This document shows positions 1 through 37,609 of a stretch of 37,609 bases of DNA, one piece after another. Each line of letters begins with the position of its first letter. Position 1 is the first letter of the stretch. The notes under the pieces are model-generated. The model did no database searches. It saw nothing but the letters and a program-made list of their open reading frames with translations, and had not been told where the DNA came from. Both the position numbers and the translations under genes were made by a program. The stretch spans positions 1 to 37,609 of the forward strand of contig JAEUUJ010000029.1 of assembly GCA_016786495.1 (NCBI GenBank), read 5' to 3'. Source of the DNA: Cyclobacteriaceae bacterium (GTDB lineage Bacteria; Bacteroidota; Bacteroidia; Cytophagales; Cyclobacteriaceae).

Positions 1-2
1 TG

Positions 3-209
3 AATCGGTACAGTTCACTAATTCGTTCCATTGCCCGGAATAACAATTTGCCGCTGGTCGATTTGCGCAAGGCCTTCCTTGAGTACAATAAAGCTAACAA
101 CCCCGAAAACAAAGAGTCTGGAGTTCTCACTACCGACAGGGTTCACCTCAACGACAAGGGAAATGAGCTTGTCGCAACCGAGATGTGGAAGGCGATTAAA
201 GGATTATAA
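3..209 (+). CDS. SGNH/GDSL-type hydrolase, C-terminal fragment
   Basis: An open frame enters from the left edge and ends at TAA 207-209, giving the last 68 residues of a protein whose start lies outside the window. It contains LVDLRKAF followed by [18 protein letters not shown]-x-x-H pair (here DRVH) followed by N-x-x-G is the typical block V of SGNH/GDSL esterases, which supplies the catalytic Asp and His, and the family normally ends about 20 residues later, as here. The Ser nucleophile block cannot be seen. The substrate is unknown; the family includes lipases, acetylxylan esterases and lysophospholipases. The stop overlaps by 6 bases the end of the convergent peptidase gene. Confidence 0.75.
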
Positions 210-1103
210 TTCGCTTGCGCTTACGCTGAACGTGTCGCCCTGTTTCATGTCGCCCGTCTCATAACCTTTTTTGAACCACTTCATGCGTTGTTCAGACGTT
301 CCGTGTGTAAACGAATCCGGGCTTACATAACCACGGGCTTGCTTTTGCAGGCGGTCGTCACCGATCGCGCTGGCTGCTGTTAATGCTTCTTCGATATCAC
401 CCGGATCAAGAATGCCGTTCATTTCCTGGGCATAATGGGCCCACATGCCCGCAAGGAAATCAGCCTGCAACTCGAGCCGCACCGACATGGCATTTGCTTC
501 CGCTTCGCTTTGTTCCTGGCGTAAGCCATGTACTTTATCCGAAATGCCCATTAAATGCTGGATATGATGACCAACCTCATGCGCAATTACATACGCTTGC
601 GCAAAATCGCCCGGGGCGCCAAACTTGTTTTTCAGGTCGTTGTAAAAACTCAGGTCGATGTACACCTTTTCATCAGCAGGACAATAAAAAGGCCCGGTAG
701 CTGCGCTTGCCTGGCCACAAGCTGACTCAACGTAATCGGTAAACATCACCAGCGTGGGTTCGCGGTAATCGCTTAACTGCTTATTCCAAACATCTTCTGT
801 ATCCGCCAGTACAACACGTACAAATGCTGCCAATTCCTGCTCAGAAGCCGAAGGCGTGTAGGGTTGGTCAGACGAATAGGTATTTCCTCCGTTGTTCGTT
901 TGTTGCAACAGTTGCAACGGGTTTACACCATTAACCCAGGCGATGACAACGACAATAACGACCACAATCAGTCCGCCTTTGCTGAACAGTCCGCCCGGGA
1001 TTCTGGAACCACCACCAAAGCCTCCGAACCCACCGCCTCCGCCACCGCCACTCCCGCGCCTGTCTTCAACGTTGCCGCTTTGTCTTCTTCCGACCCATTT
1101 CAT
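204..1103 (-). CDS. ypfJ: Neutral zinc metallopeptidase, YpfJ family
   Basis: A 299-residue protein. Residues 18-32 are nearly all glycine and phenylalanine, a membrane helix follows at about 44-57, and the rest is predicted to be extracytoplasmic. The zinc motif HEVGH is at 175-179, preceded by AYVIA and followed by HIQHLMG. This is the arrangement of the putative neutral zinc metallopeptidase family (PF04228, YpfJ/KPN_02809), and both the length and the Gly-rich N-terminus fit that family. The protein is probably anchored in the inner membrane with its active site in the periplasm; no substrate is established. The start is the ATG complementary to 1101-1103. The 136 bases between it and the divergent S9 peptidase gene must hold both promoters. 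A CATATTTG sequence at 1166-1173 resembles a -7 box for the rightward gene but lacks a well-spaced -33 element. Confidence 0.88.
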
Positions 1104-1239
1104 ATGCTGATCATTCGTTAATTGTTCGTGTCATTTGGCAGGCTTTTCGAACGCATGCGGAAAGCCATATTTGCACTTAAATTACATCGTGGCCAATTGA
1201 TTTTCTTTCTTAATTTCGATTTTCTTTTAAAAATCCGCT

Positions 1240-3153
1240 ATGCAACGTATTATTTCTGTTCTCTGCCTGATTCTTCTGTCGGTTTCGCTTTTCGCACAAG
1301 ACCGCATGACCCCCGAATTGCTTTGGAAACTTAAACGGGTATCTGGCCTGGGTGTGTCGATCGACCGGCAGCAAGTCATCGTGAATATCAGTTCACCGGA
1401 TGCCAAAGAGAATAAAAGCACCAGCGTAAAATATACGATCCCTGTAAAAGGAGGTGAGCCGGAAGAAATCACGACAACGTTAACCAACCTGTTGCGTGAC
1501 CGGTCGGTTTCGCCTGACGGAAAGTTGAAGATTACCGTTCAATCCGTAAAAGTGAATAAAGTTGCCGGCAAGGATTTTTATCCTACACTGGATAAATCGA
1601 ACGTGCAGATTTACGAGAGTTTGAATTTTCGCCACTGGGACACCTGGGAAGATGGCGAGTTTAATCACGTGTTTGTTCACCCCATCGGAGACCGTGAAGT
1701 AGGCGAGGGTAAAGATATTATGCCCAACGAACCCTACGACTCCCCGCAGCAGCCGTTCGGTGGCGATGAAGATTTCACCTGGCGCCCGGACAGCAAGCGC
1801 ATCGTATATGTGTGTAAAAAGAAATTCGGCACGGCATACGCCACCAGCACTAACACCGATTTGTATGAGTACGATGTGCAAAGCGGTGTAACGGTAAACT
1901 TGACCGAGGGAATGCTGGGCTACGATACCCATCCGGAATATTCGGCTACCGGAGTGTTGGCTTGGCTTAGCATGAAACGCGATGGCTACGAAGCGGATAA
2001 GAATGACATCATCGTCAGAAATGGAAATGTTACCACCAACCTCACGCAGCAGTGGGATGGCACTGTGAACAGTTTCGTGTGGAGCATTGATTCAAAGAAG
2101 ATTTATTTCAACGCGCCTGTTGACGGAACGATTCAACTCTTTGAGGTAGATTATCCCGGATTTACCAAAAAAATGCCGGTGGTGAAGCAGATTACCCGGG
2201 GTGATTTCGATGTGGCTGCATTGGTGGGGCAATCCGGTAATTCCATGATTGTTACCCGTACCGACATGAATCACGCGGCCGAGATTTATTCCGTAAACCT
2301 CGCGAACGGAGAAATGAAACAACTTACGCACATCAACGATGCAGTATACAGCAAGCTGGCATTGAGCAAAGTTGAGAAACGAATGATCCCGACTACCGAT
2401 GGAAAGCAGATGCTGACGTGGGTTGTTTACCCGCCCGATTTCGATCCGGCTAAAAAATATCCAACATTATTGTATTGTCAGGGCGGTCCGCAATCTGCGT
2501 TAACACAATTCTATTCATACCGCTGGAACCTGCAGTTGATTGCAGCCAATGGCTACATTGTTGTGGCTCCCAACAGACGCGGGATGCCCGGTCATGGGGT
2601 TGCGTGGAACGAGCAGATCAGCAAAGATCATGGGGGTCAGGCCATCAGTGATTATATCTCCGCGATTGATGCGCTGGCAAAGGAGCCGTTTGTTGATCCC
2701 ACGAGGTTGGGAGCAGTGGGCGCAAGCTATGGGGGCTACTCGGTGTTTTTCCTCGCGGGTGTCCATAACAATCGCTTCAAAACATTCATTGCGCACGATG
2801 GCATCTTCAACACGAAGAGCATGTACGGTTCAACGGAAGAGTTGTTCTTTGTGGATTGGGACTATGGCGGAAACTATTGGGATAAAACCAACGCTGCTGC
2901 GCAGAAGTCGTACACGCAGTTCGACCCCAGCAGCCTGGTTGACAAATGGAATACCCCGATCCTGATTTTTCAGGGCGGAAGAGATTACCGTGTGCCGGAC
3001 GGACAGGCGTTCGAAGCCTTTACAGCCGCGCAGTTGAAGGGCTTGAAAAGCAAGCTGGTATACCTGCCGACTGAAAACCACTGGGTGCTGAGTGCTCAAA
3101 ACGCACTGGTGTGGCAAAGTGAATTTTTTAAGTGGTTGAAAGAAACCCTTTGA
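1240..3153 (+). CDS. Secreted S9 family prolyl oligopeptidase-type peptidase (dipeptidyl aminopeptidase/acylaminoacyl-peptidase)
   Basis: A 637-residue protein with a signal peptide (MQRIISVLCLILLSVSLFAQ). An N-terminal beta-propeller region (about 30-400) has WD40-like Tyr-Asp-Val and PDSK/SIDSK repeats. The C-terminal alpha/beta-hydrolase domain contains the nucleophile elbow GASYGGYS with Ser496, then GGRDYRVP with Asp582, and TENHWV with His614, so the S9 catalytic triad is complete and correctly spaced. It probably removes dipeptides or acyl-amino acids from peptides in the periplasm, contributing to peptide nutrition or turnover; it could be DPP IV-, DPP5- or acyl-peptidase-like. The start gives a clean signal peptide. 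A two-TM protein begins only 4 bases after the stop, so the two are probably co-transcribed. Confidence 0.93.
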   Translation: MQRIISVLCLILLSVSLFAQDRMTPELLWKLKRVSGLGVSIDRQQVIVNISSPDAKENKSTSVKYTIPVKGGEPEEITTTLTNLLRDRSVSPDGKLKITVQSVKVNKVAGKDFYPTLDKSNVQIYESLNFRHWDTWEDGEFNHVFVHPIGDREVGEGKDIMPNEPYDSPQQPFGGDEDFTWRPDSKRIVYVCKKKFGTAYATSTNTDLYEYDVQSGVTVNLTEGMLGYDTHPEYSATGVLAWLSMKRDGYEADKNDIIVRNGNVTTNLTQQWDGTVNSFVWSIDSKKIYFNAPVDGTIQLFEVDYPGFTKKMPVVKQITRGDFDVAALVGQSGNSMIVTRTDMNHAAEIYSVNLANGEMKQLTHINDAVYSKLALSKVEKRMIPTTDGKQMLTWVVYPPDFDPAKKYPTLLYCQGGPQSALTQFYSYRWNLQLIAANGYIVVAPNRRGMPGHGVAWNEQISKDHGGQAISDYISAIDALAKEPFVDPTRLGAVGASYGGYSVFFLAGVHNNRFKTFIAHDGIFNTKSMYGSTEELFFVDWDYGGNYWDKTNAAAQKSYTQFDPSSLVDKWNTPILIFQGGRDYRVPDGQAFEAFTAAQLKGLKSKLVYLPTENHWVLSAQNALVWQSEFFKWLKETL

Positions 3154-3157
3154 TGTT

Positions 3158-3355
3158 ATGACGCTGCGACATGCTATCGCTATCTATTTCTTCTCTTTAA
3201 TTATTGAGACTGTCGGTGTATTGTTTAAGGTGTTGCATTTACCTGGCGCGGATGAAGTCCTTGTTTTTGCAGCTATCATTCAAACGGTTGGCTTGATTGT
3301 AATTATTATGAAGGTACTGAAACATCCTAAACTGAAAGATTTTCTCGACCATTAG
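3158..3355 (+). CDS. Small two-helix membrane protein
   Basis: A 65-residue protein with two hydrophobic segments, about 6-26 and 33-51, joined by a short KVLHLPGADEV turn and ending in a basic tail. A turn of the form K-x-x-H-x-P-G-A between two helices recalls the N-terminal membrane module of GldL-like proteins in Bacteroidota, but the homology is only suggestive and the protein is far shorter than GldL. It starts 4 bases after the S9 peptidase stop, so it is likely read from the same transcript. No function can be assigned; a small inner-membrane subunit or chaperone-like peptide is possible. The tight spacing and credible topology support a real gene. Confidence 0.7.
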   Translation: MTLRHAIAIYFFSLIIETVGVLFKVLHLPGADEVLVFAAIIQTVGLIVIIMKVLKHPKLKDFLDH

Positions 3356-3383
3356 CGTATCAAGTGTAGACTCATTTTTAACT

Positions 3384-3566
3384 ATGCCCGTAAAACGACT
3401 AATTCTAATACTTACCGTCCTTGTGGCGTTGATCGCCATTAACCTGTTTCTATACTACAGCAACGATCACGTTGAATGTGATGTAAAAGTTGTGCGTTCC
3501 GTAGGTAAGAACGGAGAAGAAGTTACCACGACAACGCACGTTTGTCACGAACGGTTTAGTTTTTAG
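3384..3566 (+). CDS. Short single-pass membrane or exported protein, unknown function
   Basis: A 60-residue protein: a basic start (MPVKR), one hydrophobic helix (about 5-25), then a polar tail containing CDVKVVRSVGKNG and a second cysteine (HVC). The two cysteines (in the VECDV and HVCHE motifs) would lie in the periplasm and could form a disulfide. I recognise no family. It lies 28 bases after the two-helix gene and ends 5 bases before the M23 peptidase gene, so it is probably part of that rightward transcript. The region 3158-4168 looks somewhat more AT-rich than the flanking peptidase genes. Confidence 0.6.
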   Translation: MPVKRLILILTVLVALIAINLFLYYSNDHVECDVKVVRSVGKNGEEVTTTTHVCHERFSF

Positions 3567-3571
3567 CGATA

Positions 3572-4168
3572 ATGGTATCACACTTTTTTATTGTTGTTAG
3601 TATTATTTCGGTTGAAGTCTTTCTGCCAATTCGTACGGATAACCGAAAAGCCATTGGAAGCGTGCAGTTGACGGAGATAGGGGAGTTCGCTGTGATGCGG
3701 AAGGAGCGACCGAAAGTTCCGGCACATTTCCATACGGGTATTGACATCAAACGGCCTGGAAAAAATTATGTTGATGAGCCAATATTTGCAGTTGCTGAAG
3801 GAACTGTAATCAGCAAACGTGACGATGGTCCGTATGCACAGTTGATTATTGAACATCAAACCGAAAAGCAAAAATTCTGGACCGTTTATGAACACATTGC
3901 AGGATTAAGAGTTTCGCTCCATGAGCGGGTAACACCTGCAAAACCTATTGCGCGATTTATGAACGAAGTGGAGTTGAATAAATATGGCTGGCAGTTCGAT
4001 CATTTCCATTTCGAAATTCTGAAGGTTGCGCCTATTCCCGTGAGAGTCGATCCGGCCAAGCCGCAGCGTCTTTTTAACTCCTATTCGCTTGTATGCTATT
4101 CCAAAAGTGATCTGGATAAGTACTTTTATGATCCATTAAATTTTCTGCGGAAGCAGTTTAGTCATTAA
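3572..4168 (+). CDS. M23-family (LytM-like) metallopeptidase domain protein
   Basis: A 198-residue protein with a short N-terminal hydrophobic segment (4-18) that could act as a signal anchor. The core carries the two M23 zinc motifs: HTGID (His54, Asp58), corresponding to H-x-x-x-D, and HFHFE with His144 and His146, corresponding to H-x-H. Between them lie AVAEGTV and YEHI, the usual beta-strand and third-histidine regions. M23 enzymes cut peptide cross-links in peptidoglycan, and here no separate SH3 or LysM domain is present. The zinc ligands appear intact, so it may be active, although the divergent HFHFE and compact size leave a regulatory or substrate-specialised role open. It sits among other exported proteins, 5 bases after the preceding small gene. 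Confidence 0.82.
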   Translation: MVSHFFIVVSIISVEVFLPIRTDNRKAIGSVQLTEIGEFAVMRKERPKVPAHFHTGIDIKRPGKNYVDEPIFAVAEGTVISKRDDGPYAQLIIEHQTEKQKFWTVYEHIAGLRVSLHERVTPAKPIARFMNEVELNKYGWQFDHFHFEILKVAPIPVRVDPAKPQRLFNSYSLVCYSKSDLDKYFYDPLNFLRKQFSH

Positions 4169-4187
4169 CCTGAAAACGTCCGTACTT

Positions 4188-4646
4188 ATGAAACTTCTTC
4201 TATCCGTAATTCTTCTTTTACTTTGTTTAAGTGGTTTTTCTCAGAACGTGACATTGAAAAACCCCGAAGGCGTAGCCAAGCCCAAAGGCTATTCGCATGC
4301 GGCTGAAATTGATCTCGGCAAAAGTAAGATGCTGATCATCTCCGGCCAGGTGGCTATGGATGCCGAGGGCCGGGTAGTGGGCATGAATAACTTCGAGCAA
4401 CAGGCCGATCAGGTTTTCAAAAATATCAAAACGATTGTCGAGAGCTCGGGTGGCACCATGAATGATGTGGTCAAGTTTACATTCTACCTGCGCGATGTTT
4501 CCAATATTGTTAAGGTCCGTGAGGTGCGTGACCGGTACGTCAATACGGCAACGCCACCGGCCAGTACACTGGTCGAAGTAAGCGATCTGTTCCGCGATGA
4601 GTTTCTGCTGGAGATAGAGGCAACCGCAGTCATACCCAAAAAGTAA
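4188..4646 (+). CDS. Secreted Rid-family (YjgF/YER057c/UK114) protein
   Basis: A 152-residue protein with a signal peptide (MKLLLSVILLLLCLSGFSQ), then a complete Rid fold: ISGQVAMDAEGRVVG, FEQQADQVFKNIKTIV, DVVKFTFYLRDV and LLEIEATAVI. Cytoplasmic RidA hydrolyses reactive enamines/imines (2-aminoacrylate) and needs an arginine in its PPARS-type motif. Here the equivalent stretch is PPAST (residues 123-127), with Ser126 at the arginine position. The protein is therefore unlikely to be a classical RidA deaminase and fits one of the Rid subfamilies that lack it. Export to the periplasm is also atypical for RidA itself, though exported family members occur. It follows the M23 gene by 19 bases, and the ligand is unknown. 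Confidence 0.88.
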   Translation: MKLLLSVILLLLCLSGFSQNVTLKNPEGVAKPKGYSHAAEIDLGKSKMLIISGQVAMDAEGRVVGMNNFEQQADQVFKNIKTIVESSGGTMNDVVKFTFYLRDVSNIVKVREVRDRYVNTATPPASTLVEVSDLFRDEFLLEIEATAVIPKK

Positions 4647-4734
4647 ATAGTACCGTTCTCATAAATCACCCACTTCTCGGTATTGTCCTGATTTTCAGGG
4701 GCTGGTAATATTGGTGTATAATCCAACCAGCAAC

Positions 4735-5811
4735 ATGAAAAGAATTTTTGTACTCCAGCTAGCGGCCTTCCTGCTTGCCACATTCGTAGTGGAGGCCCAG
4801 GTTACGCTGCCGCGAACTCCGAGTCCGGCTGCTACTGTAACGCAGACAATCGGTATTTCTACCGTTAGTGTAAACTATTCCCGTCCAAAAGTAAACGGGC
4901 GTGAAGTTTGGGGAAAACTTGTTCCCTACGGATGGAATGTCGATCCATTCGGACTGCAGAACTCCGCTCCGTGGCGCGCAGGCGCGAACGAGAACACCAT
5001 TCTTACGCTTTCACACCCCGCAAAAATTGAAGGCCAGCTTGTGCCTGCCGGTTCATACGGATTGTTTTTCGTCATCAATAAAGATAACAGCGGGGAAGTG
5101 GTACTGTCAAAAGAGTATCAGTCCTGGGGAAGCTTCTTTTACGATGCCAAGGCAGATCAGATGCGTGCAAAAATCCAGGTGCGCGATATTCCGCATACGG
5201 AATCCCTCACATACGACTTCATGAATCTCACAAAAAACAGCGCGGAGCTCGTGTTGAATTGGGAGAAGAAGCAGTTTCCTGTAAAAGTTGAATTTGCGGT
5301 GGATGACATTGTCATGAAAAATGCTGCACTTGAACTGAAGGGGCAGCGTGGGTTTACACCGCAGGGCCGCATCAGTGCCGCTAACTATGCGTTGGCAAAC
5401 AACGTGAATCAGGAAGAGGCCATCCGTTGGATTGACCTGGTGATCCAGAACAACAAATCATTCCAGGCGCTCAACATCAAAGCCGGCCTGCTGAAGCAGA
5501 TCGGTAAAACAGCAGAAGCGGATAAAATCATCACGGAAGCAATCGCTGTCGCCACGGAGGCCGAATTGAATGCGTACGGGTATCAACTGATTGCGGAAGG
5601 CAACAGTGAAAAATCCATTGAAGTACTTGCACTCAATACACAACGCTTTCCAAAAAGCGCCAATGCATGGGACAGTCTCGGTGAAGCCTATGCGTTGAAA
5701 GGAGACAAGGCAAATGCAATTAAGAGTTTTAAAAAGTCGCTGGCGTTGAATCCACCCGATGCCGTACGATTGAATTCTGAAAAATATTTAAGACAGTTAG
5801 GAGCGATTTAA
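4735..5811 (+). CDS. Secreted DUF2911 protein with C-terminal TPR repeats
   Basis: I take the ATG at 4735 as the start, since it begins a signal peptide (MKRIFVLQLAAFLLATFVVEAQ). A TTG 24 bases upstream would only add residues in front of it. The mature protein (358 residues in total) has a DUF2911 domain at about 25-200, with the recurring motifs VNYSRPKVNGREVWG, LVPYG, WRAGANENT and LVPAGSYGLFFV. A helical region with tetratricopeptide repeats follows (about 220-355; for example AWDSLGEAYALKGDKANAIKSF). DUF2911 is a periplasmic or surface beta-rich domain common in Bacteroidota, with no known activity. A stand-alone DUF2911 protein is encoded at 35892-36434. The gene ends just before a strong terminator. 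Confidence 0.88.
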   Translation: MKRIFVLQLAAFLLATFVVEAQVTLPRTPSPAATVTQTIGISTVSVNYSRPKVNGREVWGKLVPYGWNVDPFGLQNSAPWRAGANENTILTLSHPAKIEGQLVPAGSYGLFFVINKDNSGEVVLSKEYQSWGSFFYDAKADQMRAKIQVRDIPHTESLTYDFMNLTKNSAELVLNWEKKQFPVKVEFAVDDIVMKNAALELKGQRGFTPQGRISAANYALANNVNQEEAIRWIDLVIQNNKSFQALNIKAGLLKQIGKTAEADKIITEAIAVATEAELNAYGYQLIAEGNSEKSIEVLALNTQRFPKSANAWDSLGEAYALKGDKANAIKSFKKSLALNPPDAVRLNSEKYLRQLGAI

Positions 5812-5852
5812 GGTTGTTTTTTTTCATATTTTTCATCCTAACCTTGTGGTGT

Positions 5853-5880
5853 GCGGAGGCTTCGGCCTCCGCTTTTTTTT
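5853..5880 (+). terminator. Intrinsic terminator after the DUF2911-TPR gene
   Basis: A perfect 8-bp stem GCGGAGGC / GCCTCCGC closes a TTCG tetraloop and is followed directly by eight T residues. It lies 41 bases after the stop at 5811 and should end the rightward transcript of the 1240-5811 cluster. Confidence 0.92.
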
Positions 5881-5972
5881 AGCACACGCGAGTCAGTACT
5901 TTGAAACCGGTAAAAATTTAGTGACGTGGTGTAACAAAGAACAGTAAGTTTAGTCTTTTGGTTTTCGCACCT

Positions 5973-7193
5973 ATGATCAGAAGAATTTTACAGTCGTTTC
6001 TGCTGGCTTTTCAGAATATCCGGTCGAATCTCTTCCATACATTTTTATCGGTGCTGGGCATTGTCATCGGGGTGGGCGCGCTGGTTTCTATTCTATCACT
6101 CATTGACGGGATGGAGGAATTCGCCCGCGATCAGATTACACAAACCACTTCGGTTAACGCTATTATCATAAAAACCAATGCGCATCGCACCGTCAATGGC
6201 GTGACGTTACGGAAAGATACGTTTGCCGTTGTTGACTACGACCACCTCATGGCATTGCAGAAATCCCTAAGCAAACCGGTGACTCCGCACATGCGGGTAA
6301 CTTCCCTTTCGGGAGAAGTAAAGCTAGATACGCTGCGCGTTCCGGTGTATGGTTGGGCGGTATCCGGAAGGGTCTGGAGCGACTCGGCCAAATTCTCGGG
6401 AGAAATGCTGGCAGCGTCACACTGCGAACGAGGGGATTCGGTGGCGATCGTGAACCATGCGTTTGTGAAGGCCGCGAAAATTACAGACGATCAGGCTGCT
6501 GTTGGCAAAACGGTAAAGTTTAACGGATTGACGCTGAAGATTATGGGTGTCACCGTTGAATCGAAGAATACCACTCCGCAACTCTATTTTCCGGTTTCCC
6601 TGCTAACCGCTCAACAACTTTACCGGAATGTTCCGGAGGTATTTCTCGATGCCGCTAAAACGGAAGACATCGCGAAATTGAAAGAAGAAATTACAGCCTG
6701 GCTCGCGCGAACCTATCCGAGCGCAAAAGATGATTTTACGCTGTTAACAAACGACTTCCGCATTCAGCAGGCTGCGCAGGGGTTTCTCCTGTTCAAGATT
6801 ATCATGGGCCTGATTGTGGGTATTTCGGTTGTTGTGGGCGGAGTAGGGGTGATGAATGTGTTGTTGATTTCGGTCACGGAACGCACTGCTGAAATCGGAA
6901 TCCGCAAAGCGGTGGGCGCCAATAGACGCGACATTATTTTATTATTCCTGTCGGAATCGGTTACGGTATCAGCCTTTGGCAGCGCGCTCGGATTAATTTT
7001 CGGCACATTGTTTACGATGGCAGCCATTCCGATCGTAAAAGCGGTCACGAAAATTCCGTTTCAGGCGGCCTATACGTTCAATACGTTCTTCCTGATTGCC
7101 ATCATTGCAGTGGTTGTGGGAGTGGTGTTTGGTACGTATCCGGCAGTCCGGGCCTCCCGCCTTGACCCGGTGGAAGCCATCCGGCACGAATAA
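5973..7193 (+). CDS. ABC transporter permease, MacB/FtsX type
   Basis: Taking the ATG at 5973 as the start gives 406 residues; a TTG 15 bases upstream is less likely. The protein has one N-terminal helix (about 17-40, in HTFLSVLGIVIGVGALVSIL), a large periplasmic MacB_PCD domain (45-260), and three C-terminal helices. The latter include the FtsX signature GVGVMNVLLISVTERTAEIG, then IRKAVGA, and end in PAVRASRLDPVEAIRHE. These are hallmarks of type VII (mechanotransmission) ABC permeases that pair with a LolD/MacB-type ATPase to drive lipoprotein extraction or efflux. No partner ATPase is encoded in the window, so the permease must use one from elsewhere. It forms its own unit behind the terminator at 5853-5880. 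Confidence 0.92.
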   Translation: MIRRILQSFLLAFQNIRSNLFHTFLSVLGIVIGVGALVSILSLIDGMEEFARDQITQTTSVNAIIIKTNAHRTVNGVTLRKDTFAVVDYDHLMALQKSLSKPVTPHMRVTSLSGEVKLDTLRVPVYGWAVSGRVWSDSAKFSGEMLAASHCERGDSVAIVNHAFVKAAKITDDQAAVGKTVKFNGLTLKIMGVTVESKNTTPQLYFPVSLLTAQQLYRNVPEVFLDAAKTEDIAKLKEEITAWLARTYPSAKDDFTLLTNDFRIQQAAQGFLLFKIIMGLIVGISVVVGGVGVMNVLLISVTERTAEIGIRKAVGANRRDIILLFLSESVTVSAFGSALGLIFGTLFTMAAIPIVKAVTKIPFQAAYTFNTFFLIAIIAVVVGVVFGTYPAVRASRLDPVEAIRHE

Positions 7194-7259
7194 TTATATT
7201 TTGAGAGTTACCGGTTTAGCCTTATTTTCATACACTAAACCACACTAAACTTTTACACT

Positions 7260-7697
7260 ATGATCGATCAAATTGAAAGCAACGATCTTTCGCTCACCAC
7301 GGCTGCGAAGGCGTTCTTAAAGGAATCAGCCGGTTGGACAAAATTTATCTCCATTGTAGGATTTGTATTCCTTGGCCTGCTAGTACTGATCGCCCTTTTT
7401 GCTGGTGCATTTTTAGGAGATATGATGGGAAATAGCGGGATGGGCTCTTTTGGGGGCGCATTCGTAACGGTTATTTATCTGCTTATTGCCGTTTTATATT
7501 TTTTTCCAATCTATTACCTGTTTCAGTTTTCATCCAAAATGAAAGCGGCCCTTCAAACGCAGAATTCTGAACTCCTGGAACAGGCATTCAGCAACCTGAA
7601 GTCGCATTATAAGTTCATGGGTATTCTGTTGATCATTGCCCTGGCACTCTATGCCATTGCCTTTATTTTTGGCGGCTTGGCAGCGATGATGATGTAA
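7260..7697 (+). CDS. DUF5362-like multi-pass membrane protein
   Basis: A 145-residue protein with three hydrophobic segments: about 30-55 (GFVFLGLLVLIALFAGAFLG), 66-90, and 117-143. The N-terminus is soluble, and a loop contains LLEQAFSNLKSHYKFMGILL. That arrangement, in particular AFxxLKxHYKFxGIL, matches the small DUF5362-type membrane proteins common in Bacteroidota. Their function is unknown. The gene stands alone between the permease and a good terminator, and its spacing (66 bases after the permease stop) allows either a separate promoter or read-through. Confidence 0.75.
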   Translation: MIDQIESNDLSLTTAAKAFLKESAGWTKFISIVGFVFLGLLVLIALFAGAFLGDMMGNSGMGSFGGAFVTVIYLLIAVLYFFPIYYLFQFSSKMKAALQTQNSELLEQAFSNLKSHYKFMGILLIIALALYAIAFIFGGLAAMMM

Positions 7698-7715
7698 TCG
7701 TCGGGTTATAGGAAT

Positions 7716-7744
7716 AAAAAAAGCTCCCGCGTGGAGCTTTTTTT
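7716..7744 (+). terminator. Intrinsic terminator after the DUF5362-like gene
   Basis: The stem AAGCTCC / GGAGCTT (7721-7727 with 7733-7739) closes a 5-nt loop and is followed by five further T residues (7740-7744). A preceding run of A residues could let it also work from the other strand, although both neighbouring genes read rightward. Confidence 0.88.
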
Positions 7745-7874
7745 ATGTGCGTACGCAACCGGGGTATAAAATTTCAGCACATTTTTTCCGCAACTCACGT
7801 CAACTTTTCAGCCGGTTATACCATCCTGTTGTAAATAAGTTTGACAAAATAGTAACTAATAGCTGGGCTGCTTC

Positions 7875-7900
7875 GTATATTTGTTTTACAAAACATATAC
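7875..7900 (+). promoter_or_regulatory. PadR promoter -7 box overlapped by an inverted repeat (probable operator)
   Basis: TATATTTG at 7876-7883 matches the Bacteroidota -7 consensus TAnnTTTG; no well-spaced -33 element is evident. The perfect dyad TGTTTT-AC-AAAACA (7882-7895) overlaps the end of this box and lies within a longer imperfect palindrome, GTATAT...ATATAC (7875-7900), ending 4 bases before the PadR start codon. Placement across the promoter of a repressor gene is typical of autoregulation by PadR proteins. A second, nearly identical copy lies at 10979-11008. Confidence 0.65.
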
Positions 7901-7904
7901 AAAT

Positions 7905-8237
7905 ATGAGCAAAGAATACCTGGGTGAATTTGAAGAACTGGTGCTTACCATGGCCGGAATCCTGCAGGATGAAGCGTATGGAAACGCCATTGTCAACGAA
8001 ATCAAAGCCCGGGTAGGGCGTGACGTAAACCTGAGTGCGGTACACGTTACCCTTTATCGACTCGAAGACAAAGGGTTTGTGAAGTCAAAAATGGGTGGAG
8101 CAACCAACGTGCGGGGCGGCAGACGGAAACGCATTTTTACGATCACCAATGCGGGTCTGGCGATGCTTCGCGCGATGAAAGAATCCCGTATGGACCTCTG
8201 GAAGCTGATCCCGCAGTTGAAAATGGTTGGCATATAA
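7905..8237 (+). CDS. PadR family transcriptional regulator
   Basis: A 110-residue protein starting at ATG 7905 (MSKEYLGEFEELVLTMAGIL). An ORF extension upstream from a TTG would run through the -7 box and is rejected. The winged-helix PadR pattern is clear: ELVLTMAGILQDEAYGNAIV, then LSAVHVTLYRLEDKGFVKSK, then RGGRRKRIFTITNAG. The protein is a compact one-domain PadR without the long C-terminal dimerisation helix of larger members. PadR proteins are usually repressors released by a small ligand. The gene ends 1 base before the start of the large ABC permease gene, so the two are co-transcribed and probably translationally coupled. In Cytophagales, PadR genes commonly stand next to this class of permease. 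The ligand is unknown. Confidence 0.92.
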   Translation: MSKEYLGEFEELVLTMAGILQDEAYGNAIVNEIKARVGRDVNLSAVHVTLYRLEDKGFVKSKMGGATNVRGGRRKRIFTITNAGLAMLRAMKESRMDLWKLIPQLKMVGI

Positions 8238-8238
8238 C

Positions 8239-10899
8239 ATGAAAGAGCATACACCTCCCAGATTTGCCCTTCGCTTACTCGAATGGTTTTGTCCGCCTGG
8301 GCTGTACGAGGGTATCGAGGGCGACTTACTCGAAGAATATGACCTGGACAGGAGCGAGCGGGGCGCAACAACTGCCAACATCAGGCTGGTGTTCAATGTT
8401 CTCCGGTTTTTCCGGCCGGCCATCATTCTGCGAAATCGATTCACGCTAAAAATCATCAATACTGTTATGCTGGGAAATTATCTGAAGGTTGCCTCGCGCA
8501 ACATTGCAAAACGTAAATTGTATTCGTTTATCAATGCATTCGGCCTGAGTGTGGCCATCGCATTCTGCACATTGATTTATCTGTTTGTACAGGACGAAAA
8601 AAGTTTTGACCAGTTTCATGAAGATAAGCAGCGCATCTACAGGCTTCACACCACAAATTTCAATTCAGAAAAACACGCTCAGGCAGATCCTCATCCGTTT
8701 AACAGCCATGCCTATCTCCCGGCGAAAATGAGCGAGGTTATGCTCGATGAAATGGCGGAAGTTGAGAGTATAACCCGTTTCACCGACTACAATAGCGGGA
8801 TTATGAGCTACGGGACGAATAATTTTAATCAGCGATTCGCGTGTATCGACAGCGGATTCTTCCGTGTTTTTTCATTTAAGATTTTGGCGGGCGATCATAA
8901 AAATCCGCTTCGCACGTCTTCCGATGTCATACTGACTCCTGAGGTTGCAAAGAAATTTTTTGGCGATGAGGACCCGATCGGAAAGACCATTTCACTTGCT
9001 TCGAATGGCACGAAAAAAGAGTTACGGGTCACAGCCCTCATTGAGCCGCCTCCGGCCAATTCAAGTATTGATTTTTCGATGCTGGTATCGTTCGAAGCTC
9101 ATCCCTGGTTTGCACAGTCCCGGGAGCAGTGGGGGAATTTCTCCTATCCAACCTTCGTAAAAGTTCGCCCCAATACGAATATGGATTTGTTTAAAGTGCA
9201 TTTGGATACGCTCACGAATAAATACCTCGGTGAACGTTTTAAGAAATGGCGCGAACGTGAGGCTATCCCGGCCGGGATAAAACCTACTGAATTTGACGCC
9301 ATGCCAATAACGGATATTCACCTGGCGAAAGATATCTCCTGGACAAAGGTGAGTGATAAAAAATACTCCTGGATTCTGGGTGGCATCGCGATTCTCATTC
9401 TGGCAATCGCCTGTATTAACTATATCTCGCTTGCGCTTACCACCTCAGCGTCAAGAAGGGTAGAGGTAGGTATCAGAAAAGTTGTCGGAGCTCAGAAAAA
9501 AGAAGTTGCCTGGCAGTTTACCATTGAATCGGTAGTGCTTGCGCTGATTTCGATGTCCATCGGACTGGTGTTCGTGGTGCTATTCCTTCCGTATTTCAAT
9601 GAATTCACGCAAAAGAGCATTTCCATCACGCTAACCAATTCGTTCTTTATTGTAGCCGTGGCGTTGACGATCGCGCTGGTGATTGGCTTTATTGCGGGGG
9701 CGTACCCGGCCTTCTTCCTTTCCGGATTTTTGCCCGCACTGGTTCTTAAAGGCAGATTTACCTCGCGCCTGCAAGCCGGGTTTACCAAACCATTAGTTGT
9801 GTTCCAGTTTTTTCTATCCGCTTCGATGATTATTTGTTCGGTGATCATGTACCGGCAAATGATCTACATCACCACAAAAGATCTTGGGTATAATCAGGAG
9901 CAGGTTATTGCGGTTCCAACGCAGTTGGGTTGGGTTCCGGAAGGTAAAGACGTGGTTGAGCAATATCGTAATGCAGTCAAAACGAATCCGTCTGTAGTTA
10001 ATGTAGCCGGGACGTCCAACGCCTTCGCCCACGGTTTGTCAAGTTTTGGTTATCGCATCAAGGGTGAGAACAAAGAAGCTTTTATTTATGCGGTTGATTC
10101 GGAATACATTCCTTTGCTGGGTATCGAGTTGATCCAGGGGCGGAATTTCGATCCTGCCATTCACTCCGATTCCACTGCGGTAATCGTTAATGAAGCGCTC
10201 GTAAAGGATATGAAATGGACCGATCCGTTGAACGAGCACCTCAACTGGAAGGAAGACAGCACAAGTCTCGGCTCACCGGTAATCGGAGTGATGAAAGACT
10301 TTCACTTTATGTCGCTTGAGCGATCAATCGAGCCTATGTTTATATCACAGGAAGTTGGTTACCTGATGAACATTCTTGTGAAAATAACACCGGAACAGAT
10401 TCCGGAGAAAATCGAACAATTGCGTAAAGCCTGGGTGAGCCTCTATCCCGACAAGCCGTTCGAGTACACCTTTGTGGATGAAGACGTTGCCAAACAGTAC
10501 GACATGTACAAACGCTGGTCCAAGATTATGGGTTTGTCAACCATCTTTGCGATTCTGATTGCGTGCCTTGGTTTGTTCGGACTGGCCGGCATCAATGCGA
10601 TTAACCGCACAAAGGAAATTGGTATCCGTAAAGTGATGGGCGCGCCTCTGACCAGTATCTTCATGCTTCTCAACCGGCAGTTTATGTTTTTTGCACTGAT
10701 CGCGTTCGTGCTGGCTATTCCGGCATCCTGGTATGCCATGAACCAATGGCTGAGCAGTTTCAAGTTTGCCATCACGATCGGCTGGCAATTATTTGCCGTC
10801 AGTTTATTGGCCGGATTATCCCTTGCGTTGCTTACGGTAAGTTATCACGCCATAAAGGCAGCGCTGATCAACCCTGCGGAGACGTTGAAGCATGAGTGA
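8239..10899 (+). CDS. Duplicated FtsX/MacB-type ABC permease with permease prefix domain
   Basis: An 886-residue protein; I choose ATG 8239, one base after the PadR stop. It has an N-terminal soluble prefix (about 1-75: PPRFALRLLEWFCPPGLYEG, then GDLLEEYDLD). This resembles permease prefix domain 2, often found in Cytophagales permeases paired with PadR. Two MacB_PCD-FtsX modules follow: the first with a helix at about 90-115, a periplasmic domain, and helices at about 375-490 (RRVEVGIRKVVGAQ); the second repeats the layout (about 510-880, with NRTKEIGIRKVMGAPLTS). The C-terminus NPAETLKHE is typical. The role is probably envelope or efflux transport, with an ATPase encoded elsewhere. The TA-rich stretch downstream carries a copy of the PadR promoter. 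Confidence 0.93.
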   Translation: MKEHTPPRFALRLLEWFCPPGLYEGIEGDLLEEYDLDRSERGATTANIRLVFNVLRFFRPAIILRNRFTLKIINTVMLGNYLKVASRNIAKRKLYSFINAFGLSVAIAFCTLIYLFVQDEKSFDQFHEDKQRIYRLHTTNFNSEKHAQADPHPFNSHAYLPAKMSEVMLDEMAEVESITRFTDYNSGIMSYGTNNFNQRFACIDSGFFRVFSFKILAGDHKNPLRTSSDVILTPEVAKKFFGDEDPIGKTISLASNGTKKELRVTALIEPPPANSSIDFSMLVSFEAHPWFAQSREQWGNFSYPTFVKVRPNTNMDLFKVHLDTLTNKYLGERFKKWREREAIPAGIKPTEFDAMPITDIHLAKDISWTKVSDKKYSWILGGIAILILAIACINYISLALTTSASRRVEVGIRKVVGAQKKEVAWQFTIESVVLALISMSIGLVFVVLFLPYFNEFTQKSISITLTNSFFIVAVALTIALVIGFIAGAYPAFFLSGFLPALVLKGRFTSRLQAGFTKPLVVFQFFLSASMIICSVIMYRQMIYITTKDLGYNQEQVIAVPTQLGWVPEGKDVVEQYRNAVKTNPSVVNVAGTSNAFAHGLSSFGYRIKGENKEAFIYAVDSEYIPLLGIELIQGRNFDPAIHSDSTAVIVNEALVKDMKWTDPLNEHLNWKEDSTSLGSPVIGVMKDFHFMSLERSIEPMFISQEVGYLMNILVKITPEQIPEKIEQLRKAWVSLYPDKPFEYTFVDEDVAKQYDMYKRWSKIMGLSTIFAILIACLGLFGLAGINAINRTKEIGIRKVMGAPLTSIFMLLNRQFMFFALIAFVLAIPASWYAMNQWLSSFKFAITIGWQLFAVSLLAGLSLALLTVSYHAIKAALINPAETLKHE

Positions 10900-10978
10900 T
10901 GTGACACAGAGGCCTTAAAAGTTCGGAACGTTTCAACTGGTACTACTAGACTACTTTACGCATCGGAATAACGTTACC

Positions 10979-11008
10979 TATATGTTTTACAAAATATATA
11001 GAAATATG
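10979..11008 (+). repeat. Second copy of the PadR promoter/operator region
   Basis: From 10983 to 11008, 24 of 26 bases match 7882-7907, the PadR leader and its ATG. The palindrome TATATGTTTT-AC-AAAATATATA (10979-11000) has one mismatch between its arms. The reading frame beginning at the copied ATG (11006) has no PadR character and stops after 19 codons. So this is either an additional operator, about 100 bases upstream of the esterase gene, or the scar of a duplicated padR locus. Confidence 0.7.
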
Positions 11009-11105
11009 CTAAGAACGTTCTGTATCTGGTTTAAAGTTGAGACTATTGCTTTAGTAACGCATTGATTTGGTTTAAAAAGTTTGTTGGATTTAAAATTGAA
11101 ACACC

Positions 11106-12335
11106 ATGAGATCAGTCATCTTTTTTATGTGCCTTTTTTTGACGTGTGCTTTATTCGCACAAGGTTCAGAAGGTAAAAAGGAAGTTATCGTGATACACTC
11201 GGATGTGTATAAAACAGACAGAAAAATTGCAGTCTATCTGCCGCCTGGTTACGACCCGCTGAAGGGAGAGAAACTGCAAGTCGCATATCTTTTCGATGGC
11301 CAATGGGAAGATTTATTTAACTATGTAACTTCTACCTTAAGTTATTTAGCTTCGATTGGAGAAGCTAAAAATTTGATAGTTGTTGGGATTTATGCGCAGG
11401 ACAGACAAAGCGAATTTACACCCAATGCTATTAATGAAGAAACCAAAACAAGATGGAAGAACCCAAAAATAGGATTGTCTGCTTTGCTTGACAATCATTT
11501 ACGAACAGAAGTTTTTCCTCTGATTGCAAAAAAGTATAATGTAGAAAATTACAGACTTGGTATTGGGCATTCACTTGGTGGAACGTACCTGATAAATTCC
11601 TTTTCTGAAAATTCAAAGCTATTTAATGCATACATTGCAATAAGCCCAAACCTTGAGTATGACAATTATGAAATTCTGATGAAAGCTGAAAGATTGTTAA
11701 AGGCGGAATCAAAAATAAATTCATTCTTAAATGTTTCAGTGGGAGACTCAGATGACTATGAAAAATTTTTTTATAGGGGCGTTAAACAGCTTGATAGTAT
11801 ACTCTCTGCTGTGAGAGTGAATGGCTTGAAATTCAATTTTGACTATTTAAGAAACGAAGATCATTTATCGTCACCATTAACGGAATTGCCAAAAGCACTA
11901 AGATTGTTTGCAAAGCTTACAGCGAAGCCCTCCAGCAGTGAAGTAAGCAAAATTTTAAGCGATGAGTCTCTTTCGTTATATGAAGAGATCAAAAAAAGAT
12001 ACAACGAATTAGAAGAATGGTTAGGCTACCAATTTCAACCAACTGAAGATGATTTGAATAGAATTGCTTATATCGCTTTATCTAACAAAAAGGCTGATGA
12101 AGGTGTAAGGATATTGAATTGGGCTTTAGAACTTTACCCAAATGGCATAAATCTGTATGATAGCAAAGCTGAAATGTTGGAGAATTTGTCTAGAAGCAAG
12201 GATGCAAAAAATAGCCTGAAACTTGGGCTCGTAAAATTGGAAGCTACAAAACTAACAATGAGCAATGAGAGGTATGATTATTTCAGAAAAATATTAGATG
12301 AACATTTAGAGCGCCTGAACAAGAGCAGTCATTAG
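11106..12335 (+). CDS. Secreted esterase-D-type alpha/beta hydrolase with a C-terminal helical repeat region
   Basis: A 409-residue protein with a signal peptide (MRSVIFFMCLFLTCALFAQ). The esterase domain of the PF00756 type (esterase D/Fes/IroE) is recognisable by KIAVYLPPGYD, VAYLFDGQ, the nucleophile elbow GHSLGG with Ser156, an acidic stretch GDSDD (214-217) for the acid residue, and EDHLSSP with His253. Residues about 280-405 are helical and TPR-like (for example RILNWALELYPNGINLYDSKAE). The family cleaves esters of siderophores, carbohydrates or thioesters; the substrate here is unknown. The DNA is much more AT-rich than its neighbours: a sampled 60-base line has 32% GC, against 47% in the preceding permease. 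Recent acquisition is possible. Confidence 0.87.
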   Translation: MRSVIFFMCLFLTCALFAQGSEGKKEVIVIHSDVYKTDRKIAVYLPPGYDPLKGEKLQVAYLFDGQWEDLFNYVTSTLSYLASIGEAKNLIVVGIYAQDRQSEFTPNAINEETKTRWKNPKIGLSALLDNHLRTEVFPLIAKKYNVENYRLGIGHSLGGTYLINSFSENSKLFNAYIAISPNLEYDNYEILMKAERLLKAESKINSFLNVSVGDSDDYEKFFYRGVKQLDSILSAVRVNGLKFNFDYLRNEDHLSSPLTELPKALRLFAKLTAKPSSSEVSKILSDESLSLYEEIKKRYNELEEWLGYQFQPTEDDLNRIAYIALSNKKADEGVRILNWALELYPNGINLYDSKAEMLENLSRSKDAKNSLKLGLVKLEATKLTMSNERYDYFRKILDEHLERLNKSSH

Positions 12336-12390
12336 TTGTCCATCGGATTTAACTACTCAACCCCGCAGATACATTGAGCACGAATGAGAC

Positions 12391-12452
12391 TAATTGGGGA
12401 TTAGGCATAAGGGCAACGAATATTCAGCCCCCTGATGTCTAATCCTCAATCA
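12391..12452. repeat. Imperfect inverted repeat between convergent genes
   Basis: Arms TAATTGGGGATTAG (12391-12404) and CTAATCCTCAATCA (12439-12452) pair over 14 positions with two mismatches (or G-U pairs in RNA). A shorter G/C-rich pairing (AGGGC with GCCCCCT) is possible inside the loop. It lies between the convergent esterase and smc genes, where a bidirectional transcription stop is expected, but neither side has a long T tract. It may instead be a boundary of the AT-rich insert. Confidence 0.4.
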
Positions 12453-12458
12453 GCACTT

Positions 12459-15400
12459 TTAAGCCAATTCTCTCAAATCAACAGGAACCACACGCGACAC
12501 GCCTTTTTCAACCATCGTGATACCGTAGATTACATCGGTGGTGGTCATGGTGCGCTTGTTGTGCGTAACAATAACAAACTGCGAATCGCTGCTGAATCGT
12601 CTGATAATGTTGTTGAACTTGTCGATGTTGGCATCATCAAGCGGTGCATCCACCTCATCGAAAATACAGAACGGTGCAGGCTTCAACAAGTACATCGAGA
12701 ACAGCAGGGCGGTAGCCGTAAGTGTTTTTTCTCCACCGGAAAGCTGGTTGATCGTTAACGGCCGCTTGCCTTTCGGTTTCGCGATAATGTCAATTTCAGA
12801 TTCGAGCGGGTTTGACGGATCAGTGAGTTTTAAATCACACTCGTCACCCTCCGTAAACAGCGAGCGGAATACTTCGATAAAGTGTGTTTTGATTTTATTG
12901 AAGGCATCCATAAACGTTTCGCTGGCAACGCCTTCGATTTCCGTAATCGTTGCAAGGAGTGAGTCCTTCGCCTTGATCAAATCGTCTTTTTGTGTGATGA
13001 TGAAGTCGTTCCGTTCTTTGATCTCCGTGTACGCTTCCATCGCCATCGGGTTAATCGGTCCCATGTTATCGAGGCGTTCACGCGTCCGTCCGATTTCGTG
13101 GCGAAGTTTATCTTCGTCCAGATCTTTTAATGTTTCAGCTTCTTCCGGTGTGGATTGCTCAATTACCGAATCGAGATCGATATTGAATTCAACCGACAAG
13201 CGTTCCTTCACGGAATTCAGTTGCATCTTGCTTTCGTTCACCGTGTTCTGAAGCTCCATCAAAATGCTGTCGATATTTTGGCGTGCGTGCTGTGCTTCAC
13301 GCAGTTCTTTTTCCACCACATCGATATTACCACGGGCTTCGTAGTATTCTTTCTCCGCTTCGCTCAAACCTTTCTCCATTTCCTCTTTCTCGGCATACAT
13401 GCCGATGAGTTCCAGGTCGTTGCTTTGCGTTGTTTCTATGATGTGCTTCACTTCCTCCTCGTTCTTCTTCAGCTCTTCCACGTTCAGCTCAATGCGCTGA
13501 CTGCTCTGCTGCATGGATTCCTGCTTGAAGCGTATTTCCTGCTCGGTGCTCTTCACCCGGTTCTCCTGCTGGTGGAAGAAGATGTTCTGCTCGTTGAAGG
13601 CGGCTGACTTCTGTCCGAGCAGATCGTTTTGTGACGACAACCGTTCAGTGAGTTCCACAAGCTTGTTCTCCTGTTCCTGCAATACGTGCTGGAATTCAGT
13701 TGCCTTTGGCTTTAACTCGTCAAGCTCTTTTAATAATGTGTCGACCTTCTCAAGGATGTCTTCTCTGCGTAACCCTGCGGTGCTCAGCATGTTTGCGAAT
13801 TGTTCGCTCTTCGTACGAACCGAAACATACTCTTCATTAACCTGGCGGATAGACGTTTGAAGCTCGTCGATCTGATGACGCATCTTGTTCGACTTCATGC
13901 GCTCCAGATCGTTCTGGCGCTGTACCAGGCTCGTGCGGATTTCATCCAGCTTGGTATTCAGTTCTTTAATTTCTTTATCGAGCTTCTCGAGATTTTTCGC
14001 ACGCCCGATTTTCTTTCCTTCAAATAATCCTACCGAGCCACCCGAAACGCTAAACCTGCGCTTGGTGAGTTTACCGCTCTTGGTAATGAATGTGCTGTCG
14101 TCATCAATCGGAATGTTCCGCGGATCACCTTCGTACACATATACCTTGTCGAGGATAAACGCCATCAGCTTGCGATACTTCGGATCGAATTCGATGATTT
14201 GTGTCGCCGGGAATGCGTTGTCGTAAATTTTGGTCGGAGTCGGATCGAACCGCTCAAACGTATCCAGAATAAAGAAGTGCGCCTTGCCCTTCGAAGCATC
14301 ACTCAGAATGTTAATTGCTTCGTACGCCTCAGCTTCATGCTCGACAATATAGTAGTTGAGGTATTGTTCGAGATAGTTTTCAATCGCTACGCGGTATTCT
14401 TCCGAACACGTTAAAATGTCTGAAAGGAGCGGGGCATTCCGGGCAATCTTTTTCTTGAGGAATTTAATTGCTTCCGGGAACCCTTCCAGGTTTTCAACGA
14501 GCGACTTGGTCAGGTTGTATTCGTTCTGACGTGCATCCAGCTTACGGCTGGTGGTGTTCATCTCCTCGCGAATCATCTCGATGGTTTTTTCCATGTTCAC
14601 GATTCGCTCTTCGCCTTCTTCTTCCTCTTTCTTAAGGATGCTTAGCTCGTTGTTCTTGACAGTAAGTTCTTCCTGAAGTTCAACCAGTTTCTTTTCAAAC
14701 TCCACGAGGCTTGCGCTTTGCAGATTGGTATCGGACGTTGTTCGCTCCAGTTCCTGCTTAAACGATGAAACCTGAATCTCGCGGATTTCAACCGCTTTGT
14801 TAATCTGAAAGCTTTCTTCCTGACGTTCACGTTGTACGTGACGCAGGGAGTCTGATTCAGCCTGAAGTTCTGTGGTAATTCTTTTTTGGTCTTCGTACTC
14901 GGCCTTCAGATGCTCGAGCTTGTTTGTAATCTCCTCTAAAATCTGTTGTGCAGCTTCACGTTCCGTTTCAAGACTTTGAATGCTGAAGCGCGCGCGTTCG
15001 TTGCTTTTTTTATCCTGGTCGATCTGATCGCGCAAATTCACCGCGCGGTCGTTCAGGTATTTTAAGCGTTCGTTCTTGATCTGCTTTTCGCTTTCGTAGT
15101 GGCGGATCTTCGATACGAACTCGTTAATCGTTTTCTGCCGTGTCGACAGTGTTTTCTCTTTGTTGATCAGTTCCGCCTTTGAAGCTTCGATTGAGGCTTC
15201 TTTTTCAGCGATTTCAGTGGTCAGTCTGATTTTGCGGTCGTTCTCATCCTGAACCTGCTGATTGACTGCTGCCGATTTTTCCTTCTGCTTGTTTACAACA
15301 ACTTTCGCCAGCGTGATGCTTTTCTCTTTATAGTCTTCCTTGATCTTGTAATAGTTCTCAGTTTGCTTCGCCTGTTTTTCAAGGCTCTTCATGTTCTTCT

Positions 15401-15995
15401 CAATCTCAAACAGCAAATCTTCCACACGCTCGAGGTCGGCATCCGTGTCTTCGAGCTTCTTGAGTGTTTCTTTCTTGCGCTTTTTGAACTTAGAGATACC
15501 TGCTGCTTCTTCAAACAGCATCCTGCGCGAATTGTCTTTGTCGTTCAGCAGGTCATCCACCATGCCAAGTTCAATGATGGCATAACTGTTCGAGGCCACA
15601 CCCGTGTCCATAAACAGGTTGGTGATGTCTTTCAACCGGCAGGTCACGCCATTCAGCAAATATTCGCTTTCACCCGTGCGGTAAAGCCTGCGCGTAATGG
15701 TGATTTGTGAGTACTCCGTAGGGAGGATGTTCTTGGTGTTGTTGATGGTGAGCGATACTTCCGCCATTTGCTGAGGCGAACGGCCACTGGTTCCGTTGAA
15801 GATCACGTTTTCCATCTTTTCGGAGCGCAACGCACTGGTTTTCTGCTCTCCGAGCACCCAACGGATCGAATCGACCACGTTTGATTTCCCGCACCCGTTC
15901 GGGCCTACAATGCCGGTGATCCCTTCATCGAAATTGATCACAATTTTGTCGGCAAAACTCTTAAAGCCCTTGATCTCCAGCTTCGCTAATTGCAT
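12459..15995 (-). CDS. smc: Chromosome segregation protein SMC
   Basis: I place the start at ATG 15995 (MQLAKLEIKGFKSFADK), as is usual for SMC; a longer frame upstream crosses the promoter. The protein has 1178 residues, the normal length. Walker A is GPNGCGKS (31-38). Long coiled coils (about 165-490 and 660-1000) flank a hinge at about 500-640 (GFPEAIKFL, then LLSDILTC). The C-terminal head has the signature LSGGEKT from 1085 and Walker B FCIFDE (1109-1114) followed by VDAPLDDAN. SMC dimerises, binds ScpA/ScpB and organises replicated chromosomes using ATP; no scpA or scpB is present here. A good promoter lies 33 bases upstream. The gene is convergent with the esterase gene. Confidence 0.98.
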   Translation of the reverse strand: MQLAKLEIKGFKSFADKIVINFDEGITGIVGPNGCGKSNVVDSIRWVLGEQKTSALRSEKMENVIFNGTSGRSPQQMAEVSLTINNTKNILPTEYSQITITRRLYRTGESEYLLNGVTCRLKDITNLFMDTGVASNSYAIIELGMVDDLLNDKDNSRRMLFEEAAGISKFKKRKKETLKKLEDTDADLERVEDLLFEIEKNMKSLEKQAKQTENYYKIKEDYKEKSITLAKVVVNKQKEKSAAVNQQVQDENDRKIRLTTEIAEKEASIEASKAELINKEKTLSTRQKTINEFVSKIRHYESEKQIKNERLKYLNDRAVNLRDQIDQDKKSNERARFSIQSLETEREAAQQILEEITNKLEHLKAEYEDQKRITTELQAESDSLRHVQRERQEESFQINKAVEIREIQVSSFKQELERTTSDTNLQSASLVEFEKKLVELQEELTVKNNELSILKKEEEEGEERIVNMEKTIEMIREEMNTTSRKLDARQNEYNLTKSLVENLEGFPEAIKFLKKKIARNAPLLSDILTCSEEYRVAIENYLEQYLNYYIVEHEAEAYEAINILSDASKGKAHFFILDTFERFDPTPTKIYDNAFPATQIIEFDPKYRKLMAFILDKVYVYEGDPRNIPIDDDSTFITKSGKLTKRRFSVSGGSVGLFEGKKIGRAKNLEKLDKEIKELNTKLDEIRTSLVQRQNDLERMKSNKMRHQIDELQTSIRQVNEEYVSVRTKSEQFANMLSTAGLRREDILEKVDTLLKELDELKPKATEFQHVLQEQENKLVELTERLSSQNDLLGQKSAAFNEQNIFFHQQENRVKSTEQEIRFKQESMQQSSQRIELNVEELKKNEEEVKHIIETTQSNDLELIGMYAEKEEMEKGLSEAEKEYYEARGNIDVVEKELREAQHARQNIDSILMELQNTVNESKMQLNSVKERLSVEFNIDLDSVIEQSTPEEAETLKDLDEDKLRHEIGRTRERLDNMGPINPMAMEAYTEIKERNDFIITQKDDLIKAKDSLLATITEIEGVASETFMDAFNKIKTHFIEVFRSLFTEGDECDLKLTDPSNPLESEIDIIAKPKGKRPLTINQLSGGEKTLTATALLFSMYLLKPAPFCIFDEVDAPLDDANIDKFNNIIRRFSSDSQFVIVTHNKRTMTTTDVIYGITMVEKGVSRVVPVDLRELA

Positions 15996-16027
15996 AAAAA
16001 AAACTCCGTAGTGGTTAGTAAAGTCGG

Positions 16028-16059
16028 CAAAGATAAACTTCTCGACCCGGCAATTCAAA
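16028..16059 (-). promoter_or_regulatory. smc promoter, Bacteroidota -33/-7 type
   Basis: On the minus strand, TTTG (16059-16056) is followed after 20 bases by TATCTTTG (16035-16028), a full match to TAnnTTTG. The transcript start should lie about 4 bases beyond, leaving a leader of roughly 30 bases before the smc ATG at 15995. Confidence 0.82.
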
Positions 16060-16116
16060 AATATATTCAGGTTGGGTGAAAAGTTTAAAAACAGGCGGAA
16101 ATGGCAATTTTTTGGT

Positions 16117-16124
16117 TACTTTTG
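16117..16124 (+). promoter_or_regulatory. -7 box abutting the next start codon
   Basis: TACTTTTG matches TAnnTTTG and ends only 3 bases before the ATG at 16128. If it is used, the transcript would begin at or next to that start codon. No TTTG is found at the usual distance upstream, so the call is tentative. Confidence 0.4.
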
Positions 16125-16127
16125 GAT

Positions 16128-16682
16128 ATGGATGAGAAGATTATTTTTTACATCGTTCTGGGGATCGTCTATTTCATCTTCAACGCGCTGAAAAAGAAGA
16201 AACCCGAAGACGAACCCGGTCCTGATCGTCCACAATCCCGTCCCAAATCCGACAAGCCTCAGCCGGTAACCTTCGAAGAACTTCTGCGCGAGATTACAGA
16301 GGGTAAGACTGAGAAATTTCCCGAGTCGCCTGTCACGCAGTCAAAGCCGGAGTTCCGTCAGCCGCTGCCTAAGCCCAAGCCAGCCTATATCGATTATGAC
16401 GATGACCTGGAGGAAGAGGAGAAGAGTCTGGAGAAAACCAACTTCGATGACGAGCGAAGCAACCAGGCCTACGAAGAGGCAAAGAGGATGGCGTTCAACC
16501 GCCCTTCGCTCGAGGAGACCATGAAGCTCGAAGAGGTCAATACAACCTATGGCCGCTTCAAGGAATTCGATAAAAAGCAGGAAGCTACCGTGCTGTCAGA
16601 GTACATAAAAGACTTACGTGACCCCAAAGGCTTCAAAAAGGCCCTAATTCTCAACGAAGTACTCAATAGGAAGCATTTCTAG
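16128..16682 (+). CDS. Acidic single-pass membrane protein of unknown function
   Basis: Starting from ATG 16128 gives 184 residues with a compact N-terminus, MDEKIIFYIVLGIVYFIFNA, followed by a KKKKPEDEPG linker. A start at 16101 would add nine residues but would put the -7 box TACTTTTG inside the coding region. After the helix (about 4-22), the protein is soluble, charged and proline-rich: PRSKSDKPQP-like segments, FEELLREITEG, then an acidic stretch DYDDDLEEEEKSLEKTNFDD (about 90-110). It ends with the more conserved-looking segment DLRDPKGFKKALILNEVLNR. By the positive-inside rule, the tail is cytoplasmic. I recognise no catalytic motif. A conserved hypothetical of Cytophagales that tethers a partner to the membrane is the simplest reading. 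Confidence 0.75.
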   Translation: MDEKIIFYIVLGIVYFIFNALKKKKPEDEPGPDRPQSRPKSDKPQPVTFEELLREITEGKTEKFPESPVTQSKPEFRQPLPKPKPAYIDYDDDLEEEEKSLEKTNFDDERSNQAYEEAKRMAFNRPSLEETMKLEEVNTTYGRFKEFDKKQEATVLSEYIKDLRDPKGFKKALILNEVLNRKHF

Positions 16683-16872
16683 CTCCAAATTTTCATTTTT
16701 TAGGACAAAACTTACCTGAATAGGATAAGGAAGGCTGATTCTTTTGATCACTCATTGCTAGTTTTGACCTTTGTTTCGATGATTTTGTTGGTTACAACCA
16801 TTTTTTAATCGTTATTTAGGTAGGTAATTTTTTGAACTTGAAGTTTAGCCCTGAACCGCAAAAATCCTGTTA

Positions 16873-17214
16873 ATGAATAGATTATACTCGGTTTTTTTTC
16901 TTTTCCTATTATGGCTGCTTCCGGCCGCTCACTGTCCGACCGATTTTTCATGCAAACAGGTCACGGGAGGATCGAAATCCGACCGATCGCTTGAACTCAA
17001 ACTGACGGAAGGAGTATCCGAAGAATATACCCTCGAACTTTACGATCTGAATGTGGGCAAGCTCGTCAGCAAGAAGAGCATGTTTTTCTCCTCAGGAGAT
17101 TCCAAAGTTGTTTTTGATAAAGTAAAACCCTCTACCTATACCGTTTACTTTTCTTCTGCCAGTTGTCCGAAGAAACGATCCGTGAAAGGCAAAGAGGGGA
17201 TTGTTGTTCAATAA
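16873..17214 (+). CDS. Small secreted single-module protein related to the N-terminus of the SprB-repeat protein
   Basis: A 113-residue protein with a signal peptide (MNRLYSVFFLFLLWLLPAAH). The mature part is one small beta-rich module: LELKLTEGVSEEYTLELYDL, then VVFDKVKPSTYTVYF, then CPKKRSVKGKEGIVV. The pattern LYDL...(30-35 residues)...VxPSxYxVxF...C recurs in the first module of the next gene (FDLYDL, NVPPGSYAVVF, GCTT), so the two are probably diverged copies of the same fold. Unlike its neighbour it has no type IX sorting domain. It lies 6 bases before the next gene, so the two are one operon. It may be a chaperone, cap or partner of the large protein; that is inference. Confidence 0.78.
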   Translation: MNRLYSVFFLFLLWLLPAAHCPTDFSCKQVTGGSKSDRSLELKLTEGVSEEYTLELYDLNVGKLVSKKSMFFSSGDSKVVFDKVKPSTYTVYFSSASCPKKRSVKGKEGIVVQ

Positions 17215-17220
17215 GTTGGC

Positions 17221-20200
17221 ATGAGAAATTTTTTAGTCGCAAGCGTTGCATTTTTTGGGTTGCTGATGTTTTCAGGCCAATCTGCTTATGCGCAATGTCC
17301 TGTTCAGTCCGATGTGCTGGTAAAAACCAGTACCGATGTAACCTGTTTTGGAGCGAATGATGGAACTATTACAGTCGACCTGGCGGATGCCTCTGTAGGC
17401 CCCGGTGTTTTCAACTTTGACTTGTATGATCTGGTAGCGGGAGCTTACGTAACACTTTCTGTTACCGAGACTGAAAATACCGCTGCGCGATCCGTTACCT
17501 ATAGCAACGTGCCTCCGGGTTCGTATGCAGTTGTATTTCGTAAAGTAGGCTGTACGACATTAACCATTACGCAAGGCGTTAGCGGATTCGACATCACCGA
17601 ACCGACCCAACTCGTTGTTACCGATGTGGTTGCACCGGATTGTAATGCCACGGTCGGAGTCGGGAACGGTAAAATTGATCTGACAATCTCTGGCGGCACA
17701 TCGCCATACACGACTGCATGGTCCGGCCCGACTTCCGTGCCTGCCAACACTGTCAGCACGGCAGCAAACCTCGATGCAGGGTCTTATAGCGTTACCGTTC
17801 GGGACGCCAACAACTGTACTGTGGTGCTCAATTTAAGTGTGGCTGTAACCACTCCGGCGGATGCAGGTCCGGCAACGGGCGTTGCCTGTGGTACGGCAAG
17901 TTTCGCATTATCCGGTAACGCATTCGCCTCCGGAGAAATCGGAACGTGGACTGGCCCTCCGGGCGTAACGTTTAGTCCGAACGCAAATACACCAAACGCC
18001 ACGGCCAACAACCTCGGTGTGGGTGCAAACGTTCTCACCTGGACCATCACCGATACCGGATTTGTTTGTACCGGTTCAAGCGATAACATCACCGTCACGT
18101 ATTCTAATGTCAGTATTGCCGGCTCTGCGAACGTAGCGCTTCCCTGTTTTGGTGCGACTACAGCCACGGGAACCTTCACCGTCACAGGTGGTATTGCACC
18201 GTTCACCTATACGGTCATTTCAAATACTTCTGGTGCGACCGTCACATTGCCTGCTCCGGGTCCGACAACTTCGGTCAACTTCACCAATGGCGGAGCGGGT
18301 GTTGTAACGCTTCAGGTGCGCGACAACAGCAACTGTACGTCACAGGCAACGATCACCATCACACAACCCGCTTCTGCGGTTACGGCAAGCACCACCATCA
18401 CCAACGTAACGTGTAACGGAGGTAATGATGGCTCAATCCTGGTTACTCCGGCCGGTGGAACAGCTCCATATGATTTTTCGATTGACGGGGGTACTACGTA
18501 TCCGATTTTAAGCGCGGCAACGCGCACCTTTACTGCGTTAACAGCACAGAGCTACAACCTTCGGGTACGCGATGCGAATGGTTGCGTTTCAACGGTTTTA
18601 GCGCGCACAGTAACTCAACCGACTGCCGTTGCACCCGGAGCCGTGGCTTCCGCAGTAAGTTGCTTTGGCGGAAGCAATGGATCCATCACCGTAACGCCAT
18701 CGGGCGGGGTGGGGCCTTATGATTTCTCCATCGATGGCGGAACTACGTATCCTGTATTGGATGCTGCAACAAACACCTTCACAGGCTTGACAGCCGGAAG
18801 CTATAACATCCGCGTGCGCGATGCCAACAATTGCCAAACTGCGGTTACGCCCGTTTCGGTTTCTCAACCTGCAGCTGCTGTAACGGCCATAACAACGCCT
18901 TCAAATGTTTCTTGTTTCGGTGCAAGCACCGGATCTATTCTGATTACGCCTTCGGGCGGAGTCGGTCCCTACGACTTTTCAATTGATGGCGGAGGTACTT
19001 ATCCCATACTGGATGGCGCAACACATACATTCTCCGGGTTGACTGCCGGTAGCTACAACATCCGCGTACGCGATGCCAACAATTGCCAGACCGCTGTAAT
19101 TCCGGTGACCATCACACAGCCTGCTGTGCTCGCTGCGCCAACTACACCGACAAACGTAACGTGTTTCGGGGCTGCAACGGGTTCAATCCTGGTGTCGCCT
19201 ACCGGTGGGACAGCTCCATACGATTTCTCGATTGATGGGGGTACAACCTATCCGGTTGTTGATTTAGCAACACATACGTTTAATGGCCTGGCAGCCGGTA
19301 CCTATAATATCTCGGTTCGGGATGCGAATAACTGTATCGTTGCCGCTACGCCCGTCACCATCACGCAGCCCGCTTCTGCAGTGAGTGCAATCACAACACC
19401 GGCTAATGCAACGTGCTTTGGCGGTAGTAACGGATCAATCCTGGTTACTCCTTCAGGCGGAACATCTCCCTACGACTTCTCGATTGATGGTGGAACCAGC
19501 TATCCGTTGACGGGTTTAACGACTCATACGTTTACGGGACTTACAGCTCAGAACTATAACATCCGGGTACGCGATGCGAACGGCTGTCAAAGTACCGTGG
19601 TCGTAACGACGGTGGGTCAGGCGGCTGACATCACGTTTACGCCTGGCGTTGTTAACGCTACATGTTTTAACGGAACGGATGGCTCAATCACCATAACGCC
19701 AACGGGTGGAACAAGTCCATATGATTTTTCGATTGACGGTGGTGCAACCTATCCGGTTGTTGGACTGACGACCAATACCTTCACCAGTCTGACCGCACAG
19801 AACTATAATCTTCGCGTGCGCGATGTCAATGGATGCGTCTCGTCTATCGTAGTGCAGGCTGTTACCGCACCAACCGGAGTTACTATTAATACAACTACTT
19901 CAACGCCAGCTTCGTGTGCCGGCTTTAACGATGGTACAATCAATGTCACGTCTGTAACGGGTGGCAACGGAGTGTATCAGTATTCCAATGACAATGGAGC
20001 TACGTTCCAGGGTTCGGCATCTTTTACCGGTCTTGCGGCAGGTAGTTACGATATCGTAGTAAAGGATGGTAACAATTGTACTTCGGCTCCGGTAACGCAA
20101 GTTGTGGGTTCCGGATTGATCTACGATGTGGCCGCTACCTCAACCCCTGCTTCCTGCGGAGGCGCGAATAACGGAACCGTAACGGTTACTTCCACGACGG

Positions 20201-21966
20201 GAGGCGTTGCACCATTCCAGTACCGCATCGATGGGGGAGCACTTCAGGCTTCAGCGACATTTAACGGCCTGGGCGTGGGTACCCATACGGTTATTGCTGT
20301 GGATGCCAATGGCTGCGCATCCAATCCTTTTGATGTGGTGGTTGGATCCGGATTAGCGTATGATGTGGCTGCCACTTCAACCCCGGCATCGTGCGGAGGC
20401 GTGAATGACGGAACCGTAACCGTAAACTCGACAACGGGCGGAACCGCTCCTTTTCAATACTCGATAGATGGGGGAGCACTTCAGGCTTCAGCAACCTTCA
20501 CGGGACTGGGCGTAGGAACGCACACGGTAACGGCTGTAGATGCCAATGGGTGTTCATCAAACCCGTTCGATGTTGTTGTCGGATCGGGTGTTGCTATTAC
20601 GTCTACCAACACTTCATCAGCGGTAACGGTTTGTCTTGGCAGCGATGGTTCAATCACTGTAACCGGGATCACCGGAGGTACAGCACCGTACGATATTTCT
20701 ATTGACAACGGCTCCACATTCCCGGTGCTTGATGTAACGTCTAACACATTCACGGGCCTTACGGCCGGTAATTACAATGTTGTTGTTCGCGACAACGCAG
20801 GATGTTTGTCGACAGCGGCACTGGTAACGGTAGCTGCGCCTCCGGGATGCGTTCTCAACTGTTTTGCCTTTAACGTAACCACAGATGCGCAATCCAAACG
20901 CCCGACCTGTAATGGAGGGTCTGACGGAGTTATCGCCTTAACGATCTCTGGTCCTCCGGGAAACCTGATCGTGTCGTTGATTCCTTCTACTGCGCCAACG
21001 GTTATCCTGCCGTCAGGTTCAACGTTTGTGTTCAGCAACCTGTCGGACGGGTCATATCAATATTCAATTACAGACGGAGTTAATGTGTGCGTGCAGAGCT
21101 TCGATTGGGGTGCAGTACAGAATGTACAGGCAACGCTTTCCAGTTCAAACGACTCGCCTTGCTTTGGAGTTCCTTCGGGCAGTGCTGTGATCGATGCAAC
21201 GGGAAGTACAACGAACGAATACTATTATTCGCTCGATGGATCAAGCTGGACCCAGTTTGTGCCGGGTGTTACGATCGCAAACTTACCGGCCGGAACGTAT
21301 AACATTCATGTCGGCAACGCGGCCAACGATCCTTGCTTTGACGCTGTACCCGTGACGATCAATGAATTGGGGACCGCTTCGCTTGATACCGTGTACGTTT
21401 CATCGGTTAACGGATTCCCGGCAGTTTCATACCCTGAATCACCAACCGCAACCCGCGTTATCGGGATTGAGGAAAGCGGTGCCGTTCCGTATGAAGTTCG
21501 GATGGAGTTGGTTAACCCGTATGGGATAACACCGAATCCTCCGTTTATTATCGACTGGACAGTTGTTAACGAAAACAATCCGCAAAGTTTTATCCCGCAA
21601 AAGCAATTGGACAATCTGTATGCCGGTGAGTATCAGCTTTCGCTTCGCGATGCATTGGGATGTGAAAGAACGTTTGCTGTTATCATTGGGCTTGATGAAC
21701 GCGTCTTTATTCCAAACATTTTTACTCCGAACAAGAGTGACGATCTGAACAGTACGTTCTTCGTCAGGAATCTGCCGGAGAAAGGATCGAAGCTTTCGGT
21801 TACCGATCGCTGGGGTAAAGAAGTGTATTCATCCAACGATTACAATCCGGAAACACTGTGGGATGGGGGCAACACTCCGGATGGTGTGTATTACTACCGG
21901 CTCCAGATTAAAGGCGGTAAAACCTACACGGGCTGGGTAGAAATTCTGCGCGGTACGAAGCCTTAA
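17221..21966 (+). CDS. SprB-repeat surface protein with T9SS type B sorting domain
   Basis: A 1581-residue secreted protein with a signal peptide (MRNFLVASVAFFGLLMFSGQ). It contains about 16 beta-sandwich modules of 75-90 residues with the SprB-repeat pattern (PF13573): T-C-F-G-G/N, DGSI-x-V-x-P-x-GG-x-x-PY-x-FSIDGG, then a FTGL-type motif, AGSYNIRVRD, NGC. The most regular repeats are at residues 388-1208. The last 90 residues (RVFIPNIFTPN, DRWGKEVY, WDGG, DGVYYYRL, GGKTYTGWVEI) form the gliding-motility-associated C-terminal domain (TIGR04131, type B). That domain directs export through the type IX secretion system and attachment to the cell surface. SprB itself is the mobile gliding adhesin of Flavobacterium and much larger; this may be an adhesin or cell-surface filament. 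Cysteines recur once or twice per module, so disulfides are likely. Confidence 0.94.
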   Translation: MRNFLVASVAFFGLLMFSGQSAYAQCPVQSDVLVKTSTDVTCFGANDGTITVDLADASVGPGVFNFDLYDLVAGAYVTLSVTETENTAARSVTYSNVPPGSYAVVFRKVGCTTLTITQGVSGFDITEPTQLVVTDVVAPDCNATVGVGNGKIDLTISGGTSPYTTAWSGPTSVPANTVSTAANLDAGSYSVTVRDANNCTVVLNLSVAVTTPADAGPATGVACGTASFALSGNAFASGEIGTWTGPPGVTFSPNANTPNATANNLGVGANVLTWTITDTGFVCTGSSDNITVTYSNVSIAGSANVALPCFGATTATGTFTVTGGIAPFTYTVISNTSGATVTLPAPGPTTSVNFTNGGAGVVTLQVRDNSNCTSQATITITQPASAVTASTTITNVTCNGGNDGSILVTPAGGTAPYDFSIDGGTTYPILSAATRTFTALTAQSYNLRVRDANGCVSTVLARTVTQPTAVAPGAVASAVSCFGGSNGSITVTPSGGVGPYDFSIDGGTTYPVLDAATNTFTGLTAGSYNIRVRDANNCQTAVTPVSVSQPAAAVTAITTPSNVSCFGASTGSILITPSGGVGPYDFSIDGGGTYPILDGATHTFSGLTAGSYNIRVRDANNCQTAVIPVTITQPAVLAAPTTPTNVTCFGAATGSILVSPTGGTAPYDFSIDGGTTYPVVDLATHTFNGLAAGTYNISVRDANNCIVAATPVTITQPASAVSAITTPANATCFGGSNGSILVTPSGGTSPYDFSIDGGTSYPLTGLTTHTFTGLTAQNYNIRVRDANGCQSTVVVTTVGQAADITFTPGVVNATCFNGTDGSITITPTGGTSPYDFSIDGGATYPVVGLTTNTFTSLTAQNYNLRVRDVNGCVSSIVVQAVTAPTGVTINTTTSTPASCAGFNDGTINVTSVTGGNGVYQYSNDNGATFQGSASFTGLAAGSYDIVVKDGNNCTSAPVTQVVGSGLIYDVAATSTPASCGGANNGTVTVTSTTGGVAPFQYRIDGGALQASATFNGLGVGTHTVIAVDANGCASNPFDVVVGSGLAYDVAATSTPASCGGVNDGTVTVNSTTGGTAPFQYSIDGGALQASATFTGLGVGTHTVTAVDANGCSSNPFDVVVGSGVAITSTNTSSAVTVCLGSDGSITVTGITGGTAPYDISIDNGSTFPVLDVTSNTFTGLTAGNYNVVVRDNAGCLSTAALVTVAAPPGCVLNCFAFNVTTDAQSKRPTCNGGSDGVIALTISGPPGNLIVSLIPSTAPTVILPSGSTFVFSNLSDGSYQYSITDGVNVCVQSFDWGAVQNVQATLSSSNDSPCFGVPSGSAVIDATGSTTNEYYYSLDGSSWTQFVPGVTIANLPAGTYNIHVGNAANDPCFDAVPVTINELGTASLDTVYVSSVNGFPAVSYPESPTATRVIGIEESGAVPYEVRMELVNPYGITPNPPFIIDWTVVNENNPQSFIPQKQLDNLYAGEYQLSLRDALGCERTFAVIIGLDERVFIPNIFTPNKSDDLNSTFFVRNLPEKGSKLSVTDRWGKEVYSSNDYNPETLWDGGNTPDGVYYYRLQIKGGKTYTGWVEILRGTKP
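18382..20850 (+). repeat. Tandem SprB-type repeats within the T9SS cargo gene
   Basis: Ten repeated units of about 78-85 codons. Units 1-6 (18382 to about 19880) share PYDFSIDGG and VRD-A/V-N-x-C cores. Units 7-9 (about 19881-20600) share TSTPASC or a close variant and, in the last two, GTHTVxAVDANGC. Units 8 and 9 are the most alike: an exact 20-base segment GGGGGAGCACTTCAGGCTTC-like, around 20230 and 20468, is shared, so the latest duplication probably involved these units. The last unit (about 20600-20850) is more divergent. Confidence 0.88.
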
Positions 21967-22970
21967 AGCTTCTCCAGAAATTTTAACGTATCAATGTTGT
22001 CGGCATAGTCCCAAACTTCCGGGTATTGTGCAGATCCAAACGGAACCAAAGCAGGTTTTTCATTTCCTACCAGGCACTGAATTTTCTCAGCATCGCGGTG
22101 AAGTTTGGCTTCCAGATCAGCCTGGTCCTTGTAGTACTCGTAGTATAATACGGAAATGGGTGAGACGAGCTTTTCATTTTCCTGGAGCAGGATAAATCCG
22201 TTGTCGAGAAATGGAATCAGGTTCACCAGCAAAATCGATTTCTGGTAGTCGTAGTTATTGCAATATTTATGGTGGTGGATAATGTCTTTGTACCGGCTCC
22301 ACCGTGAAAGCAGTTTGCTCAGGTCGTATCCTGCCGGAACAAATGCTTTCGATACGTTTCGGCAACCCAGTCCGAAATAACTAAAGATGTCTTCACCCAA
22401 TGCCTCGATATGTTCGGCCGATTCCTGGCCGGAGAGAATGACAACCGAGGTTCGGTTCTTTCGGATTATGTTCGGGTATTTGCCGAAGTAGTATTCAAAG
22501 TACCGCGCGGAGTTATCACTTCCCGTGGCGATAACCGCGTCAAAGCCTTCCAGCCTGGTCTCTTTGATGGTGATCATTTTTTCGAACTCCGGTTCAAGCC
22601 AGATCAAATGTTTGATGAGGTAGGCGATGAGCTTCGAATCCTTTGAGCTGAGCTTGAGTTGTGCCCGGTGGCCGCTGATCAATACCGACAGCAAGTCGTG
22701 AAATCCTACCAGTGGAATATTGCCAGCCAACACGAGCGCTACTGTCTTTGGTGCGCCCGGCTCCAGCGTGTACCGGCTTGTCCATTGGTTGAGTTTGTCT
22801 TCTTCCAGGTAGCGACTGATCCCTGCAAGTGAGCGCTTTACATTCTCTTCCGTAAACCATGGGTTCTCCAGCCGGGCTTGCAGCGCAAGCGATTCAAAGC
22901 CCTCCTGACTGAGGTTTGCCAGGTGAGTGCCAAGCTTGATAAATGCGTTTAGTCGTTGCCCCAGGGTCAT
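21963..22970 (-). CDS. LuxC-type acyl-CoA reductase
   Basis: A 335-residue protein with the acyl-CoA reductase (LuxC) pattern of PF05893: VALVLAGNIPLVGFHDLLSV (about 77-96), a nucleotide-binding-like region, LKLSSKDSKL, FDAVIATGSDNSARYFEYYF, and the catalytic cysteine in YFGLGCRNVSK (Cys203). The family makes aldehydes from acyl-CoA or acyl-enzyme using NADPH; LuxC does this for bacterial luminescence, but here no luxA/luxB/luxD/luxE is nearby. A role in fatty aldehyde or lipid metabolism is more likely. The gene is convergent with the SprB-repeat gene (4-base overlap) and divergent from the ferredoxin gene, with 96 bases between them; I recall similar pairing in other Bacteroidota, but that is unverified here. 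Confidence 0.88.
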   Translation of the reverse strand: MTLGQRLNAFIKLGTHLANLSQEGFESLALQARLENPWFTEENVKRSLAGISRYLEEDKLNQWTSRYTLEPGAPKTVALVLAGNIPLVGFHDLLSVLISGHRAQLKLSSKDSKLIAYLIKHLIWLEPEFEKMITIKETRLEGFDAVIATGSDNSARYFEYYFGKYPNIIRKNRTSVVILSGQESAEHIEALGEDIFSYFGLGCRNVSKAFVPAGYDLSKLLSRWSRYKDIIHHHKYCNNYDYQKSILLVNLIPFLDNGFILLQENEKLVSPISVLYYEYYKDQADLEAKLHRDAEKIQCLVGNEKPALVPFGSAQYPEVWDYADNIDTLKFLEKL

Positions 22971-23003
22971 GAAAATGTAAAACTTTTAGGAGTGGATTGT
23001 TGT

Positions 23004-23046
23004 TTTGTTCGTTGATGATTGCGCTGTATTTTTGCAGCGCTTTTTT
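23004..23046 (+). promoter_or_regulatory. Ferredoxin promoter; -7 box sits in the loop of a hairpin
   Basis: TTTG (23004-23007), 19 bases, then TATTTTTG (23027-23034) is a full Bacteroidota promoter match. The -7 box is exactly the 8-nt interval between GCGCTG (23021-23026) and CAGCGC (23035-23040), a perfect 6-bp dyad followed by six T residues (23041-23046). On DNA the dyad could be an operator for a symmetric repressor. If read through from upstream, the RNA would form a small terminator-like hairpin. The expected start is near 23038, about 29 bases before the ATG. Confidence 0.75.
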
Positions 23047-23066
23047 AAGGCCTCAAAAATAGACAA

Positions 23067-23420
23067 ATGGCGATAATTATAACGGACGAGTGTATTAACT
23101 GTGGAGCATGTGAGCCTGAATGCCCGAATACGGCTATCTATGAGGGTGGCCGGGAGTGGAACTGGGCCGGAGGAACCAAGTTAGAGTCTGTTGAACTGGA
23201 AGACGGCACCAAGCAGGACGCCAAGACGCCCCAGACACCGGTATCCGATGAGTTCTATTATATCGTTTCAGGGAAGTGCACGGAATGCACGGGCTTTCAC
23301 GAAGAACCCCAGTGTGCCGCGGTTTGTCCGGTTGATTGCTGCGTACCCGATCCGGATTACGTGGAAACGAAGCCTGAACTGGAAGCCAAGAAAGCCTGGT
23401 TACATCAGGAGAACCTTTAA
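23067..23420 (+). CDS. 2[4Fe-4S] dicluster ferredoxin (Alvin-like)
   Basis: A 117-residue protein with two [4Fe-4S] motifs: CINCGACEPECP (Cys9, 12, 15, 19) and CTECTGFHEEPQCAAVCP (Cys71, 74, 83, 87), followed by VDCC. The second motif, with the eight-residue spacing between the second and third cysteines, is typical of Alvin-type ferredoxins. The stretch between the two clusters (about 50 residues, with EWNWAGGTKLE) is longer than in classical ferredoxins. It should carry low-potential electrons in the cytoplasm. It is divergently oriented from the acyl-CoA reductase gene. Its partner enzymes are unknown. Confidence 0.92.
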   Translation: MAIIITDECINCGACEPECPNTAIYEGGREWNWAGGTKLESVELEDGTKQDAKTPQTPVSDEFYYIVSGKCTECTGFHEEPQCAAVCPVDCCVPDPDYVETKPELEAKKAWLHQENL

Positions 23421-23452
23421 GGGTACGATCAGCTCCGAAGCATTATAGATGC

Positions 23453-24358
23453 TTACCGCATCTTGGATCGTTTGATCAGATAGGTTTGGAAGATCAGGTT
23501 TACGTCCTGTCGCACATCGGCCTCTACAAAATCGATTTTATACTGATTGCAGCGCATCTTCAATGCCTTGTAAAACCTGTCCGATTCCCGTTTGTACACC
23601 TCACGTACATCGGCCGGATTCAGGCGCAGCTTGTCACCACTTTCCATGTCGATGAACTCGTGCGGCCGGTCTTCAAAATTCAGCAGTAGTTCGGTGTCGG
23701 CATCGGTTACATGAAAAACAATTACTTCGTGCTTGTTGTGTTTGAGGTGCTGAAGGGCTTTGAATAACTCTTCGGTGTTGTCGCCATCAAACATGTCGCT
23801 GAAGATTACCACGAGCGAGCGCTTGTGAATATTCTCCGCTACCTCATGAAGCACCTTTGCGACCTGTGTTTTGGATGTATTTTTTGTCCGGGCTTCGATC
23901 AGCCGTTCGAGGTGGATAAACAGCTTTTCAACGTGTGTGGGAGTAGACTTAATCGGAGTCAGGGTTTCGATCTTGTCCGAAAACAGGCATAACCCCACGG
24001 CATCGCGCTGGCGGCTCAGCATCATGGCCAGAGCGCCCGCCACGTATGCACTGAACCTGATTTTGGCCCGTGTATCGGCCGGGTAAAACATAGACGAGGA
24101 GGTGTCAACCGCAATCAGGCAACGGAGGTTGGTTTCTTCTTCGTATTGCTTGGCGAACAACTTGTCGGTACGGCCATAAATTTTCCAGTCGATATGCCGT
24201 GTACTCTCACCTTCGTTGTACAACCGGTGCTCGGCAAACTCAACCGAGAACCCGTGGTAGGGCGACTTGTGCAAACCTGTGATAAACCCCTCTACCAGCT
24301 GGCGCGCGAGCAGTTCCAGGCTGCCGGGCTGAATCGTTTCTCTCAGGTTAAGCTTCAT
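23453..24358 (-). CDS. DUF58 domain-containing protein (VWA-like)
   Basis: A 301-residue soluble protein of full DUF58 length. It has the domain's GESTRHIDWKIYGRTDKLFA motif (50-69) and then the VWA-like MIDAS sequence DTSSSM (Asp85, Ser87, Ser89), needed for metal-dependent protein binding. Further blocks are VGLCLFSD, LVVIFSDMFD and VIVFHVTD. In many bacteria DUF58 proteins are encoded beside MoxR AAA+ ATPases and membrane-bound VWA proteins, and take part in assembling or activating envelope or stress systems. Here neither neighbour is a MoxR ATPase, so any partner is encoded elsewhere. The gene is convergent with the ferredoxin gene. Confidence 0.92.
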   Translation of the reverse strand: MKLNLRETIQPGSLELLARQLVEGFITGLHKSPYHGFSVEFAEHRLYNEGESTRHIDWKIYGRTDKLFAKQYEEETNLRCLIAVDTSSSMFYPADTRAKIRFSAYVAGALAMMLSRQRDAVGLCLFSDKIETLTPIKSTPTHVEKLFIHLERLIEARTKNTSKTQVAKVLHEVAENIHKRSLVVIFSDMFDGDNTEELFKALQHLKHNKHEVIVFHVTDADTELLLNFEDRPHEFIDMESGDKLRLNPADVREVYKRESDRFYKALKMRCNQYKIDFVEADVRQDVNLIFQTYLIKRSKMR

Positions 24359-24453
24359 ATCCTAAAAATGGCAAATCCCTCAAAATTTAACAGTTTTAAA
24401 CGGTTTTAATGGCTGTTTTATTACAGGAAAGGCGATTGAAAAGATTTCAAAGG

Positions 24454-24484
24454 TTTGCAATCATTAGCCAAAACGCTATATTAA
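24454..24484 (+). promoter_or_regulatory. Possible promoter of the Pur-alpha-like gene
   Basis: TTTG (24454-24457) is followed after 19 bases by TATATTAA (24477-24484), which keeps the TA and TT of TAnnTTTG but not the final TG. The spacing is right, but the -7 box is imperfect, so this is a weak call. Confidence 0.35.
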
Positions 24485-24531
24485 CACAGTATTTTACCTA
24501 AACCTAACCCTAAACTAAACCCAGAAGGACT

Positions 24532-24897
24532 GTGGAAGAGAATAAGAGCAATGGCAGAGATGAGATATATTCTGCGAAAGTAAAAGCTGGTAAGAGAACC
24601 TACTTTTTTGACGTCAAGTCAACCCGCTCAAACGATTATTACCTGACGATTACCGAAAGTAAAAAGCGCTTCAAGGAGGATGGGTTCACCTACGAGAAGC
24701 ATAAAATATTCCTGTATAAAGAAGATTTCAACAAGTTCGTGGAAGCCCTCAACAACACCGTTAACCACGTGAAAAACGAACTTATGCCGGATGTGGATTT
24801 CACTCAGTTCGACCAGATGCGTGAAGAGGCGCATGCCGAAGAAACCGGGGCGACTGTTGCCAAAGCCGGTTCCGACTCGGAGCTGAAGTGGGATTAA
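24532..24897 (+). CDS. Pur-alpha-like (DUF3276) nucleic-acid-binding protein, GTG start
   Basis: A 121-residue protein. The core RDEIYSAKVKAGKRTYFFDV, then KSTRSNDYYLTITESKKRF, then YEKHKIFLYKEDFNKFVEAL is the DUF3276/PUR fold, seen throughout Bacteroidota; a PC4/Whirly-like single-stranded nucleic-acid-binding fold is known for the PUR domain. The C-terminal tail (about 85-121) is acidic. The start must be GTG at 24532: no in-frame ATG precedes the conserved core, and the two nearby ATGs (24551 and 24560) are out of frame. AGAAGGA at 24523-24529 is a purine-rich sequence, but only 2 bases separate it from the GTG. The likely role is RNA or single-stranded DNA binding in the cytoplasm. Confidence 0.88.
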   Translation: MEENKSNGRDEIYSAKVKAGKRTYFFDVKSTRSNDYYLTITESKKRFKEDGFTYEKHKIFLYKEDFNKFVEALNNTVNHVKNELMPDVDFTQFDQMREEAHAEETGATVAKAGSDSELKWD

Positions 24898-24921
24898 AAC
24901 CTGCCTGCATTTAGAATACCC

Positions 24922-24948
24922 AAGCCTTTGTTTTACAGAGGCTTTTTT
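24922..24948 (+). terminator. Intrinsic terminator after the Pur-alpha-like gene
   Basis: The 9-bp stem AAGCCTTTG / CAGAGGCTT (one G-U pair) closes a five-base loop and runs into TTTT. The T tract contains the first bases of the ychF -33 element at 24946-24949, so the terminator and the next promoter overlap. Confidence 0.85.
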
Positions 24949-24974
24949 GTTTTCTGGCCTTCCGAGTATATTTG
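24946..24974 (+). promoter_or_regulatory. ychF promoter
   Basis: TTTG (24946-24949), 17 bases, then TATATTTG (24967-24974), a full -7 consensus. The expected start lies about 20 bases before the ATG at 24999. Confidence 0.75.
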
Positions 24975-24998
24975 CGGCCTTAATTTCTAATCAGCACT

Positions 24999-26096
24999 AT
25001 GGGAGTAAAATGCGGTATTGTGGGTTTGCCCAATGTAGGTAAGTCGACATTGTTTTCAGCGCTTACCAACATTCAGAATGTGGCCGCGAACTATGAATTC
25101 GCTACGATCGACCCCAATGTCGGCATCATTAACGTTCCCGATAAACGTCTGGAGGTGCTGACGGAGATCGTGAACCCGCAAAACATCGTTCCCACCACCA
25201 TCGAGTTTGTAGACATTGCCGGTCTCGTAAAAGGAGCCAGCAAAAATGACGGCCGGGGTAACGGCTTCCTCTCTAACATCCGCGAAGTAGATGCTATCGT
25301 ACATGTGGTACGGTGCTTTGATGACATCAATATTGTCCGCTCTGCCGGGCCGGTAGATCCCGTTTCCGACAAGGAGATTATCGAGATGGAGCTTCAATTG
25401 AAAGATCTGGAGTCGGTTGATAAGAAGGTAGCCCGCATCGAGCGAGCAGCCAAGGCAGGCGATGCCAAAGCGAAAGCCGAACTCGAGGTTCTGAGGCAAT
25501 ATAAAGCGCATCTGGAGCAGGGTAAAAATGCCCGCAGCCTGGATGTTTCCGAAGAGGAAAAGAAAGCGGTATCCGACCTGTTCCTGCTCACCATGAAGCC
25601 CATGATGTACGTGGCCAATGTTGACGAGAAATTCCTGCATGAGGATAATCACCACGTACAGGCCTTGCGCAAAGTGGTGGATGCAGAAGGAGCGAAGATG
25701 ATCAAAATCTGCGCAGCCCTGGAGGCCCAGATTGCCGAGATCACCGACAAGGATGAGAAGAAGATGTTCCTCGAGGAATACAAGCTTGACGAGTCAGGTC
25801 TTGCGAAAATGATTCAGGCCAGCTACAGCCTGCTCAACCTGATTACCTACTTCACGGCCGGGGTGAAAGAGGTACGCGCCTGGACCATTGTAAGGGGATG
25901 GAAAGCCCCTCAGGCAGCGGGAGTTATCCATACCGACTTCGAGAAAGGGTTTATCAAAGCCGAGGTTATCAAGATGGCTGATTTTGAAAAATACCGCTCA
26001 GAAGCTGCATGCCGGGAGGCCGGAAAACTTGCGATTGAGGGCAAGGAATACGTGGTAACTGACGGGGATATCATGCATTTCCGCTTCAACGTATAG
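24999..26096 (+). CDS. ychF: Redox-regulated Obg-like ATPase YchF
   Basis: A 365-residue protein of standard length. The G1 loop GLPNVGKST is at residues 9-17; DPNVGIINVPD and FVDIAGLVKGASKNDGRGNG (G3/switch II) follow. An inserted helical coiled-coil domain spans about 125-200, and the C-terminal TGS domain (about 280-365) contains TYFTAGVKEVRAWTIVRG, HTDFEKGFIKAEV and a final HFRFNV. YchF/OLA1 proteins hydrolyse ATP in preference to GTP because of a changed G4 motif; here the corresponding segment is YVANVDE in place of NKxD. YchF binds ribosomes and influences the oxidative stress response and leaderless-mRNA translation in E. coli. The gene is monocistronic by its promoter and the terminator before it. 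Confidence 0.97.
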   Translation: MGVKCGIVGLPNVGKSTLFSALTNIQNVAANYEFATIDPNVGIINVPDKRLEVLTEIVNPQNIVPTTIEFVDIAGLVKGASKNDGRGNGFLSNIREVDAIVHVVRCFDDINIVRSAGPVDPVSDKEIIEMELQLKDLESVDKKVARIERAAKAGDAKAKAELEVLRQYKAHLEQGKNARSLDVSEEEKKAVSDLFLLTMKPMMYVANVDEKFLHEDNHHVQALRKVVDAEGAKMIKICAALEAQIAEITDKDEKKMFLEEYKLDESGLAKMIQASYSLLNLITYFTAGVKEVRAWTIVRGWKAPQAAGVIHTDFEKGFIKAEVIKMADFEKYRSEAACREAGKLAIEGKEYVVTDGDIMHFRFNV

Positions 26097-26180
26097 GTTT
26101 TCGCCCCGTTTCCCGCCCGAAATCCTGCTTCCTGCAATTATTCCTTACATGGACTTGAGTTCATTTCTTTATTTTTATTA

Positions 26181-26212
26181 GTTTTATAAACTGCTCATAA
26201 TCAGTATAAAAC
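26181..26212 (+). repeat. Single CRISPR-repeat-like 32-nt hairpin upstream of cas6
   Basis: Perfect 8-bp outer arms GTTTTATA (26181-26188) and TATAAAAC (26205-26212) enclose 16 bases in which CTG and CAG can pair again, leaving AA as a bulge and an 8-nt loop. The element starts with GTTTTA and ends with AAAAC, like many CRISPR repeats, and is repeat-sized, but it occurs once and no spacer pattern is present. It lies 48 bases before the Cas6-like start codon. Alternatives are an operator or a transcription attenuator. Confidence 0.6.
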
Positions 26213-26260
26213 AGGGGTTTACCAGAATCGATTTTTTAACACCCCATTATTTTTTTAGAA

Positions 26261-27064
26261 GTGAGAACCAGGATCATTTTTTCGTTGAAGAATCGCGGGG
26301 CGTATGTGCCATTTCATCACCAGTTTTTGCTGGCACAGTTCATTAAGGGAGTCCTGATTTTCGGCCCTGACAAGGACTACAAAGATTTTACGCAGTTCAT
26401 CTTTTCGGGCCTGAAGGGCCAGACCAAGATCAGCCGTAAAGGCCTGCATTTTTATTCATCCAAGGTGACGCTGGTTTTCTCATGCACCGACAAAGCATTT
26501 CTCGACTACTTTCTCGGACGCCTTTTTGAACAAAAGGATATTGTGATTGGAAGCCTCCATTTAACCCCGGAAGCATTCGAAAAAGAGGAGGCGGTTCAGA
26601 TCAATGAGGAGGCTAAATTCCTTTGCATTTCACCCATCGTACCGATCCAGGCAGCAAGCTTCAATGACGACCAGAGCAAAAAGTTTATGTCGCCTGATAC
26701 CGATGAGTTCTCGGATCTTTTGTACGATGCAACGCTCGCGCGGATGGAAGCAACCGGAAAGTACACCGCTGAGCAACTGGCTTCGTTTTACAAGTTTCAA
26801 ATCGTACCCGATGCCGACTACCTGAACCGGATTCAAGCCACACATAAAAAGTTTGCCCGCATCTACCCGGTGTACGATAACGATGTGAAGTTTGAAGTCC
26901 GCGGCTACACCTTCCCGTTCACGCTATATGCCGCTCCCGAAGTACAGCGATTTGTGTATGAATATGGCCTCGGCTATTTCTGTCACAAAGGTTTCGGAAT
27001 GCTGGATGTGGCCGGCAACGACTCCATCCGAAAAGCCGATCAGCGCGAAGTAGTGTATGCTTAA
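26261..27064 (+). CDS. cas6: Orphan Cas6-like CRISPR endoribonuclease homologue
   Basis: A 267-residue protein with the Cas6 layout: N-terminal RTRIIFSLKNRGAYVPFHHQ, leading into FLLAQFIKG; a core LCISPIV; and a C-terminal glycine-rich loop GLGYFCHKGFGM (Gly236, 238, 244, 246), the Cas6/RAMP G-h-G-x5-G-h-G signature. Cas6 cuts CRISPR precursor RNA at a stem-loop. His19/His20 are candidate catalytic residues by position, though Cas6 active sites vary. No other cas gene and no array lies within the window, so it is a solitary homologue, and processing an unlinked CRISPR array or another structured RNA are both possible. The start is GTG at 26261; no in-frame ATG occurs before the conserved core. 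The gene is 164 bases beyond ychF and overlaps the convergent DUF5103 gene by 4 bases. Confidence 0.83.
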   Translation: MRTRIIFSLKNRGAYVPFHHQFLLAQFIKGVLIFGPDKDYKDFTQFIFSGLKGQTKISRKGLHFYSSKVTLVFSCTDKAFLDYFLGRLFEQKDIVIGSLHLTPEAFEKEEAVQINEEAKFLCISPIVPIQAASFNDDQSKKFMSPDTDEFSDLLYDATLARMEATGKYTAEQLASFYKFQIVPDADYLNRIQATHKKFARIYPVYDNDVKFEVRGYTFPFTLYAAPEVQRFVYEYGLGYFCHKGFGMLDVAGNDSIRKADQREVVYA

Positions 27065-28344
27065 CGTGGATTCTGCGCAAGCTCAATATAACCAATCAGC
27101 AAGTCAGCCTGTGGTTGAAACGACCGGTAATACACCAGGATCTCATACTCATTTTCTGTTTCAAAGTGATTCCCCTCGAAGTAATCGTATGGAACGGTTG
27201 CCGATTTAACCACGTATTGATAATCGTAATATCCCTGCCGCAACAAAACTGTTGCGGTATACTGTTGTTTGATGGCATCGTAGGTCATCAGATAGTCGGG
27301 TAGAGTACTCCAATTGGTGAACGCTCCGTTCAAATAGACAGCACCGTCAACGGGCTGTGACGACCGCAGCGCGAAATGCACGTACGCATAGTTCGCTGAC
27401 ACCGGATTCCGGAAGTCGTAATTATCGCTCTGGTAATTACCGTTCAAATCGTTAAAGATTGCATACGGTTGTCCTTTCCGGGAAACATCTTCCTGGATGA
27501 AAACATGAAACGGCTTTTGCGTTTTATCCACACTTTGAACATTCCGACCCGGGTAGTTGAGCGACCGGAGATCAAACCACCGGAACTCGTTTCCGCCTTT
27601 GAGCATTTTAGCAGGGTCAAACACGCGATACTCGAGTTCCCGGATGTTGTCGCGTACAAAGGCAGGCTTCAAGCCCTCGGCCAGATTATCCCAGCGTTGG
27701 TTTTGGCGGATGGTCACGTTTACGTTCTCCATGGGGTTAATCAAGTCGAGGTTTTTATAGTTGATGGTAAAATTGAGTTGCTGGTTAACATTGGTTGCGG
27801 CTCCGGCTCCCAATAAATTGCCATCGCGGGAGAATGAAACACGCGAATCGTACACCATAAAACGTTTGGTAAGGATAAGATCGGTTTTGTCGGAACCCCG
27901 GTAAACCGCCAGTACGTAGTTTCCGGGTAGCTTTACAGCCGGCAACCGGAATTTGTAATGAACGTAAGGAATCTGGGTATCGAGCGAGAACTCGAAGTTG
28001 AGCAGTGGAAATTCGTTGAACTGGGGCATGAAATCGAGGTCGGAGAGCGTTGATTTAGTCCAGTCCTGGTTACAATGGATCACGCGGGCGTAGTAGCTGT
28101 CGCGCGATTCCTGGAGGTCGTCAAATTCGAGCACCAGATTCCAGTTGCCGAGTTTGGTCACGGTGGGGAGGAGTTGGACATCGGAGCTGGTGCCCTCGGG
28201 ATACACGCGAACCGTCTTAATTTGCGGTTCGTATGAAGCATCCGAGAGCGTTAAGATCTTTGGAGTACCCGAATTGGTGGTAGACGTTTGGGTGAGCGGA
28301 ACACACGAAACAAGCAACAGGAATACGACAGACCATTTCTTCAT
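27061..28344 (-). CDS. DUF5103 lipoprotein (T9SS plug family)
   Basis: Starting at ATG 28344 gives 427 residues; a TTG 6 bases upstream is an inferior start. The N-terminus MKKWSVVFLLLVSC ends in a lipobox (LVSC, Cys14), so this should be a lipoprotein. The rest is all-beta: an N-terminal domain (IKTVRVYPEG, LVLEFDDLQESRDSYYARVI) and later WFDLRSLNYPGRNV, AYVHFALRS and YLNGAFTNWS. These match DUF5103, whose N-terminal domain is called T9SS_plug_1st. In Flavobacterium johnsoniae a protein named Plug closes the SprA translocon; whether this homologue does so is inference. The window also carries a T9SS cargo gene. The distance to the divergent sigma gene is 61 bases. Confidence 0.86.
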   Translation of the reverse strand: MKKWSVVFLLLVSCVPLTQTSTTNSGTPKILTLSDASYEPQIKTVRVYPEGTSSDVQLLPTVTKLGNWNLVLEFDDLQESRDSYYARVIHCNQDWTKSTLSDLDFMPQFNEFPLLNFEFSLDTQIPYVHYKFRLPAVKLPGNYVLAVYRGSDKTDLILTKRFMVYDSRVSFSRDGNLLGAGAATNVNQQLNFTINYKNLDLINPMENVNVTIRQNQRWDNLAEGLKPAFVRDNIRELEYRVFDPAKMLKGGNEFRWFDLRSLNYPGRNVQSVDKTQKPFHVFIQEDVSRKGQPYAIFNDLNGNYQSDNYDFRNPVSANYAYVHFALRSSQPVDGAVYLNGAFTNWSTLPDYLMTYDAIKQQYTATVLLRQGYYDYQYVVKSATVPYDYFEGNHFETENEYEILVYYRSFQPQADLLIGYIELAQNPR

Positions 28345-28347
28345 GCT

Positions 28348-28379
28348 CAAAGCTAAAATTTTAAACTACGCGTTTCCAA
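28348..28379 (-). promoter_or_regulatory. Promoter of the DUF5103 gene, -7 box abutting the ATG
   Basis: On the minus strand, TTG (28379-28377), 21 bases, then TAGCTTTG (28355-28348) matches the Bacteroidota promoter. The -7 box ends 3 bases before the ATG at 28344, so the transcript may begin at the A of ATG (leaderless). Confidence 0.6.
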
Positions 28380-28405
28380 CCTTTTAACGAGGCCCAGGGT
28401 CAAAT

Positions 28406-28981
28406 ATGCATAACGATCGAATTCACCCGGGAATGCTCAAAGAAGAGGAGCTGATTGAAGCCTGCCGAAAAGGCGACAGGGCCGCTCAAAAGGCTTTATA
28501 CGATCGTTTTGCAAAAAAATTGATGGTGGTATGTCTGCGCTATTCGAAATCCACACCGGAGGCGGAAGACATTTTACAAGAGGGCTTCGTGAAGGTGTTT
28601 CAGGGTTTAGGGGGTTTTAGGCAAGATTCTAAGCTGGAAACATGGATGACAAGGATTATGGTGAATACGGCCCTCAACCACCATCGCAAAAAGCTCTATC
28701 TCTACCCGATGGTAGATGTTGAAGACATTGACCTGCCCGAAACCGAAGTGAGCCTTTCGGGGCTGCATTTTACCCAACTACTCGAAATGATTCAGGAACT
28801 GCCGCAGGGTTGCCAGGTAGTATTCAACATGTTTGCCATCGAAGGATATGGGCACAAAGAAATTGCTGAGATGCTGGGAATCTCAGAAGGAACATCAAAG
28901 TCGCAGTATGCGCGCGCGCGTGCCTTGCTGCAAGAGCGATTATTAAAGGGATCAACTTATTATCAGCGTTATGGAAAATAG
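28406..28981 (+). CDS. ECF RNA polymerase sigma factor
   Basis: A 191-residue protein. Region 2 (about 25-95) contains EACRKGDRAAQKALYDRFAK, EAEDILQEGFVKVFQGLGGF and METW/MTRIMVNTALNHHRK-type DNA contacts. Region 4 (about 125-175) has LPQGCQVVFNMFAIEGYGHK, EIAEMLGISEGTSKSQYARA, the helix-turn-helix that reads the -35. The linker (LYPMVDVEDIDLPETEVSLS) is short, as in sigma-70 ECF proteins of Bacteroidota. Such factors are usually held by a membrane anti-sigma and released by an envelope signal. The following gene overlaps the end of this one by 11 bases (28971-28981), so the pair is tightly co-expressed. Targets are not visible in the window. Confidence 0.94.
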   Translation: MHNDRIHPGMLKEEELIEACRKGDRAAQKALYDRFAKKLMVVCLRYSKSTPEAEDILQEGFVKVFQGLGGFRQDSKLETWMTRIMVNTALNHHRKKLYLYPMVDVEDIDLPETEVSLSGLHFTQLLEMIQELPQGCQVVFNMFAIEGYGHKEIAEMLGISEGTSKSQYARARALLQERLLKGSTYYQRYGK

Positions 28982-30260
28982 CCGTTTTGAGGAGTCGTTC
29001 AGGGATGCCTTTAGCGGAGCCGAGGTTACACCGGCAGAAGGAGTATGGACGAACATTGAGCTGTCGCTTGAAAAGGCATCCGGAGGAAAGATGAAGCGTA
29101 ACCTGTTGCTGTTTCAACTGCTGGCGGCTGCATCGGTGGCGTTCGCCTGCGGAATTGGTGCGCTCTACTACATGAACAGTACGGTGCCACCCGATCAATC
29201 CCGCCAACAGGCCGGCTTAAAAGAAGATGTACGCGTAGCACCGGAACGTCAGTCTGAAGGTTCCGTCAACGATCAGCAGGTTAAAGAATCACCGTCAACA
29301 CAGGAAACAACTCCGCGTAAATTCAGTCGTCCGCGCAAAGCGTTAACAACGGTACCGAATCAGTCTGGCAGCGATGTCAGGGAGTATCAGAATGAATCCG
29401 CGCAATCAAAGAAAGAAGTTGATCTGCGTCCGATTGCAAAGAATCCACTGATATCGTATGTGGTTGTGAATACGCCAGCATTAGTTTTGCCGAAGCCCGA
29501 GGAACCCGTGCAGGCCGACCCGGGTATGGTGCTGCTCGCGCAGTTGAAAGATATTGAGAAGAAATACCAGGAAGAGGAAAAGAAGAAACCCAACGAAAAC
29601 ATCTGGGCTTCGGTCGGAGTAGGTGCGGGGAATTACCGCCCGAACCGCGAAGTGGTTACGAACGACAATGGTGCATCATCGAAAGGTGGCGCAAGTTACT
29701 CTGCTGGTGTAAACATTGGCGGCCGGATTACCCGAAGATTGATCCTGCAGGGTGGCGTTTCGTATTTGTCGCAAAGCGCGGACTTTACTTCCACGAGTGC
29801 AAACCGGGGAGCAGCGTCACTAAGCGAATATGTCAGGCCTTCGTTATCAAACGTGGATGGCGCATCGGGATCTCCGGTTTCGTCATACAACGTGAACAGC
29901 AATCTGCAGTTTGTGAGCGTTCCCGTTCAGGCGGGATATGTAATTGTGGATCAGGCGTTCAGTATTCAGGTTAATGGCGGGGTGGCTACAGACCTGTTTA
30001 TCAGTAATACACTTACTCCTGACGACTCACAGCTTGCGAAAGTAACGCAAACTGCGGGAAAGGAATCTCCGTACCGTACCGTTACCTTTAGCGGATTGCT
30101 GGGGACAGAATTCAGTTACCGGATTGCAAATCAGTATCGCATTTCGTTAAACCCGGGGTTACGTTACTCACTGGGTTCGATATATAAGGAAGAAATTGCA
30201 GCGCGGATCACTCCGGTTACATTCGATGTTTCGCTGCGATTCAGGTATATTTTTAAGTGA
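28971..30260 (+). CDS. Candidate anti-sigma/outer-membrane beta-barrel chimera
   Basis: A 429-residue protein. It has a short cytoplasmic N-terminus (MENSRFEESFRDAFSGAEVT, PAEGVWTNIE), typical of Bacteroidota anti-sigma-like proteins, and one membrane helix (about 44-66: LLLFQLLAAASVAFACGIG). A long Gln/Pro/Ser-rich and charged linker runs from about 70 to 205. From about 210, NIWASVGVGAGNYRP, GVNIGGRI, LILQGGVSYLSQS and a final SLRFRYIF beta-signal indicate an eight-strand outer-membrane beta-barrel (OMP_b-brl type). If read correctly, the chain spans both membranes, linking an inner anti-sigma to an outer barrel. It overlaps the sigma gene by 11 bases. The anti-sigma label rests on context and topology, not on a recognised anti-sigma domain. 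Confidence 0.78.
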   Translation: MENSRFEESFRDAFSGAEVTPAEGVWTNIELSLEKASGGKMKRNLLLFQLLAAASVAFACGIGALYYMNSTVPPDQSRQQAGLKEDVRVAPERQSEGSVNDQQVKESPSTQETTPRKFSRPRKALTTVPNQSGSDVREYQNESAQSKKEVDLRPIAKNPLISYVVVNTPALVLPKPEEPVQADPGMVLLAQLKDIEKKYQEEEKKKPNENIWASVGVGAGNYRPNREVVTNDNGASSKGGASYSAGVNIGGRITRRLILQGGVSYLSQSADFTSTSANRGAASLSEYVRPSLSNVDGASGSPVSSYNVNSNLQFVSVPVQAGYVIVDQAFSIQVNGGVATDLFISNTLTPDDSQLAKVTQTAGKESPYRTVTFSGLLGTEFSYRIANQYRISLNPGLRYSLGSIYKEEIAARITPVTFDVSLRFRYIFK

Positions 30261-30376
30261 TGATTATGGAGCGCTCGATCTGGAAACCTTACATTTCAAA
30301 AGCAATTTTAGGCGCGGCTGTCCTTGCTGCGCTGCTGGTACTGAGTCTGTTGCTGGAAAATTGGAACGTTTTTTAG
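30260..30376 (+). CDS. 38-residue single-helix membrane peptide
   Basis: ATG 30260-30262 overlaps the previous stop codon TGA (30258-30260) by one base, a typical translational-coupling junction. The frame runs 38 codons to TAG 30374-30376 and encodes a basic, aromatic start (MIMERSIWKPYISK), a hydrophobic helix (AILGAAVLAALLVLSLLL), and a short ENWNVF tail. It ends by overlapping the last 4 bases of the convergent ABC-F gene. It is too short for standard gene calling. The coupling with the anti-sigma chimera suggests a third component of the same envelope-sensing system, but chance is not excluded. Confidence 0.5.
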   Translation: MIMERSIWKPYISKAILGAAVLAALLVLSLLLENWNVF

Positions 30377-32280
30377 CCGTTCAATTGATCGAGTTCCGTC
30401 AGGATTTCCTCCCAGCGTTTGGTAGCTGATTCCAATGCGGTTGCGGTGGCATTGAATTTATCTTGCGCAATTTTCAGCTTTTCAAAATCCGTGTAAACCT
30501 CGGGCCGCGCCATCTCGGTTTCGAGGTCAGCTTTTTCCGATTCGAGCGATTCAATTTTTGCCTCAACCGTTTTTAATTCTTTGTTCAGCGCCTTGAGTTT
30601 CTTTTCGGTTTCGTCACTCTTGGGAACAGTTTCTTTCTTTACCTGCGGGGGCGGAGTTTCACGCCTTGCGGGTTCTGCAACCGCTTCGTTCTTTTTCCGC
30701 CAGTATTCGTACTCGTCAAACGTGCCCGGATATTCTTTGATCTGCTTGTCTTCGATGTACCAGATTTTATTGGCGATCTGGCTGACAAAATACCGGTTGT
30801 GAGAAACCACCAGAAAGGTTCCGGCATACTGTTGTAATGCCTGAATCAGGATATTTTCGGAAATAAAGTCCAGGTGGTTGGTCGGTTCATCCAGCAACAG
30901 AAAGTTTGCTTCCGAAATTAGCGTTTTAGCAAGCGCCACCCGTGACTTCTCACCGCCCGAAAGAACCTTGATTTTTTTGTATTGATCCTCGCTCGAAAAA
31001 AGAAAGCAGCCCAGCACGTTGCGCAATTCCTGTTCGGTTTTACCCGAACCGGCCTGCTTCATTTCATCAAGGATTTCATTATCGACATGAAGTGATTCCA
31101 GCTGGTGCTGTGCATAAAAAGCGGGAATCACATTGTACCCCATCGTTCGCTCACCTGCTACCGGCTCGGTGCCGGCTATGATCCGCAGCAGCGTAGACTT
31201 TCCTTTTCCGTTCGCGCCAACGAGCGCAATCTTATCACCGCGTTCAATGGCAATCGAAGTATGTCGTAAAATTTCAAGGTCAGCGTAAGCTTTTGAGACG
31301 TCTTTCAGGGTAGCAATCCATCGGCCTGGCTGCTGATTAAACCTGAACTTAAAGTTTACGGCTGCGGTGTCGTCAACAACTTCTTCGATCATATCCATCC
31401 GCTCAAGCGCCTTCACGCGCGACTGAACCTGCCGGGCTTTTGTTGCCTTCGCTTTGAACCGCTCGATAAAACGCTCGGTCTGGCGGATTTTTGCCTGCTG
31501 ATTTTCAAACGCATTTTGCTGAATCTCCTGGCGGAGCTCCTTTTCCTCGAGATAAAATGAATAGTTGCCCTCGTAGGTGAACAGTTGCGACTGACTTACT
31601 TCAATTGTTTTGGTTGTTACGTTGTCGAGGAACTGGCGGTCGTGCGAAACCACCATTACAGCACCTTCATAATTCCGCAAATAGTTCTCCACCCATTCGA
31701 TGGAAGGTAAATCGAGGTGGTTGGTAGGCTCATCGAGCATGAGCAGGGACGGTTTTTCAAGCAACAGCTTGGCCAGCATCACGCGCATGCGCCATCCACC
31801 CGAAAATTCTTTCAGCGGCCTGTGCAGATCAGCCGTAACAAACCCAATACCTTCCAGGATTTCTTCTGCTTTTGACTGCACGGTGTAGCCGTCAAGCTGC
31901 TCGTATTTTTCCTGGAGCCTGGTAAGCTTCGATACAAGCTCGTCTGAGTACTCGGTTTCCAGTTGCTTGATGATGTGCTCCAACTGGCGTTCGATGTCTA
32001 CAACCTCCTTAAAAGCGCCCATGGCGACTGTCAGAATCGAATCTTCAGTCTGGTAGGAGAGCAAGTCCTGGTTCAGGAACCCGATGGTGCAGTCGTTTGC
32101 TTTGCTGATTGATCCGGCATCCAGCGAGTATTCACCATGAATCAGCTTCAGCAGGGTTGATTTCCCGCGCCCGTTGAGCCCGATCAGCCCAATCTTGTCT
32201 TTTGGTTTTACAAATGCGCTGGCGTTCTCGTACAAAGCCCTTCCTCCGATGAAATACGAGATGTTCGAAATGGAAATCAT
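30373..32280 (-). CDS. ABC-F family ATPase (Uup/YdiF-like)
   Basis: The start is ATG 32280 (MISISNISYFIGGRALYENA), the usual ABC-F start; an upstream extension would cross the -7 box. The protein has 635 residues with two ABC domains and no membrane segments. Walker A motifs are GLNGRGKST (34-42) and GANGKGKST. The signatures FSGGWRMRV and LSGGEKSRV are each followed by a DEPTNHLD Walker B block. A linker helix with many charged residues (about 245-310) and a C-terminal coiled coil (about 555-635: EKKLKALNKELKTVEAKIES) place it with the Uup/YdiF/YfmR ABC-F group. That group acts on stalled ribosomes or tRNA positioning rather than transport. The C-terminal helix is like that of Uup, which also binds DNA. 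Confidence 0.94.
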   Translation of the reverse strand: MISISNISYFIGGRALYENASAFVKPKDKIGLIGLNGRGKSTLLKLIHGEYSLDAGSISKANDCTIGFLNQDLLSYQTEDSILTVAMGAFKEVVDIERQLEHIIKQLETEYSDELVSKLTRLQEKYEQLDGYTVQSKAEEILEGIGFVTADLHRPLKEFSGGWRMRVMLAKLLLEKPSLLMLDEPTNHLDLPSIEWVENYLRNYEGAVMVVSHDRQFLDNVTTKTIEVSQSQLFTYEGNYSFYLEEKELRQEIQQNAFENQQAKIRQTERFIERFKAKATKARQVQSRVKALERMDMIEEVVDDTAAVNFKFRFNQQPGRWIATLKDVSKAYADLEILRHTSIAIERGDKIALVGANGKGKSTLLRIIAGTEPVAGERTMGYNVIPAFYAQHQLESLHVDNEILDEMKQAGSGKTEQELRNVLGCFLFSSEDQYKKIKVLSGGEKSRVALAKTLISEANFLLLDEPTNHLDFISENILIQALQQYAGTFLVVSHNRYFVSQIANKIWYIEDKQIKEYPGTFDEYEYWRKKNEAVAEPARRETPPPQVKKETVPKSDETEKKLKALNKELKTVEAKIESLESEKADLETEMARPEVYTDFEKLKIAQDKFNATATALESATKRWEEILTELDQLNG

Positions 32281-32284
32281 TGCG

Positions 32285-32292
32285 CAAATATA
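32285..32292 (-). promoter_or_regulatory. -7 box of the ABC-F gene, 4 bases before the ATG
   Basis: TATATTTG on the minus strand fully matches TAnnTTTG and is separated by CGCA from the ATG at 32280. The only upstream TTTG (32322-32319) is 26 bases away, beyond the normal spacing. Confidence 0.5.
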
Positions 32293-32376
32293 CTTCAGGA
32301 CGGTTATACTCCACTGATCAAATCGCGGTTTCAATTCAGGGTTAAAACCGGTACATTTCCTGAAACAATTTCCGGT

Positions 32377-33498
32377 ATGAATCTTAAAAAATCATTCCTT
32401 GCTTTGGCAGTGTTGGCTGCCGCCTGCAGTCCGAAAAGTAAGGCGCCTGAAGGCGAACTGCCCCTGAATACGATCAAGTTGCCTGAGGGATTTGCCATTG
32501 ATGTTTACGCCAAAGTACCCGATGCCCGGTCGATGGCCATGAGCCCGTCGGGCGTTTTGTATGTCGGCAACCGGGATGGCGATAAAGTCTACGCGGTGAA
32601 GGATACGGATGGTGATTACAAAGTTGATAAAACCTGGGTGATTGACTCCGGCCTGAATCAGCCGAATGGCGTGGCATTCCGTGACGGGCATTTGTATGTG
32701 GCTGAGATCAGCCGCATTTTGAGATATGAAAATATTGAAGCAACTCTGGACTCACCTCCGGATCCGGTTGTGCTGAATGATACTTATCCAACGGAGGCAC
32801 ATCATGGCTGGAAGTATATTGCGTTCGGACCTGACGGAAAGCTGTACGTACCCGTAGGTGCACCCTGCAACATCTGCGAATCAAAAGATTCTATTTTCAA
32901 TACGATCACGCGAATTAACCCCGATGGCACCGGCCGCGAAATTTATGCAACCGGCATCCGCAACACAGTAGGTTTCACCTGGCATCCGGTAACGAATGAG
33001 TTATGGTTTACCGACAATGGCCGCGACATGCTGGGTGACGATATTCCTCCGTGTGAACTCAACCGTGCGCCTGAAAAGGGAATGAACTTCGGCTATCCGT
33101 ACTGCCACGCAGGTACCATCAAAGATCCTGAGTTTGGCGACAAGCACGCGTGCAGTGAATTTGTGCCACCCGTGCAGGCATTAGGTCCGCACGTAGCACC
33201 GCTGGGTGTTAAATTCTATACCGGCGAGATGTTCCCGGACACCTATCAAAACACGGCTTTCATTGCTGAGCATGGATCCTGGAACCGAACCAAAAAAATC
33301 GGCTATCGGATATCGGTGGTTAAGGTAAAGGACAACAAGACTTCTGAGGGATACGAAGTTTTTGCAAGCGGCTGGTTAAATGAGGCGGAACAAAAGGCGT
33401 GGGGCCGGCCCGTGGATGTACTCGTGCTGGCTGACGGCTCAATGCTTGTTTCAGACGACATGGCCGGAGTGATTTACCGCATTTCCTATAAAGGATAA
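32377..33498 (+). CDS. Sorbosone-dehydrogenase-like PQQ-type beta-propeller lipoprotein
   Basis: A 373-residue protein with a lipoprotein signal peptide (MNLKKSFLALAVLAAAC; Cys17 follows LAAA). The rest is a beta-propeller: LPEGFAIDVYAKVPDARSMA, SPSGVLYVGNRDGDKVY, GLNQPNGVAF, AHHGWKYIAFGPDGKLYVP, ATGIRNTVGFTWHPVTNELW. This is the PQQ-dependent sugar dehydrogenase/L-sorbosone dehydrogenase group. Cysteines in GAPCNICES, PPCELN, YCHAG and HACSEF are probably structural. Oxidation of an aldose or sorbosone in the periplasm is the family function, but the substrate, and whether PQQ is bound, cannot be read off. It lies 6 bases before the C1B peptidase gene, so the two are in one operon with lgt. 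Confidence 0.88.
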   Translation: MNLKKSFLALAVLAAACSPKSKAPEGELPLNTIKLPEGFAIDVYAKVPDARSMAMSPSGVLYVGNRDGDKVYAVKDTDGDYKVDKTWVIDSGLNQPNGVAFRDGHLYVAEISRILRYENIEATLDSPPDPVVLNDTYPTEAHHGWKYIAFGPDGKLYVPVGAPCNICESKDSIFNTITRINPDGTGREIYATGIRNTVGFTWHPVTNELWFTDNGRDMLGDDIPPCELNRAPEKGMNFGYPYCHAGTIKDPEFGDKHACSEFVPPVQALGPHVAPLGVKFYTGEMFPDTYQNTAFIAEHGSWNRTKKIGYRISVVKVKDNKTSEGYEVFASGWLNEAEQKAWGRPVDVLVLADGSMLVSDDMAGVIYRISYKG

Positions 33499-33504
33499 TC
33501 AGTT

Positions 33505-34614
33505 ATGAGAAAAAAGGTTCTGATTGTAATTCTGTTGAGCGTACCAGGCGCACTGTGGGCGCAGTTGTCGGGTGATCTTACGCTGGTAAAACAAATTGAT
33601 GCTACACCCGTGAAAAATCAGGCTAATACGGGTACGTGCTGGAGTTTTTCAACTACCTCTCTGGTTGAGTCAACAACGCTTACAAATGGAAATGGCGAAT
33701 TCGATTTGTCGGAAATGTATACCGTGCGCTGCATCTACACCGAGAAAGCAAAAAACTATTTGTTACGTCAGGGGAGTGCGCAGTTCGGTCCTGGCGGTCT
33801 CGGTCACGATGTAATCCGCGCGATGGCAAATTATGGTGCCATGCCCGAAAGCGCCTACTCGGGGCTGTTGTTGGGTGTGAAGAACCACGATCACTCCAGA
33901 CTGGATCAGCAGCTCAAGAATTATCTTGACAGCTTGTTAAAGACGCGTCCGGTACCCGCAAATTGGATGACCAGCTTTCAGGGCATCCTGGATGAACATC
34001 TCGGCAAGGCGCCCGAAACCTTTACATACAAAGAAAAGACTTATACACCTCAGACCTTCGCCCGGGAAGTTTTGAAGTTCAAAGCAGATGATTACGTCAA
34101 CATCACTTCGTTCAGCCATCATCCGTTTTATAGTTCATTTATTCTTGAAGTACCCGATAATTTCCTGAACGGTTCGTACTACAATGTGCCGCTGAACGAG
34201 CTTATTTCATTAACCGAGCGCGCCCTGCAGGCCGGGTATTCGGTAATGTGGGATGCGGATGTCAGCAACAGGTACTTTAATCAGAACTCAGGCTATGCCA
34301 TTCAATGGGCGGGAGCGGAGCAGCCTCAGAACATAACACCCGATCAGGAAGAAGTTACCGTGGATCAAGCCACTCGCCAGCAGCTTTTCGAAAGTCTGGT
34401 TACGCAGGATGATCACCTGATGCACCTCGTAGGTCTTGAGAAATCGCCCGGTGGCAAGAAGTTCTTCCTCGTAAAAAACTCGTGGGGAGAGATTGGCCCG
34501 TTCAAGGGGTATATTAATGTTTCGGAAGCCTATTTTGCCGTCAACACCGTAAGCCAGGTGGTTCCAAAAGCAGCCCTTGATCCAAAATTAAAATCTAAAT
34601 TGGGGATCAAATAA
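33505..34614 (+). CDS. Secreted C1B cysteine peptidase (aminopeptidase C/bleomycin hydrolase-like)
   Basis: A 369-residue protein with a signal peptide (MRKKVLIVILLSVPGALWAQ). The papain-fold catalytic blocks are complete: KNQANTGTCWSFS with Cys45 and the oxyanion Gln39, DDHLMHLVG with catalytic His304 (compare HAM in the family), and VKNSWGE with Asn325. Cytoplasmic PepC and bleomycin hydrolase are about 440-450 residues and form hexamers; this version is shorter and exported, probably to the periplasm. It should act as a cysteine aminopeptidase or endopeptidase. It shares an operon with the sorbosone-dehydrogenase-like lipoprotein (6 bases) and lgt (6 bases). Confidence 0.92.
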   Translation: MRKKVLIVILLSVPGALWAQLSGDLTLVKQIDATPVKNQANTGTCWSFSTTSLVESTTLTNGNGEFDLSEMYTVRCIYTEKAKNYLLRQGSAQFGPGGLGHDVIRAMANYGAMPESAYSGLLLGVKNHDHSRLDQQLKNYLDSLLKTRPVPANWMTSFQGILDEHLGKAPETFTYKEKTYTPQTFAREVLKFKADDYVNITSFSHHPFYSSFILEVPDNFLNGSYYNVPLNELISLTERALQAGYSVMWDADVSNRYFNQNSGYAIQWAGAEQPQNITPDQEEVTVDQATRQQLFESLVTQDDHLMHLVGLEKSPGGKKFFLVKNSWGEIGPFKGYINVSEAYFAVNTVSQVVPKAALDPKLKSKLGIK

Positions 34615-34620
34615 AGCTGA

Positions 34621-35400
34621 ATGCATCCTATTCTTTTTGAGCTGGGCGGAATAACTGTTTACAGTTATGGCTTCATGATTGCGCTGGGCGTGATCGGAGC
34701 AGTGACCTATTTGTTTTTCCAGGGTCGTAAGGATGTTGGGCTGACATTCGATCAGGCAAACTCGCTTTTCCTGATCATTTTCATTGCCGCATTTTTGGGA
34801 GGAAAGGTTTTTCTGTTCTTCGAGAACCCGTCTTTGTATGCACAAAATCCCGGTAAGTTGCTGGCAGGCCGGGGATTTGTTTTCTACGGTTCTTTTCTGT
34901 TTGCTGTACCCGCGATGTTATGGTTCTTCCGGAAGCATAAACTGAATAGCTACAAGATGCTGGATGTGATGGCGGTTGTAACGTGTATTGTTCACATGTT
35001 CGGCCGGATGGGCTGTTTCCTCGCAGGATGTTGTTATGGAAAACCTACTGAAGGTCCGTTGGGCGTGATCTTTACCGATGCAGCTTGTCAGGCTCCGCTC
35101 CATCAGCCGTTGGTTCCAACGCAGTTGCTGGAGGCAGGCTATATTTTGATTGTGATGCTTGTTTTGTTGTTAATCAAAGCGAAGTTCCAGAAGTTTTACG
35201 GACAGCTGTTTCTGCTGTATTTGATTCTGTATGCCATCGGAAGAAGTGTGCTGGAGATTTTCCGGGGCGATGTCGCGCGCGGATTTATCATAGACGGTGT
35301 GCTGTCGCACTCGCAATTCATTGCTTTGTTGATGGTGATTGCCGCAGGATTTGTGTACAACCGCTGGTCGAAGAAAAACCCGATCGCTAAAAGTCGTTAG
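34621..35400 (+). CDS. lgt: Prolipoprotein diacylglyceryl transferase
   Basis: A 259-residue multi-pass membrane protein. It begins MHPILFELGGITVYSYGFMI, as Lgt proteins do, and contains GGKVFLFFENP, GRGFVFYGSF and the Lgt motif HMFGRMGCFLAGCCYGKPTE (from His125, with Arg129). PTQLLEAGYILI and GRSVLEIFRGD follow, also typical of Lgt (PF01790). It transfers diacylglyceryl from phosphatidylglycerol to the lipobox cysteine of prelipoproteins in the inner membrane. Its length is near normal (E. coli 291; many Bacteroidota about 270). It closes an operon whose first gene (32377) encodes a lipoprotein. Its 3' end overlaps by 14 bases the convergent small exported-protein gene. Confidence 0.9.
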   Translation: MHPILFELGGITVYSYGFMIALGVIGAVTYLFFQGRKDVGLTFDQANSLFLIIFIAAFLGGKVFLFFENPSLYAQNPGKLLAGRGFVFYGSFLFAVPAMLWFFRKHKLNSYKMLDVMAVVTCIVHMFGRMGCFLAGCCYGKPTEGPLGVIFTDAACQAPLHQPLVPTQLLEAGYILIVMLVLLLIKAKFQKFYGQLFLLYLILYAIGRSVLEIFRGDVARGFIIDGVLSHSQFIALLMVIAAGFVYNRWSKKNPIAKSR

Positions 35401-35890
35401 CGATATCCTTGATCTTTTGTTTTTTGTCTTCCTGCATCATTTTCAGCACAACAGTCGAGGTGTAATCGAGTTCAAGCTGAGACTTGGAATGCGACCGAAA
35501 TTTTAAGGCAAGCTTTTCACCGGCCCAATTGTACGAGTCGTCACGAACGTTGTAAATAGGTTTGCCCAGCGCGCTTTCCATGCCCTTCATCAACCGGGTG
35601 TCTTTATCCGTACGAACAATAAGCTGATAAATCAAGCCCTTGTACGTTTTGGCCTCGATCAGGTTGACGTTAACTTCCCCGATGGAACTGTAATCAGGGT
35701 GTTCAATCACATAAAGCTTTACCGGATGGCCATCGTGTTTAAGGTCTTTTTTGAAGGTTGCACCTTTTACCGAGTCGATGGAAGACGCGAGTTTAATACC
35801 TTTAAAACCGTTTCTGCGGTCAAGCTCGGTTTCCTGCCCGTAAGCGGTTGTCAGGATGGCGGATAGAGTAAGGAATACGATCAGTCTCAT
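35387..35890 (-). CDS. Small exported protein of unknown function
   Basis: The ATG at 35890 (MRLIVFLTLSAILTTAYGQ) gives a clean signal peptide and 167 residues; the upstream frame runs into the DUF2911 gene. The mature part begins ETELDRRNGFKGIKLASSID and contains VNVNLIEAKTYKGLIYQLIV and DSYNWAGEKLALKF. It ends in a Lys-rich tail (MMQEDKKQKIKDIANDF). It has the look of a lipoprotein-like or periplasmic ligand-binding small protein, but I recognise no family. It starts 1 base after the DUF2911 stop, so the two genes form a tight operon, and its 3' end overlaps lgt by 14 bases. Function unknown. Confidence 0.75.
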   Translation of the reverse strand: MRLIVFLTLSAILTTAYGQETELDRRNGFKGIKLASSIDSVKGATFKKDLKHDGHPVKLYVIEHPDYSSIGEVNVNLIEAKTYKGLIYQLIVRTDKDTRLMKGMESALGKPIYNVRDDSYNWAGEKLALKFRSHSKSQLELDYTSTVVLKMMQEDKKQKIKDIANDF

Positions 35891-35891
35891 G

Positions 35892-36434
35892 TTACTGGCG
35901 GGGTTCAATACACTGGAAAGGAATGCTGATTTTGGTTCTGTCCCACAAGAGCAAAAGGTCGGCCACGTTGTTACGCTGGTCAAATTTTATGGTAAACGAT
36001 TCGTTCACGGTTGTATCGGTTTGCACCGGAACCTCAAAGCGGAGGAGGTCGTTTTTATAATTATAGTTGTAGGAGCCCCACAACCCAAGTTCTTTATTCA
36101 GGATGATGATCCATTTTTCCTTGTCGGGAATGGTGAACAGGGAGTACGTACCTGCGGTAATCATCAGACCGTTTATAAACACATCTTTTGTTAACGTGAT
36201 TTCAGTGGCTTCATTCGCACCGGTACGCCAAACCTGACCGTAGGGCACGAGTGCTCCGAAGATTTCACGACCGCGCTTTTGAGGCTGGCAATACGTAACT
36301 TTCACATACGTGTCTTTGTAGCGAAGTGTGGCAAAGGCTGCCGGACTGATTCGTGCCGGAACGGCATCCTGGGCGGAAATACCATATCCGGAGAGAACAA
36401 AAATGACGATGATCCAATGTTTTGCCCTGATCAT
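35892..36434 (-). CDS. Exported DUF2911 protein
   Basis: A 180-residue protein with a signal peptide (MIRAKHWIIVIFVLSGYGIS). It consists of one DUF2911 domain: VKVTYCQPQKRGREIFGALV, PYGQVWRTGANEATEITL, GTYSLFTIPDKEKWIIILNK, LGLWGSYNYNYKND, LLLLWDRTKISIPF. These blocks align with the N-terminal half of the 4735-5811 protein (SRPKVNGREVWG, WRAGANENT, AGSYGLFFV), but here no TPR extension follows. The fold is beta-rich and periplasmic in the family, without a known activity. It is the first gene of a two-gene minus-strand unit. A near-match to a -7 box (TTAATTTG) lies 4 bases before the start. Confidence 0.88.
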   Translation of the reverse strand: MIRAKHWIIVIFVLSGYGISAQDAVPARISPAAFATLRYKDTYVKVTYCQPQKRGREIFGALVPYGQVWRTGANEATEITLTKDVFINGLMITAGTYSLFTIPDKEKWIIILNKELGLWGSYNYNYKNDLLRFEVPVQTDTTVNESFTIKFDQRNNVADLLLLWDRTKISIPFQCIEPRQ

Positions 36435-36487
36435 TATTCAAATTAACTTGGCGAATATAATTCTTAAATTCTAAAACCGTAACCCGC

Positions 36488-36970
36488 ATGCAGCGCCCAG
36501 CCTTCGATGATATCTTTATGGAGCTTGCCGTAAACCTGGCCAAGCGTTCGCATTGCATCAAACGCCATGTGGGAGCGGTTCTCACCAAGGATACCCGCAT
36601 CATCTCCATCGGGTATAACGGTCCGCCTTCGGGTACCCATAACTGTGACGAAGAGTGGCCCGAAACGGGATGTCCGCGTGATTCAAAAGGTGGTTGCTCG
36701 CTGGCTATCCATGCGGAGCAGAATGCCATTCTGTACGCGGTAAAGAATAAAACCTCGATCGAAGACTCGACTCTTTATATCACGTTATCGCCCTGCCTGG
36801 CATGCGCACGCATCATTTACAGTTCCGGCGTGAAACGCGTGATATACCTGAAATCGTATGCGGAGCATAAAGGTATTGCCAGCGATGAGGGCGTTGATTT
36901 CCTGATCCGGTTTGGTGTGAAGGTTGAACGTTACCTCGGACAGTTGAGTAACGTTACCCACATGATCTGA
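36488..36970 (+). CDS. dCMP deaminase (deoxycytidylate deaminase, ComEB-type)
   Basis: A 160-residue zinc deaminase. It has HAEQNAI (zinc ligand His75 and proton shuttle Glu77) and SPCLACARII (zinc ligands Cys103 and Cys106), the complete active site of the cytidine/deoxycytidylate deaminase family. GYNGPPSGT and NCDEEWPETGCPR are features of dCMP deaminases. The enzyme converts dCMP to dUMP for thymidylate synthesis and is allosterically controlled by dCTP/dTTP in many species. The size and sequence fit the ComEB/dCMP deaminase group rather than tRNA or free-base deaminases. It is divergent from the DUF2911 gene by 53 bases, and its stop is immediately adjacent to the convergent lysine-rich gene. 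Confidence 0.94.
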   Translation: MQRPAFDDIFMELAVNLAKRSHCIKRHVGAVLTKDTRIISIGYNGPPSGTHNCDEEWPETGCPRDSKGGCSLAIHAEQNAILYAVKNKTSIEDSTLYITLSPCLACARIIYSSGVKRVIYLKSYAEHKGIASDEGVDFLIRFGVKVERYLGQLSNVTHMI

Positions 36971-37312
36971 TTACTTGTTCTTCAGGGCCTTCTCAATATC
37001 CTTCAGCAATTTCGCCGGTACGCTTTTCGGATCTTTGCTGAGTTCAAACTTAAATACCTGTAAGGCACGTTCGGCCATGAGGTACAAACCGGAAGGATTG
37101 TTGTCGTTGCGATAACTGCCCAGACACCATTCAATATCGGCCTGAAGGGCTTGCTCCACGTTCAGACTTTGGAGTTTCGCGAGAATTTCTTCGTTTACTT
37201 TTTCAATCTGGTGAGCAGCGGGTGCCTTTGGCGTAACAGCTTTTTTTGCTGCGGCAGTTTTCTTAACAGCGGGCTTTTTTTCAGCAGCAGCTTTTGCAGG
37301 TTTCTTGGCCAT
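36971..37312 (-). CDS. Small protein with histone H1-like lysine/alanine-rich tail
   Basis: A 113-residue protein. Residues 1-33 (MAKKPAKAAAEKKPAVKKTA, AAKKAVTPKAPAA) are a disordered basic tail with PAKK/AAKK repeats, like the tails of bacterial histone H1-like proteins. Residues 34-113 form a helical domain without a recognisable motif: VNEEILAKLQSLNVEQALQA, DIEWCLGSYRNDNNPSGLYL, then MAERALQVFKFELSKDPKSV, ending KDIEKALKNK. The tail probably binds nucleic acid nonspecifically; the domain is unassigned. It may be a conserved hypothetical protein of Cytophagales, but that is unverified. A second Lys/Ala-rich gene of 23 codons follows in tandem on the same strand. Confidence 0.75.
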   Translation of the reverse strand: MAKKPAKAAAEKKPAVKKTAAAKKAVTPKAPAAHQIEKVNEEILAKLQSLNVEQALQADIEWCLGSYRNDNNPSGLYLMAERALQVFKFELSKDPKSVPAKLLKDIEKALKNK

Positions 37313-37450
37313 ACGGATCGAAAGGATGGTTAAACAATAGTTTAAAATTAAGCCGCGAGGATATTAACAATCAAGCGAACACCGCATTTAATTTCCGCAA
37401 CCGTATGAAAAAGGCGTTGATCCGCGAACTTGAGCGTTGAGCATTGGCAT

Positions 37451-37490
37451 AAAAAACGAAAGGGAAGCAAATCTGATTTACTTCCCTTCG
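37451..37490 (-). terminator. Intrinsic terminator of the 23-residue Lys/Ala gene
   Basis: The hairpin 37457-37490 pairs CGAAGGGAAG-type sequence (one bulged A) with CTTCCCTTCG and extends through AAAT/ATTT across one mismatch, with a 3-nt loop. On the minus strand it is followed by six T residues (the AAAAAA at 37451-37456). It lies 24 bases after the stop of the tiny gene. A second small dyad TTAGGT-AAA-ACCTAA is at 37500-37514. Confidence 0.82.
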
Positions 37491-37514
37491 CAAAGTCTCT
37501 TAGGTAAAACCTAA

Positions 37515-37586
37515 TTACTTCTTTTTCTTAGCAGCCTTCTTTTTAGTTGCCTTTTTCTTGGCTGCTTTCTTCGCTTTCTTTGCCAT
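37515..37586 (-). CDS. 23-residue lysine/alanine-rich basic peptide
   Basis: On the minus strand, ATG (37586-37584) to TAA (37517-37515) encodes 23 residues starting MAKKAKKAAKKK and ending KAAKKKK: only Met, Ala, Lys and one Thr. Its codon use is ordered and mixes AAA and AAG. The composition and the MAKK start match the tail of the 113-residue protein 200 bases away, and the terminator at 37451-37490 shows that this is an independently transcribed unit. Such a peptide would bind nucleic acid or polyphosphate by charge, like a miniature H1/protamine. Only 23 upstream bases remain in the window, so the promoter cannot be judged. Confidence 0.72.
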   Translation of the reverse strand: MAKKAKKAAKKKATKKKAAKKKK

Positions 37587-37609
37587 AGCGTTGAAATTTT
37601 AAGTTAAAA

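Follow-up and report, generated by a model that had tools for sequence, protein, structure and literature searches.

The solitary cas6-family gene that lies between ychF and a T9SS plug gene in this member of the Cyclobacteriaceae is probably an old, domesticated Cas6 that became detached from CRISPR in the Cytophagales and their relatives and has been kept for a function in cellular RNA biology. Under this explanation, a branch of Cas6 would have lost its tie to CRISPR and been retained for a household RNA job, in which the protein would bind a structured or sequence-specific host RNA through its RNA-binding face and glycine-rich loop, and would either protect the bound RNA or cut it with a rebuilt active site. 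YchF is a ribosome-associated ATPase, and the adjacency of its gene to cas6 suggests that this role may lie at the level of translation or of mRNA. The weak start codon of the gene and the leader hairpin seen in some family members would suggest that the dosage of the protein is controlled, possibly by autoregulation. The features on which these proposals rest are collected in Table 1, with positions counted in the window, that is, the whole stretch of 37,609 nucleotides that was analysed.

Table 1. Positions, strands and basis of the features discussed in the window.
Feature	Positions	Strand	Basis or remark
DUF3276 gene upstream of ychF, often kept there	24532..24897	+	profile match, loci compared
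ychF, conserved upstream neighbour	24999..26096	+	profile match, family loci
Conserved leader block, TTAGTTTTATAA then short hairpin	26171..26224	+	leader comparison, upstream of cas6
Start GTG and codon 2 AGA	26261..26266	+	family gene comparison
Solitary Cas6-family gene	26261..27064	+	267 aa, GTG start
T9SS plug protein, conserved convergent neighbour	27061..28350	-	profile match, family loci
ECF sigma factor past the plug gene, kept in many family loci	28406..28981	+	

Profile searches and structure prediction agree on the family to which the protein belongs. PF01881 (Cas_Cas6_C) scores 77.2 bits on residues 112-250 of the window protein, above its cut-off of 23, the PADLOC Cas6b model spans residues 1-250 (6.1e-29), and TIGR01877 reaches 57.2 bits, 1.45 below its curated cut-off of 58.65. 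Both PF01881 and, at E<=0.01, TIGR01877 match each of the 59 solitary members scanned. These 59 proteins, chosen by hand from the family (30), the order (20) and the class (9), make up the alignment A3, from which one class-level locus (L187) was kept out because the ORF caller gave no intact frame for it. An AlphaFold2 model of the window protein based on A3 has a mean pLDDT of 93.4 and was used instead of an earlier, mediocre model (pLDDT 74) based on family sequences only. When this predicted model was compared with the PDB by Foldseek, the best matches were 5yi6 (3.3e-17), 3ufc (4.2e-17), 3i4h (1.1e-13) and 3qjj, all of them Cas6 or Cas6-related, and 3ufc was also the best match in a profile search of PDB sequences. 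The RAMP fold of solved Cas6 proteins is double ferredoxin-like. In the glycine-rich loop near the C-terminus, G236, G244 and G246 are found in all 59 solitary members and G238 in 58, and the four glycines are likewise present in each of 16 Cas6-like proteins from CRISPR loci. The initial annotation, which had recognised a Cas6-like protein with such a loop and had left room for a different RAMP family, is thus borne out by PF01881, PADLOC Cas6b and the conserved glycines, and modelling recovered a Cas6 fold. Judged by these profiles and by the predicted structure, the protein is a member of the Cas6 family by descent, though we do not file it as a CRISPR-associated endoribonuclease.

The residues expected of a catalytic Cas6 are a different matter. 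As reference we used Tyr31, His46 and Lys52 of PfuCas6, taken from PMC3652601, in an alignment of the 59 solitary proteins with the 16 CRISPR Cas6-like proteins of the same order and class; the latter were drawn from the family, from three genomes that belong to other families in the order (G219, G273 and G291) and from one class-level genome (G562), and comprise 10 classical proteins and 6 shorter ones that have a His in the Tyr column. The catalytic Tyr column holds Tyr in none of the 59 solitary proteins versus 10 of the 16 CRISPR proteins, and the catalytic His column, a gap in the solitary proteins, holds His in 0/59 versus 10/16. What is invariant among the solitary proteins is another set of residues (H20, S49, K52, S66, Y187, K196, R200 and Y216), and the H20 column is occupied by Tyr in all 16 CRISPR proteins. 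In a FastTree phylogeny rooted by hand on a short-type protein, all 59 solitary proteins form one clade with a support of 0.83. Since the catalytic Tyr and His positions hold neither residue in any solitary protein, the label "endoribonuclease" is unsupported. SsoCas6, which is without the canonical His, still cuts RNA according to PMC3652601, so that the missing His is not proof of inactivity. Together, the Cas6 fold of the model, the glycine-rich loop and the invariant basic residues point to RNA binding as a probable property of the solitary protein. A more specific version, which we put forward tentatively and consider doubtful as it stands, is that in the Cytophagales and a few related families Cas6 was rebuilt around the invariant His20-Ser49-Lys52 and Lys196-Arg200 as a core ribonuclease or RNA chaperone that would mature or guard a cellular RNA, with the YchF branch of translation as its setting.

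The gene is widespread in the family and extends well beyond it. Of the 196 family genomes sampled, 169, from 75 of 84 genera, carry a strong ortholog, each with a best E of 2e-66 or lower. At the level of the order, 144 of 291 genomes in 13 of 22 families carry an ortholog, a count reached after two weak matches (G240 and G291) were dropped from 146. At class level, 19 of the 247 genomes match the solitary-Cas6 profile: 6 of these are family members, 10 are genomes from three families outside the order, with orthologs of 155-222 bits, and the remaining 3 have weak Cas6-like matches (25-42 bits). GTDB contigs hold 318 confirmed relatives, and the best 80 of these 318, which were kept, are mostly assigned to Cyclobacteriaceae, Flammeovirgaceae or Cytophagales, or to genera such as Ohtaekwangia, Chryseolinea and Fulvivirga. 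A single plasmid record, a 602-kb replicon of Bernardetia with purQ and rimM nearby, carries the gene, and none of the phage records searched does. The gene is probably old and mainly vertically inherited, and is normally present in one copy per genome besides any CRISPR Cas6 paralogs.

Its surroundings are conserved as well. The 130 family loci represent 101 different cas6 genes. All 101 have ychF upstream, and 96 have the plug gene, sometimes beyond an insertion. In the window, the listed plug ORF and the end of cas6 share 4 bases. Beyond the family, ychF is the immediate upstream neighbour at 8 of 20 loci from the order and at 4 of 10 from the class. The early description of the gene as located between ychF and a T9SS plug gene with no other cas gene and no array holds for the window, where a scan of 7 proteins around the locus found no Cas protein besides the solitary Cas6 and a simple repeat scan found no array. 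At 20 non-family loci, in most of which ychF is no longer adjacent, no cas gene was found among 86 neighbours with PADLOC at E<=1e-10 (one neighbour matches CARF_AAA_HTH regulator models and one IetA), and no cas family is among the 25 commonest of the 132 Pfam families around them. The array scan had 7 positive controls, all of them loci with arrays already known from a previous scan of similar kind. In 110 loci around solitary cas6 it detected nothing besides one repeat in L095; this repeat, at L095:936 beside the solitary cas6, has 18 bases in three copies. As a separate observation, four loci from one class-level family (L188, L189, L190 and L191) encode a conserved protein of about 640 aa after the solitary cas6.

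Coding-sequence comparisons indicate how closely the gene is held. Comparison of the window with L053 gives dN/dS values of 0.0092 (cas6), 0.0117 (ychF) and 0.026 (plug gene), and comparison with L054 gives 0.0095 (cas6) and 0.0061 (ychF), all of these being rough values given the large synonymous distances (0.87-2.2). Of the 30 nearest distinct loci, 26 show a higher identity to the window in cas6 than in ychF; over all 101 loci, 52 do so. Thus cas6 is under very strong purifying selection, at the level of ychF. The initial annotation had also proposed a resident gene with an RNA-processing role, to be looked for in a conserved gene order in genomes without arrays: the ychF-cas6 order is indeed kept, including in family genomes without the markers described below, and the gene is resident, while the nuclease part of that proposal is what the Tyr and His columns fail to support.

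Whether the protein nonetheless serves CRISPR elsewhere in the genome was assessed with a marker set consisting of Cas1, RAMP and Cas3_HD. The sensitivity of these markers is limited, as in 14 control genomes Cas1 was found in 9, RAMP in 4 and Cas3_HD in 7, and many Cas3_HD matches are weak. No match to any of the three was found in the whole source genome (4.0 Mb, 90 contigs, completeness 100). Among the 196 family genomes, Cas1 occurs in 75, RAMPs in 15 and Cas3_HD in 30; 97 of the 169 carriers of the solitary gene have none of the three markers, and 130 have neither class 1 marker. This absence of markers in most carriers is true of the family but not of the order, where 79 of 144 carriers have cas1 and 65 are without it. 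Within the family, at least one marker is found in 72 of 169 carriers, compared with 5 of 27 non-carriers (p=0.019), and those of class 1 are confined to carriers (39/169 versus 0/27, p=0.003); in the order, cas1 is found in 79 of 144 carriers versus 33 of 147 non-carriers (p=1e-8), all three p values ignoring phylogeny. Of all the results, these associations argue most strongly against a function entirely independent of CRISPR, and the restriction of class 1 markers to carriers makes a CRISPR-helper role possible. Within the scope of the three markers, the suggestion that the protein serves an array elsewhere finds no support in this genome; given this restriction, it may nevertheless hold.

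Some CRISPR loci of the group encode a Cas6-like protein of their own. A second match to the Cas6 profile is present in at least 17 genomes, of which 14 have class 1 markers; 17 is a lower bound because the profile misses some Cas6 types, as is evident from four type III loci (L205, L207, L208 and L209) in which it finds no Cas6 while Pfam identifies two Cas6b_C proteins among their 49 ORFs. The profile likewise found no Cas6 in the type I loci L213-L216, and overall it detected an own Cas6-like protein in 7 of 11 type I loci, with an FLH motif in 5 of these. Four type I loci of the family (L199, L200, L202 and L203) contain two Cas6-like genes each: the longer has 280-290 codons and the FLH motif, the shorter 227-240 codons and an HKW motif. 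The 49 ORFs of the type III loci also include Card1 CARF matches in 4 proteins and PIF1/RecD-like helicase families in 4 proteins; we describe these as four Card1-type CARF nucleases or helicase-annotated relatives.

The 5' end of cas6 shows features that could bear on its expression. Of the starts of the 101 distinct family genes, 61 are TTG, 39 GTG and one is unreadable. Among 70 loci, the second codon is AGA in 68 and AGG in the other 2 (entropy 0.19 bits); the mean over 17 six-codon positions past codon 15 is 2.1 bits. The neighbouring ychF starts with ATG in all 88 readable loci. A fixed non-ATG start is, however, not peculiar to cas6, since GTG is the start of the DUF3276 gene (homologs in L053-L132) at all 59 loci where it could be read. 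Outside the family, five of 20 order-level cas6 loci have ATG starts, as do all four class-level loci that were inspected. Further into the gene, the Phe at codon 7 (26279-26281 in the window) is TTT in 68 of 70 loci, and that at codon 18 is TTT in 41 and TTC in 29.

Ahead of this start, by 58-75 bases in the relatives of the window, lies the leader block, formed by TTAGTTTTATAA and a hairpin whose arms are at 26190-26195 and 26210-26215. The stem is imperfect in the window, where 26194-26211 is a C-A pair and the outermost pair is also non-standard. Usable ychF-cas6 spacers were available from 71 of 80 GTDB loci, three of them (L125, L128 and L129) without a recognisable motif, and 66 leaders were prepared, 24 of which form group A4 and 31 group A5; covariation was counted on A4. 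Leaders that were near-identical (L053, L054, L059, L061, L063, L073, L108 and L118) or had divergent stems (L080, L081 and L084) had been left out by hand, and with the latter omission favouring the stem, 81.9% of cells pair in A4, and no more than 57.6% with the 3' arm shifted. Both-side changes are seen in 4 of the 6 pairs, in 8 cells, a value reached by 1 of 500 shuffles, although a shift of that arm by one column yields 8 such cells as well; the covariation score of 0.173 versus 0.150 after this shift is a modest excess, and further pair types show no excess over chance (237 of 500 shuffles). The 31 sequences of A5 have, by eye, a similar hairpin, and none was recognisable by eye in distant family members or in other families.

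A covariance model of the leader scored its own leader in the source genome at 67.8 bits and the next match at 16.3 (150 of 1293 first-look candidates scored), and in the window, with filters off, the next match had only 7.6 bits. An array-like family of hairpins as target was rejected, the own leader being the sole strong match found in the genome. Rfam at gathering scores gave no match in the window, and consensus scans for sigma-70 promoters and terminators between 25950 and 27200 gave nothing. The leader hairpin, which is specific to part of the lineage, may be proposed as a weak candidate for an RNA target of the solitary Cas6.

Several other explanations have to be set against domestication. 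The one that makes most of the CRISPR associations holds that the protein processes crRNA in trans, as a chromosomal Cas6 held in reserve for type III (or I) systems that genomes gain and lose. The confinement of class 1 markers to carriers and the higher frequency of cas1 in carriers of the order are what this predicts, but it must also accommodate the 97 family carriers without any marker, 33 order genomes that have cas1 without a full-length solitary copy, type I loci that mostly encode their own Cas6-like protein, and the Cas6b_C proteins (2 of 49) of the type III loci. It is further opposed by the loss of the catalytic Tyr and His from every solitary protein and by a dN/dS of about 0.01, which is unlike that of a sporadic immune gene. 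Missing catalytic residues, many marker-less carriers and constraint at a housekeeping level together make crRNA maturation an unlikely reason for retention, and we regard this explanation as improbable. That the gene is a chance remnant of a lost CRISPR locus has nothing in its favour beyond the family name; presence in 144 of 291 order genomes, kept synteny and a dN/dS of 0.009 argue that it is not a stray remnant, and we give this virtually no credence.

Within the domestication explanation, the protein could be a catalytically dead Cas6 that regulates solely by binding RNA, its own leader included (translational autoregulation), which strikes us as rather unlikely. The absent Tyr and His, the close fold match to 3ufc (called non-catalytic in PMC3652601), the conserved non-ATG start with its constrained codon 2, the both-side changes in the hairpin and the single strong leader match in the genome all speak for it. 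Against it, the hairpin is absent or unrecognisable by eye outside part of the family; its covariation exceeds that of the stem slid by one column only modestly and its further pair types are at chance, which leaves the proportion of paired cells as the one distinctive measure; the stem of the window has a C-A mismatch and three leaders were omitted for their divergent stems; DUF3276 has a fixed non-ATG start too; and a Cas6 without His, SsoCas6, is able to cut (PMC3652601). For the leader alone, there is a further explanation, to which we assign somewhat less than an even chance, namely that the hairpin is the transcription terminator of ychF and has no tie to the Cas6 protein. Its position 3' of ychF and the T runs that follow it in several homologous leaders fit a terminator, but the consensus scan shows no terminator-like site in the window, where the hairpin is followed by GGTTTACC and no T run, and the best conserved bases are 5' of the hairpin and promoter-like, although the sigma-70 scan found no promoter.

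As a domesticated Cas6, the solitary protein can be compared with several known proteins. With the Cas6/Cas6b proteins of CRISPR systems (PF01881, TIGR01877; PfuCas6, 3i4h; M. mazei Cas6, 5yi6) it shares its fold (TM on query 0.67 for 3i4h and 0.72 for 5yi6), glycine-rich loop and length, but it has no adjoining array or cas operon and no catalytic Tyr or His, and is a core gene next to ychF. The highest TM values on the query are those of PfuCas6nc (3ufc, 0.75) and PH0350 (3qjj, 0.73), archaeal proteins of CRISPR-bearing species; unlike these, the solitary cas6 is a core gene of a bacterial order, and the likeness rests on the fold. PfuCas6nc is the protein called non-catalytic in PMC3652601. 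SsoCas6, as described there, resembles the solitary protein in the absent canonical His and in conserved basic residues, and differs in that it processes crRNA (PMC3652601). Solo Cas1 and solo Cas4 (PMC9939771, PMC5704561) are similarly members of Cas families outside CRISPR loci, but they are different proteins, and here it is a Cas6 that is kept across an order. A search of the titles and abstracts of open-access papers, with most subscription papers outside its scope, brought up none on a solitary Cas6 that is conserved in Bacteroidota. The Cas6 family is known; a core branch with an altered active site, often in genomes without CRISPR, is undescribed as far as this search extends.

At least one public record, from Bernardetia, names such a gene "CRISPR-associated endoribonuclease Cas6", which suggests that a conserved core gene may be hidden under an immunity label. 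Solitary cas6 genes mislabelled in this way may inflate counts of CRISPR systems. Should the protein act on a cellular RNA, it would clearly exemplify how an RNA processor of CRISPR can be put to household use.
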